In this document: piece after piece, positions 1 through 64,000 of the stretch | Layout of the letters: every line of letters begins with the position of its first letter | How positions within the stretch are numbered: the stretch's first letter is position 1 | Origin: Nitrosophilus kaiyonis | GTDB lineage: Bacteria; Campylobacterota; Campylobacteria; Campylobacterales; Nitratiruptoraceae | NCBI RefSeq assembly: GCF_027943725.1 | Contig: NZ_AP025696.1 | Location: 1,527,501-1,591,500 of the forward strand | Direction: 5' to 3' | DNA: 64,000 nt | Made by a program: the position numbers and the translations under genes | Notes under the pieces: generated by a model | Told to the model about the DNA's origin: nothing | The model's input: only the letters and a program-made list of their open reading frames with translations | Databases searched by the model: none

Positions 1-77
1 TTTCCACTTACTCTAACAATTGCAATTGAGCCTATTCCATGACTTGTGGCTATAGCTACTATTGTGTCATTATTCAT
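1..77 (-). CDS. mnmE: tRNA modification GTPase MnmE, N-terminal fragment
   Basis: Only the first 25 or so codons lie in the window. They read MNNDTIVAIATSHGIGS followed by IAIVRVSGK, the typical opening of MnmE (TrmE), the GTPase that with MnmG modifies the wobble uridine of certain tRNAs. The ATG at 77 overlaps the end of jag by 8 bases, so translation is probably coupled. MnmE following jag is the usual order in this phylum. The GTPase domain lies outside the window. Confidence 0.85.
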   Translation of the reverse strand, partial: MNNDTIVAIATSHGIGSIAIVRVSG

Positions 78-945
78 TTTTTTTGTTAAACTCGTTTACT
101 ATTATATATTTTTCTCCATTTCTTGTTGTTCTAATAGCAACATATTTGTTTGGAAATGTTTCTCTTAACTCTTTTAATGCAATTTGAACTAAAACTCCAT
201 CAAGCACTTTTGTTTGCCCTCTGCCCTCTTTTTTTATTTTTTCTATTAACGGCTTTAAATAATTTTTAATCATCTCTTCTTGAGATTTTAAAAATTCAGC
301 TATTTCGAGTCTAATTTGTAGATTATATTTTGAATTTATCCAATTAAAAAGCATATATGAAAGAGCTTTATATCTGTATCCCTCTTTTCCTATAAGCAGT
401 GCTGAATCTGGTCCTTTAAATTCTATTAAAAGAGTATTTTCATCAAATGGCTTTACAATAATTTTTTCTATATCAAAACATGCTTCTTTAAAAAGGTCAT
501 TAATCTCTTCTTCTATTTTTTGAGCAATATCTTCAATTGTCTCTTTTTCAGTATAAAACTCTTCGAATTCCTCTTTTATTTTTGGAAGTTCACTTTTTTT
601 CTCTTCTTTTATCTTTTTTTCTATTTTTTCCTCTTTAGGAATTTTAACCTCTTCTTTTATCTCTTTTTTTTCTTCTATTGTCTGTTTTATCTCTTTTTTT
701 ACCTCTTTTTCAATAGGCTTTTCTTCTGTTTTAATAGTTTCTTTTTCAATTTTTTCTACAGATTCTTCAACTACTTTTTCTTTACATGAAGCTAAGATAA
801 CTGCATTTTTCTTTCCGAAACCTAAAAAACCTTTTGAGGGACGCTGTATTACTTCAATTTCCAAATCTGTTATAGAACAACCAAGCTCTTTTGAAGCTTT
901 TTTGTAAGCTTCTTCTAAAGTAGGAGCTTCAATTCTTTTGCTCAT
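70..945 (-). CDS. jag: Jag/KhpB-like RNA-binding protein
   Basis: 291 residues. Residues 1-50 match the Jag-N domain (SKRIEAPTLEEAYKKA and a KGFLGFGKK motif). Residues about 55-135 are an extremely Lys/Glu-rich, low-complexity linker. A KH domain follows with its loop at GKEGYRYKALSYM. The last 55 residues have the length and pattern of the R3H domain, but the Arg-x3-His pair that names the domain is not visible: the segment reads LDGVLVQIALKELRE. Jag proteins bind RNA and act in envelope and cell-shape control. The start shares one base with the yidC stop (TAATG), so the two are translationally coupled. Confidence 0.88.
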   Translation of the reverse strand: MSKRIEAPTLEEAYKKASKELGCSITDLEIEVIQRPSKGFLGFGKKNAVILASCKEKVVEESVEKIEKETIKTEEKPIEKEVKKEIKQTIEEKKEIKEEVKIPKEEKIEKKIKEEKKSELPKIKEEFEEFYTEKETIEDIAQKIEEEINDLFKEACFDIEKIIVKPFDENTLLIEFKGPDSALLIGKEGYRYKALSYMLFNWINSKYNLQIRLEIAEFLKSQEEMIKNYLKPLIEKIKKEGRGQTKVLDGVLVQIALKELRETFPNKYVAIRTTRNGEKYIIVNEFNKKNE

Positions 946-2534
946 TAAGCTTCCTTTTTAACAACTTTTCTATTTTCAAATGCTTTGTTTACAATAAGTT
1001 GCTGAATGATTGATAATATATTATTTACAAACCAATATAAAGTTAAACCTGCTGGAAATGTAATAAAGAAAAATGTAAAAACAATCGGTAAATATTGAAA
1101 GATTTTTTGCTGCATTGGATCTGTAATAGTTGTTGGTGTTATCTTTTGATGTATAAACATTGTTGCACCCATCAAAATTGGTAAAATAAAATATGGATCC
1201 ATTGCACTTAAATCTTTTATCCACAATATCCACTCAGCACCTTTTAATTCAATAGCATTTAAAAGTACTCTATATATAGCAAAAAATACCGGAATTTGCA
1301 ATAGAAGCGGCAAACACCCTCCCATCGGGTTTGCACCATGCTTTTTATATAATTGCATCATATGAGCATTAAGTTTTTGTGGGTCACCTTTATATTTTTG
1401 CTGTAACTCTTTTATTTTAGGGGATAGCTCTTTTAATTTTTGCATAGAGACCATTCCTTTAAAAGTTAAAGGAAACAGAACAATTCTAATAAGAATAGTT
1501 AAAATAACTATTGCCCATCCCCAGTTACCAACTGCATTATATATAGCTAATAAAATTTTAAACATAGGTTTTGCAATAAATGTAAAAAATCCATACTCTA
1601 TAACTGAAGTTAATTCTGGATTGATTGAGTTTAATATTTTATAATCTTTTGGACCAACATAACCGTTTATATCAAACTCTTTTTTACCCTCAACAAATAA
1701 TATTGGATTTTCCTCTTCATCCTTGGAAACGATAACATCTAAGCCATTTTTTAAATCATAAAGAAATGTTGTATAGTATCTATCCTCAGCAGCCGCAATT
1801 TTTGCTTTTCTAAAACTTTCAGTTCCTTTTGCATCTCCATCATCTATCATTGTAATAGTATCATCAGCCTCTTTTATAAGAACACCATGAAATGTATATC
1901 CATCAACTCTAACATTTGGTCTAAATCCAGGTGAAATAAAATATTTTTTATCACTGCTTAATTTCACTTTTAAATCGTAATGGCCATCAGGATATATTTT
2001 TATCTCTTTGTTTACAGTTGTTGATGATAGCTTTTGTGTAAGTTTTATTGAAACCGGAGTATTATCAATATTTATAGAAGTTTTATCACTAATATAAGGA
2101 GTTTTAAATGCTTCACTATTTAAACTTTCATCAGAAAATCTAATCTCAAGTGGTTTTGGAAGTTTTTTATCATCAAAAAGTTTTATATGTTCACCACTTT
2201 CAGTAACAAATCTTTTATCTTTTAATATTATCTGTTTAATTCTTCCTATTTTATCAATAAACATTGTAAAATGTTTAGATTCAACTTTTACTAAAGTTTT
2301 ATCGAACTCGCTACTATTTGATAAATTTTCTTGGACTTTCTCTTTTTCCATTGAGGCTTTATTTGTTGATTGTTTCGCAGTTGGAGCAGATTTTTCAATA
2401 GTGGTATTTTTTTCAGATAATTTTGTATTTTTTTCATTCTTTGGCATAAAAAAATAGTCATAAATCAAAAAAACTCCCAAAGATAAAACTATAGCAAGAA
2501 TAACCCTTTGATTGGTATCCATTTTTTCAAACAT
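945..2534 (-). CDS. yidC: membrane protein insertase YidC
   Basis: 529 residues, normal for a Gram-negative YidC. There is an N-terminal membrane anchor (about residues 10-28), a low-complexity linker, a large periplasmic beta domain (about 80-320), and then the Oxa1-like core with about five membrane segments, containing the typical QKLKELSPKIKELQQKYKG and GGCLPLLLQIPVFFAIYRVL motifs. It inserts and folds inner-membrane proteins with or without SecYEG. It overlaps yidD by 8 bases at its start and jag by one base at its end. This is the only YidC seen here. Confidence 0.96.
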   Translation of the reverse strand: MFEKMDTNQRVILAIVLSLGVFLIYDYFFMPKNEKNTKLSEKNTTIEKSAPTAKQSTNKASMEKEKVQENLSNSSEFDKTLVKVESKHFTMFIDKIGRIKQIILKDKRFVTESGEHIKLFDDKKLPKPLEIRFSDESLNSEAFKTPYISDKTSINIDNTPVSIKLTQKLSSTTVNKEIKIYPDGHYDLKVKLSSDKKYFISPGFRPNVRVDGYTFHGVLIKEADDTITMIDDGDAKGTESFRKAKIAAAEDRYYTTFLYDLKNGLDVIVSKDEEENPILFVEGKKEFDINGYVGPKDYKILNSINPELTSVIEYGFFTFIAKPMFKILLAIYNAVGNWGWAIVILTILIRIVLFPLTFKGMVSMQKLKELSPKIKELQQKYKGDPQKLNAHMMQLYKKHGANPMGGCLPLLLQIPVFFAIYRVLLNAIELKGAEWILWIKDLSAMDPYFILPILMGATMFIHQKITPTTITDPMQQKIFQYLPIVFTFFFITFPAGLTLYWFVNNILSIIQQLIVNKAFENRKVVKKEA

Positions 2535-2880
2535 CTTTTTCCTTTTTGAGATAAATATTTTTAATAAGATAAAAATGGTCTTTTTTATTTGTAGGTACTA
2601 ACCAATATTTTATTTTAACTCTCTTACTCTTTAACTTTTTTACTTTCTCACTTTCTAACTTTCTGATTACAATCGGATATTCTATCCCACCACTAAATAA
2701 CTGATTACATCTTAAAATTCTCAAAATGATAAAAAAAAGAGCTTTTATTATATTTTCGTTTTCAACTCTCCATTTTGCATATTCTGAACATGTAGGATAG
2801 TATCTACAACTACCTGGCGATAAAATCGATAAATATCGCTGATAAAAATGCAACAATAAAATAAAAAACTTTTTTAGCAT
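2527..2880 (-). CDS. yidD: membrane protein insertion efficiency factor YidD
   Basis: 117 residues. The core (1-72) carries the family signature SPGSCRYYPTCSEYA and GGIEYP. YidD assists YidC-dependent insertion at the inner face of the membrane. The ATG directly abuts the rnpA stop (TAGATG). The tail after residue 72 is basic and repetitive (RKLESEKVKKLKSKRVK) and is encoded by a purine-rich stretch (plus strand 2612-2664, pyrimidine-rich) whose words match the intergenic repeats elsewhere in this window. The tail therefore looks repeat-derived; the core is ordinary. Confidence 0.93.
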   Translation of the reverse strand: MLKKFFILLLHFYQRYLSILSPGSCRYYPTCSEYAKWRVENENIIKALFFIILRILRCNQLFSGGIEYPIVIRKLESEKVKKLKSKRVKIKYWLVPTNKKDHFYLIKNIYLKKEKDV

Positions 2881-3210
2881 CTATTTGGTTACTTTAAAAA
2901 TAAGTTTTTCAAAAACTTTTTTCAATTTTTTAAAATCTGCATCTAATATATCTTTTTTAGCGACAAATATATATGTTCCAGTAGGAATTTTATCTGAATA
3001 TAAAAGAAACAGAGCCCTAAGTCTTCTTTTAGCTCTGTTTCTTTTAACAGCATTTCCAATTTTTTTACTGGAAACAAAACCAACTTTTTTATCTCTGGTT
3101 TTTTTATAAAAAATTACAAAATATTGTGAATGAACAGCTTTTGAATTTTTATAGATATAATTAAACTCTTTACTGCTTTTTAAAGTTATAAAATTTTTTA
3201 AACTGCCAAT
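2881..3210 (-). CDS. rnpA: ribonuclease P protein component, ATT start
   Basis: 109 residues, read from ATT at 3210 to TAG at 2881-2883. It shows the RnpA pattern: [15 protein letters not shown] near the N-terminus, [19 protein letters not shown], and the basic RNR helix [15 protein letters not shown]. It binds the RNase P RNA for tRNA 5' maturation. No ATG, GTG or TTG exists in this frame between the upstream stop inside rpmH and the conserved core. ATT at 3210 has AGGAAG about 8 bases upstream and gives an N-terminus of normal length. It overlaps the end of rpmH by 13 bases and abuts yidD. The identity is firm; the start codon is inferred. Confidence 0.88.
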
Positions 3211-3332
3211 CTTTTTCTTCCTTTTCTTCTTCTTGCATTTATAACTTTTCTTCCATTTTTACTTCTCATTCTAACTCTAAAACCGTGTGTTCTTTTTCTT
3301 CTTGTATTGTGTGGCTGATATGTTCTTTTCAT
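3198..3332 (-). CDS. rpmH: 50S ribosomal protein L34
   Basis: 44 residues, [18 protein letters not shown] at the start and [11 protein letters not shown] at the end, which is a full-length L34. It is a small basic protein of the large ribosomal subunit. The ATG at 3332 has AAGGGG a few bases upstream. It is the first gene of the rpmH-rnpA-yidD-yidC-jag-mnmE run, so a promoter should lie in 3333-3392; a weak TAATAT hexamer is present there, but no clear -35 was seen. Confidence 0.97.
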
Positions 3333-3392
3333 ACTTTCCCCTTCTTAAATATTTTTGAAGGCAAAGTTTACTAAATATTAGCTTAAATTCTT

Positions 3393-3782
3393 TTAAATAT
3401 CTTCCAATAATACACCAATAATATCGCTCATTGTGATTATTCCATATAATTCATTATCATCTACTACCAAAACTCTTTTTATACTATGTTGTACCATCAT
3501 TTTTGCGACATATCTCATTTCCAGTTTTCTTGTAACGCTAATGGCTGGTATTGTTGCTATATCATAAACATTTAATAGATCAATATCTCCCTCTTGAGCA
3601 ACAATAGCTTGAAGTATATTTTTAAATGTCAAAAGCCCATAAGCTCCATTTGGCGAGTTTTTATCAACAATCACTGATTTTATATTATATTTTTTCATAA
3701 GCTCAAGAGCTTTTCTAACAGGAGCTAATTGGTCCACTATAACAAGCTTATCCTTTGGTGTCATAATCTCTTCTACTAACAT
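3393..3782 (-). CDS. two-CBS-domain protein
   Basis: 129 residues from the ATG at 3782, chosen because AGGAG lies just upstream (AAAAGGAGAGATTATG). A longer reading frame to 3827 only translates the neighbouring repeat. Two CBS motifs fill the protein: EEIMTPKDKLVIVDQLAPV with IKSVIVDKN, and ATIPAISVTRKLEMRYVAKM with IKRVLVVDDNELYGIIT. CBS pairs bind adenosine nucleotides and control a partner protein. No catalytic domain is attached and the partner is unknown. It is probably transcribed separately from rpmH. Confidence 0.85.
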   Translation of the reverse strand: MLVEEIMTPKDKLVIVDQLAPVRKALELMKKYNIKSVIVDKNSPNGAYGLLTFKNILQAIVAQEGDIDLLNVYDIATIPAISVTRKLEMRYVAKMMVQHSIKRVLVVDDNELYGIITMSDIIGVLLEDI

Positions 3783-3805
3783 AATCTCTCCTTTTAAATT
3801 TGACA

Positions 3806-4003
3806 TTAGACAATAGTCATTAGTCATTAGTCAATAGTCAATAGTAATTGGTTGCTTTACTTCTTATCCCATTTATTATCTTAATTCTCCAATTTCTAAC
3901 TTTCCAACTCTCTCAATTTCTCAATTAACTATTATTAAATCCTACCACTGACCAAATGACTAATGACTAAAGACTAATGACTAATGACTAATGACTAAAG
4001 ACT
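3806..4003. repeat. composite intergenic repeat, locus 1
   Basis: The gap between the CBS gene and the P-II-like gene. On the plus strand it opens with units of CATTAGT/CAATAGT (3806-3845), passes AATTGGTTGCTTTAC, continues with about 95 pyrimidine-rich bases (CTTCTTATCCC, TTTCTAACTTTCC, CTCTCTCAATTTC), and closes with inverted units (TGACTAA repeated, about 3952-4003). The two arrays are reverse complements and could pair. It ends about 10 bases from the stop of the next gene. Confidence 0.85.
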
Positions 4004-4013
4004 CCTCCCTCAC

Positions 4014-4364
4014 CTAAAGTATCGTTTTTATTTCACTTTCAAATTTATGCAACTCCTCTTTATTTATTCCTATTACGTGTTCTAAAGGAAGAGTAAAAAT
4101 GACAGAGCTATTTTCGGTATCTTCAACATTTAATCCATCTTTTAATGCTCGCATAACTTTTAAAGATAGTTTTCTTGGCAAAATAAAGAGTAAAACTGAC
4201 ATAGCCTCTTCTAAAGTTACTCCAAAAAATATCTTTTTCTCTTTAAGCCCAATATTTTTACCACTAAGAATCGTTACTGCCCCAGCTCCAGCATTTTTAG
4301 CAATCTCTACTCCTTTTTCTTCCATATCATTTGGAATAATTGCAACAAGTGCCACAAATTTCAT
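4014..4364 (-). CDS. P-II-like regulatory protein paired with DUF1538 protein
   Basis: 116 residues with a P-II-like ferredoxin fold pattern: FVALVAIIPNDMEEKGVEIA, then GAGAVTILSGKNIG at the nucleotide-binding position, and FTLPLEHVIGI at the end. The classical T-loop with its modified Tyr (YRGAEY type) is absent, so uridylylation of the GlnB/GlnK type is unlikely. It overlaps the DUF1538 gene by 4 bases; this pairing recurs in bacteria and implies the protein regulates that membrane protein. The ligand is unknown. Confidence 0.78.
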   Translation of the reverse strand: MKFVALVAIIPNDMEEKGVEIAKNAGAGAVTILSGKNIGLKEKKIFFGVTLEEAMSVLLFILPRKLSLKVMRALKDGLNVEDTENSSVIFTLPLEHVIGINKEELHKFESEIKTIL

Positions 4365-5854
4365 CTTTTATCCTTTCTTTTAAATTCTGCATAAATCCCA
4401 TAACCCATAACAGTTATCATCGGAAAAAGCGAAGCAAAAGCTATGAGTCCAAATCCATCAATCAAAGGATCTCTTTCTGGAATATTTTGCGCAAGTCCTA
4501 AACCAAGAGCAGCAACAAGTGGTACTGTTACTGTTGATGTTGTAACTCCTCCGCTATCATATGCAATTGGAATAATATATTTTGGAGAAAAATATGTAAG
4601 AGCTATAACAATTATATATCCAGCAATTATATAGTAGTGCAACTGCCCACCTGTTACAATTCTATATGCACCTAAAGCTATTCCAATAGCAACTCCTAAA
4701 GCTACGAAAACTCTAAGAAGTAAAGAGTTAATTTTGTTTTCGCTTACCTCTTGAGCTTTTATGGCTATGGCTAATAAAGCTGGTTCAGCCATTGTGGTTG
4801 AAAATCCAATTAAAAAGGCAAAAATATAAATTAAAAAGATTTTTCCAGTAGAGGTTAATTGAAATGCCAATGTTTCGCCTATTGGAAAAAGCCCAATCTC
4901 AAGTCCTAAAATAAAAGCATATAATCCTATAATAACCAAGATTATTCCAAAAGATATTTTATGAATATGAGGAAGAGGTTTTTTTATAATAAAATATTGA
5001 AAGAACAGAATTACACCAAGAATTGGCAAAATATCTTTTATAACAGAAATTAAATCAAAAAATATTTTTTTAATATCAAAATGGCTCTCACTTACAACTT
5101 CTTGAGAAATAGCTTTTGCAATTGTGATAATTTCAGTGGTTTGTGAGCCAAAATATGAAGCAATAATTCCATAAATTTGAACAAATATCATAGGTGTTAA
5201 TGATGCAAAAGCAATAAGCCCAAATCCATCAATAATTGGGTTTCTTCCTTTTATACTTGATGAAAGTCCAATACCAAGAGCAGCAACAAGAGGAACTGTA
5301 ACTGTTGAAGTTGTTACTCCACCACTATCATATGCAAGCCCAACAATCTCTTTTGGAGCAAAAAAAGTTATAAGAACAACTAAAATGTAACCTATAATTA
5401 TGTAATATTGAATAGGATGTCCTATAATTATCCTAAATACTCCCAAAGCTATTGCAAAACCAACAGAGAATGCAACAGTAAGCCTTAAAAAAAATGCATC
5501 AATTTTACCTTGACTAATAACCTCAGATTTTTGAGCAATAGCGATAAGAGCAGGCTCAGCAATTGTTGTTGAAAATCCAATTAAAAATGCAAAAAGTAAA
5601 AGCCAAAATAGACTACCTTTTTTAGCAAATTCAATTGCGAGATTTTCACCAATAGGAAAAATTCCAAGTTCTAAGCCTCTAATGAAAACTGCCAATCCAA
5701 AAGCAACTATAATTAATCCTATAATAATTGAGAGAGAATTTTGAGGAATTTGTCCAATAATAAAAAATTGAAAAATAGCCACTACTATAACTATGGGCAA
5801 TAAATCTTTGAAAGAGTTTTTTAAATCAAGTAAAAATATACGGAGAATATCCAT
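4361..5854 (-). CDS. DUF1538 membrane protein, two fused repeats
   Basis: 497 residues, almost entirely membrane segments. Two homologous halves are visible: residues about 1-250 and 260-497 each contain LGLEIG/LELGIFPIGE, FLIGFSTT(I/M)AEPAL, YDSGGVTTSTVTVPLVAALG and DGFGLIAFAS. DUF1538 proteins are poorly characterised; a two-gene DUF1538 pair (UmpAB) has been reported as a cation/proton antiporter in Halomonas, which would make this a natural fusion of such a pair. That function is inference. It forms an operon with the downstream P-II-like gene. TATAAA upstream (about 5893-5898, minus) is a possible -10. Confidence 0.85.
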   Translation of the reverse strand: MDILRIFLLDLKNSFKDLLPIVIVVAIFQFFIIGQIPQNSLSIIIGLIIVAFGLAVFIRGLELGIFPIGENLAIEFAKKGSLFWLLLFAFLIGFSTTIAEPALIAIAQKSEVISQGKIDAFFLRLTVAFSVGFAIALGVFRIIIGHPIQYYIIIGYILVVLITFFAPKEIVGLAYDSGGVTTSTVTVPLVAALGIGLSSSIKGRNPIIDGFGLIAFASLTPMIFVQIYGIIASYFGSQTTEIITIAKAISQEVVSESHFDIKKIFFDLISVIKDILPILGVILFFQYFIIKKPLPHIHKISFGIILVIIGLYAFILGLEIGLFPIGETLAFQLTSTGKIFLIYIFAFLIGFSTTMAEPALLAIAIKAQEVSENKINSLLLRVFVALGVAIGIALGAYRIVTGGQLHYYIIAGYIIVIALTYFSPKYIIPIAYDSGGVTTSTVTVPLVAALGLGLAQNIPERDPLIDGFGLIAFASLFPMITVMGYGIYAEFKRKDKR

Positions 5855-5964
5855 AAAAATTCCTCATTTAATAACTATGCTATGAAAGATTTTATATAAA
5901 TTATGATTTAAAAAGGAAGAGTTTTAATAGTAGAAGAGATAGATTAAAAATATTGTTACATATT

Positions 5965-5990
5965 AACAACCTACCAAAAGGTAGGTTGTT
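5965..5990 (-). terminator. hairpin after clpB
   Basis: AACAACCTACC, four bases, GGTAGGTTGTT: a perfect 11-bp stem starting 3 bases after the clpB stop. On the clpB transcript strand there is no strong U-run after it, so it may act as a terminator with help or as a 3' stabiliser. Confidence 0.65.
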
Positions 5991-5993
5991 TTA

Positions 5994-8582
5994 TTAAACT
6001 CTTTGACCATTAACGATAGTCACTATTTGATCACCTTCAGCATCAAATTTAACATTATCACCCTCTTTGACTTTATCTTCTAAGATAAGTTCAGCCAATG
6101 TGTCTTCAACTAGTTCATAAAGAGCTCTTTTTAATGGTCTTGCACCATAAACTGGATCAAATCCAGCTTTTGCAACTAATCTTTTTGCACCTTCAGTTAA
6201 CTCTATTTTTATATCTCTCTCTTTTAATTTATCTTTTATTTTTTCAAACATAATATCTACAATTTTCACAATCTCTTGCTCTCCAAGAGGATTAAATATT
6301 ACAATATCATCAAGTCTATTTAAAAATTCAGGTTTAAAATATCTTTTTAGCTCATCTTTAACAGCTTTTTCTCTATCCTCTGGATCACGAAACTCCATAA
6401 TTTTATCACTTGCAATGTTACTTGTCATTATAATAATAGTATTTCTAAAATCAACTGTAACACCCTTATTATCAGTTAATCTTCCATCATCAAGAACCTG
6501 TAACAAGATATTAAATACATCTGGATGAGCTTTTTCAATCTCATCAAATAAAACAACACTGTATGGCTTTCTTCTAACAGCTTCAGTTAACTGACCACCC
6601 TCTTCATATCCAACATATCCAGGAGGTGCACCAACAAGTCTTGAAACCGCATGTTTTTCCATATATTCACTCATATCAATTCTTATGAGTGATTTTTCAG
6701 TGTCAAATAGAAATCTTGCTAATGTTTTAGCTGTTTCAGTTTTACCAACACCTGTTGGTCCCAAAAACATAAAACTACCAATTGGTCTATTTGGTTCAGA
6801 TAGTCCTGCTTTATTTCTTTTTATAGCTCTTGAAACAGCTTTCAATGCTTCATCTTGTCCAACAACATATTTTCTTAGCTCATCTTCAACATGCAAGATT
6901 TTTTCTTTTTCGCTTTGAAGCATTTTTGTTACAGGAATTCCTGTCCATTTGCTAACAATTGCAGCAATCATCTCTTCATCAACAGCATTTTTAAGAAGAG
7001 TTCCAGCCTCTTGCATCTTATTCCATTGTTCATTTAACTCTTTAAGTTTATTTTCTAAAGCTGGAATTTGACCATACTCAATTTCAGCTGCTTTATTGTA
7101 ATCACCCTCTCTTTTAGCCTTTTCAGCTTCAAATTTTTTCTTTTCAATATCTTCTTTAATTTTTGCTATCTCTTTAAAAACTTTCTTTTCATTTTCAAAC
7201 TGGCTCTCTAATGCTCTTTTTTTCTCTTCTAAATTGGCAAGCTCTTTTTCTATTTCGTTTAGTCTCTCTTCATTTTTTTTGTTTTTCTCCATCAAAAGAG
7301 CCTCTTTCTCAACAAGAAGTTGTTGAATCTCTCTTTTTACTTTACTAAGTTCAAATGGTTCAGACTCAATTTGCATCTTAAGTTCAGCTGCAGCCTCATC
7401 TATTAAGTCTATTGCTTTATCTGGAAGATATCTATCTGTAATATATCTTGCACTAAGTTTTGCAGCTGCAACTAGTGCACTATCAAGTATTTGAACATTA
7501 TGATGAGCTTCTAGCCTCTCTTTTAATCCTCTTAATATTTGAAGCGCCTCATTTATACTTGGCTCTTCAACTTTTACTGGTTGAAATCTTCTTTGAAGTG
7601 CAGCATCTTTTTCAAAATATTTTCTATACTCTTTTAAAGTAGTTGCACCAATTGTATGAAGTTCACCTCTTGCAAGAGCTGGCTTTAGTATATTTGCAGC
7701 ATCCATACTGCCCTCACCTGCTCCAGCTCCAACTATTGTATGAATCTCATCTATAAAAAGTATAATATCACCGCTCTGTTTTACTTCATCAACAACAGCT
7801 TTTAATCTATCTTCAAATTCGCCTCTATATTTTGCTCCTGCAATTAAAGCTGTCATATCAAGGCTAATCAATCTTTTATTTTGAAGACTTATTGGAACCT
7901 CTTTATTTACAATTCTTTGAGCAAGTCCTTCAACAATAGCAGTTTTACCAACACCAGGCTCACCAAGTAAAATAGGATTATTCTTTGTTTTTCTTATTAA
8001 AATTTGCATTACTCTATGAATCTCTTCATCTCTACCAATAACAGGATCAAGTTCGCCTTCTGCAGCTTTTTTTGTTAAATCTATTCCATACTTTTCTAAT
8101 GCTTCTAAAGTTTCATCAGCTGTTTGCTTATCTATCTTTTTACCACCTCTCATAGCTTCAAGAGTCTTTTTAAGCTCAAATAGATCAACATATTTTCCAA
8201 GAATTTCTTTAAAAGTAGAGTTATCTATATTTGCTTCTATCCAAGTATCAACTGCCAAATATGAGTCTCCATTTTTTACCATTTGACCTTCAGCTTTTTG
8301 AAGGCTTTCAGCTAAATTTCTTGATATTTTAATATTCTCTTTTGTAATAGTTGATACTTTTGGAAGTTTATCAGCAACACTTTTTGCTTCAAGCTCAATT
8401 GGAGCCCTATCAATATTCATTTTATTTAATGCTTGGGTTAAAATTGATGAGCTATCTGTTAGCATAGCCCAAATCATATGTGCAACATCAACTTCTGGAT
8501 TTTTATTGTGAAGTGCTAAGCTAACTGCACTATCAATAGTCTCAGTCATTTTGTGGGTAAGTTTTTCAAATATATTACTCAT
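5994..8582 (-). CDS. clpB: ATP-dependent disaggregase ClpB
   Basis: 862 residues, normal for ClpB. Order: N-terminal Clp-N domain (1-140), AAA-1 with Walker A GEPGVGKT (about 200), a long coiled-coil M domain (about 400-530), and AAA-2 with GPTGVGKT (about 605) and the sensor region near the C-terminus. It rescues aggregated proteins with DnaK. It stands alone between a strong promoter and a hairpin. No HrcA CIRCE or HspR-type inverted repeat was recognised near the promoter; only a short ACAAC-N11-GTTGT repeat lies between -35 and -10. Confidence 0.97.
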
Positions 8583-8613
8583 ACCCTTTCTCCTTTAATT
8601 TTAGTTTTGTGTT

Positions 8614-8642
8614 ATTATACAACTTTAGTCTATTGTTGTCAA
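8614..8642 (-). promoter_or_regulatory. consensus sigma-70 promoter of clpB
   Basis: Read on the minus strand: TTGACA (8642-8637), exactly 17 bases, TATAAT (8619-8614). Both hexamers are perfect consensus. The ATG of clpB lies about 30 bases further on, preceded by AAAGGAG. Most other promoters in this window show no recognisable -35. Confidence 0.88.
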
Positions 8643-8878
8643 GTTTATTTAGTTGTATTGTTATATAGTAAATTTATTTGCACTTACTTTTCTTACTTTC
8701 TGCTTCCTTCAGCTTTATACTTTAATTCTAACTGCATACTTGTTTCATTTCGCTCTTGTTAACTTATCAACTATCCCTCTTCACAGCTTCACTGCTTTAC
8801 GGCTTATCCTCTTATATCTTTATGCCTTCTCTCTTTAAACTAATAATAGAGTTTAGCCAATTTTTATTAAATATTAAT
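8643..8878. repeat. pyrimidine-rich spacer between clpB and ctpA
   Basis: The divergent gap is filled, from about 8682 to 8840, by C/T-rich plus-strand words such as CTTACTTTCTGCTTCC, CTTCACAGCTTCACTGC and CGGCTTATCCTC, the same vocabulary as the composite repeats at 45530, 50130 and 52040. No 7-base array and no 183-bp module is present. Short open frames here have no coding character. Confidence 0.6.
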
Positions 8879-8884
8879 TATAAT
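8879..8884 (+). promoter_or_regulatory. possible -10 of ctpA
   Basis: TATAAT about 50 bases before the ctpA start, within an AT-rich stretch. No clear -35 hexamer is present, which is common for sigma-70 promoters in this phylum. Confidence 0.4.
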
Positions 8885-8933
8885 CATAAAAACTTTTTTA
8901 AAGGTATCTTTTTAAATATTGGAGAAACAAATA

Positions 8934-10253
8934 ATGATAAAAATGAGATATTTAACAGCTGGTTTTTTAGGAAGTTTAGTTTTAAGTTATTCTCTTATTC
9001 AAACAGATTTGCATGCAAAAAGTGAAAATGATTTAAATATTACTTCAAGACTTCAATCAATTGCAAAATTTACAAAAGTAGTTGGAACAGTTGAAAAATA
9101 TTATGTTGATCCTTTAACAATTGAAGAGATTATAGATAAATCTATTGCTGGACTATTGAGTAATCTTGATGCTCATTCATCTTTTTTAGATAAAAAACAT
9201 TATAAAGAGTTAAAAATTCAAACTGAAGGTGAATTTGGCGGTCTTGGTATTACAGTTGGTATCAGAGACGGGGCATTAACTGTAATAGCACCTATTGAGG
9301 GAACTCCTGCATATAAAGCTGGACTTAAAGCTGGGGATATAATATTAAAAATAGATGACAAATCTACAATTGATATGACTCTTGATGAGGCCGTTAGCCT
9401 TATGAGAGGAAAACCTGGTACAAAAATAGTTTTAACAATAGTTAGAAAAGGTGAAAACAAACCATTAAAATTTGAAATAGTAAGAGATATCATTAAAATC
9501 GATTCAGTTTATGCAAAACATATATTAAATGATGATATTTTGTATCTTAGAGTTGTCTCTTTTGACAAAAAAGTTGTTAATGATGTAAAAAAATATATAA
9601 AAGAAAATGAAGATAAAACTAAAGGTATAATTTTAGATCTAAGAAACAATCCAGGTGGTCTTTTGGATCAAGCTGTAGGATTAGTTAATCTTTTTGTTGA
9701 TAAAGGAGTTATTGTTTCACAAAAAGGAAGAATAAAATCTGAAAATAGAGAGTATAAAGCAACAAAATCTGGAACTTACAAAAATATTCCTTTGGTAGTA
9801 CTTGTAAATGGTGGAAGTGCAAGTGCAAGTGAAATTGTAAGTGGATCACTTCAAGATCACAAACGTGCTATTTTAGTTGGAGAAAAAACTTTTGGAAAAG
9901 GTAGTGTACAAGTAATATTGCCAATCGATAAAGATGAAGCGATAAAACTTACTATTGCAAGATATTATCTACCAAGTGGCAGAACAATACAAGCTTTAGG
10001 TGTTACACCAGATGTAATCGTTCATCCTGGAGAATTAAAAATAAAAGAGGATGAATTTATGCTAAAAGAAGCTGAACTTAAAAAACATCTAAAAAGCGAA
10101 CTTGAAAAAATTGAAGGTAAAAAGAAAAAGAAAAAAGAGAAGAAAAAAAGTGAAGATGGTTTAATTTTAGAAAAAGATCTTTATAAAGATGCTCAATTAA
10201 AAGAGGCAACTGATATACTAAAAGCATTAATAATTCTAAAATCAAAAGGATAA
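8934..10253 (+). CDS. ctpA: C-terminal processing protease (S41), CtpA/Prc-like
   Basis: 439 residues from the ATG at 8934; GGAG sits 9 bases upstream, and an upstream in-frame TTG overlaps that ribosome site and is rejected. An N-terminal signal or anchor segment (about residues 4-28), a PDZ domain ([19 protein letters not shown]), and the S41 peptidase core with the Ser in [16 protein letters not shown] and the Lys in [11 protein letters not shown]. It cleaves periplasmic proteins from the C-terminus. The tail is Lys-rich ([11 protein letters not shown]). purC starts 3 bases after its stop, so it leads the purine genes. Confidence 0.94.
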
Positions 10254-10255
10254 AA

Positions 10256-10966
10256 ATGGAAAAAAAAGAGCTTTTATATGAAGGAAAAGGAAAAAAGATA
10301 TTTTTAACTGATAATGATAATTTTTTAATAGCTGAATTTAAAGATGAATTAACAGCATTTGATGCAACAAAAAAGGGTTTTGAAAAGGGAAAAGGTGCAT
10401 TGAATTGTCAAATAAGTTCAGAACTTTTTGAATTATTGGAAAAAAATGGAATCCCAACTCATTTTGTTAAAAAACTTAGTGATAATGAGATGCTTATAAA
10501 AAAAGCAGATATGATTGCTATTGAAGTAGTTGTAAGAAATATAGCCACTGGATCATTAACTAAAAGACTCGGAATTCCTGAAGGGAAAAAGCTTCCATTT
10601 GCTTTAGTTGAATTTTATTATAAAAATGATGAACTTCATGACCCATTAATAAATGATGAACATGCTTTAATTTTAGAATTGGCAAAAGATGAAGCTGAAC
10701 TTGAAGAACTAAAAAGATTAGGAAGAGAAATCAATGTTATATTAAAATCTTTTTTTGATAAAAGAGATTTAATATTAGTTGATTTTAAAGTTGAATTTGG
10801 AAGAGACAAAGAGGGGAAAATTATTTTGGCTGATGAAATTAGCCCTGATAGTTGTAGATTTTGGGATAAAAAAACTGGTGAAAAACTTGATAAAGATAGA
10901 TTTAGACAAGATTTGGGAAATGTAAAAGTTGCTTATGAAGAGGTACTTAGAAGGATAGTTGAGTAA
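10256..10966 (+). CDS. purC: SAICAR synthetase
   Basis: 236 residues, full length. It contains [11 protein letters not shown] at the N-terminus, [15 protein letters not shown], and [12 protein letters not shown]. It joins aspartate to carboxyaminoimidazole ribotide in purine synthesis. It follows ctpA closely and precedes purS and purQ, which are separated from it by a composite repeat. Confidence 0.97.
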
Positions 10967-10971
10967 AGGGT

Positions 10972-11087
10972 TATTAGTCATTAGTCATTAGTCATTAGTA
11001 TTATTAGTTAAAAAATTTATATCGAAAAGTTATAAAGAGGAAAGCAAAGAAGCTATAAAGCATCTAATTCCTAATGACCAATATCAA
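10972..11087. repeat. composite intergenic repeat, locus 2
   Basis: Between purC and purS. Plus strand: units of TTAGTCA three times (10972-11002), a purine-rich centre (AAAGAGGAAAGCAAAGAAGC), and inverted units CTAATTCCTAATGACCAAT near 11069-11087. This is the same convergent layout as locus 1, with the centre in the opposite orientation. It splits the pur genes without obvious promoter loss. Confidence 0.75.
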
Positions 11088-11106
11088 ATTATATTAAAGG
11101 ATAAAT

Positions 11107-11349
11107 ATGAAAGCTATTGTAGATATCTATTTAAAACCTGGAGTGTTAGATCCTCAAGGTAAAGCAGTTCATCATGCTTTACAATCTCTTGGATTTAATG
11201 AAGTTGAAGATGTAAGAGTTGGGAAACAGATAATTCTTACTTTAAATGAAGAAGATGAAGAAAAGGCAAAAAAAAGAGTTGAAGAGATGTGTGAAACTCT
11301 TCTTGCAAATACAGTAATTGAAGATTACAAGATAGAGATTGAAAAATGA
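11107..11349 (+). CDS. purS: FGAM synthase subunit PurS
   Basis: 80 residues with the PurS pattern (VDIYLKPGVLDPQGKAVHHA, then GFNEVEDVRVGKQI). PurS bridges PurL and PurQ in the formylglycinamidine ribonucleotide synthase of the three-subunit type. AAAGGA precedes the ATG. It overlaps purQ by 4 bases. Confidence 0.95.
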   Translation: MKAIVDIYLKPGVLDPQGKAVHHALQSLGFNEVEDVRVGKQIILTLNEEDEEKAKKRVEEMCETLLANTVIEDYKIEIEK

Positions 11350-12017
11350 AAGTAGCTATTATTAGATTTCCAGGTACAAACTGTGAATTTGACACAGATT
11401 ATGCTTTTAAATTAATTGGTGCAAAAACTGAGATTATTTGGCATAAAAATGAATCCTTACCAAAAGATACAGATTTAGTAGTGCTTCCAGGTGGATTTAG
11501 CTATGGAGATTATCTAAGAAGTGGCGCAATTGCAAGATTTAGCCCAATTATGAAAGCAGTAAGCAAATTTGCCAATAGTGGTGGATATGTATTAGGTATA
11601 TGTAATGGATTTCAAATATTATTAGAGTCTCATCTTTTACCTGGTGCTATGAAAAGAAACGAGAATTTACATTTTATCTCTAAATTTCAATATATAAAAG
11701 TAGTAAATAACAATAATAAATTTCTATCTAAACTAAATCAAGATGATATATTAAATATTCCTATTGCTCATGCAGAAGGAAACTATTTTGTTAATGAAGA
11801 AAAATTGAAAAAGATGTATGATAATGGGCAAATTATATTAAAATATTGTGATGAAAATGGAGATTATGATAATCCTAATGGAAGTATTGACTCCATTGCT
11901 GGTATATGCAATGAAAACAAAAATGTTTTTGGTTTAATGCCGCATCCTGAGAGGGCTTGTGAAAAGATACTTGGTAGCGAAGATGGAATAAAAATGATAA
12001 AAGGATTTATAGATTAA
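11346..12017 (+). CDS. purQ: FGAM synthase glutaminase subunit PurQ
   Basis: 223 residues, a class I glutamine amidotransferase. The nucleophile Cys is in VLGICNGFQILLES and the His/Glu pair in MPHPERACE. It supplies ammonia to PurL, which is not in this window. The stop codon region overlaps the inferred ATT start of the next gene (GATTAA). Confidence 0.96.
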   Translation: MKVAIIRFPGTNCEFDTDYAFKLIGAKTEIIWHKNESLPKDTDLVVLPGGFSYGDYLRSGAIARFSPIMKAVSKFANSGGYVLGICNGFQILLESHLLPGAMKRNENLHFISKFQYIKVVNNNNKFLSKLNQDDILNIPIAHAEGNYFVNEEKLKKMYDNGQIILKYCDENGDYDNPNGSIDSIAGICNENKNVFGLMPHPERACEKILGSEDGIKMIKGFID

Positions 12018-13092
12018 AAGAGTTATTTTATTTTTATCACTATTTATTATATCTATTTATCATTTAGCAGCAGAGGATTTTTCTTCAAATGAAAAATACC
12101 TCTATCTCTCTTATCATAAAATACCTAAAAAAATTTTTGTAAACCAAATTTTTCCAATTTCAATAAAGATAATAGTAACTGAAGATAATTATGAAGAGTT
12201 GTCTTACAATTTTGAAAATGGCGAAAATATCTTGCCAATATATACAGATGAACCTGAAAAAGTCGAAGGTATTTATATTTACAAAACTTTCTATTTTAAA
12301 GCTCTTTCAACCGATATTACAATCCCAAATATAGTTGTTTATTTAAAAATTGATGATTTTTCTCCAATTAAAAAGGAGATTTTATCTGGAAAAAAAATTA
12401 AAGTAATAAAACTTAATCCTCCAGAAAATTACTGTAATGTAATAGCAAAAAATCTTGAAGTTAAAAATTTTCAAGCACTTCAATATGATAAAGAGAAAAA
12501 TCTTATAATTATGGATATTGATGCAAATCTATCAAACCTTGAAGATTTTCATCTAAATTTTGTTGAGGATGAAAAAATTGAAGATTTTAATAGAAGTGCA
12601 ACTTTTTCCAAAATGACCTATTTTGCTAAAATTCCTAAAGATATGAAAAATTTTGAATTTTCATATTTTAATAATAATAAAAATGTGTTTGAAAAATTTA
12701 AAAAATTTATAAATGTAAAAGATGAAACAGTAAGTACTCAATCAGACATAAAACCAAATGAATCTTCACATAAAAATATAAAAATTATTATTCTTTTATC
12801 TATTGCGGTTATTTTTCTTATAATTGCAATATTTAAAAAATCTATTTTTTCAATACTTATTGCTCTTTTGTTTGCTGGATATGCAACCTATTTAGCAATA
12901 CCTTTAGAAGAGGTATGCGTAAAGCAAGATAGTGAGGTAAGACTTCTACCTACCAAAAATAGTACAATTTTTTATAAAACAGACGCTAATTTTAAAACAA
13001 AAAAATTAAATCAAGTAAATGGATATATTAAGATTGAGCTACCAAATGGGAAAATAGGATGGGTAAAAGATGAAAATATTTGCCAAAATTAG
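12013..13092 (+). CDS. membrane protein with C-terminal SH3-like domain, ATT start
   Basis: 359 residues if read from ATT at 12013. The N-terminus then reads as a signal peptide (KRVILFLSLFIISIYHLAAEDF), followed by an Ig/BatD-like extracytoplasmic stretch, two close membrane segments (about 255-290), and a bacterial SH3-like tail ending in GKIGWVKDENIC. No ATG, GTG or TTG occurs in frame until TTG at 12199, which would remove the signal peptide and 62 coding-like codons. AAAAGGA lies 7 bases before the ATT. The ATT overlaps the purQ stop; the codon before it is TAG. Function unknown; probably envelope-associated. It overlaps plsC by 23 bases. Confidence 0.75.
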   Translation: MKRVILFLSLFIISIYHLAAEDFSSNEKYLYLSYHKIPKKIFVNQIFPISIKIIVTEDNYEELSYNFENGENILPIYTDEPEKVEGIYIYKTFYFKALSTDITIPNIVVYLKIDDFSPIKKEILSGKKIKVIKLNPPENYCNVIAKNLEVKNFQALQYDKEKNLIIMDIDANLSNLEDFHLNFVEDEKIEDFNRSATFSKMTYFAKIPKDMKNFEFSYFNNNKNVFEKFKKFINVKDETVSTQSDIKPNESSHKNIKIIILLSIAVIFLIIAIFKKSIFSILIALLFAGYATYLAIPLEEVCVKQDSEVRLLPTKNSTIFYKTDANFKTKKLNQVNGYIKIELPNGKIGWVKDENICQN

Positions 13093-13759
13093 AGGTTTAT
13101 ATGCAGCAATAGTAATTATTATATTAGTTACATTTAATATTTTTGCTTTTTTAATTTTTCCAAAAAAATATTATAAAAAAATCAAAATATTTTTTACAAA
13201 AATTATATTGAAACTTATTGGAATAAAAATAGTAACTGAGGGAAAACCAGATAAAGAAGCAAAGATGATAATAATGAATCATTCAAGTTTTATTGATATT
13301 CCAGTAATAGAAGCAACTTATCCATATGATATGGTATGGATAGCAAAAAAAGAGCTCTTTGATATTCCTTTTTTTGGACTACTTCTAAAACTTCCTGAAA
13401 ATATTAGACTTGATAGAGAAGATAGAAAATCTTTAATATTTTTGCTAAAAGAAGCAAAAGAGAAAACAAAAAATAAAACTATTGCTATTTTTCCTGAAGG
13501 TACAAGAGCAAGAGGAGAAAAACTTTTACCATTTAAACCAGGGGCAAAAATAATTGCTGAAAAACTAAAACTGAAAATCCAACCTGTAATAATAATATGT
13601 GCAAGAGATAGATTTGATAGTAAAAAATTAGAACTAAATCCCGGTATTATAAAAGTTAAATATTTAGATAGTTTTTATCCAGATCCTAAAAAAGAGTGGC
13701 TTAAAGAGTTAAGAGAGACGATGCAAAAAGAGATAAATAAAGAAAAAGCTAATCTCTGA
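13070..13759 (+). CDS. plsC: 1-acylglycerol-3-phosphate acyltransferase
   Basis: 229 residues. An N-terminal membrane segment (about 10-30), the catalytic HxxxxD box in MNHSSFIDIPV and the substrate box FPEGTRARGE. It makes phosphatidic acid for phospholipid synthesis at the inner membrane. It overlaps the SH3 gene upstream and, tail to tail, the ABC gene by 11 bases. Confidence 0.92.
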   Translation: MKIFAKIRGLYAAIVIIILVTFNIFAFLIFPKKYYKKIKIFFTKIILKLIGIKIVTEGKPDKEAKMIIMNHSSFIDIPVIEATYPYDMVWIAKKELFDIPFFGLLLKLPENIRLDREDRKSLIFLLKEAKEKTKNKTIAIFPEGTRARGEKLLPFKPGAKIIAEKLKLKIQPVIIICARDRFDSKKLELNPGIIKVKYLDSFYPDPKKEWLKELRETMQKEINKEKANL

Positions 13760-14327
13760 CCAGCATAATTATATTATCACTACACCATTTTGCTAAATTC
13801 AAATCATGAGTTATAAGCAATATTCCTACTTTATCAAGTAAAGATACTAATAACTTCATAACTTGAAGCTGGATAATATTGTCAAGAGCAGATGTTGGCT
13901 CATCTGCTAAGATAAGATCTGGTTTCATCATGATTGCTCTTAAAATTGAGCATCTTTGCAGCTGTCCACCTGATAGCTCATGAGGTACTTTATATAAAAG
14001 CTCTTTTTCAATATTCATTTTTAAAGCATTTTTTTCAATATCTTTTATATCACATACATCAGCAATTTGATCTATTATTTTGTATGTGGGATGAAATGAT
14101 GTATAAGGATCCTGATAAATTTGAGAAAATTTTTTTACTTCTATTTCTCCAGAAATAGGTTTTAAAAATCCAGCAATTAACTCAAAAAGTGTGCTTTTGC
14201 CTATACCGCTTGGTCCTACAATAGATACAATTTCACCTCTTTTTATCTCTAAAGAAAAATTTTTATACAAAAGTTTATCTTTTGTATATCCAAAGGTTAA
14301 ATTTTTTATCTTTAAAACTTTTTCCAT
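13749..14327 (-). CDS. orphan ABC transporter ATP-binding protein
   Basis: 192 residues, short for the family. Walker A GPSGIGKST, signature LSGGQLQRCSILRAI, Walker B LILADEPTSALD and the His-switch region LLITHDLN are all present. The signature resembles the peptide/nickel (OppF/DppF) type. No permease or binding protein is adjacent, so the substrate is unknown. Its start overlaps the phnA-like stop by one base. Confidence 0.85.
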   Translation of the reverse strand: MEKVLKIKNLTFGYTKDKLLYKNFSLEIKRGEIVSIVGPSGIGKSTLFELIAGFLKPISGEIEVKKFSQIYQDPYTSFHPTYKIIDQIADVCDIKDIEKNALKMNIEKELLYKVPHELSGGQLQRCSILRAIMMKPDLILADEPTSALDNIIQLQVMKLLVSLLDKVGILLITHDLNLAKWCSDNIIMLVRD

Positions 14328-14662
14328 TAAGCTTTTTTAACAAATTCACTTTTTAGTTTCATAGCACCAATTCCAGGAACCTTACAATCAATATTGTGAT
14401 CACCTTCACAAAGTCTTATATTTTTAACTTTTGTTCCTGCTTTTATTGTAGAAGAGCTACCTTTAACTTTTAAATCTTTTGTAACTATAACATCATCACC
14501 ATCTTTCAAAATATTTCCATGAGCATCTTTTACAACTAATCCCTCTTCTTTCTTTTCGGCTTCTTCTTTTGTAAATTCATAACCACATTCTGGACAAATA
14601 AGTAAATTTCCATCTTCATAAACATATTCACTACCACATTTTGGACATTTTGGCAAACTCAT
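14327..14662 (-). CDS. PhnA/YjdM-type zinc-ribbon protein
   Basis: 111 residues. An N-terminal zinc ribbon ([22 protein letters not shown]) is followed by the conserved PhnA C-terminal domain ([22 protein letters not shown], then [15 protein letters not shown]). Despite the name, the family is not part of the C-P lyase complex and its role is unsettled. It is coupled to the downstream ABC ATPase. Confidence 0.92.
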
Positions 14663-14691
14663 ACTTTTCCTTATTTTTTTATTTATTATAC

Positions 14692-14716
14692 AAAAGAGTA
14701 GCTTAGCTACTCTTTT
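14692..14716 (-). terminator. terminator hairpin enclosing the cusA-like stop codon
   Basis: AAAAGAGTAGC, TTA, GCTACTCTTTT: a perfect 11-bp stem whose 3-base loop is exactly the stop codon (TAA on the minus strand) of the RND gene. Ts of the right arm give a short U-run. It ends the metal-pump operon. Confidence 0.75.
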
Positions 14717-17700
14717 TATAAAAAAGATAATAAAGTGATGGCAATACTAAAAGCGTAATCAGAGTTGATGTTATTATCCCTCCAATTACAACAACGGCCA
14801 AAGGATACTCAATTTCACTTCCAACTCCTTTTGCAAAAAGAAGTGGTAAAATTCCAAATAGTGTGGTTAAAGCTGTCATTAAAACAGGTCTTATTCTAAG
14901 TAGAGTTGCATCTTTTACCAATATATCCATTTTAACATCTGGAAATCTTTTTTGTAAACTCTCTATAAAACTAACTAAAACTATACCATTTAAAACGGCA
15001 ATTGCAATAATTATAATAAATCCTATTATTGCAGCAATTGAGATATATATATCTGCCCAAAGCAAAGCAATGATTGAGCCAATTATTCCAAGAGGAACTC
15101 CAAGTAAAATCAAAATTGCCTTTTTAAAGCTATTAAATGCAGTATATAATAGAAGAAGGACTAAAATCAAAGTAGATGGGATAATGATAGATAGATTTTT
15201 TAAAGCCTCTTGCATATTTTTAAAATCTCCAGCCCAACTTATATAATATCCGCTTGGAAAATTGATAAGCTTTTTTATCTTTTTATCTGCTTCATTCACA
15301 AAAGAGGCTATATCTCTTCCTTCTACATCAAAAGATATAACAATATATCTATTTAGATTTTCTCTTTTTATAAATGATGGACCTTGCAATATCTTTATAT
15401 CCGCAATCTCTTTTAACTTAACAACCTTTCCATTTTCACTTCTAATGAGAAGATTTTGAATAGTTTTTATATCTTTTTTTTCATCAGGTTTTACAACAAT
15501 AGGAAATCTTTTTATACCCTCAAACTTATCTGTAACTCTCTCTTCTCCTAAAAGATATTTTATAACATCCATTAGCTCTTGAGGTTTTATCGAGTATCTT
15601 GCCATTGCAAGATAGTTTGGCTTTATCAAAATCTCTCCTTGTCCAAGCTGAGACTCTATCTCTATCGATTCCAATCCATCAATTTTTGATAAAACATCTT
15701 TTATCTCTTTAGCTAAAGAGTTTAAAATCTTTTGATCCTCTCCGAAAATCTTAACGGCAAGTTCTGCTTTTACCCCCTCTAAAAGCTCTTCTATTCTCAT
15801 AGCTATAGGTTGGGTAGGAACAAACTGAACAAAATCAAAATTTTTCTTTAAATCCTTTGTGATTTTACTCTCAAGATTTTTTATATCAAAATCTTTTCTT
15901 TTTAGATTTATCAAAACCTCCATATAGTTAGCTCCAGCAGTCTCACCCTTTTCGCTTCTTCCTATCATAGCTACAACATTATCTACATAATTTGAATATT
16001 TTTTATTTATCAAATTTTCTATATTTTTGCTCAAATTTACACTTTGACTTAGAGCAGTACCTGGAATTGCAATAACTCTATACATAATGGACTCTTCATT
16101 TAGCTTTGGCATAAACTCTCTTCCCTGCTGTAAAAGTAAAAAACTAAGAGCAAAAAATGTTAAAAAAGAGAAAGTAACTACACTCTTTGAATATTTTATG
16201 GCAAATTTTAAAATAGGTGTATATATCTTTTTAATAAAAACCATAATAGGACTATCAGAAAATTTTACAGATTTTAAAAAATAATAACTCATAATCGGAA
16301 CCAAAATCAATGCTACAATGATTGAAGAGAGCATTACAAAAACTATATTTATCGCCATAGGAGAATATAGTTTACCAGTTAAACCTTGCAAACTAACAAG
16401 AGGGATAAATGTTGCAGCAATAATAAAAATAGCAAAAATTACAGGTTTAGTAACTTCACTTGCTGCTTGAGAAATTATATCTATTTTAGACTCATTTGGT
16501 TTGTCATGAATAAGTCTAAAACTATTTTCCACAACAACAATTGTAGCATCAACAATCATACCAATAGCAATAGCAAGCCCGCTAAGACTCATAAGGTTTG
16601 CACTCATTCCAAAATATCTCATCAATAAAAATGCCATCAAAAGAGAGATTGGCAAAGATAAAACAACAATCAAAGCACTTCTTATCTCAAATAAAAACAA
16701 AAATAAAATTACACTGACTAAAATTGCTCCTGTAATTAAAGATGAGCTCATTGTATTTACAGCTTTTTTTGTTATTTCGCTTCTATCATAAATCGTTTTA
16801 ATATCCACACCCTTTGGAAGAGCAGTTTTTATCTCTTTAATCTTTTCTTTTAACCTCTCTACAACTTTAGCTGCATTTGTAGAGCTTCTTTGCAAAACCA
16901 TTCCAAACATTTTCTCTTTACCATCGATTGTTACTGCTCCAAATCTAAGTTTTTTCCCCTCTCTTACTTGTGCTATATCTTCAATCTTTATGGATCTTAT
17001 CTCATTTGATCTAATTACAGTTTTTCTGATTTGATCTAAATTTTCATAAAATCCAGAACCTCTAATTAAATACTGCTCTTTATTAAATTCAAGATACTGT
17101 CCACCTGCGCTTTTATTTGTATTTTGGAGAGCTATTATAATATCTTCATGGGTAACTTTTAAAGCTTGTAGTTTTTTAGGATCAATTAAAACCTCTATCT
17201 GTTTTTCATAACCACCCCAACTAATAACCTCTTCAACACCATCAACCGTTTTAAACATTGGTCTTATAATAAAATCTTGAATCTCTCTTAATTTAGTTAA
17301 TGGCAAATTCCCTTCAATTGCATACCAAAAAACCTGCCCAAGTCCTGTAGTATTTGGACCAATTACTGGTTTTCCAAACCCTTTTGGAATATCTACATTA
17401 TTTAGTCTTTCACTTACAAGCTGTCTTAAAAAATAGATATCATAATCATCTTCAAAAAATATACTTACATAACTAAGTCCAAAAATAGAGTTTGACATAA
17501 TAAGCTTAACTCCGGGAAGTCCAGCCATTGCTGATTCTATGGGATAGGTTATGAGTTTTTCTATAATCTCTGGGCTATTTCCAGGACTTTCTGTATATAT
17601 AACAACCTGCTTTGGTGTAATATCTGGAAATGCATCAACAGGAATATCTTTATAAGCTTTATAACCCAAGGCTACAATAGCTATAAAAAGAGCTATTATT

Positions 17701-17738
17701 AAAAACCTATATTTAATAAATATTTCATAAATTTTCAT
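14703..17738 (-). CDS. heavy-metal efflux RND pump, inner-membrane subunit (CusA/CzcA family)
   Basis: 1011 residues with the 12-segment RND layout and two large periplasmic loops. The TM4 motif [15 protein letters not shown] is of the heavy-metal RND type with a single Asp. The segment [19 protein letters not shown] has Glu-Glu at the place where E. coli CusA has a Cu-ligating Met, and looks closer to CzcA-type pumps; the metal is therefore uncertain. It is the last gene of a six-gene run with its adaptor, outer-membrane channel, PepSY protein, a small secreted protein and ArsR. Confidence 0.92.
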
Positions 17739-17747
17739 CTTTTTCTC

Positions 17748-18851
17748 CTAATGACCATGTTCTCCAAGACTATTCTTTAAAAGTCTTGATTTATAAAAAT
17801 ATACATCTTTATCTATATATTCTTGATTCTCTTCTAAACCCTCTACTACTGCAAAATCTTTTAAAAACTCAACAACTTTTACAACTCTTGGTTCAAAATT
17901 CAACTCTTCATGCTCATGCTCTTCACCCTCTTCTTCATGTTCGTTGTGTTTATGTTCTACATTTTCTTTTTTATGTTCTTCGCCCTCTTTTGGCACAAAC
18001 ACTACAAAATCCCCATTTAACATAGTTAATGCACTCTTTTTTACAGCCAATGCTTTTTTATATGGAGAACTCTCAATTACCATATCCCCAAAAGCTCCTA
18101 TTAATAAAGGTTTATTTGATGGTTTTATATGAAAAAGGAGTTTTGCTTGAAAAGTTTCACTATCTACTTGAGGCATAACTTTTATAAACTCTGTATCATA
18201 AATAAAATCTGAAAGTTTAAAAAAAGCTTTTACATTATTAAGTTTTAATGCGTCATCCACATTTAAATAGGCTATTGCATAATAATTTTTTTGATTTACA
18301 ATTTTTACAACTGGCGTTGAACTTTCTATATTTGAATGCAGAGGTGTTAAAATCTTTTGTATTACTCCATCTGCATGAGAAGTGATATAAAAATATTCTA
18401 TAGGTTTTTTTATATCTTTGATTCCAAGAATTTTTAGTTTTAATTTTATTGAGGAAAGCTTTGAATTTAAGCTTTGAAGCTTGATTTTTATATTGTTTAG
18501 ATCATTTAAAGTAATTAAACCTTTTTTATACAGCTCTTTTGCATTTTTTAATCTTTTTTCTAATACCTCTATCTCCTTTTTTAATTTCAAATAATTACTG
18601 CTTAGCTCTGTTATATAAAAAGATTTAACTTTTGCTATTTTCTCTCCTTTTTTAACACTATCTCCCTCTTTTACAAAATATTTCTCTATATGTCCTGGGA
18701 TTTGAGCTACTATATTTTGTGTCTGATTTTTAAAAACTTCAACCTTTGCGCTTGTTTTATATATTTTTCCAAAATCTATTTTTTTAACCTTTTCATAAGA
18801 AAATGAAAGAGTAATTAAAAATGTTATTAAAAAGATTTTTTTAATCATCAT
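17748..18851 (-). CDS. metal-efflux periplasmic adaptor (CusB/CzcB family)
   Basis: 367 residues. A signal peptide (residues 1-18), a lipoyl/hairpin module (QIPGHIEKYFVKEGDSVKKG, then a coiled coil around 80-140) and a beta-barrel domain. Near the C-terminus, about residues 285-320, a His/Glu-rich loop with KHNEHEEEGEEHEHEE is a likely metal-binding segment. It connects the RND pump to the outer-membrane channel. It overlaps the channel gene by 11 bases and lies 9 bases before the pump gene. Confidence 0.9.
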   Translation of the reverse strand: MMIKKIFLITFLITLSFSYEKVKKIDFGKIYKTSAKVEVFKNQTQNIVAQIPGHIEKYFVKEGDSVKKGEKIAKVKSFYITELSSNYLKLKKEIEVLEKRLKNAKELYKKGLITLNDLNNIKIKLQSLNSKLSSIKLKLKILGIKDIKKPIEYFYITSHADGVIQKILTPLHSNIESSTPVVKIVNQKNYYAIAYLNVDDALKLNNVKAFFKLSDFIYDTEFIKVMPQVDSETFQAKLLFHIKPSNKPLLIGAFGDMVIESSPYKKALAVKKSALTMLNGDFVVFVPKEGEEHKKENVEHKHNEHEEEGEEHEHEELNFEPRVVKVVEFLKDFAVVEGLEENQEYIDKDVYFYKSRLLKNSLGEHGH

Positions 18852-19989
18852 ATCTCCCTTTTAAATAGTTTGATTCTATAACTAATAGATTTATTTCATA
18901 AATGGTTTGTAAAAGTTTGTTATTAACTCCAATTAGCTCATTTTTTGTCTGAAAAAGCTCTAAAAGTGAGCTTTTATCAATTTTATAGCTTTGAATATAT
19001 AGATTTAAAAGCTCTTGAAGCTCATTTTTAGCTTTTTGTAAAATAAAATATCTACTCTTTAACAGATCATATTTTTTTTTCAACTCATCCTTATAGATAT
19101 TTAACTCTTTTTTCAGATATCTTTTTTTCTCCTCAACCTCTTTAGCTAAAACAAGATTTCTCTTTTTCTCAGCATCTTTTTTAAAAAATGGAAGTTCAAA
19201 AGATATTCCGGCTCTAAAGATATCTTGCTCTGGTTCATTTTCATAATTTAAAATAAAATCAACTTTAGTAAAATTTTTTGAATCTACTTTTGCTTTTTGC
19301 AAAAAGAGCTCCTTTTTTCTATCTAAATAGTTAAAATAGGAAAAATCAATATTTTCCAATTTAAAATCATCAATTTTGTATAAAAATCTACTCTCATCTA
19401 CTTTTTTATTAATTGTTGCATATCTATATAGTTTAAAAAGAGCAGTTTGAGCTTTTTTTTGCTGTTTTGCTAAAGAGCTTTGTAATTCAAGTAGCTTTGT
19501 TTGAAGCCTTAAAACATCTATTTTTTTACCAAACCCCTTTTCATATTTCATTTTGGCAATATTTAATAGATTTTCATTTATCTCAATCTCTTTTTGGATA
19601 TTTGAGATAAGATTTTTTTGATATATATACTCTGTATAAAGCGTCTCTAAATCTTTTATAAATTTTGCTTTTTGAACCTTTTTAAAATTTTTTGAAACTA
19701 AAATCTTTTTATCTAAACTACTTTTTAATTCATTTTTATAGTCTATTAGTCTAAAAGGGATTTTTAAAGTTGTCTCAAATCCACTATTTTTTTCATATTT
19801 TGCTATATTTGCCTCAATTTCAGGATTTAGCCCTCTTAATTCTATATCTTTTTGCAAAATATCTTTTTCTATCTGAAAATCGCTTTTTTTCAATTCAAAA
19901 CTATTTTTAATTGCCTCATTTTTAAACTCATCAAAACTTATAGCAAATGAGAAGACAAAACATATCATCAATAAAAAAAGAGTTCTCAT
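18841..19989 (-). CDS. TolC-family outer-membrane channel of the metal pump
   Basis: 382 residues. A signal peptide (residues 1-17) and two long alpha-helical hairpins typical of the outer-membrane efflux family (for example LNIAKMKYEKGFGKKIDVLR and YIQSYKIDKSSLLELFQTKN). No lipobox Cys was seen. The position upstream of the adaptor matches czcC/cusC. It overlaps both neighbours by a few bases. Confidence 0.85.
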   Translation of the reverse strand: MRTLFLLMICFVFSFAISFDEFKNEAIKNSFELKKSDFQIEKDILQKDIELRGLNPEIEANIAKYEKNSGFETTLKIPFRLIDYKNELKSSLDKKILVSKNFKKVQKAKFIKDLETLYTEYIYQKNLISNIQKEIEINENLLNIAKMKYEKGFGKKIDVLRLQTKLLELQSSLAKQQKKAQTALFKLYRYATINKKVDESRFLYKIDDFKLENIDFSYFNYLDRKKELFLQKAKVDSKNFTKVDFILNYENEPEQDIFRAGISFELPFFKKDAEKKRNLVLAKEVEEKKRYLKKELNIYKDELKKKYDLLKSRYFILQKAKNELQELLNLYIQSYKIDKSSLLELFQTKNELIGVNNKLLQTIYEINLLVIESNYLKGRYDD

Positions 19990-20294
19990 CTTTTCTCCTT
20001 TTTAAGTATCTCCCCACTTATGGCATCAATTTTTAATATGTAACTTTTTGTTAAAACCTTATAGTATATAGTTGTGTTTTGATGCTTTATTTTTTTATAG
20101 ATTATCTTTTCATTTGTAGCTTTTTTTACAATCTCTTTTAACTTTTCCTCATCAACTTTTGCATATTTTTTCATAAGATTTTCTTTTTGTAGTTTTACAG
20201 TTGCTTTCTTATTGTATTGATGAATTTTCATATGCTCAATTTCAGATGAATATAAAATTACTACAAATAGGCCTATAACAGATATAACTTTCAT
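19986..20294 (-). CDS. small periplasmic PepSY-like protein
   Basis: 102 residues. An N-terminal signal segment (VISVIGLFVVILYSS) and a C-terminal half resembling a PepSY domain: KLKEIVKKATNEKIIYKKI, ending ILKIDAISGEILKKEKR. PepSY proteins often accompany metal or protease systems. It overlaps the channel gene by 4 bases. The precise role is unknown. Confidence 0.65.
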   Translation of the reverse strand: MKVISVIGLFVVILYSSEIEHMKIHQYNKKATVKLQKENLMKKYAKVDEEKLKEIVKKATNEKIIYKKIKHQNTTIYYKVLTKSYILKIDAISGEILKKEKR

Positions 20295-20411
20295 AATGTC
20301 TCCTTTAATTATTTAAATTTGATTTTTTATCAACTAAAGCTTTAGAAATTTAAAGCCACTCTTTAATAACTAAGTTTTTAAAAATAAGATATTAGATTGT
20401 TAGTTGGAAAG

Positions 20412-20711
20412 TTATATCTGTTTTGGAGGCTTTGGGGGTGATTTAAGATATATTGAGAAATATATAGGAAGTTTTGTTTCTATTTTTTTAGAATATGAGA
20501 TATTTTGAATACGAAAGAAACTATTTTTTAATACAAAATTTTGATGGAAGAAAAAATGATATTTACATAAATCATCACATTTGGTAGGTTTTTCAGTCTC
20601 AATAGAGAACTCTTTTATTGTATGTTTATGGTCACGCTCTATAAAATATGCATGTGTGATATTAACAAAAAATCCAAGTAATAAAAATATAGCTAATATC
20701 TTTTTTAACAT
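20412..20711 (-). CDS. small secreted His/Cys-containing protein
   Basis: 99 residues from the ATG at 20711 (a GTG at 20720 is the alternative). A signal peptide (about 1-21, ending THAYF) is followed by potential metal ligands: ERDHKHTIKEF and CDDLCKYHFFFHQ. The ATG overlaps the arsR stop. No family was recognised; by position and composition it may be a periplasmic metal-binding or sensing accessory of the pump. The 117-base gap after it shows only a weak ATCAA/TTGAT hairpin. Confidence 0.6.
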   Translation of the reverse strand: MLKKILAIFLLLGFFVNITHAYFIERDHKHTIKEFSIETEKPTKCDDLCKYHFFFHQNFVLKNSFFRIQNISYSKKIETKLPIYFSIYLKSPPKPPKQI

Positions 20712-21004
20712 TTTAAACACTTTTTAATATCTGGTAATTTTACTTTTTTAAGCTCTTCTAAAAAGGGCTTAATCAATGGATTTTCTTCTTTTATAAAATA
20801 TATACTCCATTTACCAACTTTTTTACTATCAATTATACCAGCTTCTTTTAACTGTTTTAGATATTTTGAGCTAAGAGGCTGAGAAAATCCCAAACTCTCA
20901 CTTACTTCACAGACACACACCTCTTTGTTTTTTTCTATAAAAGCTAAAACTTTTAATCTATTCTCATCACCTAAAGCTTTAGCTACTTTTACTAACTTTT
21001 TCAA
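20705..21004 (-). CDS. ArsR-family metal-responsive repressor
   Basis: 99 residues. A winged helix with GDENRLKVLAFIEKN and SQPLSSKYLKQLKEAG. The Cys pair in EVCVCEVSESLG is at the alpha-3 metal site typical of ArsR/CadC-type sensors, and the C-terminus ends CLKC. The start is TTG at 21004, supported by GAGGAAGG about 5 bases upstream. It lies first in the pump run and faces the cytochrome-permease pair across a palindromic operator, so it likely represses both arms. Confidence 0.88.
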   Translation of the reverse strand: MKKLVKVAKALGDENRLKVLAFIEKNKEVCVCEVSESLGFSQPLSSKYLKQLKEAGIIDSKKVGKWSIYFIKEENPLIKPFLEELKKVKLPDIKKCLKC

Positions 21005-21041
21005 TTAACCTTCCTCAAAGTAAAAATATATAACACTTTCA

Positions 21042-21065
21042 TTATATAACATTTTTGTTATATAA
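21042..21065. promoter_or_regulatory. palindromic operator between arsR and the cytochrome gene
   Basis: TTATATAACA, four Ts, TGTTATATAA: a perfect inverted repeat with 10-bp arms, 38 bases before the arsR start and 24 bases before the cytochrome start. A further half-site (TATATAACAC) lies just upstream near 21027-21036. It is well placed to control both divergent promoters. Confidence 0.75.
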
Positions 21066-21088
21066 GTCAATATTGAAAAGGATCTGTT

Positions 21089-21499
21089 ATGAAAAAACTA
21101 ATATTTGTTTCCTTTATGCTATTTGGATTAATTTATGCACAAGAAGGAAAAGATATTTATAAAAAATATTGTGCTTCCTGTCATATATTAAAACCGCCTA
21201 TGGGATTTATGAAAAATAAAAAAATGCAACATTTTGACAATATAAAAGCTCCTCCTATGGCAGCTGTATCTAAAAGAGTTAAGATGTTTTATCCCAAAAA
21301 AGAGGATTTTGTGCGTTTTGTTGTTGATTATATTCAAAATCCATCTAAAGAAAAGGGAGTTTGTATGCCTATGGCATATAAAAGGTTTGGAACTATGCCG
21401 CCTATTGGAAAAAGTTTAAGTGATAAAGAGAAAGAAAAAGTTGCAAACTTTATATATACATTAAATTTTACTTGTCAAGCTTGTAAAATGAGAAAATAG
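21089..21499 (+). CDS. periplasmic c-type cytochrome
   Basis: 136 residues. A signal peptide (1-17, LIYAQ cleavage), one haem site CASCH, a distal Met in GTMPPIGKSL, and a C-terminal FTCQACKMRK with an extra Cys pair. There are several Met residues (CMPMAYKRFGTMPP). Class I cytochrome c by pattern. It is the first gene after the ArsR operator and precedes a metal permease by 9 bases, which suggests a part in metal handling rather than ordinary respiration. Confidence 0.85.
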   Translation: MKKLIFVSFMLFGLIYAQEGKDIYKKYCASCHILKPPMGFMKNKKMQHFDNIKAPPMAAVSKRVKMFYPKKEDFVRFVVDYIQNPSKEKGVCMPMAYKRFGTMPPIGKSLSDKEKEKVANFIYTLNFTCQACKMRK

Positions 21500-21508
21500 G
21501 AGAGAAAA

Positions 21509-22597
21509 ATGGCTTTTGTTCAAGCACTGATTGAACTATCAAATGCAATGGCATTATATATTCTTTTTGGTCTGTTGATTGCTGGATTTTTACATGAGAT
21601 AGTTCCGCAAGATTTTATAAAAAAGCATTTAGGGAAAAGCTCATTTGGCTCAGTTATCAAAGCTACACTATTTGGTATTCCCATTCCAGTTTGCTCATGT
21701 GGAGTTATACCATTAGCAACAGCTTTGCAAAAAAGTGGTGCAAGCAGAGGAAGTGTTCTTAGCTTTTTAATATCAACTCCAATAACTGGAATCGATTCAA
21801 TTTTGGCTACTTTTGGTATGTTTGGATGGGTATTTACCATATATAGGATAGTAACTTCAATTATTATGGCAATGATTGCAGGATTATTGGTAAATATACA
21901 AAAAGAGAAACAAGATATAAACAATTCAACAATAGAAAAACCTAAATTTACACTCAATATTAACAATAATAATCCAATCAATTTTTCTATTAATTCAGAT
22001 AAAAACTCTTGCTGCTCAAGTAGTTGTGAATGCAAAGAAGAAAAGAGAAAATTTTCATTTATTAATGCTTTAAGATATGGTTTTATAACCCTTTTAGGAG
22101 ATATTGCAAAACCCCTTTTTTGGGGTCTTATAATAGGAGCTGCAATAACTGTAGCAATTCCACAAAACTTAAGTGCACTCTTGAGTGAGTATGTGTGGCT
22201 ATCATATATATTAGCTGTTATAATTGCTATTCCTATGTATGTTTGCGCCACAGCTTCACTTCCAATAGCAGCAGCTTTGATGTTAAATGGAGTAAGTGCT
22301 GGCGCTGCTTTTGTATTTTTAAGCGCTGGTCCCGCAACAAATACAGTAACAATAGGAGTTGTTAAAAAGATGCTAGGCAATAAAGCAGTATTTATTTATC
22401 TTGGAGTTATAGCTATTGGCTCAGTTATTTTTGGGTTAGGACTTGATTTTATATTTAAAGATATAGATGTAAAAACTATTGTCCATATAGAAGAGAAAGC
22501 ATCTATTTTAATGATTGCAAGCTCTATAATTTTATGGATACTTATTTCATATCATATTTTAAAAGATAAACTTACCAAAAAAAGTTGTTGTAATTAA
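21509..22597 (+). CDS. SO_0444-type metal efflux permease
   Basis: 362 residues, about ten membrane segments. The family core is PIPVCSCGVIPLATALQKSG with STPITGIDSI, and CATASLPIAAALM with SAGPATNTVTIG in the second half. A central soluble loop carries a Cys cluster (SCCSSSCECKEEK) and the C-terminus ends SCCN, both likely metal sites. The family includes Cu/Zn exporters of Shewanella type and arsenical permeases. AGGAGAG precedes the ATG. Confidence 0.87.
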   Translation: MAFVQALIELSNAMALYILFGLLIAGFLHEIVPQDFIKKHLGKSSFGSVIKATLFGIPIPVCSCGVIPLATALQKSGASRGSVLSFLISTPITGIDSILATFGMFGWVFTIYRIVTSIIMAMIAGLLVNIQKEKQDINNSTIEKPKFTLNINNNNPINFSINSDKNSCCSSSCECKEEKRKFSFINALRYGFITLLGDIAKPLFWGLIIGAAITVAIPQNLSALLSEYVWLSYILAVIIAIPMYVCATASLPIAAALMLNGVSAGAAFVFLSAGPATNTVTIGVVKKMLGNKAVFIYLGVIAIGSVIFGLGLDFIFKDIDVKTIVHIEEKASILMIASSIILWILISYHILKDKLTKKSCCN

Positions 22598-22623
22598 TAA
22601 ATATAAAATTTTTAAAAAATGAT

Positions 22624-22645
22624 AAAAAGAGAGAGGCTACTCTCT
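22624..22645 (-). terminator. terminator at the end of proA
   Basis: On the minus strand AGAGAG, TAGC, CTCTCT followed by CTTTTTATC: a 6-bp stem with a U-run. The proA stop TAG lies in the loop, as in the hairpin at 14692-14716. Confidence 0.65.
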
Positions 22646-23872
22646 AATCTGCCCCTCTCCATAAATTTTATATTTATATGTTGTCAAATCATTTATACCC
22701 ATTGGTCCTCTTGCATGAAGTTTATTTGTGGAGATTCCAACTTCTGCTCCAAAACCAAAAACTCCACCATCAGTAAATCTTGTTGAAGCATTAACATATA
22801 CACAAGCTGCATCGATTTCATTTAAAAATTTTTCTGCAGTTGTGTAATTCTCTGTAACAATAGCCTCACTGTGTCCGCTTCCATACTTTCTTATATGCTC
22901 AATTGCTTCATCAACTCCATCAACAACTTTTATTGATAAAATATTTTCAAGATATTCTGTATGAAAATCCTCTTCAGTTGCCTCCTCTACATCTATAACC
23001 TCTCTTGTTAGTGCACAACCCTTTAAAGTTGTTAAATGAGGTTTAAATGCTTCATATAGTTTTAATAGCATCTCATCTTTGATAGCATAATCTACCAATA
23101 ATGTCTCCATAGCATTGCAAACGCCGGGTCTTTGAACCTTTGCATTTACAGCTATTTTTATTGCCTTTTCAAAATCTGCATCTTTATCTATATATGTATG
23201 GCAAAGACCCTTATCATGCTTTACTACAGGTACTGTAGCATTTTCACTAACATATCTAATAAGAGCCTCTCCTCCTCTTGGAATAATCAAATCAACATAT
23301 TTATCCATCTTTATTAGTTTACTAACTCCTTCTCTACTATAATTAGGTAATAATGAAATAATATCTTTTGGAAGACCATTTTCTTCTAAAACATTTCTTA
23401 AAATATTAGCAATTGCTTCATTTGAATTTTTTGCCTCTTTGCCACCTTTTAAAATACATACATTTGAACTTTTAAAACAAAGAGCAGCAGTATCACTTGT
23501 AACATTTGGTCTTGATTCATATATTATTCCTATTACACCAATTGGAATAGATACTTTTTCTATTCTAAGACCATTATCTAAAACCCATCCATCTAATACT
23601 CTTCCAACTGGGTCTTTTAACAAAGCAATCTCTCTAATAGATTGAGCCATTGCAGTAACTCTATTTTTATTAAGTAGTAATCTATCTCTTAAAGCCGAAG
23701 ACAAAGCATTTTCTTCAGCATATTTCATATCTAATGCATTTGCTTCTAAAATAGTATCTATATTTCTTTCAAGCTCATCAGCCATATCATATAAAACTTT
23801 TTTCTTTTTTTCTCCATTAATTGTTGATAAAATTGAAGCACTTTTTTTAGCTCTTTTTAAAAACTCCTCCAT
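22637..23872 (-). CDS. proA: glutamate-5-semialdehyde dehydrogenase
   Basis: 411 residues, normal length. The aldehyde dehydrogenase fold contains the catalytic Cys in RPGVCNAMETLL and the C-terminal RFTDGGVFGFGAEVGIST. It reduces glutamyl phosphate in proline synthesis. It stands alone; proB is not adjacent. Confidence 0.96.
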   Translation of the reverse strand: MEEFLKRAKKSASILSTINGEKKKKVLYDMADELERNIDTILEANALDMKYAEENALSSALRDRLLLNKNRVTAMAQSIREIALLKDPVGRVLDGWVLDNGLRIEKVSIPIGVIGIIYESRPNVTSDTAALCFKSSNVCILKGGKEAKNSNEAIANILRNVLEENGLPKDIISLLPNYSREGVSKLIKMDKYVDLIIPRGGEALIRYVSENATVPVVKHDKGLCHTYIDKDADFEKAIKIAVNAKVQRPGVCNAMETLLVDYAIKDEMLLKLYEAFKPHLTTLKGCALTREVIDVEEATEEDFHTEYLENILSIKVVDGVDEAIEHIRKYGSGHSEAIVTENYTTAEKFLNEIDAACVYVNASTRFTDGGVFGFGAEVGISTNKLHARGPMGINDLTTYKYKIYGEGQIRE

Positions 23873-23993
23873 AACCCACCTCTTTTTTATTTTATTTTAT
23901 CTATAAACTGCTTTTTATGTAATTAAATTTTTATTTAATAGGCTTTTAAGTTCAATAATAAAATAATATAAGAAATTTTTATAAAGGATAAAT

Positions 23994-24953
23994 ATGGAAA
24001 AAATTTATGATATTGCTATTATAGGTGCTGGACCTGCTGGAATTGGAACAGCTATTGAGAGTTTTATTTTTGGAATTAAAAATATTTTATTAATAGAAAA
24101 AGCAGATAATCACTCAGCAACAATTAGAAATTTTTACAAAGATAATAAAAGAGTAGATAAAGATTGGATGGGCCAAAAGGTAGAGTGTGAAGGAAGAATC
24201 ATTTTTATGGATGGAACTAAAGAGACAACTTTAGATCTTTTTGATAAACTTCTTGATAAACATAAAATAGATACTCTTTTTAAAACTGAAGTAGAAAAAG
24301 TTGAAAGAAATAACGATTTTTTTGAAATATTTACTACAAATAATGATAAATTTTTAGCAAAAAATGTTGTAATAGCTATTGGAAAAATGGGAAAACCAAA
24401 TAAGCCCTCATATAAAATCCCACCATCTATCAAACAGTTTGTAAATTTTAATCTTGATAAATGCTCAAAAGGAGAAAAGATTTTAGTTGTTGGTGGAGGA
24501 AACTCTGCAGCCGAATAAGCCTATTTCTTAGCTGATACTAACGATGTTACTTTAAATTATAGAAGAGAAAAATTTACAAGATTAAATCCAGAAAATGAAA
24601 AAATTGTAAATGAATATATAAAAAATCAAAAATTAAAATTAAAACTTGGAGTTGATATCATATCACTTGAGAGTGAGCATGGAAAACCAAAAGTAAATTT
24701 TACAGATGGCTCAAGCCAAATATATGATAGGATAATTTATGCTATTGGAGGAACAACTCCAACAGAATTTTTAAAAAAGTGTGGTATTGAAGTTAAAAAA
24801 GGCAAAGTTGAAGTTGATGAAAATTTTGAAACCAAAACTCCTGGACTTTTTGCAGCTGGAGATATAGTTACAGAAACTGGAGGTTCAATAGCAATTGCTT
24901 TAAATCATGGCTATAAAATAGCTTCTTACATAACCAAAAAAATAAAATCATAA
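23994..24953 (+). pseudogene. FAD/NAD(P)-dependent oxidoreductase interrupted by an in-frame TAA
   Basis: The first 174 codons give a thioredoxin-reductase/YpdA-like start (DIAIIGAGPAGIGTAIES) and reach the second dinucleotide fold at VVGGGNSAAE. The next codon (24516-24518) is TAA where relatives have an aromatic residue before AYFLAD. The same frame then continues without further damage for 144 codons, including TPGLFAAGDIV, to the TAA at 24951-24953. A single change from TAT or TAC explains it. No CxxC motif is visible. It overlaps the HDOD gene tail to tail by 6 bases. The function was probably a flavin disulfide or ferredoxin reductase. Confidence 0.85.
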
Positions 24954-25694
24954 AGCATTGGCAATAATTTCTTTGTCAATGCACTCCACATTTTCAGTAT
25001 CTAAAATATTGGCTTTAATTGTTACAATGTTTCTAATTGAATTTAAATAGTTAGAAACCTCATTTTGAGAACATTTTTTTGAATTATAAATTATATCTAT
25101 AAATTTTTTATCAAAATTCCACTTTTCAAATATTAAACAAGATACATCAATAGTATCATATTCTAAACGCTCTTTTTCAATATTGTCAATATCTTTTAAA
25201 CTTTTTTCTTCTTCAACAATTAAAATACTGTTTTCTTTAGCATATTTTGCTAATACAATTTTTCCAATGTCTGATAAAAAAGAAGAGCTTTTTAGTAATA
25301 TTGATAAATTTTTATTTTCTTTAAAAAATTTTTTTGAAATATTTTGTTTTAATATAGATAAATTTAAAAAATCTAATTCATTTATAGAATATGGAGATAG
25401 ATCAAATTCAAAACTTTTCTCTAAAGCTGAGTAAATAGCAAAATTTATAATTTCATCAAATCCAAAAAGAACTATTGCATGTCTTAAATCATGTATCTCA
25501 TGAGAAAAACCATAATATGGTGAATTGGCTAATCTTAAAATATCTACAACTAAAACTGGATCTTTTTTTATTATATTTTCTAGATCTTGAGCTGTTGAAT
25601 TATCATCTTCATAGGATATTTTTAGTTCTTGAACTGTCTTTGGAAGAGGAGGAAGTTTGTCAATTTCATTAATAATAAAATCTTTTATACTCAT
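24948..25694 (-). CDS. HDOD-domain signalling protein
   Basis: 248 residues. The HDOD core begins INEIDKLPPLPKTVQELK and includes IIKKDPVLVVDILRLANSP and DLRHAIVLFGFDEI. HDOD proteins resemble HD phosphodiesterases but usually lack catalytic residues and act in signalling or motility. It overlaps gpsA by 4 bases. Confidence 0.85.
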   Translation of the reverse strand: MSIKDFIINEIDKLPPLPKTVQELKISYEDDNSTAQDLENIIKKDPVLVVDILRLANSPYYGFSHEIHDLRHAIVLFGFDEIINFAIYSALEKSFEFDLSPYSINELDFLNLSILKQNISKKFFKENKNLSILLKSSSFLSDIGKIVLAKYAKENSILIVEEEKSLKDIDNIEKERLEYDTIDVSCLIFEKWNFDKKFIDIIYNSKKCSQNEVSNYLNSIRNIVTIKANILDTENVECIDKEIIANAL

Positions 25695-26578
25695 CTTAAT
25701 AAATCCCTTAGGCTGATATGTGGATTTTTACCATTTAATATTTCATATACCTCTTTTGCTATTGGAGTATATATATCATTTTTTTGAGCTATTTTTATAA
25801 TAGCCTCACTCGTATATACCCCTTCTGCAACCTCTCCAAGCTCTTTTAATATTATTTCTAAATTTTTCCCTTGTGCTAGTCCAAACCCTACTCTATAATT
25901 TCTTGAAAGATTGCTGCTTGCAGTTAAAAAGAGATCCCCTGCTCCACTCAAACCCAAAAAAGTTTCAGTTTTTCCACCAAAAAATTTTCCAAATCTCTCC
26001 ATCTCAACTAAGCCTCTTGCCATTAAAGCTGCCCTTGCATTATTTCCAAGTTTCAATCCATCACATATTCCAGATGCAATAGCTATAACATTTTTATATG
26101 CTCCTGCAATTTCGGCACCTATTACATCGTCACTTATATATGTTTTAATAAAATCTGGAAAAGCATTTGCAAATTTTAGAGCTAACTCTTGATTTAATGA
26201 ATTTACAACTAAAGCTGTAGGTAATCCCTCTTTTACCTCTTTAGCAAAAGATGGCCCAGTTAAAAAGGATATATGCTCCTTTGGTAAAAATTTTTCATAT
26301 ATTTGATTTAAAAATTTTCCGCTTTTAACATCTATCCCTTTTGAAGCAACTAAAACTTTTTTATCTCTATCAAGTCCATTTTTTTCAAGCCACTCTCTTG
26401 TAACTTGGGCTGGAAGGGCAATAACTAAATATTCAAAATTTTCAAGTAAATATTTTAAAGTTGTAAAATTTGGAATCTCTTTTTTATGTCTTGATGTTAT
26501 ATATACACTATTTTTTTGAGATAAGGCATACTGCAATGCCTGTCCCCATTTTCCTGCACCAATTATACCTATTTTCAT
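25691..26578 (-). CDS. gpsA: glycerol-3-phosphate dehydrogenase [NAD(P)+]
   Basis: 295 residues. The nucleotide fold is GIIGAGKWGQALQYAL; the catalytic Lys is in GAYKNVIAIASG; the substrate region GLSGAGDLFLTASSNLSRN is present. It makes sn-glycerol-3-phosphate for phospholipids. It lies in a tight minus-strand series with 4-base overlaps on both sides. Confidence 0.95.
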   Translation of the reverse strand: MKIGIIGAGKWGQALQYALSQKNSVYITSRHKKEIPNFTTLKYLLENFEYLVIALPAQVTREWLEKNGLDRDKKVLVASKGIDVKSGKFLNQIYEKFLPKEHISFLTGPSFAKEVKEGLPTALVVNSLNQELALKFANAFPDFIKTYISDDVIGAEIAGAYKNVIAIASGICDGLKLGNNARAALMARGLVEMERFGKFFGGKTETFLGLSGAGDLFLTASSNLSRNYRVGFGLAQGKNLEIILKELGEVAEGVYTSEAIIKIAQKNDIYTPIAKEVYEILNGKNPHISLRDLLR

Positions 26579-27297
26579 TCATTGCCTTTTATAGATGAAT
26601 TCAAAAGTTCTTCTTGAAATTTTTTAATATTATCTTTTTTACCAATAACCACCAATATATCACCTGCATCAAGTTTGTGTCTTATACCCTTAGTTATAAA
26701 AGTAAACCTATTTCCAAGCTCTATATCTACTATCCCAATTACAATAATATCAAATCTTTTTTTTATTTTTGCATCAGTTATATCAATTCCATCTAAAAAA
26801 GAGTTTTTTGGAATTTCAATCTCATAAAATGCTATATTTGGGTCTTGTAAAATATTATCAATAGCTTCTGCTACAGCAGGTTTTTCAAGAATAAAGTATA
26901 TTTTATTTGCTGCAACTTCCATTGTATCAATAACTTTATCTGCCCCTGCAAGTTTTAATTTTCTCTCAGTCTCTTTTGACTCACAAATTGAAATTATTTC
27001 AATTTTGCTAAAAATTGCTTTTAATGTAATTGTAAGATATATATTTACCTCTTCATCATCATATGCACAAAATACTTTTTTAATTCCATTATCAAAAATA
27101 GTATTTGCAATATCTTCATCATTTTCAATATCTACTATCAATATATGTTCGTAACCGTCTACAGATGCATGCTTTAAATTTTTTTTATCTGATTCGGCAA
27201 TATAAACATCATATCCATTATTTAATAGATATTTACCTATCTGTTCACCATATCTTCCATATCCAAAAAGTAATATTTTATCTTTTTTCTCTTGCAT
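26575..27297 (-). CDS. RCK/TrkA-type NAD-binding regulator
   Basis: 240 residues: TrkA-N (ILLFGYGRYGEQIGKYLL, then ADKVIDTMEVAANKI) and TrkA-C (NSFLDGIDITDAKIKKRF, DILVVIGKKDNIKKF). It has no membrane segment. Its start lies inside the end of the K+ channel gene (20-base overlap), so it is very probably the partner ring subunit of that channel rather than of a Trk or Ktr transporter. Confidence 0.85.
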   Translation of the reverse strand: MQEKKDKILLFGYGRYGEQIGKYLLNNGYDVYIAESDKKNLKHASVDGYEHILIVDIENDEDIANTIFDNGIKKVFCAYDDEEVNIYLTITLKAIFSKIEIISICESKETERKLKLAGADKVIDTMEVAANKIYFILEKPAVAEAIDNILQDPNIAFYEIEIPKNSFLDGIDITDAKIKKRFDIIVIGIVDIELGNRFTFITKGIRHKLDAGDILVVIGKKDNIKKFQEELLNSSIKGNE

Positions 27298-28870
27298 GGC
27301 TCAATGTACTTTCTGTAATTTGTGATTTAAAATTGTTGATAGAGAGATTATAACCAAGTATAATTAATATATCATTTGCTTGTAATTGAAAATCATCTTC
27401 TGGATTAAAATAAAATTTTCTATCGATTTTAGGCTCTAACTCTTTTTCAAAGTGTCTGATAACTCCAAGAAGAATTATTTTATATTTTGCAAAATCCAAA
27501 TCTTTTATTTTTTTGTTTTCCAAAAAAGAGCCTTTTAAAACCTCTACCTGATCACATAAAGCATTTTTTTTAGCAGTTAAAATATCATTAATTGCTGTTA
27601 TTGCTATTGGTTGCTCAATAATTTTTGTAGCATAAACTCCTGCAGTATCATATGGTGAAATTAGATAATTAGCTCCTGCAAGTTTTAATTTTTTATATGA
27701 GTTTTTATCAACAGTCCTTGAAATTAAAAATATATCTTTGCTAAAACTTCTAACATTTAAACAGATAAAAATATTATGCATATCCTTATCTGTCATTGCT
27801 AGAACAGATTTTATTCTTTCAAAATCCAATTTTTTAAATAAATCTTTTTTTGAAGCATCCTCTTTTATGGCATAATAACCTTTTTTTAAAGCCTCCTCTA
27901 CTTTTGTTTCATCTAAATCTACTATTAAAAAATTTTTATTATCTTTTTTAAATCTTTTTGCAATTAAATCTGAAATGTGAGTATAACCACAAATAAGATA
28001 AACATTATCCATTTTATTTATTGTATTTAATATTTTATTCTCTTTTACTTCATGCATTTTCTCATTAAAAGCAGATACAATTATTGAAGTTGCAAATGAG
28101 ATAAGTCCTACTCCAGTTAAAATAATAAATAGAGTTATACCTCTGCCTTCATTAGTAACTGGAGTAATATCACCAAATCCAACAGTTGAAATTGTAACTA
28201 ATGCCCAGTAAAAGGCATCAAAAAGTGTAGAAATATTTGGATTTTTTTGCTCTTCAAATACATATATACTAATGCCAGATATTAAAACAACAAATGCAAC
28301 TAATAATAAAAGGGTAAATAGTTCAAGCTTTTTTGATGCAAGAACTTGTAAAAAATGAGTAACACTTTGAGAATATCTCAAAAGTTTAAATACTCTAAAA
28401 AGCACGAAAATTCTTAAAATTCTTAACTCTCTATAACTTGGTAAAATTGCTAAAAGATCAATTATTGCCAAAGGTGAAGTAATATATTCTAACTTTTTTT
28501 TCAATATCTCTTTTAAAACACTCTTTGTGTCAAACTCTTTTTCTAAAAAAACAGAATTTTCAAACTCCTCTATAATAATTTTTCCAACATCATTATAAAC
28601 CCAAAGCCTTAACAAATATTCAACAATAAAAACACCAGTTACAAAATATACATCATAATAATAAAGCCATTTAGAAATAGGTGTTTTTACCTCTTCTATT
28701 ATTATAATAACACTTGAGAGAATAAGAAAAATCATAAAATAGTCAAAGTATCTTTTTAAAGGATAATTTTCATTTTCCAATAAATTTTTAAAAAAAAGTT
28801 TTACTTTTTTATATCTTTGTGATCCCTCAAGCAAAAAAGCTATATCAACTAAAATCTGCGAAAATTTCAA
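27278..28870 (-). CDS. six-TM potassium channel with cytoplasmic RCK domain
   Basis: 530 residues. S1 to S6 occur between about residues 40 and 270. S4 reads [20 protein letters not shown] with regularly spaced Arg residues, and the filter is TVGFGD. There is an insert of about 35 residues between S2 and S3. TrkA-N ([18 protein letters not shown]) and TrkA-C follow. It is a Kch-like or voltage-sensor-type channel for K+ homeostasis. It overlaps gatB by 4 bases. Confidence 0.9.
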
Positions 28871-30297
28871 GATAGTTTTTTCCTTAATATTTCATTTACA
28901 AGTTTTGGGTCTGCTTTTCCCTTACTTGCTTTCATTACTTGACCAACAAAAAATCCAAAAAGCTTCTCTTTTCCTGCTTTATATTCAGCTACTTTATCTT
29001 CATTTTTAGAAAGAATTTCATCTATCATAGCCTCAATTGCACCAGTATCGCTTATCTGTTTAAGTCCCAATTTTTCAATAGCTTCGTCAACCTCAACTCT
29101 ATTTTCCATAAGAAAATCAAGTACATCTTTAGCAGCCTTACCGCTTATTGTTTTATCTTCTATTCTTTTTACAAGTTTTGCCAATTTTTTAGCATCAACT
29201 GGTGATTCTGTTATATCAAGGCCAGCTTTATTGAGTCTTGCTGCAAGCTCAACTGTAAGCCATGTAACACCGTTTTTTGCTTCAATATTTTCTTCCATCA
29301 TCTCTTCAAAAAACTCTGCCATCTCTTTTGAAGAGGCAATCAAAGCTGCATCATATGGCTTTATCTTATACTCTTTAATAAATCTTTCCTCTTTTTCATC
29401 TGGAAGTTCTGGAATATTTTTCGTCTCTTCAAAAAAACTCTCTGGAATAATTACAGGAAGTAGGTCTGGATCTGGAAAATATCTATAATCTGCACTCTCT
29501 TCTTTTCCTCTCATACTTCTTGTAACACCTTTTTGAGAGTCAAAAAGCCTTGTCTCTTGAACCACCTCTTTTTCATATACTCCATCTTCCCATGCTTCTA
29601 TATGTCTTTGTACTTCATAATCAATTGCTTTTTGTATAAATCTAAAAGAGTTTAAATTTTTAATCTCAACTCTTGTATAAAGATTTTCATCACCTTTTGG
29701 TCTGATTGATACGTTAGCATCACATCTAAAAGATCCTTCTTGCATATTTGCATCACTAATATCAAGATATCTTACTATTGCATGAAGCTTTTTTAGGTAT
29801 TGTACTGCCTCTTCACTGCTTCTAATATCTGGCTCACTTACTATCTCTAAAAGAGGAGTGCCAGCACGATTTAGATCAACTTTACTTATTTCACCTTCAT
29901 GAATGTTTTTTCCTGCATCCTCTTCTAAATGGGCTCTTGTAATGCCTATTTTTCTTTTTGACCCATCCTCTTTATCAATAAAAAGATAACCATTTTCAAC
30001 AATTGGAACTTCAAATTGGCTTATTTGATAACCTTTTGGAAGATCAGGATAGAAATAGTTTTTTCTATTAAAAATAGATTTTTTATTTATTGTTGCATTT
30101 ATAGCCCAACCAAACATCATGGCTTTTTTCACAGCTTCTTCATTAATAACAGGTAAAGCACCTGGAAGAGCTAAGCATGTAGGACAAGTGTTTTTATTTT
30201 GAATATCAGCAAAACTTGTGGGACAAGAGCAAAACATTTTTGTTTTAGTATTTAATTGAACATGAACTTCTAAACCTATAACTACCTCAAATTCCAT
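28867..30297 (-). CDS. gatB: Asp/Glu-tRNA amidotransferase subunit B
   Basis: 476 residues. It begins [20 protein letters not shown] and contains [28 protein letters not shown] and the C-terminal YqeY-like tail domain. With GatA and GatC it converts misacylated Glu-tRNA(Gln) and Asp-tRNA(Asn). It is first in a run of five minus-strand genes that share overlaps. Confidence 0.97.
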
Positions 30298-30362
30298 AAA
30301 ATTCCTTTGATTTTTTCTTTTGATTTTACAAAATTATTGATAAAAAGAGGGTTAAATGGAGA

Positions 30363-30534
30363 TTAGTAATTAGTAATTGGTAATTGGTAATTGGATGTTT
30401 AAAATTGAAACTTTCATTACACTGCTAATAAAACTTCGAGTTCGGAACTCGAATAATTCGAATAAATTTATTATAGTTAAATGTAAAATTATTAATACAC
30501 TAATACACCAATATACTAATTACCAATATTTATT
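30363..30534. repeat. composite intergenic repeat, locus 3
   Basis: Between gatB and the ThiE-like gene. Left: ATTAGTA twice then ATTGGTA units (30363-30393). Centre: includes a perfect hairpin TTCGAGTT, CGG, AACTCGAA (about 30436-30454). Right: inverted units (ACTAATACACCAAT, ACTAATTACCAAT, about 30499-30530), running through the stop codon of the ThiE-like gene. Confidence 0.8.
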
Positions 30535-31092
30535 TACAAAATATCTAATAGAAGCAAATCCAGCAGCTTTTCTTATTTTTATTTTATTAATCTGTTCTTT
30601 AGTAATTATTCCTCCTAAAGCAATAACTGGAATTTTTGATTTTAAAACAACTTTTCTAAGATTTTTTAATCCTTTTGGCTCACCCTTATTTGGAGTATAA
30701 AAAATGGGACTATATGTAATCATATCTGCCCCTAAATCAATTGCTTTTTTTATCTCATAAAAATTGTGTGTACTTGCAATTACAAAAAGCTTTTTTCTTT
30801 TTGCTTGTTTGATAAGATTCATCTTTGAGGAAGGAAGATGGACTCCATCAAATTTATATCTATATGCTATATCTATATTAGAATTTATCAAGATTTTTGA
30901 AATTTTTAGATTTTTAGATTTTTTTAAAAAATGGATAGATAAAGATTTAAAATTTTTACTTTTTTTATCTCTAAAACATATCATATCTACTTTATGTTTA
31001 TTGACAGCAATTTCTAAAAATTTTTTTAGCTTTGTTGGATTATCTGTATAAAATTTAGGATCAGTTATAAGATAGGAGAGAAGTTTATTCAT
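30520..31092 (-). CDS. ThiE/TenI-like thiamine phosphate synthase family protein
   Basis: 190 residues, a TIM-barrel protein. Visible motifs: MICFRDKKSKNF, DGVHLPSSK, ASTHNFYEIKKA, YSPIFYTPNKGEPKG and IPVIALGGI. The pyrophosphate-loop region GVHLPS differs from the GVHLGQ of proven ThiE enzymes and is more TenI-like, so synthase activity is uncertain. The last residues (NKYW) and the stop come from the adjoining repeat. It overlaps the next gene upstream by 8 bases. Confidence 0.75.
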   Translation of the reverse strand: MNKLLSYLITDPKFYTDNPTKLKKFLEIAVNKHKVDMICFRDKKSKNFKSLSIHFLKKSKNLKISKILINSNIDIAYRYKFDGVHLPSSKMNLIKQAKRKKLFVIASTHNFYEIKKAIDLGADMITYSPIFYTPNKGEPKGLKNLRKVVLKSKIPVIALGGIITKEQINKIKIRKAAGFASIRYFVNKYW

Positions 31093-31348
31093 TTATTTTA
31101 TGTTTTATAGACTCCAAAATTCTTGTCTGTTTTTTTAATTCTTTTATTTTCTCAACCTGAATATTTGCAATTTCTAAAAACACAATAAATAAAAGCCAAA
31201 AAACTGAAGATAATATAACAGCAACAAGAGCTGGAAGAAAGCCTAGATTAATAAAAGATTGGAAAAAGAAAAAGGCGCTTAAAATTAAAAGCGCCCAGAA
31301 AATTCCAAGTAGAAAACTTATAACATTTTCTAACAAAGTTTTTTTCAA
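31085..31348 (-). CDS. small two-segment membrane protein
   Basis: 87 residues: two membrane segments (about 8-30 and 35-58) and a charged, coiled-coil-like tail (NIQVEKIKELKKQTRILESI). No family recognised. It begins 8 bases after atpB and overlaps the ThiE-like gene. A terminator-shaped hairpin lies inside its first codons. Confidence 0.65.
   Translation of the reverse strand: MKKTLLENVISFLLGIFWALLILSAFFFFQSFINLGFLPALVAVILSSVFWLLFIVFLEIANIQVEKIKELKKQTRILESIKHKINE
31261..31295 (-). terminator. intrinsic-terminator-like hairpin inside coding sequence, downstream of atpB
   Basis: On the minus strand GGCGCTT, eight bases, AAGCGCC, then TTTTTCTTTTTCC. It is a GC-rich 7-bp stem with a U-run, located about 60 bases after the atpB stop and within codons about 18-29 of the following small membrane protein. 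It could end or attenuate atpB transcripts. Confidence 0.6.
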
Positions 31349-31356
31349 TTTAAATC

Positions 31357-32037
31357 CTATAAAGATTCCTCATGCAACAATACTGCTCCAGCAAGATAAA
31401 CATAAGTAAGTATCATAAATATAAATGTTTGTAAAAATGCACTAAAAAGTAGCAATGCAAAAGCTGGTAGAGGAACTATCCAAGGTGCAAGCATTAAAAG
31501 AACCCATAAAAATAGATCATCACCTTTTATATTACCAAAAAGCCTGAATGACAAAGATATAATTCTTGAAATATGAGAAACTATCTCAATAGGAAACATC
31601 AATGGTGCAAGTAATTTTACAGGTCCTGCAAAGTGAGCAAAATAGTGAACAACACCATTTTTTCTTATACCTTCATAGTTGTAATAGATAAAAACAATTA
31701 ATGCTAACGCTAAAGTAAAATTAATATTCCCTGAAGGTGATTCAAAGCCAGGAATGATACCTATCATGTTTGCAACAAATATAAAAAGTCCGAGTGTAGC
31801 AACTAATGGCAGATATTTTTTTGCATTACTTTCACCAATAACATCTCTGCCCATTGCAATAACGCCTTCAAGATAGGCTTCCATTATATTTTGTACACCT
31901 TGAGGAACTACTCTTAAAGATTTTGTAGCTGCTTTTGCCAATATTAAAACAATAATAGCTGCAAGTATTGTATGAGCTACAAAGATAAATGTATGGTCAT
32001 GAGAAATAGTACCTAAAAAAGTAAAGATTCCCTCCAT
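31357..32037 (-). CDS. atpB: F1F0 ATP synthase subunit a
   Basis: 226 residues, five or six membrane segments. It contains the essential Arg in [15 protein letters not shown], and [19 protein letters not shown] near the end. It forms the proton half-channels against the c-ring. As often in Campylobacterota, it is separate from the main atp operon. AGGAG precedes the ATG. Confidence 0.96.
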
Positions 32038-32138
32038 TTCATCTCCTAATAAATATTTTGATAAATTTTATCTTTTTTTTGATTAATGGTGTATTAATTT
32101 TTCAAAAAATTTTTATAAAAATTTAATATATTTATTTT

Positions 32139-32882
32139 TTACACATATTTTTTACCCTGTCCAAGCCTATATATCGCAAAATCATATTTAACAGGATCAT
32201 TTGGATCAAATTTTTTTAAATTTTGTGTTAACTCAATTGCAGCCTGAAGATCATAATTTTTTCTATTTAACAATCCTATCTTTTTTGAAACATTAAATGT
32301 ATGAGTATCCAATGGAATTACGAGATTTTTTTTATCAATCTTTTTCCAAAGCCCAAAATCGATACTATCTTTTCTCACCATCCACCTAAGATACATATTC
32401 CATCTTTTATAACAAGATTCACCTTTATATTTTTTCTTTGGTTCTTTTCCTATTAAAAAATTGTATCCATATGAAGAATAACTATTTTCCTTTTTGAAAG
32501 CTTTTATTAAATTACTTATTCCATCAAGAACATTTTCTTCTTTTTTATATCCTTCATAAAAGATATCCTCTAAATTGTCTACTCTTTTTAGAGTTAAAAA
32601 AAGATTTGCCACATCTAATGGTTTTTGAAAACGGTAATATTTATCTATTTTTAATATCTCTTTATCACTCTCTTTCAATAAAGAAAAATCTAAAGAATCT
32701 AAAAATTTCACAATTGCTTTTGCATTGCCATATGCAAAAAGAGCACAAATTAGAGCTATTTTTTCATTTTTATATCTTCTTGCTACTAAAATTGGATCTG
32801 GATTTTCATAATTTACTTCAAAAAAATTGTCTCTCTTTTCAACCTCTTTATCAAGCAACTCTTTTAATCTATCAAAATTCAA
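32139..32882 (-). CDS. TIGR02757-family protein (DUF2400)
   Basis: 247 residues from TTG at 32882. AGAAGGAG lies just before it; the upstream ATG at 32909 sits inside the adjoining repeat and would place the ribosome site within the coding region. Family features: RDNFFEVNYENPDPILVARRY, ALICALFAYGNAKAI, CYKRWNMYLRWMVRKDS and IPLDTHTFNVSKKIGL. The fold resembles HhH-type DNA repair proteins; the function is not established. Confidence 0.85.
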   Translation of the reverse strand: MNFDRLKELLDKEVEKRDNFFEVNYENPDPILVARRYKNEKIALICALFAYGNAKAIVKFLDSLDFSLLKESDKEILKIDKYYRFQKPLDVANLFLTLKRVDNLEDIFYEGYKKEENVLDGISNLIKAFKKENSYSSYGYNFLIGKEPKKKYKGESCYKRWNMYLRWMVRKDSIDFGLWKKIDKKNLVIPLDTHTFNVSKKIGLLNRKNYDLQAAIELTQNLKKFDPNDPVKYDFAIYRLGQGKKYV

Positions 32883-32903
32883 AATTCTCCTTCTATTAGA
32901 GTT

Positions 32904-33002
32904 AAGCATTAAGTACTAAGAGTTAAGATTTTTTATTATTTACTTTTTCTTTCAGCCTTAAACCTAATTCCCAATGACTAATGACTAATGACTAATGACT
33001 AT
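32904..33002. repeat. composite intergenic repeat, locus 4
   Basis: Between the TIGR02757 gene and lptB. Left: GTTAAGCATTAAGTACTAAG; centre: pyrimidine-rich with TTACTTTTTCTTTCAGCC; right: CCTAATTCCC, then TGACTAA units (about 32974-33002). It ends 3 bases from the lptB stop. Confidence 0.75.
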
Positions 33003-33005
33003 TTT

Positions 33006-33728
33006 CTAAAACTTAAAATGCTCTCCAAGATAATGTTTTCTAACTTCAGGATTTTCTGCTATTTCTTCGCTTGTACCTTGAGCTAGTAATTTTCCATCTC
33101 TTATAACATAGGCTCTATCACAGACACTTAATGTCTCTCTTACATTATGGTCCGTTATCAAAACACCTATATCTATTTCGATAAGCTGCTGTATAATATT
33201 TTGAATATCAATAACAGCAATAGGATCAACACCAGCAAATGGCTCATCTAAAAGTAAAAATTTTGGCTCATTTACCAAAGCTCTTGCAATCTCGCATCTT
33301 CTTCTCTCTCCACCACTTAAACTAATACCTTTTCTATGTCTTATAGGTTCAATATTAAAAAGCTCTAATAACTCTTCTACTCTTTTTTCTCTCTTTTCTT
33401 TATCTAAAACTCCAGCTTCTGCTGCAAGGTAGAGATTTTCTTCAACACTTAAATCTTTAAAAATACTTGATTCTTGTGGTAAGTATCCTATACCGATTTT
33501 AGCTCTTTTATGAAGAGGATAAGATGAAATATCTTTATCATCAAAAAAAACTTTTCCATCTGTTGCACCTATAAGACCACAAATCATATAAAAGGTAGTT
33601 GTTTTTCCGGCACCATTTGGTCCAAGAAGTCCAACTACCTCTTTACTTTTTACTTCAAGATTGATATTTTCAACAATTATATGATTTTTAATAACTTTTT
33701 TTAAATTTTTAGCAACTAATTTATGCAT
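33006..33728 (-). CDS. lptB: lipopolysaccharide export ATPase LptB
   Basis: 240 residues from the ATG at 33728, which has AGGA 4 bases upstream and gives the usual family length; a longer frame starts inside tsaE. Walker A GPNGAGKT, signature LSGGERRRCEIARALV, Walker B FLLLDEPFAGVDP. It powers LPS transport with LptFG. The start overlaps the tsaE stop by 8 bases. Confidence 0.95.
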   Translation of the reverse strand: MHKLVAKNLKKVIKNHIIVENINLEVKSKEVVGLLGPNGAGKTTTFYMICGLIGATDGKVFFDDKDISSYPLHKRAKIGIGYLPQESSIFKDLSVEENLYLAAEAGVLDKEKREKRVEELLELFNIEPIRHRKGISLSGGERRRCEIARALVNEPKFLLLDEPFAGVDPIAVIDIQNIIQQLIEIDIGVLITDHNVRETLSVCDRAYVIRDGKLLAQGTSEEIAENPEVRKHYLGEHFKF

Positions 33729-34128
33729 ATATAATCCTGTATTCTCTTTTACTATCAACTGGTTTTATCTCAATTATCATATATTTAAATCCCAAATTTT
33801 GAATAAACTTTTCAAGATTCTCATCTGGCCACTCTATAAGATGATAACCACTCTTTCCAAGTTCTTCGAAAAGTCCTAAAGTCATAAATTTGTCAAATGA
33901 AGTCTGATAAAGATCATAATGATAAATTTTATCTCCATAAATTTGTAAAATTGAAAATGTAGGAGAAGAGACTTCATTAATGCCAAGTTTCTTAGCTAAA
34001 GCTTTAACTAAAGTAGTTTTTCCACTACCCAGATTTCCTTTTAAAAGAATAATATTAATATCTTTTTTCAAAATAAAATCAACTAATTTTTCTAACTCAT
34101 TCTCTGACAAAATAAATTTTTTTTCCAT
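33721..34128 (-). CDS. tsaE: tRNA threonylcarbamoyladenosine protein TsaE
   Basis: 135 residues. The P-loop is LLKGNLGSGKTTLVKALAKK, followed by EVSSPTFSILQIY and the C-terminal HLIEWPDE. It is an ATPase needed for the t6A modification with TsaB and TsaD. It lies 5 bases after trpD. Confidence 0.93.
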   Translation of the reverse strand: MEKKFILSENELEKLVDFILKKDINIILLKGNLGSGKTTLVKALAKKLGINEVSSPTFSILQIYGDKIYHYDLYQTSFDKFMTLGLFEELGKSGYHLIEWPDENLEKFIQNLGFKYMIIEIKPVDSKREYRIIYA

Positions 34129-34133
34129 TTTAT

Positions 34134-35123
34134 CTACTTTGAGAGTTTATTTGAAATCTCTATAATTTCATTTAATTTATTATAAGCTTTTTTAGAATCT
34201 ATCGCTTCATTTGCTAAATCAATTCCCTCTTCAATTGAAGATGCTTTTTCATCAACAACCAAAGCAGCAGCTGCATTTAAAACTACAATATCTCTTTTTG
34301 CTCCTTTTAATTCTCCAGTTAAAATATTTTTTGTAATTTTAGCATTCTCTTTTGCATCTCCACCCAATATTGCATTAAATGGAGAATAAGGTATATTATA
34401 CTCTCTTGGATCGATTATAAATTCATATATATTTTTATTTTTTACCTCGCATGCATATGTAATATCACTTATACTTATCTCATCCATTCCATCACGGCTG
34501 CTTACAACTATTGCTCTTTTTGTATCTATTAAAGTTAACGCCTTTGCAATTTTTTCAATATAGTTTTTATCAAATACTCCAAGTAAATACTTTTTTGCTC
34601 CAGCGGGATTTGTTAAAGGTCCTAATATATTAAAAATTGTTCTATGTGGCAAAGATTTTCTGATAGGCATAATATATTTCATTGCTGGATGAAAATTTTG
34701 TGCAAATATAAAACAAAAACCGCATACCTCTAACATTTTTACTTGATTTTCAGGAGATAGATTTAAATTTATCCCAAGCGCTTCTAACATATCTGCACTG
34801 CCACTTTTACTTGTTATACTTCTGTTACCATGTTTTGCTACATAACTTCCAAGACTTGCAAGTATTATTGCTACTGTACTTGAAATATTAAAGCTTCCGC
34901 TTTTATCTCCGCCTGTTCCCACAACATCTATAAGCTTTTCTTGAAGGTCTTTAGAAACAGGAAGTTTTATAGAGTACTCTCTCATAACTTTTGCTGCAGC
35001 TGCAATCTCTTGGGCACTTTCACCCTTTTCGTAAAGCTCTATTAAAAAATTTTTAGCCTCATCTTCGCTCATTTTATTTTCAAAAAGTATTGTAAATTTT
35101 TCATAAGCTTCATTAAAATTCAT
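34134..35123 (-). CDS. trpD: anthranilate phosphoribosyltransferase
   Basis: 329 residues. The PRPP site VGTGGDKSGSFNISSTVAI, the HGNRSITSKSGSADMLEALG motif and FAQNFHPAMKYIMPIRKS are all present. It performs the second step of tryptophan synthesis. Other trp genes are not adjacent. It overlaps the antiporter gene by 4 bases. Confidence 0.96.
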   Translation of the reverse strand: MNFNEAYEKFTILFENKMSEDEAKNFLIELYEKGESAQEIAAAAKVMREYSIKLPVSKDLQEKLIDVVGTGGDKSGSFNISSTVAIILASLGSYVAKHGNRSITSKSGSADMLEALGINLNLSPENQVKMLEVCGFCFIFAQNFHPAMKYIMPIRKSLPHRTIFNILGPLTNPAGAKKYLLGVFDKNYIEKIAKALTLIDTKRAIVVSSRDGMDEISISDITYACEVKNKNIYEFIIDPREYNIPYSPFNAILGGDAKENAKITKNILTGELKGAKRDIVVLNAAAALVVDEKASSIEEGIDLANEAIDSKKAYNKLNEIIEISNKLSK

Positions 35124-36313
35124 AAATTTTCCTTATATAAAAATTTTATTACAAATGGAGGGATAATTGTTGTAAAAACAATTACTAAAATTAAAGCTGC
35201 ATAAATTTCATTAGTGAATATATTTGAAATTCTTCCCATTTCAGCAAAAATAAGACCAACCTCTCCTCTTGGAACCATAGAGATACCAACAATTAACCTT
35301 CTTTTAAAATCTATTGGAATAAAAAGTGCTCCTAATATTTTACCAATAATTGCAATAAAAAATATAGAGAAAAAAAGATACCAAATAAAAGCTTCATTCC
35401 AAGCTATCTCTTTTAAATTCATAGATAATCCAACAGCAACAAAGAAAAAAGGAGTAAAAACATATATAAGAGGTTTTATCTCATTTTCCAATTTCTGGGA
35501 AAATTTTACATCATAAGATAAAGCTAAGCCAAATGGAAGAAAAAATCTTCGAGATAATGCTAATCCTGCAGCAAAACCTCCTACAATTTCAGGAGCACCA
35601 CTTTTTTTTGCAAGCCATGCAAAAAAAAGTACCAACATAAAAACAGATGTTGGCAAAAGTCCAGGAATTTTATTTGTATCATGATATTTTTTTATTAGAG
35701 TTGCAATAATTTTTGCTGCCACTGGAGCAATAATAAAAAAACCAAGAATAAAAATAAAAACCTTTGAAGCATAAATAAAGCTAACTTTTCCACTACTTGA
35801 AAATTCATATAAAATTGCCAAAAGTATTACTCCAAAAATATCATCTAAAACTGCTGCCCCAATAACAACTTCAGCCTCTTGAGTATTTCTCTTATCTAAA
35901 TCTTGTAATACTCTAATAGTTATTCCTATACTTGTAGCTGTTATTGTTCCTCCAATAAACATAGATTCAATTTCATTAAATCCAAAAACATAATATGATA
36001 TCAATGAGCCAAAAATAAAAGACAATATAAATCCTGCAGTTGCTACAAATGTAGCCATCCATCCTGTATGTAAAAGCTTTTTTAAATCTGTCTCAAGACC
36101 AACATCAAATAAAAGCAAAATTATTCCAATTTCAGCTAATAGTTTTATAACTTCATTTAGCTCAACTATTCCAAATAAAGAAGGACCTAAAATTAAACCT
36201 GCTAAAAGCTCACCTAAAACAGAGGGAAATGAAAGTTTTCTAAAAATTTCTCCAAAAACTCTTGCACTAAAAAGAATAATTAATAAAATTAAAAAAATAT
36301 CCTCACTATGCAT
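35120..36313 (-). CDS. Kef-type (CPA2) cation:proton antiporter
   Basis: 397 residues, about 12 membrane segments. FPSVLGELLAGLILGPSLFG, LLLFDVGLETDLKKLL, GAAVLDDIFGVILLAI and GISMVPRGEVGLIFAEMG are typical of the Na+/H+ exchanger superfamily. There is no RCK domain. It exchanges Na+ or K+ for protons at the inner membrane; the ion is not determinable here. Confidence 0.88.
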   Translation of the reverse strand: MHSEDIFLILLIILFSARVFGEIFRKLSFPSVLGELLAGLILGPSLFGIVELNEVIKLLAEIGIILLLFDVGLETDLKKLLHTGWMATFVATAGFILSFIFGSLISYYVFGFNEIESMFIGGTITATSIGITIRVLQDLDKRNTQEAEVVIGAAVLDDIFGVILLAILYEFSSSGKVSFIYASKVFIFILGFFIIAPVAAKIIATLIKKYHDTNKIPGLLPTSVFMLVLFFAWLAKKSGAPEIVGGFAAGLALSRRFFLPFGLALSYDVKFSQKLENEIKPLIYVFTPFFFVAVGLSMNLKEIAWNEAFIWYLFFSIFFIAIIGKILGALFIPIDFKRRLIVGISMVPRGEVGLIFAEMGRISNIFTNEIYAALILVIVFTTIIPPFVIKFLYKENL

Positions 36314-36559
36314 CTAAATCTCTTTTACATATTCATTCATTTTACTTTTTGGAATTGTTTTTGTTTTTGGGATATCTAAAACTATATAATTTTTTTCATA
36401 TTCAAGATATTTTATGGTAATTTTATCACCAATTTTAACATCTTTACTTGCCTTAGCAACTTTATCATTTATAAAAACAACTCTGTTTGCAATCATATCT
36501 TGAGCTATTGCTCTTCTTTTTACAATATTTACAGCATTTAAAAATTTATCAATTCGCAA
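36314..36559 (-). CDS. S4-domain RNA-binding protein (Hsp15-like)
   Basis: 81 residues. An S4 domain from the N-terminus (RIDKFLNAVNIVKRRAIAQ) to VRIGDKIT-like KDVKIGDKITI. The start is TTG at 36559 with GGAG 8 bases upstream; it overlaps the ogt end by 22 bases. Related proteins bind the 50S subunit with stalled tRNA. It abuts the antiporter gene. Confidence 0.85.
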   Translation of the reverse strand: MRIDKFLNAVNIVKRRAIAQDMIANRVVFINDKVAKASKDVKIGDKITIKYLEYEKNYIVLDIPKTKTIPKSKMNEYVKEI

Positions 36560-37014
36560 TTTTCAAACTCCAACAATTTTTTCTTTATTTCAATACCACC
36601 ATTATATCCACCAATACCTGATTTTGAAATAATTCTATGGCAAGGAACAATTATCATATATGGATTATATTTTAAAACTTGAGCAACTGCTCTATATGCC
36701 TTTGGTTTGCCTATATTTTTAGCAATCTCTCCATATGTTTTACACTCTCCAAATCCAATTTTTAATACTTCATTTCTAACTATTTGGGCAAACAGACTTT
36801 TTGCAGGTTTTAATGGAGGAATTATTGTAACTCTCTTTTCATAAAAGTAATTTTCAAACCATGTTTTTGTTAAATGGGTGATACTGTTTGTCTTTATCTC
36901 TTTTTTATCTTTTGCTACACCAACACTTATTAGATATTTATCATTTGATATTATTTCAATATCTCCCAAAAAAGATGGGAAATAATCAATATATATCTTT
37001 TCTTTTTCTAACAT
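36538..37014 (-). CDS. ogt: methylated-DNA-protein-cysteine methyltransferase
   Basis: 158 residues. The acceptor Cys is in MIIVPCHRIISKSG, preceded by GECKTYGEIAKNIGKPKAYRAV (shown in part). It directly reverses O6-alkylguanine damage. The N-terminal domain is divergent, as is usual in this phylum. Confidence 0.93.
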   Translation of the reverse strand: MLEKEKIYIDYFPSFLGDIEIISNDKYLISVGVAKDKKEIKTNSITHLTKTWFENYFYEKRVTIIPPLKPAKSLFAQIVRNEVLKIGFGECKTYGEIAKNIGKPKAYRAVAQVLKYNPYMIIVPCHRIISKSGIGGYNGGIEIKKKLLEFENCELINF

Positions 37015-37024
37015 TCTTTATTAA

Positions 37025-38836
37025 TTATAAAATACCAAACTTTTTAATAAACTCATCATCAATATCCAAAAGTCCTCTTTTTCTTAAATCATCTATCACC
37101 TCTTTACTACAAACTACATCTGGTGGCCACTCTCTATCAAAATTATCAATATCTGGATCTTTATTTGTTGCATCTATCATAATAAAAGGATCAAGTAAAA
37201 CATCTCTTTTTGCATCTATATTATTAACAACTCTCCATATAAGCATATAAGGATTATTTAAATCGTTATTTTTTTCATCAACCACAACTAATATTTTTAT
37301 ATATTTTTTCAAAGGCTCCAATTTTTCAAATAGCCCTTTTACTGATCTTTTTTTATTGTAACTAATAACAACTATTGGATTTTTTGTCTCTATTTTGTAC
37401 TGTTTTAATCCAGTTATATCTTCATCAATCTTAATTAATTTCTCAAGAAGTTCATTATCTTTTAAAAGCTCAATTCCAAGCTCTTTTAAAGGCTCTCCTG
37501 TAGCATCGATTCCAAGTTTTCCTCCAACAAACTGCTTTGGACTTGAATGGTCTAAATGATCAACTACTCCTTCACTTATTAAAATATCCTCTTTTTTTAA
37601 TCTATCAAGAACATATGTTGCAACATTTTCATAATCGGTTAATCTTGGAGAGTCTTCTCCTAAAAATATTGCATGTTTTACAAAACTCATCTGCCCTACT
37701 CCCCAAAATGCATGCATAAACTGCTTTGCATGTCCTGGATACATAACTTTCATATTAGCTAATATTAGATTATGGAATACTCCATTTTCTGGCATATGAT
37801 AATCGATCAAATTTGGAGCAGTGGTTTTTAAAAGAGGCAAAAATATCCTCTCAGTCCCCCATCCCATATATTTATCTTCTAAAGGTGGTTTACCAACAAC
37901 AGTAGCAGCAAATATAGGATTTTCTTTTGAAGTTATTTTTGTAACTTCCATAACAGGAAAAGGCTCTGGCAATGTATAATATCCAGTATGATCACCAAAT
38001 GGCCCCTCTATTTCAAACTCGTTTGGATCAACATACCCTTCTATAACAAAATCAACATCTTCTGGAAAATAGATATCATTAGTTAATGATTTTACTAAAT
38101 TTAATCTCTCTTCTCTTATAAATCCATACATCAAAAGCTCAAATATTCCATGAGGAAGAGGAGCTTGACCACACCATATATATAAAGGATCTCCTCCTAT
38201 TGCAACAGTTACTGGCATCTTTTTGTTCGCTTTTTTATACTCATGAAAAAAATGGGCTCCATCTTTATGTATCTGCCAATGCATACCAAGTCTATTTTTT
38301 GAATATTTTTGCAATCTATACATACCAAGATTTTGGATATTCCCATTTAAAGATTTTGTATAAACCTGACCCATTGTTATAAATTTTCCGCCATCTTCTT
38401 CCCAAGTCTTTAAGATTGGCAACTCATCAAGATCTTTTATCTCAACTTCTTGAGATATCCCTTTTGAATTTACTCTTTTTGGAAAAACATTTTTAAGTTT
38501 AAATAGTTTCATAAATAGAGAAATTTTTTCACTAAATTTTGTTGGAGGTTTTAGATGCAAAAGCTCTTCAATCTCTTTTGCAATTAAGTCGGGATGTTTG
38601 CCAAGTATTTTTGTAGTAATATCATAATTTGCAAAAATATTCATTAATACTGGATATCTGTATTTTATACCCAGTTTTTTATCTACTGGATTTGTAAAAA
38701 GAAGCGGGCGTGAATCTTTTTTTTTTACCTCTATATAAGCAATATGCGGAATCTCAAGATTTACATCTAATTCATCTTCTATTATTTTTAAATTTCCCTC
38801 TTTTTTTAAAAAGTCTATAACATTTTTTATTTTCAT
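37025..38836 (-). CDS. UbiD-family menaquinone biosynthesis decarboxylase
   Basis: 603 residues from the ATG at 38836, supported by TTGGAG five bases upstream; a frame to 38884 lacks a ribosome site. UbiD motifs: NLGMYRLQKYSKNRLGMHWQ, PVTVAIGGDPLYIWCG, EIEGPFGDHTGYYTLPEPFP and HSSPKQFVGGKLGID. The length fits the decarboxylase of the futalosine menaquinone pathway (mqnL type), the pathway used by Campylobacterota. It needs prenylated FMN from a UbiX protein not seen here. Confidence 0.88.
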   Translation of the reverse strand: MKIKNVIDFLKKEGNLKIIEDELDVNLEIPHIAYIEVKKKDSRPLLFTNPVDKKLGIKYRYPVLMNIFANYDITTKILGKHPDLIAKEIEELLHLKPPTKFSEKISLFMKLFKLKNVFPKRVNSKGISQEVEIKDLDELPILKTWEEDGGKFITMGQVYTKSLNGNIQNLGMYRLQKYSKNRLGMHWQIHKDGAHFFHEYKKANKKMPVTVAIGGDPLYIWCGQAPLPHGIFELLMYGFIREERLNLVKSLTNDIYFPEDVDFVIEGYVDPNEFEIEGPFGDHTGYYTLPEPFPVMEVTKITSKENPIFAATVVGKPPLEDKYMGWGTERIFLPLLKTTAPNLIDYHMPENGVFHNLILANMKVMYPGHAKQFMHAFWGVGQMSFVKHAIFLGEDSPRLTDYENVATYVLDRLKKEDILISEGVVDHLDHSSPKQFVGGKLGIDATGEPLKELGIELLKDNELLEKLIKIDEDITGLKQYKIETKNPIVVISYNKKRSVKGLFEKLEPLKKYIKILVVVDEKNNDLNNPYMLIWRVVNNIDAKRDVLLDPFIMIDATNKDPDIDNFDREWPPDVVCSKEVIDDLRKRGLLDIDDEFIKKFGIL

Positions 38837-38926
38837 TTTTACTCCAAGATTTGGAATCAAATTTGTATATAAGTGATTTTTCAAAACATCTAATTGACAA
38901 ATATCAAGTTTGTTATATGCCTATTA

Positions 38927-39868
38927 CTAATCTTTAAATGCTATCTCCTCAGCTCTTTTTAAAAGCTCTTTTGCTCCAGCTTCTATCATAGAGTCTGCAA
39001 GCTCTTTTCCAAGCTCTTTATAATTTTCTTTTGTTCCATAAATCTTATCTTTTAAAAGCTCTTTTCCGTTTGGAAGGCCTATTACTGCTCTTGTTATAAT
39101 ATCCCCATTTTCAAGAAGTGTCGCTTTTACACCTATTGGTACTTGACATCCACCTTGAAGAGTATCCACAAAATCTCTCTCTATTGTTGTTTCTATTTCG
39201 CTTTTTTCATCATTTAAAGATTTAACTATATTTAAAACTTCATCATCTTTTATACACTCTATTCCAAGAGCAGCTTGTCCCATAGCAGGTATCATAATCT
39301 CTTCATCTATAGGAGTTATATATTTTACTTCATCTAAAAGGCCAAGTCTTTTCAGGCCAGCGTATGCTAAAATTATTGCATCAAACTCTTTGTTTTTTAA
39401 CTTTTTTATTCTTGTATCAACATTTCCTCTTAAATCTTTTATTTTTAAATCAGGCCTTATATGTAAAATTTGCATTCTTCTTCTAAGACTTGTTGTACCA
39501 ACTACAGCATTTGGAGGAAGATCCTCGATTGAAGTATACTCCTGACTTAAAATAGCATCTCTTGGATCTTCTCTTTTTGTAATAGCTCCTAATATTAAAC
39601 CATCTGGCAATATTGTTGGAACATCTTTTAAACTATGAACTGCGATATGAGCATCTCCTTTTAACATTGCATCTTCAAGCTCTTTTGTAAAGAGTCCTTT
39701 GCCACCAATCAATGCTAAAGGAGTATCAAGGATTTTATCCCCTTTTGTTTTAAATATTTTCAATTCAACACTTAATCCATCAAATTTCTTTTCTAATTCA
39801 TTTTTAATATGATTTGATTGCCAAAGGGCTAGTTTACTTCCTCTTGTAGCTATTATGAATTTTTTCAT
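38927..39868 (-). CDS. hemC: porphobilinogen deaminase
   Basis: 313 residues. It starts [20 protein letters not shown] and contains [19 protein letters not shown] and the dipyrromethane-binding Cys in [10 protein letters not shown]. It makes hydroxymethylbilane. It is close to hemA and proS, a grouping common in this phylum. Confidence 0.97.
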
Positions 39869-39877
39869 TTAAAACCT

Positions 39878-40723
39878 TTACTTTTTCTTTGGAATAAAAT
39901 CTTTATATTTTTCTCTACTTGGATCTTTTTTCCCATCTAAAAACATGGTTGGAGTACCATTTACTAAAAGATCTTCTGCTCTTTTCATATCATTTTCAAG
40001 CTCTTTTTTAACCCACTCTTGATTTATATCTTTTAAAGTAAGATTTAAGCCAAGCTTTTTATTTAACTCATCCAATACCTTTTTTTCATCCTTTTCTTCA
40101 TAATCAAAATCTACTTCATAAATCTTTTTTATAAGATCAACTTTTTTATCCTTTTGAAGTAAAATCATAGCTTTACATAATGTTAAAGATCCTGGATGAA
40201 GTTTTAAAAGTGGTAAATGGTAATAATAGAGTGCAAATATTTCAGGATATTTACTTACAATTTCAATAACTTCTGGTACTATCTCTTTACAGAAAGGACA
40301 GTTTGGGTCTGAAAAAATTAATATTTTATGTTTTGCATTTTTATTTCCTAGAAGAAGATGTTTATCATCATAAAAACTCTCATCAACTTTTGGTGACAAA
40401 TCATGTTTTATACTTCTATTTGTTTTAATATTTATAAAATCAGGACTAATATAACCATCTTTTGCAAATATAATATCACTTTGTGAAATATTTATATTTT
40501 TATTGCCTCTTTTTAGAGTTAAATTGAATTTTATAAAATATGCTTGCCATCCTTTTGGTTTATCTAAAATTTGTTTATCTACAATTTTGACACTATTTAC
40601 TTTTAAAGATGGATTTTTACTTAATCCTCTTTTTACAAATTTTATAATTTGAGCATCTGTTGCTCCAAAGCTAAATATAGCTAAAGCTGTACTAATGCTC
40701 AATAATCTCAACATCGATGACAT
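39878..40723 (-). CDS. periplasmic thiol:disulfide interchange protein, DsbC/DsbG-like
   Basis: 281 residues. A signal peptide (about 1-22, ending FSFGATDA), an N-terminal dimerisation-like domain, and a thioredoxin fold with FSDPNCPFCKEIVPE and cis-Pro in GTPTMFLDGK. It likely isomerises or forms disulfides. The ATG at 40723 follows GGAG closely; the ATG at 40714 is an alternative. It overlaps the fxsA-like gene by 32 bases. Confidence 0.85.
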   Translation of the reverse strand: MSSMLRLLSISTALAIFSFGATDAQIIKFVKRGLSKNPSLKVNSVKIVDKQILDKPKGWQAYFIKFNLTLKRGNKNINISQSDIIFAKDGYISPDFINIKTNRSIKHDLSPKVDESFYDDKHLLLGNKNAKHKILIFSDPNCPFCKEIVPEVIEIVSKYPEIFALYYYHLPLLKLHPGSLTLCKAMILLQKDKKVDLIKKIYEVDFDYEEKDEKKVLDELNKKLGLNLTLKDINQEWVKKELENDMKRAEDLLVNGTPTMFLDGKKDPSREKYKDFIPKKK

Positions 40724-41084
40724 CTTCTTCTCCTTTTTTCTTTTCCTTTTCTTTTAATTTTAAAATCTTTTTAGCAAAAAATAGTGCAACATTATGAAAT
40801 TGTAAAAGAATTCCTAAAATATCTGTAAAAAATCCTGGAATTATTAGTAAAATCGCACCAATTAATGTATATATACTCATACTTTCAAACTCATCAAGAG
40901 TTATCTCTCTTTTTGCTACAGCAAAAAGGTATTCATTTATTTTATATTGGTAATTCATTAAGATATAAAAACCAGCAACTGCACTAACAATTATTTCAAT
41001 AAAAGTCCAGATAGGACCAATTGCACTTGCAATTTCTACTGAAACAAAGGTCTCAATAAAAAGATACAATAAAAAATAGATCAA
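40692..41084 (-). CDS. FxsA-family membrane protein
   Basis: 130 residues, three or four membrane segments in the first 100 residues (FLLYLFIETFVSVEIASAIG, then GAILLIIPGFFTDILGILL) and a charged cytoplasmic tail. The PGFFTDxxG motif identifies FxsA. The E. coli protein relieves phage exclusion; the normal role is unclear. It lies 10 bases after proS. Confidence 0.87.
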   Translation of the reverse strand: MIYFLLYLFIETFVSVEIASAIGPIWTFIEIIVSAVAGFYILMNYQYKINEYLFAVAKREITLDEFESMSIYTLIGAILLIIPGFFTDILGILLQFHNVALFFAKKILKLKEKEKKKGEEDVIDVEIIEH

Positions 41085-41094
41085 TTTTTTACCT

Positions 41095-42801
41095 TTAACG
41101 ATTTAGTTTGTGTAATAAATATTCCAAAACCTCTTCTTTAGGTATTTGAATTTTTTCTAAAGTTTTTCTATCAACTATTTCAACGCTGCCCTCATTCAAG
41201 CTTTTACCTACAATTACTGCAAAAGGAAATCCTATAAGCTCAAAATCTTTCATCTTAAAACCAAATCTCTCATTCCTATCATCTAATATAACTTCTATAT
41301 TTTCATTCAAAAGGTCATCATATAAAGTTTTTGCAAATTCCATCTGCTCATTATCTTTTATATTTGAAACTACAATATCGACTAAATATGGAGCAACACT
41401 TCTTGGCCAAATGCACCCTTTTTCATCATGTGATTGTTCAATAATTGCAGCTATCAATCTACTTACACCTATTCCATATGTTCCCATTACAAATGGTTTA
41501 CTTTTTCCATTCTCATCCAAAAAAAGAGCATTTAAAGGCTCACTATATCTAGTTCCTAGCTGAAAAATATGTCCAACCTCTATACCTTTTGTTAAAGTCA
41601 ATTTTCCTCCACACTTTGGACACAAATCTCCCTCTTTTATTGCAGCTATGTCTTTATAGATAACATTTTCAAGTTTTTCAAGGTCACAACCAATTAAATG
41701 GTAATCTTTTTCATTTGCACCACATATAAGATTTTTTTCATCTTTTAAATCAATATCAATAATATATTTTACTTTTAAATCATATGGTCCTATGTATCCA
41801 GGAACAAGTCCAGCATCTTTTAATTCCTCTTCACTTGCATCAACTAATTCATTAGCTCCAACTGCATTTGCAGCTTTTGTCTCTTGTAATTCATCATCAC
41901 CTCTTAAAAAGAAAACAACAATCTCTTCTTTATCATCATAAATTGCCTTTTTAGCAACTGCTTTTAAAAGATAGTATGGGTCTATATGAAAAAATTTACT
42001 TAAATCTTCTATAGTTGTAACATTTGGTGTATGAAATTTACTAAAACCACTAAACTCAGGAGCTTCTGTAGGAGGAACTCTTTTTTTCCTTTTAGCAGCT
42101 TCAATATTTGCAGCATAATTACACTGCTCGCAAATTACTATGGTATCTTCACCACTATTTGCCAAAACCATAAACTCTTTACTACCACTCCCTCCAATAG
42201 CACCAACATCGGCTTCTACAACTCTAAAATTTAGTCCTAGTCTATTAAATATCTTTTTATAAGTATCTTCCATAAGTTGATACTCTCTTTTCATATCTTC
42301 TTCATCTGCATGAAAAGAGTATCCATCTTTCATTACAAACTCTCTTCCTCTTAAAAGCCCAAATCTTGGCCTTGCCTCATCTCTAAATTTAAGATGAATT
42401 TGATATAGATTTAAAGGAAGCTGTTTATAACTTGTTACTCTATTTTTAACAAGCTCTACCATCATCTCTTCATGAGTTGGACCAAGTACAAAGCAGTTCT
42501 CTTTCCTATCTTTAAATCTTAAAAGCTCTTTTCCATATTTTGAAAATCTACCACTTTTTTCCCATAATTCACATGGAGTAATAAATCCAAGTTGAACTTC
42601 TTGGCAACCAGAGCTATCTAACTCTTCTTTGATTATATTTTTAATTTTTTCTAAAACAATCTTTCCAAGAGGTAAAAAATTGTATATTCCACTTGCTACT
42701 TGATTGATAAAACCGCCTCTAATTAAATATATGTGACTTGGTAAAACTGCATCTTTTGGAGTCTCTTTAGTTGTTGGAATAAAAGCATTACTGAATTTCA
42801 C
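41095..42801 (-). CDS. proS: prolyl-tRNA synthetase
   Basis: 568 residues from GTG at 42801. AAGGAG lies 6 bases before it and the protein then starts [17 protein letters not shown] like its relatives; the ATG at 42816 overlaps that ribosome site. Class II motifs: [21 protein letters not shown] (shown in part), GTRYSEPLN and [14 protein letters not shown]. The editing (INS) domain lies in the middle. It overlaps hemA by 14 bases. Confidence 0.95.
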
Positions 42802-44113
42802 TATTTTCTCCTTCAATCATATTCATATAATATTCACATTTATATCTATTTAAATGATTATACTCTTCACCATTTAAATCAAATAGATATTTTACAGATT
42901 CAATTATAGTATCTCCGCTAGGATCATCTGCTATAGCTTTTATATTTTTCGTTGGAGAGTGTAAAAATCTATTAAAAGCATTATGTAAAATCTTTGTTAC
43001 ATTTTCTTCAAGCTCTTTTGGAATATACCCTTTTTTTATAGCCTTTTTAATTTCACTAATACTTGCTTCTTTTGCCTTCTCTCTTATACCTTTTATTATT
43101 GGCTCAATTGATAGAGTTTGAAGCCATTTAAAAAACTCTTTTGTATATTTTCCAACTATTCTATATGCCTCTTTTGCTTGAGCTTCTCTTAAAGCTAAAC
43201 TTTTATTTACTATAGCTTTTAAATCATCGACTACAAAAACTTTAATATTTTCTATATAAAAATCATCTATATCTCTTGGAACAGCCATATCAAACCAATA
43301 ACGATTAAAATCTTTTTCCTCTACCATATCTTTTGTTATTACTGGCTCTTTTGAAGAGGTAGCACTAAAAAGTAGTCTATATCTATTTATAAGATTTTTA
43401 AGATTTTCTATTGATTGTGCTTCAACATTTTCTCCTAAATCTTTTGCAACTCTTTTTGTTTTTTCTATATTTCTTCCAATTAGTATTACATTACATCCAT
43501 TTGATATTAAATGTTTAGCTGCCAATTTTCCCATCTCTCCTGTTCCTAAAACAAGAGCACTCATTCCACCCAAATTTTCAAAAATATCTTTTGCTTGTGC
43601 TACAGCTGCACTTGCAATAGAAACAGGGCTTTTTGAAATGTCAGTAGAGTTTCTAACTTCCGCTGCACATTTAAAAGCAAAATGCATAACTCTTGCCAAT
43701 TTTTGAGAAGCATATCCCTTCTCAAACGCTTCCTTAAATGCATCTTTTAGCTGTCCTGATATTTGAGTCTCACCAATTACAAGGCTATCAAGAGCAGATG
43801 CAACACTAAAGATATGATGAATTGCTCCATTATCTTCATAAATATCAGCTCTTCCTTCAAGTTCATCAAAATCTATACCAGATATTTTTGACAACTCTTC
43901 TAATATAAGATCACTTGATTTAAATGGATCTTTTACACTTGCAATTAATTCTACTCTATTACAAGTAGATAGAATTATAAGTTCATTAATTACACTATTT
44001 TGAATTAGTTTTTTATATACTGCTTCTCTAGTTTTTTCATCATTTAAAGCAAGTTTTTCACGAGTTTGAAGGTCTGTATTTTTATGAGAAAAGCTGACTA
44101 CTAAATATTGCAT
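42788..44113 (-). CDS. hemA: glutamyl-tRNA reductase
   Basis: 441 residues. The catalytic Cys is in [33 protein letters not shown] and the NADPH fold [15 protein letters not shown] follow. It is the first committed step of C5-pathway haem synthesis. It lies 2 bases after the prenyl synthase gene and overlaps proS. Confidence 0.97.
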
Positions 44114-44115
44114 TC

Positions 44116-45006
44116 TTAATATTCCCTATAAATTAGATTTTTCATAATTTCAATTAACTCTTCATCTTTAGAATCAATAGCATTAATTGCCTCATTACCT
44201 AATTTTTGAGCGTAATTTATAGCCTTTTGAATAGAGTTTGTTTGTATCATTTTATTTTTTATCCACTCTTTTTCTTGAGCATTTACCTCTTTTTTAAAAA
44301 GAGATTTCAATTTTTCCTTATCTTTTTCTTCTAATGCATTATATAAATATATATATGGCAAAGTGACTTTTCCCTCTTTAAAATCATTCATTGTAGGTTT
44401 ACCAAGCTTTTTTTCATCAGCCACAATATCTAAAATATCATCAACTATTTGAAAAGCTAAACCTAAATTTTTGCCATAAATAGCATAAGCATCCTTATCT
44501 TTATCAGATAATATTGCAGCGCATTCTGCACTTGCTTCAATCAATGATGCAGTTTTTTTATATATCATATCTAAATAAATGTCAATATCGGTATTGAAAT
44601 TTTTTGTCAAATTTACATCTAATAATTCACCTATACTTAATTGAGTTACTGCATTTGAAACTATCTTCGCAATTTCGCTTTCAAATTTTGCAAGCTCAAA
44701 AAAGGCCTTTGAATATAATATATCACCAAACATAATAGAAGTTTTATTACCATAAAGAGCATTTATTGAAGGAGCACCTCTTCTAGTCATTGCATCATCA
44801 ATTACATCATCATGCAATAAGCTTGCAGCATGTATCATCTCTATAATTGCTGCTAAATCAATAGCTTCATCTTTTTTTGCAATTTTTAATATTAGTTTTG
44901 CCCTAAGTCTCTTTCCTACCGGTAATCTTTTAAATAATTCTTTTATATAAGAGTCTTGAAGTTCATCAATATATTTTTCAATTCTATTTTCAACAAGATC
45001 TAACAA
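44116..45006 (-). CDS. polyprenyl diphosphate synthase
   Basis: 296 residues. The first Asp-rich motif is LLHDDVIDDAMTRRGAPS and the second QIVDDILDIVADEKKLGKP. The protein type (octaprenyl/heptaprenyl, IspB-like) fits making the side chain of menaquinone. The exact chain length cannot be read. Confidence 0.92.
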   Translation of the reverse strand: MLDLVENRIEKYIDELQDSYIKELFKRLPVGKRLRAKLILKIAKKDEAIDLAAIIEMIHAASLLHDDVIDDAMTRRGAPSINALYGNKTSIMFGDILYSKAFFELAKFESEIAKIVSNAVTQLSIGELLDVNLTKNFNTDIDIYLDMIYKKTASLIEASAECAAILSDKDKDAYAIYGKNLGLAFQIVDDILDIVADEKKLGKPTMNDFKEGKVTLPYIYLYNALEEKDKEKLKSLFKKEVNAQEKEWIKNKMIQTNSIQKAINYAQKLGNEAINAIDSKDEELIEIMKNLIYREY

Positions 45007-45027
45007 AAGTGCTCCTTATATATTAGA

Positions 45028-45190
45028 CATTAGTAATTAGTATATTGATATATTGGAAATTAGTATTAAGTATGAGTATGAGATTTAAGCCCTGAGCAAT
45101 GAGTACTAAGTTTTTACTATCCACTATATCCTTAAATCCTTCAACCTTAATCCAATAACTAATAACCAATACACCAATAACCAAATAACA
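45028..45190. repeat. composite intergenic repeat, locus 5
   Basis: Between the prenyl synthase and DUF2018 genes. Left: ATTAGACATTAGTAATTAGTA and related ATATTG units; centre: purine-rich then pyrimidine-rich (TATGAGTATGAG, then CTTAAATCCTTCAACC); right: CCAATAACTAATAACCAAT and ACCAATAACCAA. It occupies most of the 192-base gap. Confidence 0.75.
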
Positions 45191-45198
45191 ATTTTACT

Positions 45199-45480
45199 TT
45201 ACTCCGATTCGCTTAAAATATTTCCCATAGATTCTATATATAATGAATTCTTTTTATTTTCCAATTCATCTTTATTTTCCTCATTTGCTATAAAATATTT
45301 TACCTTTTTTTCAACATCATCAACTCCACACTCTTTCTCTAAAATAAGTTCAAGAGCTGCCATCCATTCAATCAATCTATCTAGCTCATTTTCTACAACA
45401 TTTCTATTTGCATTAAAAACAATATCTTTAAATTTGCTGCTTGGTGTACCCATCATAAAATCATCAACATCATTAAACAT
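45199..45480 (-). CDS. DUF2018 family protein
   Basis: 93 residues. DDFMMGTPSSKFKDIVFNANR and ELDRLIEWMAALELILEKE match DUF2018, a family I know only from Campylobacterota. It is acidic and helical, with no signal. Function unknown. AGGAGGGGAA lies just before the ATG. Confidence 0.85.
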   Translation of the reverse strand: MFNDVDDFMMGTPSSKFKDIVFNANRNVVENELDRLIEWMAALELILEKECGVDDVEKKVKYFIANEENKDELENKKNSLYIESMGNILSESE

Positions 45481-45492
45481 TTCCCCTCCTTA

Positions 45493-45590
45493 AATTCGTG
45501 ATTCGTTATTCGTGATTGGAAATTAGCCACTTCACTGCTTCCCAGCTTCACAACTTATCCCCTTACTTTCTATGCTTTACTCACCTTTTC
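45493..45590. repeat. composite intergenic repeat, locus 6
   Basis: Between DUF2018 and the RND gene. Left units GATTCGTTATTCGTGATTGG; junction GAAATTAGCCACTTC (45519-45533); then pyrimidine-rich CACTGCTTCCCAGCTTC and CTTATCCCCTTACTTTC. There is no right array. Confidence 0.8.
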
Positions 45591-45620
45591 CTATTAATTA
45601 AAACAAAATTCTATCGTATT

Positions 45621-48600
45621 TTATCCTTTTATCCTATAAATAGAACTAAAAAACAGTGGAACAATATAAAGATTTATAATTGTTGCCCAAGCAAGTCCAA
45701 AACCAAGTGTTATTGCCATGGGTTGTAAAATTAGACTTTGACCAGATGCAAAAAACATCAAAGTAGACAGACCTAAAATTGTTGTTATTGATGTTAAAAG
45801 TATTGGTCTTAGTCTTAACTTTGCTTTTTCAACTACACAAGAAATATTTTTACAATTTTTTATAAAATCAAGCATAATCAAACCATCATTTACAACTACA
45901 CCAGCTAATCCTACTATTCCTATTAAACTTGGCATTGTTAGATTTATACCCATAAGTTTATGTCCTAGTAAAACTCCAAAAATGGAAAGAGGAATAGAAC
46001 TTAAAACTATTAAAGATTTAATTACTGAATTAAACATCCAAACTAAAGATATAAAAATTAAAAATAGAGCAATTATTGCAGCTTCACCTATCTCTCTTTT
46101 TACTTTTTTATTCTCTTTTTGCTCACCTTTTATGATTATATTGATTCCCATTTTTTTAACTTCATTTAATATTGGAGACATCTTGTCATAAAATTCATCT
46201 GAAGTTATCTTTTTCTTATCTAAACTTGCATAAATTGTTCTTATTTTATCTCCATTCTCTTTTATTAATGTATAAAAATGTTTTTTATAAACAAATTCGG
46301 CTATATCTTTAAGAAATACTTTTTGATTACTATTTGGAATGTCAATTTCAAGATTCTTAAATTTTTCAAACTTATCTTTATTTAATGATTCAAAACGTAT
46401 TCTAAAAAGTTTTTCATCTTTAAACATTTTTGAAAATTCACCCTTTAAATATAGAGGTCTTAACCAAAGATAAAGATAATTTTCATCAATTCCAAGCTCT
46501 TGAGCGTATCTATTTAATTTTAGTTTTAACTCTTTTTCTCCTTCATAAGCATCATCTGTTATATTAAAAACTCCATCTATATTTTTCATATTTTTTTCAA
46601 TAATTTCTATTGCTTTTAAAACATCTTCATTGTTTTGATAAACTAAAGATAGCTCTATATCACTTTTTACTATACCTGCTTGTGGTACTATTACATTAAT
46701 CTCTTCAAACTCTTTATCTTTTTTATATTTTTCCACAATTTTTTTAATATCTTTTGCTATATCTTTTGCAACTCTATCTCTAATCATATCTGATGAATCA
46801 TACTCAAAAGAAAAGTATGGAGTTATATATTTATCCACAAAATTTTTAGGTTTTGGTTCATGTAGATTTATAAAAATATGAAAAAGATTTTCACCCTGTT
46901 CAGCATTGTTTTTTGCATCTAGTTTCATTCCAACTATTGTAGTAACACTTTTTACCTCATCTTTTTTAATATTTTTTAAAATATCTTTTTCTACATTAGA
47001 TACAATTTTTTCTGTCTCGAAAATATCATTATTTACATTAACTCTCCCACTAACATATATTTGAGTTGTATCAAACTCTGGAAAAAGTTGGAATTTAGAT
47101 TTTTTTAGCATTATAAAAGTCGAAATTAAAATCAAAGAAATAATAGATACTAAAGCGATATATTTTCTTTTTAATAAAAATCCCAATATTTTTTCATAAA
47201 TTTCTCCCATTTTTTTCCAAAAACTACTATTTTCTTTTTTACTTTTTTTTACCTTTAAAATATCCTTAGCATGAAGAGGAAGAAAGTAGAAAGCTTCAAA
47301 CAGAGAACTTAAAAGTAAAATAGATATCATAATTGGTAAAATTTTTATAAAATTACCCATCTCTCCACTCATTATCAAAAGCGGTAAAAAAGCAAAAATT
47401 GTTGTAGCAGTTGCTGTTAATACCGCTGGAAACATCTCAATAGTACCAATAATAGTTGCATCTCTTGGATTTTCTCCATTTTCAAGATGCCTATAAATAT
47501 TTTCTGCAACAACTATAGCTTCATCTACAAGCATGCCAAGGGCTATTAAAGCTCCGAGCAAAGAGAGCATATTTAGACTATACCCAAATATTTCTAACGC
47601 AATCAATCCAATCATAAAACTAACTGGTATTCCCATACCAACTACTAAAGCTATTCTATAATTAACTGTTAAAAGAAGAGAAATAAATACAAGAAGCAGA
47701 CCAAATAAAAGATTTGATGTAACAGTATTGAGCCTGTTTCTTATCCAAATAGAGGTATCTGTATATACTTGAAATGTAAACTCTGGATATCTTTTTTTAA
47801 ACTCTTTTAAAATATTTTTAATATGTTTAACTAGCTTTATTGCATTACCATTTTTGGATTTTGTAACATTCAAAGATACATTTTGTTTCCCATTAAAATG
47901 AGATAATTGTGTAGGGTCTGCTAAAGTAAACTTGATTTTTGCAATATCTTTTAGAAAAACTTTTTTATTTTGAATTTTTAAAACTATTTCATCCCACTCT
48001 TTTTTTATCTTTTTACCATTTTGGGTTGTAATATATAAATGATTGCCTTTTTCTTTAATGTTTCCTATAGGAAATATAGAAGATAAATTTTTTAATGCTT
48101 CAACTGTAGCTAAAAAATTTAATCCATAAGCTCTAATTTTTTCTTCATCAATTAAAATATCTAGCTCTTCATCACTATCACCTCTAATAGTTATCTCTCT
48201 TAACTCTTTTATATTAGATAGTTTTGATTTAAGCTCATCTGCTACATCTAATAGTTTTCTTTTATCCCCTTCATAAGCAATAGCTATTAAAACTAAAGGA
48301 AAACTCTTTTCTAAAACTGTTGCAACAGGTTCATCCATATCTGATGGAAGGTCTCTTTTTATTTTAGAAATCTGATCTTTTACATCATTTAAAACAAGAA
48401 TATCATCCGCGCCCTCTTTTATATCAGATACAATTGTGAATCTTCCATTTTTAACTATAGTATCAATATCTGATAAATTGTTTACATTTTTTAAGCTATC
48501 TTCTAAATTTTTAACAACCATTTGATCAAGATTTTCAGCACTCGCTCCAGGATATGAACCTGTTATTAAAATTTTATTTAATGATACTGGAGGGAATATC

Positions 48601-48710
48601 TCTTTTGGTACATTAATATAAGCAAATATAGATAGAATAAAAATAAAAATTAAAAAGATATGATTTAATGATGGCTTATCTATAGCAAACTCTATAAATT
48701 TTTTAAACAC
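45621..48710 (-). CDS. AcrB/MexF-type RND efflux pump
   Basis: 1029 residues, 12 membrane segments. The TM4 motif ALGMLVDEAIVVAENIYRH is of the hydrophobe/amphiphile type, with an extra acidic residue. The N-terminus FKKFIEFAIDKPSLNHIF is normal. No adaptor or channel gene is adjacent, so it must work with proteins encoded elsewhere. Substrate unknown. Composite repeats flank it on both sides. Confidence 0.9.
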   Translation of the reverse strand: MFKKFIEFAIDKPSLNHIFLIFIFILSIFAYINVPKEIFPPVSLNKILITGSYPGASAENLDQMVVKNLEDSLKNVNNLSDIDTIVKNGRFTIVSDIKEGADDILVLNDVKDQISKIKRDLPSDMDEPVATVLEKSFPLVLIAIAYEGDKRKLLDVADELKSKLSNIKELREITIRGDSDEELDILIDEEKIRAYGLNFLATVEALKNLSSIFPIGNIKEKGNHLYITTQNGKKIKKEWDEIVLKIQNKKVFLKDIAKIKFTLADPTQLSHFNGKQNVSLNVTKSKNGNAIKLVKHIKNILKEFKKRYPEFTFQVYTDTSIWIRNRLNTVTSNLLFGLLLVFISLLLTVNYRIALVVGMGIPVSFMIGLIALEIFGYSLNMLSLLGALIALGMLVDEAIVVAENIYRHLENGENPRDATIIGTIEMFPAVLTATATTIFAFLPLLIMSGEMGNFIKILPIMISILLLSSLFEAFYFLPLHAKDILKVKKSKKENSSFWKKMGEIYEKILGFLLKRKYIALVSIISLILISTFIMLKKSKFQLFPEFDTTQIYVSGRVNVNNDIFETEKIVSNVEKDILKNIKKDEVKSVTTIVGMKLDAKNNAEQGENLFHIFINLHEPKPKNFVDKYITPYFSFEYDSSDMIRDRVAKDIAKDIKKIVEKYKKDKEFEEINVIVPQAGIVKSDIELSLVYQNNEDVLKAIEIIEKNMKNIDGVFNITDDAYEGEKELKLKLNRYAQELGIDENYLYLWLRPLYLKGEFSKMFKDEKLFRIRFESLNKDKFEKFKNLEIDIPNSNQKVFLKDIAEFVYKKHFYTLIKENGDKIRTIYASLDKKKITSDEFYDKMSPILNEVKKMGINIIIKGEQKENKKVKREIGEAAIIALFLIFISLVWMFNSVIKSLIVLSSIPLSIFGVLLGHKLMGINLTMPSLIGIVGLAGVVVNDGLIMLDFIKNCKNISCVVEKAKLRLRPILLTSITTILGLSTLMFFASGQSLILQPMAITLGFGLAWATIINLYIVPLFFSSIYRIKG

Positions 48711-48728
48711 TTAATTCCTTTGTAATAT

Positions 48729-48843
48729 AGTCATTGGTAATTAGGAATTAGAAATTGGCCGCATTCCTTACCCCCTTACTCCCTTACCACCTCACCCCTT
48801 CATCCTTCAACCTACCCCACTAACCTTACTCACCTAACTCAAC
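48729..48843. repeat. composite intergenic repeat, locus 7
   Basis: Between the RND gene and the ftsL-like gene. Units TCATTGGTAATTAGGAATTA, junction GAAATTGGCCGCATTC (48751-48766), then pyrimidine-rich sequence with CCCCCTTACTCCCTTACC and CTTACTCACCTAACTCAAC to within about 5 bases of the ftsL-like stop. Confidence 0.82.
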
Positions 48844-48848
48844 TATCC

Positions 48849-49136
48849 TCAAAACATAGTATCAAGAACTTGATTTTTATATTTAATCTTTTCAAGCTTT
48901 TGTTTTAATAATCTATTTTCCTCTTTTAAAGCTTTATATTCATCTAAAAGTTTATTTATATCTCTGCTTGTATAATAGATATGGTTAGTGATATAAATTT
49001 TTGGAAAAGTTAGCATAAAAATAATAAGCATTGATAAAAATATTGTAACTATAAATTTGAAATCAAGATTTTTATATTTTTCTTGTGTTTTATCAAAACT
49101 TTTTAAAAGTTCAATTTTTTCACTATTTTTTCTCAT
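48849..49136 (-). CDS. FtsL-like cell division protein (by position and shape)
   Basis: 95 residues: a short cytoplasmic end, one membrane segment (about 28-47, FIVTIFLSMLIIFMLTFPK), and a periplasmic coiled coil (about 58-88, KLLDEYKALKEENRLLKQKL). The gene starts 3 bases after rsmH, the classic place of ftsL. Sequence identity alone would not prove it. Confidence 0.65.
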   Translation of the reverse strand: MRKNSEKIELLKSFDKTQEKYKNLDFKFIVTIFLSMLIIFMLTFPKIYITNHIYYTSRDINKLLDEYKALKEENRLLKQKLEKIKYKNQVLDTMF

Positions 49137-49139
49137 TTT

Positions 49140-50057
49140 TTACCTAAACTGAAAAACTCTAAGTTTAGCACTTCTGCTTCTTGGATTTTTTAAAATCTCT
49201 TCTTGAGTGGCAACGATTGGCTTTTTTGTCAAAATTTTACCTATTTCATTATTACCACCACATTCACATTTAATTGCATATGATGGACAAATACAGCCCT
49301 TTGCCCAATTTCTAAATCTATTTTTAACTATTCTATCTTCTAAAGAATGAAATGTTATTATAGCTACTTTTGCATTAGATGGTCTAAATTTTTCTAAAAT
49401 ATCTAAAAGATTTTCTAACTCTTTTAATTCTTGATTGACTTCTATTCTAATTGCTTGAAAAACTAAAGTAGCTGGATGAATTTTTTTGTTTTTTGGCAAA
49501 TATTTTTCCAATATTTTCACAAGCTCTTTGGGACTTGTAATTTTGTTTTTTTCTCTATATTTAACAATAATATCAGCTATTTTCTTATAATTTCTAATTT
49601 CACCATACTCTTTAAAAATAAATTCCAATTTCTCTTTTGGATAAAAATTTACTACATCATAAGCGCTTAAAGAACTCTCTTTATCCATTCTCATATCTAA
49701 TGTTTCACTATCAAAACTAAATCCTCTTTCCTTCTTATCAAGCTGTAAAGATGAAACTCCTAAATCAGCAAGTATTCCTTTAATTTCATATTTTTTTATA
49801 AGTTCTTCTATTTTTTGTGAAAATCTACCTTTTACAATTTTTACCCTATCTTTAAAAGATTCTAATCTTTTTTTTGAAAATTCAATAGCTTCAATATCTT
49901 GATCAATTCCAATAATTTTTACATTAGGATTTGATTTTAAAATAGCTTCACTATGTCCGCCATACCCTAAAGTACAATCTATTATATATCCATCTTTTAT
50001 ATCTTTAAAAACATCAACCACTTCATTTAATAATACCGGTATATGTGGTATATTCAA
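49140..50057 (-). CDS. rsmH: 16S rRNA m4C1402 methyltransferase RsmH
   Basis: 305 residues. IPHIPVLLNEVVDVF at the start, SAM site DCTLGYGGHSEAIL, then GILADLGVSSLQLD, FHSLEDRIVKNRFR and the C-terminal NPRSRSAKLRV. It methylates C1402 of 16S rRNA. It is followed by the ftsL-like gene as in dcw clusters. Confidence 0.97.
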   Translation of the reverse strand: MNIPHIPVLLNEVVDVFKDIKDGYIIDCTLGYGGHSEAILKSNPNVKIIGIDQDIEAIEFSKKRLESFKDRVKIVKGRFSQKIEELIKKYEIKGILADLGVSSLQLDKKERGFSFDSETLDMRMDKESSLSAYDVVNFYPKEKLEFIFKEYGEIRNYKKIADIIVKYREKNKITSPKELVKILEKYLPKNKKIHPATLVFQAIRIEVNQELKELENLLDILEKFRPSNAKVAIITFHSLEDRIVKNRFRNWAKGCICPSYAIKCECGGNNEIGKILTKKPIVATQEEILKNPRSRSAKLRVFQFR

Positions 50058-50063
50058 TTTTTA

Positions 50064-50480
50064 TCCTTTCGTAATTCGTAATTCCTGATTCGTTAATAAT
50101 AACTTGGAATTTGAAATTGGCCGCTTCATCACCTTACCTCCTATGTCCCTATCCCGCTTCACTGCTTATCACCTATCTAGCTATTCCACTATGCTCTATT
50201 CCACTTTCTACCTCATTCGTCTAAATCTAACCGAAAATCTTCATTCGCTTTGCTCATTTGATTTTCTTCAAGGTAAACCAGCTGTTCGTATGCTCAGACA
50301 CGAAATTCCTTGAATTTCGGCTTCGCATATACTCTCAGCTTTCGTTTCGGGCACAGACAACAAGCAGTTGTTGTCCTAAAGCTTAGCTTTGCCCTCGCTC
50401 ACTTACCCCCTTACCACCTATTCCACTATCCTGCTATTCCACTTTCTAACTTCCTCACTCTCTCACTTTCTAACTTCCCA
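50064..50480. repeat. composite intergenic repeat, locus 8
   Basis: It fills the 405-base gap between rsmH and bioA. Left units TTCGTAATTCGTAATTCCTG, junction GAAATTGGCCGCTTC (50113-50127), pyrimidine-rich words (CTTCACTGCTTATCACC, CTATTCCACTTTCTACC), the 183-bp module (50222-50404), then more pyrimidine-rich sequence (CTTTCTAACTTCC twice) that continues into the end of bioA. Open frames here do not look coding. Confidence 0.85.
50222..50404. repeat. 183-bp hairpin module, copy A
   Basis: It differs from copy B (51865-52047) by about eight substitutions and no gaps. Three perfect hairpins: CGAAATTC-CTT-GAATTTCG (50301-50319), GACAACAA-GCAG-TTGTTGTC (50356-50375) and AAAGC-TTA-GCTTT (50378-50390). 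It lies in the same orientation as copy B, with bioA between them. Confidence 0.92.
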
Positions 50481-51776
50481 ACTCACCTTCTTTATTCCCT
50501 CATATGCCACATCCATCATCTTATCTATCTCATCAAAACTTATGACATATGGTGGCATAAAATATATTATATGTCCAAGCGGTCTTAATAAAACTTCATT
50601 TTTAAGTCCATATTGGTATATTTTTAGTCCAATCCTTTCTTGAGGTGTATAACCTTTTAATTCAACAGCAGCTATCATTCCTGTCTGTCTAATCTCTTTT
50701 ACATTTGGCAAATCTTTGAATTTTTGAAGTTTTTTATTTATATATTCTATTTTTATTCTATTTTTTTCTATGATATTTTCATTTTCAAAAATATCAAGCG
50801 TTGCATTTGCCGCACTACAAGCAAGAGGGTTTCCTGTATAGCTGTGTGAATGTAAAAATGCCTTATATGTATTATAATCACAATAAAATGCACCATAAAT
50901 CTCATCAGTTGTTAAAACAACAGATAATGGAAGATATCCACCTGTTAAACCTTTTGATAAACACATAAAATCTGGAGTAATATCAACACTATTACATGCA
51001 AACATATTCCCTGTTCTTCCAAAACCCACCGCAATTTCATCAGCAATAAAATGGATATTATATTTTTTACATAATTCATAAGAGAGCTTAATATATAAAG
51101 GATTATACATATGCATATAACCTGCACATTGTACTAAAGGCTCTAAAATAAATGCAGAAATCTCTTGATGTCTTTTTTCAAAAAGTTTTTCTAAATTGTT
51201 TGCTGCTTCAATTGCAGCAGCTTCACTCATATCTTTTGGAACATCTTCTTGTATTGTGTTTATTAATATCTCTTTATATGTACTTTTATAAAGTTCTACA
51301 TCACCAACTGATAATGCTCCAATAGTTTCTCCATGATATGAGTTTTTCAAAGATACAAAAAAGGGCTTTATTTCGCCTTTGTTTTTGTGATAATGAAAGC
51401 TCATTTTCAATGCAACTTCTATAGCACTTGAACCATTATCTGCAAAAAAACATTTATTTAATCCATCAGGAGTAATTTTTACTAATCTTTCACTCAAAGT
51501 TACAATCTGTTCATGTGTAAACCCAGCAAATATGACATGTTCAAGTTTTTCAATCTGTTCTTTTACTTTTTGATTAATATATTCATTACTATGTCCAAAA
51601 AGATTTACCCACCAACTACTTATCGCATCAATATATCTGTTTCCATCAAAATCATATAGCCATACACCTTTTGCTTTTTTTATAGGAATAAGAGGTAAAA
51701 ATTCATGATCTTTCATCTGTGTACATGGATGCCAAATATGAGACAAATCTCTTTTCATCAATTCATTGTTTGTCAT
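50463..51776 (-). CDS. bioA: adenosylmethionine-8-amino-7-oxononanoate aminotransferase
   Basis: 437 residues from the ATG at 51776, which has AAGGAG about 10 bases upstream; a frame to 51812 starts in the repeat. RDLSHIWHPCTQMKDHEFLP, ISSWWVNLFGHSN, SYHGETIGALSVGD, the PLP Lys in CLSKGLTGGYLPLS. It makes diaminopelargonate in biotin synthesis. The last residues (KKVSWEVRK) are encoded by repeat-type sequence. Direct repeats of 183 bp flank the gene. Confidence 0.95.
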   Translation of the reverse strand: MTNNELMKRDLSHIWHPCTQMKDHEFLPLIPIKKAKGVWLYDFDGNRYIDAISSWWVNLFGHSNEYINQKVKEQIEKLEHVIFAGFTHEQIVTLSERLVKITPDGLNKCFFADNGSSAIEVALKMSFHYHKNKGEIKPFFVSLKNSYHGETIGALSVGDVELYKSTYKEILINTIQEDVPKDMSEAAAIEAANNLEKLFEKRHQEISAFILEPLVQCAGYMHMYNPLYIKLSYELCKKYNIHFIADEIAVGFGRTGNMFACNSVDITPDFMCLSKGLTGGYLPLSVVLTTDEIYGAFYCDYNTYKAFLHSHSYTGNPLACSAANATLDIFENENIIEKNRIKIEYINKKLQKFKDLPNVKEIRQTGMIAAVELKGYTPQERIGLKIYQYGLKNEVLLRPLGHIIYFMPPYVISFDEIDKMMDVAYEGIKKVSWEVRK

Positions 51777-51796
51777 TACTTTTCTTCTCCTTTTTA

Positions 51797-52110
51797 ATTG
51801 GGCATTAGACATTGGGAAGTGGTCACTTCTCCCTTTATCTCCTTCAGCCTTCTACCTCCAACCTTAAATCTAACCGAAAATCTTCATTCGCTTTGCTCAT
51901 TTGATTTTCTTCAATGTAAACCAGCTGTTCGTATGCTCAGACACGAAATTCCTTGAATTTTGGCTTCGCATATACTCTAAGCTTTCGCTTCGGGCACAGA
52001 CAATAAGCAGTTGTTATCTTAAAGCTTCGCTTTGCCCTCGCTCACTTCACAGCTTCACCCTTCTCACTCACCTTACTCACCTTACTCAACTACTCAACTA
52101 AATTTAACCA
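51797..52110. repeat. composite intergenic repeat, locus 9
   Basis: Divergent gap between bioA and the PpiD-like gene. Left AATTGGGCATTAGACATTGG, junction GGAAGTGGTCACTTC (51815-51829), pyrimidine-rich stretch, the 183-bp module copy B, then CTTCACAGCTTCACCC and CTTACTCACC units (CTTACTCACCTTACTCAACT). Promoters of both genes must lie at its edges or within it. Confidence 0.85.
51865..52047. repeat. 183-bp hairpin module, copy B
   Basis: Same length and direction as copy A. The first stem becomes CGAAATTC-CTT-GAATTTTG, a change tolerated as G-U; the second, GACAATAA-GCAG-TTGTTATC, has one mismatch and one wobble; the third keeps its stem (AAAGC/GCTTT) and changes only its loop. Confidence 0.92.
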
Positions 52111-52163
52111 TTTATTAAAGGCAATTTTACTAAAATTTAGAGAATTTTTCCTAAAGGATGCAA

Positions 52164-53633
52164 ATGATTAGTTGGATGCAAAAACATAAGAAATGGCTTG
52201 TTATTACAATTTGGATAAGTACTATTGCATTTGTTGGTGCAGGTTTTGTTGGCTGGGGAGCCTATCAATACGGCTCAAGTGCTGGTGCAGTAGCCAAAGT
52301 AGGTGATATAAAAATAACTACAAAAGAGCTCTCACAAAGATATGCAAATATTTATTCATACTACAATAATCTTTTTAAAGGCAATTTTGATCAAAAAAAA
52401 GCAAAAGAGCTTGGACTAGAAAAAGAGGCTTTAAAATCTTTGATAACTGAAGCTTTATATTTAAATCTTGCAAAAGAGCTTGGAATCAAAGTTTTAGAAG
52501 ATGAAGTTGCAAATACTATCTTTTCTATGGAAGAGTTTCAAAAGAATGGTAAGTTTGATAAAAAATTATATATAGAGGTATTAAAAAGAGCAGGACTTAA
52601 ACCAAAAGATTTTGAAAAAAGTATTGAAAAAGAGATTTTACTTTCAAAATTGCAAAATATATTAAAACCTGTTTTAACTCCTTTAGAGTTTGAAACTTTT
52701 GGTTCATCTTTATTTATGTCAGACAAGATTAAATATAAAGTCCTAACTGCAAATGATATAAACATATCATATAATGAAAATGATTTAAAAAATTTCTGGG
52801 AAAAAAACAAAAAAAATTATATGACGCAACCAAAATTTAAACTCTCTCTTTTATGGGTTGAACCTAAAAATATTAAAATAGATGAAAAAGAGTTAAAAGA
52901 GTTTTACACAAAAAATAGAAATAGATTTGTTGATGAAAATGGAAAAATTAAAAGTTTTGAAAATGCAAAAGAGGAAGTCAAAAAAGCATTAATTTTGAAA
53001 AAAACAAAAAAAATAGCTTTAAAAAAATATATTCAATTTAAAAAAGGAAAAATAAAAGAGAGCGAAAAATTAGAATTAGAACTTACAAATAATATTTTTC
53101 CAAGTAACATTATGCAAGAGATATCTCAAAAAAATGAAAAATATGTTTTAAAACCAAAGTTAATTAAAGAAAAATATGTTATCATAAGATTAGACGAAAA
53201 AGTACCATCGCGTCCAAAGAGTTTTCTTGAAGCTAAAAATGAGGTAGTTAGGGATTTTATTAAATATAAAAAGAGAGAGAAATTGTTATCTTTAGCAAAA
53301 AAAATGTACAAAAATTTTGATGGTAAAATAACTGATTTTATATCAAGAGATGATATTGACAAAATTCCTCCGCTAGAAGAAGTAGAGGCTGCCGAATTTT
53401 TAAATAAACTTTTTGCTTCACAAAAAAATAATAATTTTATAGAGTTGGACAATCAAAAGATCGTTCTGTATAAGATTTTAGACCAAAAACTTGTTAATAA
53501 GACAAAATTGGATAAAAATAAAGATTTTATTACCGATAATAGTATAAAGGTAAAAAGTAGTTTGCTTAACAGTAATCTGCTTGATGCTTTACAAAAAAGA
53601 TATAACATTGAAATTTTCTATAAAGGACAATAA
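52164..53633 (+). CDS. PpiD/SurA-like periplasmic folding protein
   Basis: 489 residues from the ATG at 52164; AAAGGA precedes it, and the ATG at 52158 lies inside that site. An N-terminal anchor (about 10-33, WLVITIWISTIAFVGAGFVG) and a SurA-N-like chaperone domain (VGDIKITTKELSQRYANIYS, then LITEALYLNLAKELGIKVLE). A parvulin isomerase domain is not clearly recognisable; only a tail region (VIIRLDEKVPSRPKSFLEAK) recalls it. The stop touches the ftsA start, and the order before ftsA-ftsZ is usual for the phylum. Confidence 0.82.
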   Translation: MISWMQKHKKWLVITIWISTIAFVGAGFVGWGAYQYGSSAGAVAKVGDIKITTKELSQRYANIYSYYNNLFKGNFDQKKAKELGLEKEALKSLITEALYLNLAKELGIKVLEDEVANTIFSMEEFQKNGKFDKKLYIEVLKRAGLKPKDFEKSIEKEILLSKLQNILKPVLTPLEFETFGSSLFMSDKIKYKVLTANDINISYNENDLKNFWEKNKKNYMTQPKFKLSLLWVEPKNIKIDEKELKEFYTKNRNRFVDENGKIKSFENAKEEVKKALILKKTKKIALKKYIQFKKGKIKESEKLELELTNNIFPSNIMQEISQKNEKYVLKPKLIKEKYVIIRLDEKVPSRPKSFLEAKNEVVRDFIKYKKREKLLSLAKKMYKNFDGKITDFISRDDIDKIPPLEEVEAAEFLNKLFASQKNNNFIELDNQKIVLYKILDQKLVNKTKLDKNKDFITDNSIKVKSSLLNSNLLDALQKRYNIEIFYKGQ

Positions 53634-54983
53634 TTGCAAAACCAAATATTGGCAATAGATATTGGTTCCAGTAAAGTTTGTGCAATAATTGCTGAAATTA
53701 AAGATAATGATGAAATAAAAATAATTGGGACAGGTATATCTAAGTCTCAAGGATTAAAAAAAGGCACTATAACAAATATAGACCTTGCTTCAAAATCAAT
53801 AAAATCAGCTTTAAATGATGCAAAAAGAGTAGCAGGTACAAACTTTACAAAAGCTATTGTTTCAATATCTGGTGCATATACAAAAAGCGTAAATAGTAAT
53901 GGAATAGTAAATATTCCTAATAAAGAGATAACTATTAAAGAAATTAACAGGGTTATGCAAACAGCCCTTTATAATGCAAACATTCCTCATGAATATGAAG
54001 TTTTACATGTTCTTCCATACAATTTTAAAGTGGATGACCAAGATTTTATAGAAGATCCACTAGGAATGAATGCAAGCAGACTGGAAGTTGATGTTCATAT
54101 TATCACTACACAAAAATCAAATCTTTTTAATCTTAAAAAAGCAGTAAGATCGGCTGGTGTAGATATTGGAAATGTTGTTTTAAGTGGATATGCTTCATCA
54201 ATTGCAGTATTAAATGAGGATGAAAAAGAGCTTGGTGTTGCTGTAATTGATATGGGAGCTGCAACAAGTAATGTAGTGATTCATTTAGGAAACTCTATAA
54301 GATATAATGATTTCTTAGCAGTTGGTTCAAACCATATAACAAATGATTTGTCAATGGCACTTCACACTCCTTTATCAGTAGCTGAAAAAATAAAAATAGA
54401 GCATGGAAGCTTAAAATCTTCAAAAAATGAAATTATTGAGATCCCAGTTATTGGAGATGAAAAAAATACTCATGAAGTATCATTAGAAATTGTTTATAAT
54501 GTAATTTTTGCAAGAGTTGAAGAGACTCTAATGATATTAGCAAAATCGATAGAAAAAAGTGGTCTTAAAGATCAAATAGGCGCCGGCATAGTTTTGACAG
54601 GTGGTATGACAAAATTAGAAGGATTAAGAGACTTGGCAGTTGCAATATTTGATAATATGCCTGTAAGAATAGGAAAACCAAAACATCTTGAAGGTATGTT
54701 TGATACATTGAATGATCCGGCTTTTTCAACATCTATTGGTCTTGTATTGTACGGAGCAGGACATTTTACCCAATATGAAATAGACTCCAACAAAAATTTA
54801 AGATATAGAGGAGAAAATTTAGGTAAAGAAAAAATCCCTATGCGAGAAAATGAGAATTTAGTTGAAGAAAAAGAAGAGAGCGAAATGGCTCAGTTAACAA
54901 AGCTTGAAAATATCAAAGATAACAGCGAAAGTTTTAAAGAGAAAATTTCTAAATTTTTTAGATGGATAACTCAGTTATTTTAA
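53634..54983 (+). CDS. ftsA: cell division protein FtsA
   Basis: 449 residues. The start is TTG directly after the preceding TAA, with AAAGGA upstream. Actin fold: LAIDIGSSKVCAIIAE, VAVIDMGAATSNVVI, GIVLTGGMTKLEG. The C-terminal amphipathic helix (FKEKISKFFRWITQLF) attaches it to the membrane. It tethers FtsZ. Confidence 0.96.
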   Translation: MQNQILAIDIGSSKVCAIIAEIKDNDEIKIIGTGISKSQGLKKGTITNIDLASKSIKSALNDAKRVAGTNFTKAIVSISGAYTKSVNSNGIVNIPNKEITIKEINRVMQTALYNANIPHEYEVLHVLPYNFKVDDQDFIEDPLGMNASRLEVDVHIITTQKSNLFNLKKAVRSAGVDIGNVVLSGYASSIAVLNEDEKELGVAVIDMGAATSNVVIHLGNSIRYNDFLAVGSNHITNDLSMALHTPLSVAEKIKIEHGSLKSSKNEIIEIPVIGDEKNTHEVSLEIVYNVIFARVEETLMILAKSIEKSGLKDQIGAGIVLTGGMTKLEGLRDLAVAIFDNMPVRIGKPKHLEGMFDTLNDPAFSTSIGLVLYGAGHFTQYEIDSNKNLRYRGENLGKEKIPMRENENLVEEKEESEMAQLTKLENIKDNSESFKEKISKFFRWITQLF

Positions 54984-54995
54984 AAAGGAGATTGG

Positions 54996-56117
54996 ATGGA
55001 GCCTTTTATTGTTGAAGAAAATAAAAAAGTGACAGGTGCAAATATAAAAGCTATTGGCGTTGGTGGTGGCGGCGGTAATATGATAGGTCATATGATAAAT
55101 CAAGGAATTAATGGAATAGAACTACTTGTAGCAAATACAGATGCACAAGCATTAAATACTTCAAATGCACATGTAAAGATACAGCTTGGCGAAAAAACAA
55201 CAAGAGGCCTTGGGGCTGGTATGGTTCCTGAAAAAGGAAAAGAAGCCGCACTTGAGAGCTATGATGAAATAAAAGAAAAGCTTGAAGGTGCCGATATTGT
55301 ATTTGTTGCTGCTGGAATGGGTGGCGGAACTGGCACTGGAGCTGCACCAATTATAGCACAAGCTGCAAAAGAGGTTGGAGCTTTAACAATATCTGTAGTT
55401 ACGAAACCTTTTAAATTTGAAGGTAGAAAAAGATCTAGACTTGCAGAAGAGGGCTTAGAGGAACTAAAAAAAGAGAGCGATTCAATTGTAGTTATACCAA
55501 ATGATAAGCTACTTGCAATTGTAGAAAAAAATCTTGGAATAAAAGATAGTTTTAAAATTGTTGATGATGTTTTAGCAAGAGCAGTAAGTGGTATAAGTGG
55601 TGTGATATTATCATATGGACAAAATGATATCAATCTTGACTTTGCAGATGTTAAAACAGTAATGAGTCACAGGGGACTTGCACTAATGGGTGTAGGTGAA
55701 GCTCAAGGAAGTAATTCAGCTTATGAAGCTATCAAAAGCGCCATTGAATCTCCTCTTCTTGATAATATGTCTATTAATGGTGCAATGGGAGTATTGGTTC
55801 ATTTTACTATTCATCCAGATTATCCTCTTGTAGATATTGGTGAAGCTATGGATATTGTATATGAAAGTGCTGATGAAGATGCTCATGTTATATTTGGAAC
55901 AACAACTGATGAAAATATGGAACCAGATAGAGTCAAAATAACTCTAATTGCAACAGGTTTTGATCATGAAGAAGAGAAAAAAGAAGAATTAAAGCTTGTT
56001 ACCCCAAAACAGACTGAAATAGTAACTACAAAAGTTAAAGTTAGTGGTAGTGATTTTGATAATACTAATGAAGAGGTTTTAGATATTCCTACATTTTTAA
56101 GAAAACAGATGGATTAA
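54996..56117 (+). CDS. ftsZ: cell division protein FtsZ
   Basis: 373 residues. The tubulin signature is VAAGMGGGTGTGAAP; IKAIGVGGGGGNMIGHM at the nucleotide site; the conserved C-terminal peptide EVLDIPTFLRKQMD for binding FtsA. It forms the division ring. AAAAGGAG precedes the ATG, 12 bases after ftsA. Confidence 0.98.
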   Translation: MEPFIVEENKKVTGANIKAIGVGGGGGNMIGHMINQGINGIELLVANTDAQALNTSNAHVKIQLGEKTTRGLGAGMVPEKGKEAALESYDEIKEKLEGADIVFVAAGMGGGTGTGAAPIIAQAAKEVGALTISVVTKPFKFEGRKRSRLAEEGLEELKKESDSIVVIPNDKLLAIVEKNLGIKDSFKIVDDVLARAVSGISGVILSYGQNDINLDFADVKTVMSHRGLALMGVGEAQGSNSAYEAIKSAIESPLLDNMSINGAMGVLVHFTIHPDYPLVDIGEAMDIVYESADEDAHVIFGTTTDENMEPDRVKITLIATGFDHEEEKKEELKLVTPKQTEIVTTKVKVSGSDFDNTNEEVLDIPTFLRKQMD

Positions 56118-56144
56118 AAAAAAGTTGATGGGATTCCCATCAAC
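56114..56144 (-). terminator. intrinsic terminator between ftsZ and mlaF
   Basis: GTTGATGGG, three bases, CCCATCAAC (56124-56144): a 9-bp stem. On the minus strand it is followed by eight Ts, so it is a strong terminator for the mlaF-like gene; for ftsZ on the plus strand only the stem is present. Confidence 0.85.
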
Positions 56145-56146
56145 AA

Positions 56147-56911
56147 TCAGCCTATAATTTTAATAGGTCCAACACTTTCGCCATGTAAAAATTGTTGTAC
56201 ATATTCATTTTGACTATTTTTAAAACTCTCTTTATCTCCATATTCTATGATTTTACCTTCATATAAAAATGCAAAAAAATCGCCAGTTTTAAAACTCTCC
56301 TTGATATCATGGCTTATTAAAACAGATGTTACATTTAGTTCATTTTGAAGTTTTTTTATCATTCTTGAGATTAAATCACTTGTAATTGGATCAAGACCTG
56401 TAGTGGGTTCATCATAAAGAATAATTTCTGGCTCCATAATAATTGTTCTAGCTAATCCTACTCTTTTTCTCATACCTCCACTTAATTCATCTGGAAAAAG
56501 CCTTAAAACCTCTTTTGGTTTTAATCCAACCATCTCTAAAGATTTTTCAACTTTTTTTAATATCTCAATGTTACTTAATTTTGTATGCTCTCTTAATGGA
56601 AATGCAACATTTTCCATAACATTCATACTATCAAATAATGCTCCACTTTGAAAAAGAAATCCAACTTTCTTTCTTACTTTATAAATTGTCTCTTCATCTG
56701 CTCTTGTTACATCTATACCATCAACCAAAATTTGTCCATTATCGGCTTTTAAAAGGCCTACTATATGCTTTATTATTGTTGATTTTCCACTGCCAGATAG
56801 ACCTAAAATTACTGTAGTTTTATTTCTAACAATATCTAAATTTACACCTTTTAACACCTCTTTTTGACCAAATCTTTTTTTTAAGTTTTTTATTGAAATT
56901 GCAATTTCCAT
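56147..56911 (-). CDS. MlaF-type phospholipid-transport ABC ATPase
   Basis: 254 residues. Walker A LGLSGSGKST, signature LSGGMRKRVGLARTI, Walker B IILYDEPTTGLDP. The signature GGMRKRV is typical of MlaF/Mkl ATPases that drive lipid transport between the membranes. The permease (MlaE) and MCE protein are not adjacent in this window. Confidence 0.88.
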   Translation of the reverse strand: MEIAISIKNLKKRFGQKEVLKGVNLDIVRNKTTVILGLSGSGKSTIIKHIVGLLKADNGQILVDGIDVTRADEETIYKVRKKVGFLFQSGALFDSMNVMENVAFPLREHTKLSNIEILKKVEKSLEMVGLKPKEVLRLFPDELSGGMRKRVGLARTIIMEPEIILYDEPTTGLDPITSDLISRMIKKLQNELNVTSVLISHDIKESFKTGDFFAFLYEGKIIEYGDKESFKNSQNEYVQQFLHGESVGPIKIIG

Positions 56912-56926
56912 ATTTTCCCTTGAAAA

Positions 56927-57403
56927 TTATTTCATTAATAGTTGAACCTTTCTAAATAGTAATGCAAATAAAGAGAAAGCCAACAGTCCAAAATCTATTT
57001 CGCTTCCTTTATGAATCTTATCAAAAATCTCACTCTTTGTCATCTCTTCACCAGCTGCTTGATAAGCCAAAATATCAGGTGTATAATAAAAGCTAAACAT
57101 AAATATTGCAAAAACAGCAGTCATTGCAGCAGCAATTGTTATTTTATCTCTTTGAAAAAGTTTAAAGCTATAAGCTTCTCTAATTATAATAAAAAGTGCA
57201 ATAAAATTTAGCAGATAATTACTTTTCAAAAAGATTGCTGTCATTAAAAGCCCCTCTTGGTAATGAGAGAGTATCTCTTTTTGCAAATATATTTCACTAT
57301 GAAAAATCGTAGGTGCAACAATCGAACCCAATACCAATACATCGCCTAAACCAATACCAATAAGTATTATATAAATTATATCAACCCATTTTAAAATCTT
57401 CAT
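56927..57403 (-). CDS. DUF4149-like membrane protein
   Basis: 158 residues, four membrane segments (for example IIYIILIGIGLGDVLVLGS and LLNFIALFIIIREAYSF). The APTIFH-type motif (GSIVAPTIFHSEIYL) and the layout fit DUF4149. Function unknown. It overlaps prmC by 23 bases. Confidence 0.72.
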   Translation of the reverse strand: MKILKWVDIIYIILIGIGLGDVLVLGSIVAPTIFHSEIYLQKEILSHYQEGLLMTAIFLKSNYLLNFIALFIIIREAYSFKLFQRDKITIAAAMTAVFAIFMFSFYYTPDILAYQAAGEEMTKSEIFDKIHKGSEIDFGLLAFSLFALLFRKVQLLMK

Positions 57404-58229
57404 CTTCTCCCCCTATTTTTATTACAAATCCTCTATCAAAACCTGCAAAATCTTTATAAAATTTTGGTTTTAAACCTTTTTCTTCACAATATTTAGATAT
57501 CGATTCTCTTTGATCATATCCCATTTCACAAGCTAATAGTTTAACTTTTTTCTCTATTGCAATATCGATAATCTTTTTTAAAATCTCATCTCCTTTTTCC
57601 CCACCAAATAAAGCATTATGAGGCTCATATAAAACATTTTTTTCTAAATTAAAACTATTTGAAATATATGGTGGATTTGATACTAAAATATCAATTTTTT
57701 CCTCTAAACAATCAATATAAGAACAGTTTTTTAATACAATTTTATCTGTGAGTTTAAATTTTTCAATATTTTTCTTTGCTACTTCAAGAGCATCTTTTGA
57801 TATATCTGTTGCAAAAAAGTTAGAATTTTTTAATTTTAAAGCAAGAATTATGGAGATAACTCCACTACCTGTGCCAATTTCTGCTATATTATATTTTTTT
57901 TCAATTTCAACATTTTTTAAAACTTCATCTATTAAAAGCTCAGTTTCTGGTCTTGGTATAAGAGCTCTTTGGTTAATATAAAACTCTTCTGAATAAAAAG
58001 AGACCTTTTTTGTAATATACTCTATTGGAAAATGCTTTTTCCTATTTTTTAAAGCTTTTATATATAAAGATAAAATATTTGGACTTATCTCTTTTTGGGA
58101 ATTTAAAATAAGCCCTACCCTATCCATCTTTAAAAAGTGACTAAGTAATATTTCAGCCTCAAATGCAGGTCTTTGAGCCACATCTTTTAAAGCAATCTTT
58201 CCTAAATCTAAGGCTTTTTTAATTGTCAA
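57381..58229 (-). CDS. prmC: release factor glutamine methyltransferase
   Basis: 282 residues. The N-terminal helical domain, then LIPRPETELLIDEVL, SAM site IAEIGTGSGVISIILA and the catalytic VSNPPYIS. It methylates the GGQ Gln of RF1 and RF2. The start is TTG at 58229 with GAGGAAG upstream, overlapping the protease gene by 11 bases. Confidence 0.94.
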   Translation of the reverse strand: MTIKKALDLGKIALKDVAQRPAFEAEILLSHFLKMDRVGLILNSQKEISPNILSLYIKALKNRKKHFPIEYITKKVSFYSEEFYINQRALIPRPETELLIDEVLKNVEIEKKYNIAEIGTGSGVISIILALKLKNSNFFATDISKDALEVAKKNIEKFKLTDKIVLKNCSYIDCLEEKIDILVSNPPYISNSFNLEKNVLYEPHNALFGGEKGDEILKKIIDIAIEKKVKLLACEMGYDQRESISKYCEEKGLKPKFYKDFAGFDRGFVIKIGGEDEDFKMG

Positions 58230-59481
58230 GCTCTTCCTCTGTAACGCATTTTTCTCTCAAAGCCTCTTTAGATGTCTCTTCATCTTCTTGAAAGCCTAAA
58301 TTTTTAAGTCTTTCTAAAATTGGTGGATGAGAGTAGTAAAAAAAGATATAAAATGGATGTGAAAGCGGAAATTGAGAATTTTCTTCTACAAGCTTTAAAA
58401 GTGCATTTCTTAATGAGCTTTTTGATGTTAAACTTGCACCATAATTATCAGCCGCATACTCATTTTTACGAGAAACAAAGCTAATTAATGGCATAAAGAA
58501 AAATGTAAAAACTGGGCTTAAAAGTAAAAATAGAGTGATAATTGTATATGGCTGATTACTTATACCAATTTGTGTAAACAGCTCTTGAGGTAGATTTGCA
58601 AAAATAAAAAATAGAGCAAACATCATAATAGCCATCATAAATATATTTTTTAGTATATCTTTATTTACAAAATGGCCAAGTTCATGACCAAGAACTGCAA
58701 GCAATTCATCTTTAGATAATTTATTTACTAATGTATCAAACAAAACTACTCTTTTTGTTTTACCAAGCCCGCCAAAATAAGCATTCAATCTATTATCTCT
58801 TTTGCTTGCATCTACAACAAATACACCTTTTGATTTAAAACCGCTTCTATTTAAAAGAGAATGAATATCTTTTTCAAGCTCTTTATCTTCTAAAGGTTTA
58901 AATTTATTAAATATTGGAGCAATTAAAGTTGGATAAATAGCATTTATTAAAATAATTATTCCAAATACAAATAAAAATCCCCAAATCCACCAGTTTTGAA
59001 AATTTAAAATAATATAACTTACAGCAGCTATTATTAATGAGCCAAATATTAAAAACAGCAAAATACCTTTTATCTGGTCTTTTATAAAAAGAGCTAAAGT
59101 GGATTTATTAAATCCAAACTTTTCATCAAGTACAAATTTTTGGTAATAATCAAAAGGTAGTCCTACAATATAGTTTATTGCCAAGAAAATATCAACATAA
59201 ACGACTGATTTTAAAACTATATTGTCAATAACAATATTTTTATCTAGCCACTCTAAACCAAATCCTATCCAAAAGATAAAAAGAAGATATTCTACTATAG
59301 TTTCTACAATTGCAATTTTCTCTTTTTTTGCAGTATATCTTGCTGATTTTATAAATTTAGAAGGAAGCATCAATACTGGCTTTTGATTTTTTGCTTTTAA
59401 AACATATCCAGCTTGCATAACTGAAAGATATACTTTTATTAATACATATATAAAGTATATTATCGAAATCGCCATAATCAT
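58219..59481 (-). CDS. M48 membrane metalloprotease (Ste24/CAAX type)
   Basis: 420 residues from the ATG at 59481, preceded by AAGGA at 5 bases; a frame to 59550 has no ribosome site. About six membrane segments, the zinc motif LGHELGHFVNKDI, and a third ligand region in SRKNEYAADNYGA. The N-terminal layout matches CAAX prenyl protease 1 homologues. In bacteria such proteases serve membrane protein quality control. Confidence 0.9.
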   Translation of the reverse strand: MIMAISIIYFIYVLIKVYLSVMQAGYVLKAKNQKPVLMLPSKFIKSARYTAKKEKIAIVETIVEYLLFIFWIGFGLEWLDKNIVIDNIVLKSVVYVDIFLAINYIVGLPFDYYQKFVLDEKFGFNKSTLALFIKDQIKGILLFLIFGSLIIAAVSYIILNFQNWWIWGFLFVFGIIILINAIYPTLIAPIFNKFKPLEDKELEKDIHSLLNRSGFKSKGVFVVDASKRDNRLNAYFGGLGKTKRVVLFDTLVNKLSKDELLAVLGHELGHFVNKDILKNIFMMAIMMFALFFIFANLPQELFTQIGISNQPYTIITLFLLLSPVFTFFFMPLISFVSRKNEYAADNYGASLTSKSSLRNALLKLVEENSQFPLSHPFYIFFYYSHPPILERLKNLGFQEDEETSKEALREKCVTEEELDN

Positions 59482-59500
59482 AATTTTCCTTAATGTTTTT

Positions 59501-59527
59501 ATCAAATTTTTTTGATATTGTATCAAA
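59501..59527. promoter_or_regulatory. three alternating half-sites between the M48 protease and ABC-F genes
   Basis: ATCAAA, four Ts, TTTGATA, TTG, TATCAAA: two overlapping inverted repeats sharing the middle half. They lie 20 bases before the protease start and about 75 before the ABC-F start. A further repeat AAATTG-N5-CAATTT follows near 59536-59554. Possible operator; no regulator is identified. Confidence 0.45.
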
Positions 59528-59599
59528 GATAAGTTAAAATTGCATGTCAATTTAAACTATTTTTAAAGTTTAAGTTGTTTTCTTAGAAAAGGGTGATAA

Positions 59600-61537
59600 A
59601 TGGCATTAGTTGATTTAAAATCTATCTCAAAACAGTTTGAAGCGCAAAAAATATTGTGTAATGTGGATTTTTATATAGATGAAAATGAAAGAGTTGCTAT
59701 TGTTGGAAAAAATGGAAGTGGAAAATCTACTTTGATGAAAATAGTTGCAGGAACTTTAGATTTTGATGAGGGAGAGAGAAGAGTAAAACAAAATATTAAG
59801 ATAAAAATGCTTCCACAAAAACCTAAATTTGATGAAAATATCACTGTAAAAGAGGAGATCGAAAATCAGCTAAAAGAATTAAAAGAGGCAAAAAAAAGAT
59901 ATGAAGAGATAGCATCACTATTAGCTAAAGATCCTGATAATAAAAATCTATTGGAATCTTTAAACAATTTAGCCAATTTTTTAGATTTTCATAATGCTTG
60001 GAATTTAGAAGATAAAGTGGAAAGAGTCCTACAAGAATTTGATCTTAAAATTTATGAAAATAGACCTGTAAATATATTAAGCGGAGGAGAACAAAGAAGA
60101 GTTGCTTTAGCGGGACTTCTTCTTCAAAAGCCAGATTTGCTTTTACTTGATGAACCAACAAACCATCTTGATGTTTATATGGTTGAATTTTTAGAAGAGA
60201 TGATTTTAAAAGAAAAATTTACACTTCTATTTATCTCACATGATAGATATTTTATTGATAATATTGCCACAAGAGTAATAGAGATAGATGAGTGTAAACT
60301 TAGAAGTTTTAAAGGTGGATATAGTAGCTATTTGGAGCAAAAAGAGGAACTTTTAAAATCGATGCAAAAGCAGCACGAAAATCTGCTAAGACTTTTAAAA
60401 CAGGAAGAGGAGTGGCTAAGACGAGGAGTTAGAGCAAGAATTAAAAGAAATGAAGGAAGAAAAAAAAGGGTATTAGAACTTAGAGAAAAAGCAAAGAAAA
60501 ATCCAAGCCTTATAAGAAAAATCAAACTTGAATTAGAGCGTGAAAAGAAACATTTTAACCGTGAAGATGGTATAAACAAGAAAAAAATGCTATTTGAGCT
60601 TGAAAATGTAAGCAAGTCTTTAGGCGATAAACTTCTAATCAAAGATTTTACTGCTAGAATATTACAAAAAGATAGAATTGCTATAGTTGGTAAAAATGGA
60701 AGCGGAAAATCTACACTTTTAAAACTTTTACTTGGTGAAATAAAACCAGATTCAGGGACTATTAAAAGAGGTGAATTTAAGATAGGATATTTTGATCAGC
60801 ATAGAGCTATGCTTGATGATAATAAAAATTTAATTGAAACGTTCTGCCCAAATGGTGGAGATAGAGTTGAAGTTCAGGGCAAAAATATGCATGTATATGG
60901 ATATTTAAAAAACTTTTTATTTCCCAAAGAGTTTTTAGATAAAAAAATTGGAGTATTAAGTGGAGGAGAGAAAAACAGAGTCGCTCTTGCTCTTCTTTTT
61001 ACAAAAAAAGTAGATTGTTTAATTTTAGATGAACCAACAAATGATTTAGATATTCCAACTATTAATATTTTAGAAGAGTATATTCAAAATTTCAGTGGCG
61101 CTGTAATTTTTGTTAGTCATGATAGATATTTTGTAGATAAATTGGCATCAAAGCTTTTTATTTTCCATGGAAATGGATATATTGAAGAGTCTTATCAAAA
61201 CTATTCAGAATATCTCTCAATTGAAAAAGAGTTAAAAAATTTAGAAAATTTTGAAAAAGAGATTGAAAAACCAAAAAAGAAAAGAATTAAAATAAAAAAA
61301 GAAAAGCTCTCATATAAAGAACAAAGGCTTTTAGAAGAGCTTCCTATAAAAATAGAAGAGCTTGAAGAAAAACTAAAAGAAATAAATGATTGTTTGGCAA
61401 ATCCTAAATGTTATGAAGAAAAAGGTATTAACAATTTAGCAAATGAATTAGAATCTTTTAAAAATGAGTATGAAGAGTTAGTAGAAAAATATTTGGAACT
61501 TGAAGAGAAAAGAGAAAGAATAGAAAATGGAGTTTAA
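59600..61537 (+). CDS. ABC-F ATPase, Uup-like
   Basis: 645 residues, two ABC domains. First: [35 protein letters not shown]. Second: GKNGSGKST, LSGGEKNRVALALLF, LILDEPTNDLD. Between them lies a basic linker, and residues about 545-645 form a coiled coil as in Uup. No membrane segments. The family acts on ribosomes or DNA structure. AAAAGGG precedes the ATG. Confidence 0.9.
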   Translation: MALVDLKSISKQFEAQKILCNVDFYIDENERVAIVGKNGSGKSTLMKIVAGTLDFDEGERRVKQNIKIKMLPQKPKFDENITVKEEIENQLKELKEAKKRYEEIASLLAKDPDNKNLLESLNNLANFLDFHNAWNLEDKVERVLQEFDLKIYENRPVNILSGGEQRRVALAGLLLQKPDLLLLDEPTNHLDVYMVEFLEEMILKEKFTLLFISHDRYFIDNIATRVIEIDECKLRSFKGGYSSYLEQKEELLKSMQKQHENLLRLLKQEEEWLRRGVRARIKRNEGRKKRVLELREKAKKNPSLIRKIKLELEREKKHFNREDGINKKKMLFELENVSKSLGDKLLIKDFTARILQKDRIAIVGKNGSGKSTLLKLLLGEIKPDSGTIKRGEFKIGYFDQHRAMLDDNKNLIETFCPNGGDRVEVQGKNMHVYGYLKNFLFPKEFLDKKIGVLSGGEKNRVALALLFTKKVDCLILDEPTNDLDIPTINILEEYIQNFSGAVIFVSHDRYFVDKLASKLFIFHGNGYIEESYQNYSEYLSIEKELKNLENFEKEIEKPKKKRIKIKKEKLSYKEQRLLEELPIKIEELEEKLKEINDCLANPKCYEEKGINNLANELESFKNEYEELVEKYLELEEKRERIENGV

Positions 61538-61541
61538 AATT

Positions 61542-62981
61542 TTACTCCAATAAGCTTTTCTCTTCAAACTCAACTTTTTCAATCTTTTCAAACTCATCAG
61601 ATATCTTTTTAGTAGTTACATGTATATCTTTAACATCTTTATTAACTGTATCAATATGACGTGCAAGTTTTTCCCAACGCTCTTTATATAATTTGAAATT
61701 TTTAGATAGCTTTCTAAGCTCTTCTTGAATTCTTTTGGCTTGCTCTTGAGTTTTTACATCTCTAACAATAGCTTGAACTGTTGTCAAAAGTGCCATTAAA
61801 GTTGTTGGGCTTGCTATCCATACACTATTTTTTCTAGCATAATCTATAATATCTTGATGATAAGCATTAATTTCTGCAAATATAGCTTCAGCTGGTAAAA
61901 ACAAAATTGCCATATCAGCAGTTTTGCCTTTTATAATATATTTTGATGATATATCGTTAATATGTTTTTTAAGATTTTGCTTAAATTCTCTTTCATATCT
62001 TTTTTTATCATTTTCACTATTTGATTCAATCATTTTTGTATAGTTTTCCAATGGAAATTTAGAATCTATTGCAACTAAACCAATTGGCTCAGGAGCTTTT
62101 ATAACAGCATCAGCTATAACTTTTTCTCCCTCATCTTTCAATGGATATTGAATATCATAAAGCTCTCTGTTTTCTCCAAAGATGGATTTTAAAATAGAGT
62201 TTAACTGAACCTCTCCAAAAATACCTCTACTCTTTTTATCACTTAAAACATTTTGTAAACTTACAACCTCACGAGATAAATTTTCTATATTTTTTTGAGC
62301 TTCAGCAATTTTAGCAATACCGGTTATTATATCTTTGAAAGTTTTATCAACATTTTCAAAACCCTCTTTCAATCTCTCATCAACCTTGTTGCTTATCTTT
62401 TCAAGATTTGAACTAACTTTACTATTTAACTCTTCAAAATTTACCTTTAAAGCTTTTGATATTTCATCTTTAAAATCTTTTTGAGAATTTAAAGAGTCTA
62501 TAAAAAGTTTTGAATTTTTATCCATAATCTCTTGCAATATTTGATTATTTTTTTCAAAACTCTCTTTTAAAGTTTTTTCAATACCGTTATTTAATGAAAT
62601 AAAATCTTGATTAAGTTTTTCACTCTGATTTTTTAGAGCATTTGAAAATTCATAAAAATGTTTATCCAATGAACTTTTCATATCATTTTTAAAATCACTT
62701 ATACCTTTTTCTATTTTATTGAAAAGCTCTATATTTTTTGTGATTTGTTCTTGATTCTCTTTAGCATTTAAAAAAAGTTTTTCATCAATTTTTTCTAACT
62801 TTTGATGTAAAAAATTTTTCTGTTCTTCAAAATTTTTTGATAATTTTTCGCCAAACTCATAAAAATTTTTTGTCAATAACTCTTCATTTATCTTAAATTT
62901 ATTTATCTCTTTTTTTAAAAAAATAAAAGTTAATAAAACAGAGATAATCAATACGCCGAGTAACATTTCTATAATTAACAT
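61542..62981 (-). CDS. rmuC: DNA recombination protein RmuC homologue
   Basis: 479 residues. An N-terminal membrane anchor (about 3-24), a long coiled coil (about 25-230) and the RmuC nuclease-like domain: GIFGEVQLNSILKSIFG, AIDSKFPLENYTKM and FLPAEAIFAEINAY. The name comes from limiting DNA inversions in E. coli. It is convergent with the ABC-F gene, with only 4 bases between the stops. Confidence 0.9.
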   Translation of the reverse strand: MLIIEMLLGVLIISVLLTFIFLKKEINKFKINEELLTKNFYEFGEKLSKNFEEQKNFLHQKLEKIDEKLFLNAKENQEQITKNIELFNKIEKGISDFKNDMKSSLDKHFYEFSNALKNQSEKLNQDFISLNNGIEKTLKESFEKNNQILQEIMDKNSKLFIDSLNSQKDFKDEISKALKVNFEELNSKVSSNLEKISNKVDERLKEGFENVDKTFKDIITGIAKIAEAQKNIENLSREVVSLQNVLSDKKSRGIFGEVQLNSILKSIFGENRELYDIQYPLKDEGEKVIADAVIKAPEPIGLVAIDSKFPLENYTKMIESNSENDKKRYEREFKQNLKKHINDISSKYIIKGKTADMAILFLPAEAIFAEINAYHQDIIDYARKNSVWIASPTTLMALLTTVQAIVRDVKTQEQAKRIQEELRKLSKNFKLYKERWEKLARHIDTVNKDVKDIHVTTKKISDEFEKIEKVEFEEKSLLE

Positions 62982-63008
62982 TTATTACCTTTTTTCTAAC
63001 TCCAAAAA

Positions 63009-64000
63009 TCACTTTTCTAAAAATTTTAAAATCTCTTTTTCAATATCATCTTTTTCAACCACAGTATCGTGAATGATTGGTTTATTGAAAAGCTCTTCTA
63101 TAACTACAGGAATCATAATATGAAGTCTTTTTGCAATAGTAGTTAATGCTTCTAAATCACTATATTTTTTATTATCTTCATTCAATGCATTTAAAACGGT
63201 AGGAGCAAATTTTGTCCACTCTGCAGTTGAATATGCAATATTTTTTTCATCTTTATATTTTTCATAAAGTTTTATAGTTGTTGCTGTATGTGGATCCATT
63301 AAGTAATTTTTTTCAAGTGCATACTCTTTGATATACTTTTTTATCTCTTCATCACTGCTAAAATCAGCATCAAAATCTTTTTGAAGCTCCTTTAACTCTT
63401 CACTTGTTAATTCATAGTAGTTATTCTCATTTAAACTATCCATTAACTCTTTTGTTCTTTTTGCTCCAAACTTATCAAAAAGAACTCTTTCAACATTAGA
63501 TGATTTTAAAATATCCATAGCTGGAGATGTTGTTTTAATCAATGATTTATTCCTTAAATCATATCTTCCATTTTTAATTAGCTCAGTTAAAACATTATTC
63601 TCATTTGATGCAATAAGTATCTTTTTAACAGGAAGTCCCATCTTTTTAGCATAATATCCACCAAGAGCATTACCAAAATTACCGCTTGGAACTATTAAAT
63701 TAACCTGTTCTCCTATTTTTATCTCATCTTGTCTTACAAGCTCTAAATAGCTGTGAAAATGGTATATTGTTTGAAAAATAATTCTTCCAAAATTTACAGA
63801 ATTTGCAGCACTAAGTTTTATACCTTTTTCTTTTAGGATTTCATTAAATTTTTTAGAAGCTAAAAGATTTTTTAAAGCTGTCTGTGCATCATCAAAATCG
63901 CCGATAATTCCAATAACTTTTAGATTTTTTCCATCTTCGGTTACCATTTGAAGTCTTTGAACATCACTTGTCCCACCCTCTGGATATAAACATGCAACTT
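63009..64000 (-). CDS. thrC: threonine synthase, C-terminal part
   Basis: The frame runs off the window edge; 330 codons are visible. From the edge it reads VACLYPEGGTSDVQRLQMV, then the PLP phosphate loop VPSGNFGNALGGYYAKKMG, and STAEWTKFAP near the end. The first ATG inside the window (63947) is internal. The PLP Lys lies outside. It converts phosphohomoserine to threonine. Confidence 0.93.
   Translation of the reverse strand, partial: VACLYPEGGTSDVQRLQMVTEDGKNLKVIGIIGDFDDAQTALKNLLASKKFNEILKEKGIKLSAANSVNFGRIIFQTIYHFHSYLELVRQDEIKIGEQVNLIVPSGNFGNALGGYYAKKMGLPVKKILIASNENNVLTELIKNGRYDLRNKSLIKTTSPAMDILKSSNVERVLFDKFGAKRTKELMDSLNENNYYELTSEELKELQKDFDADFSSDEEIKKYIKEYALEKNYLMDPHTATTIKLYEKYKDEKNIAYSTAEWTKFAPTVLNALNEDNKKYSDLEALTTIAKRLHIMIPVVIEELFNKPIIHDTVVEKDDIEKEILKFLEK

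What the first reader, a model, noticed from the sequence alone, without database searches (positions are those of the whole stretch)
50222..52047. 183-bp structured module duplicated on both sides of bioA
Copies A (50222-50404) and B (51865-52047) are ungapped, differ at about eight sites, have the same orientation and flank only bioA. Each is embedded in pyrimidine-rich repeat sequence. Three hairpins are preserved: in copy B the changes fall in loops, or turn a pair into G-U, with one mismatch. It encodes no conserved peptide. It may be a small non-autonomous mobile unit or a structured RNA. As direct repeats the copies could excise or amplify bioA, and with it biotin synthesis.
Basis: partly seen in the sequence, partly recalled or inferred. 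Interest (0 to 1): 0.66.

Follow-up and report, generated by a model that had tools for sequence, protein, structure and literature searches.

The report
Mobile structured RNA module in Campylobacterales
The two matching 183-base stretches beside bioA belong to a previously uncatalogued family of small, mobile DNA repeats that encode an elaborately folded RNA, which has spread through several families of deep-sea and host-associated relatives of Campylobacter, usually docking at the stop codon of a gene or at the far end of a CRISPR array.

Summary
In detail: copies A and B are ungapped, 183 bp, eight substitutions apart. They are not a bioA feature: they are 2 of about 30 near-complete copies in this 1.77-Mb genome. 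Both inserted recently; the rsmH-bioA-ppiD locus is syntenic in the family's genomes and only this one carries copies. The module is a structured RNA, most likely read from the minus strand (with bioA). Across 67 copies 95.9% of helix cells pair (about 40% when partners are slid) and 37 of 46 pairs show double-sided changes. A compact ~90-nt version with its own covariation occurs in Campylobacter and other families; Rfam has nothing. The module's 5' end (AAGTGA) supplies the upstream gene's stop codon at many independent sites, and the module sits at the leader-distal end of 7 of 9 CRISPR arrays in five relatives. At frr-pyrE it is 74-85% identical between species whose frr fourfold sites are 19-45% identical, so it is probably maintained in cis there. 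No reverse transcriptase, Y1 transposase or TnpB domain was found in this genome. Best reading: a mobile RNA module acting at mRNA 3' ends and operon junctions. Function untested; bioA excision unsupported.

The parts
50222..50404 (-). Copy A of the module; in sense (minus) it lies 58 nt after the bioA stop and 164 nt before the rsmH start
   Evidence: R1 score 212.7 bits
51865..52047 (-). Copy B of the module, in the divergent region between bioA and ppiD, about 52 nt upstream of the called bioA ORF start
   Evidence: R1 score 199.9 bits
50349..50394 (-). Domain 1 of copy A: stem P1 enclosing hairpin H1 and hairpin H2 (conserved AA-CUGC-UU loop end on a strongly covarying stem)
50280..50340 (-). 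Domain 2 of copy A: helix P3/P4 (tandem G.A, UA bulge) and apical hairpin with loop CAAGG
50269..50312 (-). Putative pseudoknot of copy A: loop 50308-50312 (CAAGG) with 50269-50273 (CCUUG); one pair broken in copy B
   Evidence: moderate support
50233..50266 (-). 3' hairpin P7 of copy A, followed by conserved GGUUA
50399..50404 (-). 5' end AAGTGA of copy A; at many other sites this TGA is the stop codon of the upstream gene (not here)
50104..50221 (.). Flanking low-complexity array (purine-rich on minus), inserted with or around copy A
   Evidence: gap from bioA to rsmH is 3-45 bp in most relatives versus about 409 bp here
50405..50487 (.). Flanking octad array between copy A and bioA; it also encodes the last bioA residues and its stop
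   Evidence: relatives' bioA matches end at residue 439-446 of 449
52048..52101 (.). Flanking array next to copy B
50463..51812 (-). bioA, host gene between the copies, not part of the module

Best explanation
A and B are recent insertions of a small (about 180 bp) non-autonomous mobile module whose minus-strand RNA folds into a conserved multi-helix structure. SHOWN: dispersed copies, empty sites, helix-by-helix covariation, bias to the same strand as the upstream gene, docking on stop codons and at leader-distal ends of CRISPR arrays, and conservation at the frr site beyond that of synonymous positions. INFERRED: it is transcribed as part of the 3' UTR or the space between two genes of an operon and acts in cis there, most likely by stabilising, processing or insulating the transcript end of the upstream gene. 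It spreads by an unidentified trans-acting activity; insertions that leave both neighbouring genes intact survive. At most sites, bioA included, it is probably a near-neutral passenger; at frr, tsf and grpE it looks maintained by selection (measured for frr only).
For: About 30 copies in this genome and 13, 13, 9 and 8 hits in four relatives. Covariation: 604 doubly changed cells against 193 +/- 12 shuffled, 95.9% paired against about 40% slid (first set). Independent compact family: 93.8% paired, 42 against 12.5 +/- 2.7. Rfam: no family. bioA locus without the module in all 21 relatives. Sense bias: upstream gene on the same strand in 25 of 30 local copies, binomial p about 1.6e-4. TGA of the module is the stop codon at tsf, grpE, rny, fabG and others. 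CRISPR array ends. G.U outnumbers A.C 107:53 on the sense strand. frr site: element 74-85% identical versus fourfold sites 19-45% across distant species (91% versus 72% for the closest pair), with compensatory changes within the site; empty sites in other species.
Against: No expression data. No mobilising enzyme identified. The frr copy is present in G003 but absent from its close relative G002, so vertical maintenance there needs a loss, or else horizontal gain. Copy B lies upstream of bioA in a divergent region, not at a 3' end. Sense-strand and stop-codon docking could come from selection against harmful insertions rather than from function. The pseudoknot is broken in a good share of copies. 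The CM-fitted alignment A6 leans towards its model, although the MAFFT alignment A3 gives the same result.
Confidence: 0.6

Rival explanations
1. Purely selfish DNA repeat: the fold is needed only for mobility (as single-stranded DNA or RNA intermediate) and the module has no cis function for the host gene.
For: Recent burst in this genome (tree); patchy presence; nested, tandem and chimeric copies; stop-codon and intergenic placement is what survives selection in tight operons.
Against: The element at frr changes far more slowly than synonymous sites, with compensatory changes, and those copies cluster by site rather than by genome.
Confidence: 0.22
2. RNA-level mobile element: the RNA inserts into transcripts or is copied into DNA by a reverse transcriptase, which would explain sense orientation at mRNA ends and CRISPR transcript ends.
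For: Sense bias, G.U asymmetry, long flanking duplication of 47 bp at hsdS.
Against: No RVT_1 domain in this genome although it has the most copies; sense bias is also explained by selection.
Confidence: 0.06
3. Ordinary miniature inverted-repeat element (MITE) of a DNA transposase, with incidental folding.
For: In CRISPR sites the ends form an imperfect inverted repeat (GTGAGCGA / TTAGCTCAC) with possible 5-6 bp duplications such as TTTGAG (and sequence).
Against: Gene-end copies lack terminal inverted repeats and consistent duplications; covariation covers internal helices and loop motifs, not terminal arms; no matching transposase found, though few families were searched.
Confidence: 0.1
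4. The direct repeats exist to excise or amplify bioA.
For: 183-bp direct repeats 1643 bp apart.
Against: Copies are dispersed genome-wide; bioA is present in all 22 genomes and the locus is module-free elsewhere.
Confidence: 0.02

Closest known systems
ERIC / intergenic repeat units of enterobacteria
   Same: Small (about 127 bp), dispersed, intergenic, often at gene 3' ends, and affecting mRNA level (PMC10969869, PMC2229807)
   Different: ERIC is one imperfect palindrome (recalled); this module has several domains, unpaired conserved motifs, a possible pseudoknot and no consistent terminal repeats; no sequence relation tested
BOX / RUP repeats of pneumococcus
   Same: Small interspersed repeats in intergenic DNA (PMC3049150); modular build and a folded RNA are recalled, not tested
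   Different: Other phylum, different fold; here the 5' end serves as a stop codon and the module sits at CRISPR array ends
REP / REPIN with RAYT (Y1) transposase
   Same: Short hairpin-bearing dispersed repeats
   Different: No Y1_Tnp domain in this genome; much larger multi-helix unit
IS605-type TnpB guide RNA or IS110 bridge RNA
   Same: Structured RNA associated with mobile DNA
   Different: No TnpB domain in this genome; IS110 not searched; copies carry no ORF

Membership tests
MITE (DNA-transposon derived) | Short, no coding capacity | tested here: met
   175-183 nt, stops in most frames
MITE (DNA-transposon derived) | Terminal inverted repeats | tested here: not met
   Only an imperfect ~8-bp pair in CRISPR-site copies; absent at gene-end copies by inspection
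MITE (DNA-transposon derived) | Constant-length target-site duplication | tested here: inconclusive
   Possible 5-6 bp at CRISPR sites; 47 bp at hsdS; none evident elsewhere
MITE (DNA-transposon derived) | Related autonomous transposon in the genome | not tested
   Only Y1, RVT_1 and TnpB domains were searched
REP/REPIN | RAYT (Y1_Tnp) gene in the genome | tested here: not met
   PF01797 absent from own genome, controls positive
Conserved structured RNA | Covariation beyond shuffled and slid controls | tested here: met
Conserved structured RNA | Transcribed | not testable with these tools
   No RNA data; indirect: G.U:A.C 107:53, same strand as upstream genes
Any Rfam family | Match above the gathering score | tested here: not met
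Group II intron / retron | Reverse transcriptase in the genome | tested here: not met
   PF00078 absent from own genome, controls positive

The most novel reading that the evidence does not exclude
A new class of mobile cis-acting RNA whose own 5' end becomes the stop codon of the host gene, so that each jump adds a ready-made 3' control element to an operon or to a CRISPR transcript, and which is then kept by selection at translation genes such as frr and tsf.
Probability: 0.3. Interest if true: 0.85.

Novelty: new variant of a known kind. Interest (0 to 1): 0.68.

Why it matters
It gives a testable case of a mobile repeat turning into a maintained cis-acting RNA, across several families of Campylobacterales, including Campylobacter species that can be cultured. 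The position at the ends of CRISPR arrays raises the question whether it affects processing or expression of the array.

Tried and rejected
bioA-specific function: rejected by genome-wide copies and empty loci. Known Rfam family: nothing near gathering scores. tRNA/tmRNA: ARAGORN found only an unrelated tRNA-Trp. Y1 transposase, RVT_1 and TnpB in this genome: absent. Spread by known phages or plasmids: no BLASTN match in the phage and plasmid collections; one viral contig carries the compact form between tail genes. A strict core pattern over genome and viral contigs was too narrow (3 and 0 hits). attC-like ends (GGTTAGAT) considered and dropped because the other end lacks the partner box. Selenocysteine-insertion idea dropped because the stop is sometimes TAG or TAA. 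No paper naming the element was found in the searches made; most subscription journals are not in that library.

Full report
OBSERVATION. Copies A (50222-50404) and B (51865-52047) are as described: ungapped, 183 nt, 96% identical, same orientation, 1643 bp apart, on either side of bioA. They differ at exactly eight sites; three are unpaired, four are in helices and one is in a putative pseudoknot. The family evidence below points to the minus strand as the RNA, and there two of them are A.C mismatches, so A against B alone does not prove structure.

COPIES. BLAST finds about 28 near-complete copies plus fragments in this 1.77-Mb genome, on both strands and at unrelated loci, 75-98% identical. 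A covariance model (R1) finds 37 hits here, 13 each in two congeners, 9 and 8 in two genomes of another genus of the family, fewer in others and none in some. A second, compact model (R2), built from about 90-nt versions, finds hits in 32 of 397 genomes of the class, eight genera. One record is titled Campylobacter concisus and one relative is a Campylobacterales MAG. The window's own family is not named by the tools; Nitratiruptoraceae is my guess.

STRUCTURE. On the minus strand: stem P1 enclosing hairpins H1 and H2 (H2 nearly always ends AA-CUGC-UU, with a freely covarying stem); a long helix P3/P4 with a tandem G.A step and a UA bulge; an apical hairpin with loop CAAGG; a conserved GGUNUACC; and a 3' hairpin followed by GGUUA. 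In the MAFFT seed alignment of 21 copies 94.9% of cells pair, against 84% shuffled and about 40% slid, with 121 doubly changed cells against 39 +/- 5. In 67 copies: 95.9%, 604 against 193 +/- 12, and 37 of 46 pairs with double changes (this alignment is fitted to the model and leans towards it). The compact family shows the same architecture independently: 93.8% paired, 42 against 12.5 +/- 2.7. Related sequences inflate shuffle statistics; the slid control keeps relatedness, and the variety of pair types is hard to get otherwise. The pseudoknot (CAAGG with CCUUG; CUAGG with CCUAG in one clade) is plausible but often imperfect. G.U exceeds A.C 107 to 53 on this strand, which favours it as the RNA strand. 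Rfam has no match.

PLACEMENT. In this genome the gene upstream of the module in sense is on the same strand in 25 of 30 cases after manual correction (p about 1.6e-4 under one half). At many sites the module's AAGTGA provides the stop codon itself: in this genome at L007, L024, L027, L028 (rny), L029 (fabG); in relatives at tsf, grpE and several others (gap -6); in other families at groEL, grpE, an RNase J gene and phage genes, some with the stop a few codons inside the module. Since many of these are tight operon junctions, selection against disruption explains part of this. Gene names here rest on my reading of the translated ends, not on a family search.

CRISPR. In relatives the module lies inside the terminal, leader-distal repeat of CRISPR arrays. 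Of nine arrays of this repeat type in five module-bearing genomes, seven have it at that end, one has only a second, reverse-oriented type, and one has none. The tree suggests about four lineages of such copies, so these are not seven independent events. A genome of another family (G036) also carries related modules at an array end. Array polarity is inferred from the repeat's 3' end (ATTGAGAC). The window's genome has no array of this repeat type.

EMPTY SITES AND SELECTION. The neighbourhood rsmH-bioA-ppiD is syntenic in the family's genomes wherever contigs are long enough, and free of the module in all but this one; the bioA-rsmH gap is mostly 3-45 bp against about 409 bp here, with one larger exception (G005). 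So A and B, with their low-complexity arrays, are recent. At frr-pyrE the opposite holds: six species of two genera carry the module directly after the frr stop, others are empty, and G007 keeps only a piece consistent with deletion between repeated hairpins. These copies are 74-85% identical in most pairs while frr fourfold sites are 19-45% identical (closest pair 91% against 72%), and they cluster by site in the tree. Eleven doubly changed cells against 3.6 +/- 1.7 occur within this one site. This indicates purifying selection on the fold at that site, unless the site is repeatedly re-invaded. The close relatives G002 and G003 differ in presence, which leaves that door open. Copies at tsf (four species) and grpE (three species) also sit at orthologous places, but the rate comparison was made for frr only.

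MECHANISM. Best supported: a mobile non-autonomous module, transcribed with the upstream gene, acting in cis on the transcript end or the operon junction. Which step it affects (stability, processing, termination, translation of the next gene) is not shown. The mobilising activity is unknown: reverse transcriptase, Y1 transposase and TnpB domains are absent here; other transposase families were not searched.

KNOWN KINDS. It resembles ERIC, BOX and other small interspersed repeats (PMC10969869, PMC2229807, PMC3049150), including ERIC's occurrence at gene 3' ends with an effect on mRNA level. It lacks consistent terminal inverted repeats and has a far more elaborate, multi-domain conserved fold. 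I therefore call it a new variant of a known kind.

Noticed in passing
window 2613-2664, 3804-4003, 10973-11003, 30362-30394, 32973-33001, 45152-45189, 45494-45517, 48766-48798: Heptad/octad arrays (such as AATGACT, CATTAGT, TAACTTTC) in many places without the module; a separate phenomenon in which the local copies are nested.
   Followed up: partly
window 50463-50487: The last bioA residues and its stop codon appear to be encoded by the flanking octad array; relatives' matches end a few residues earlier.
   Followed up: no
L008, L024, L029/L030, L036, L170, L171: A second related module type, reverse-oriented, nested in or next to the first, sharing the AACTGCTT hairpin.
   Followed up: partly
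L094 (hsdS-like gene), also L093 and L098: The module is preceded by a partial copy of the start of the downstream gene; at L094 a 47-bp duplication.
   Followed up: partly
L159-L166 (RNase J 3' UTR): In one genus most genomes have a hairpin at or just after the RNase J stop codon and these differ between species; only some carry the AACTGCTT loop.
   Followed up: partly
L212 (G007 frr): Only the first hairpin remains, consistent with deletion between two repeated hairpins.
   Followed up: partly
L210 and L228 (G018): Two frr-pyrE loci in one draft genome, one with a partial module and one empty; contamination or duplication.
   Followed up: no
L105 1836-1926: A viral contig carries the compact module between two phage tail genes.
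   Followed up: no
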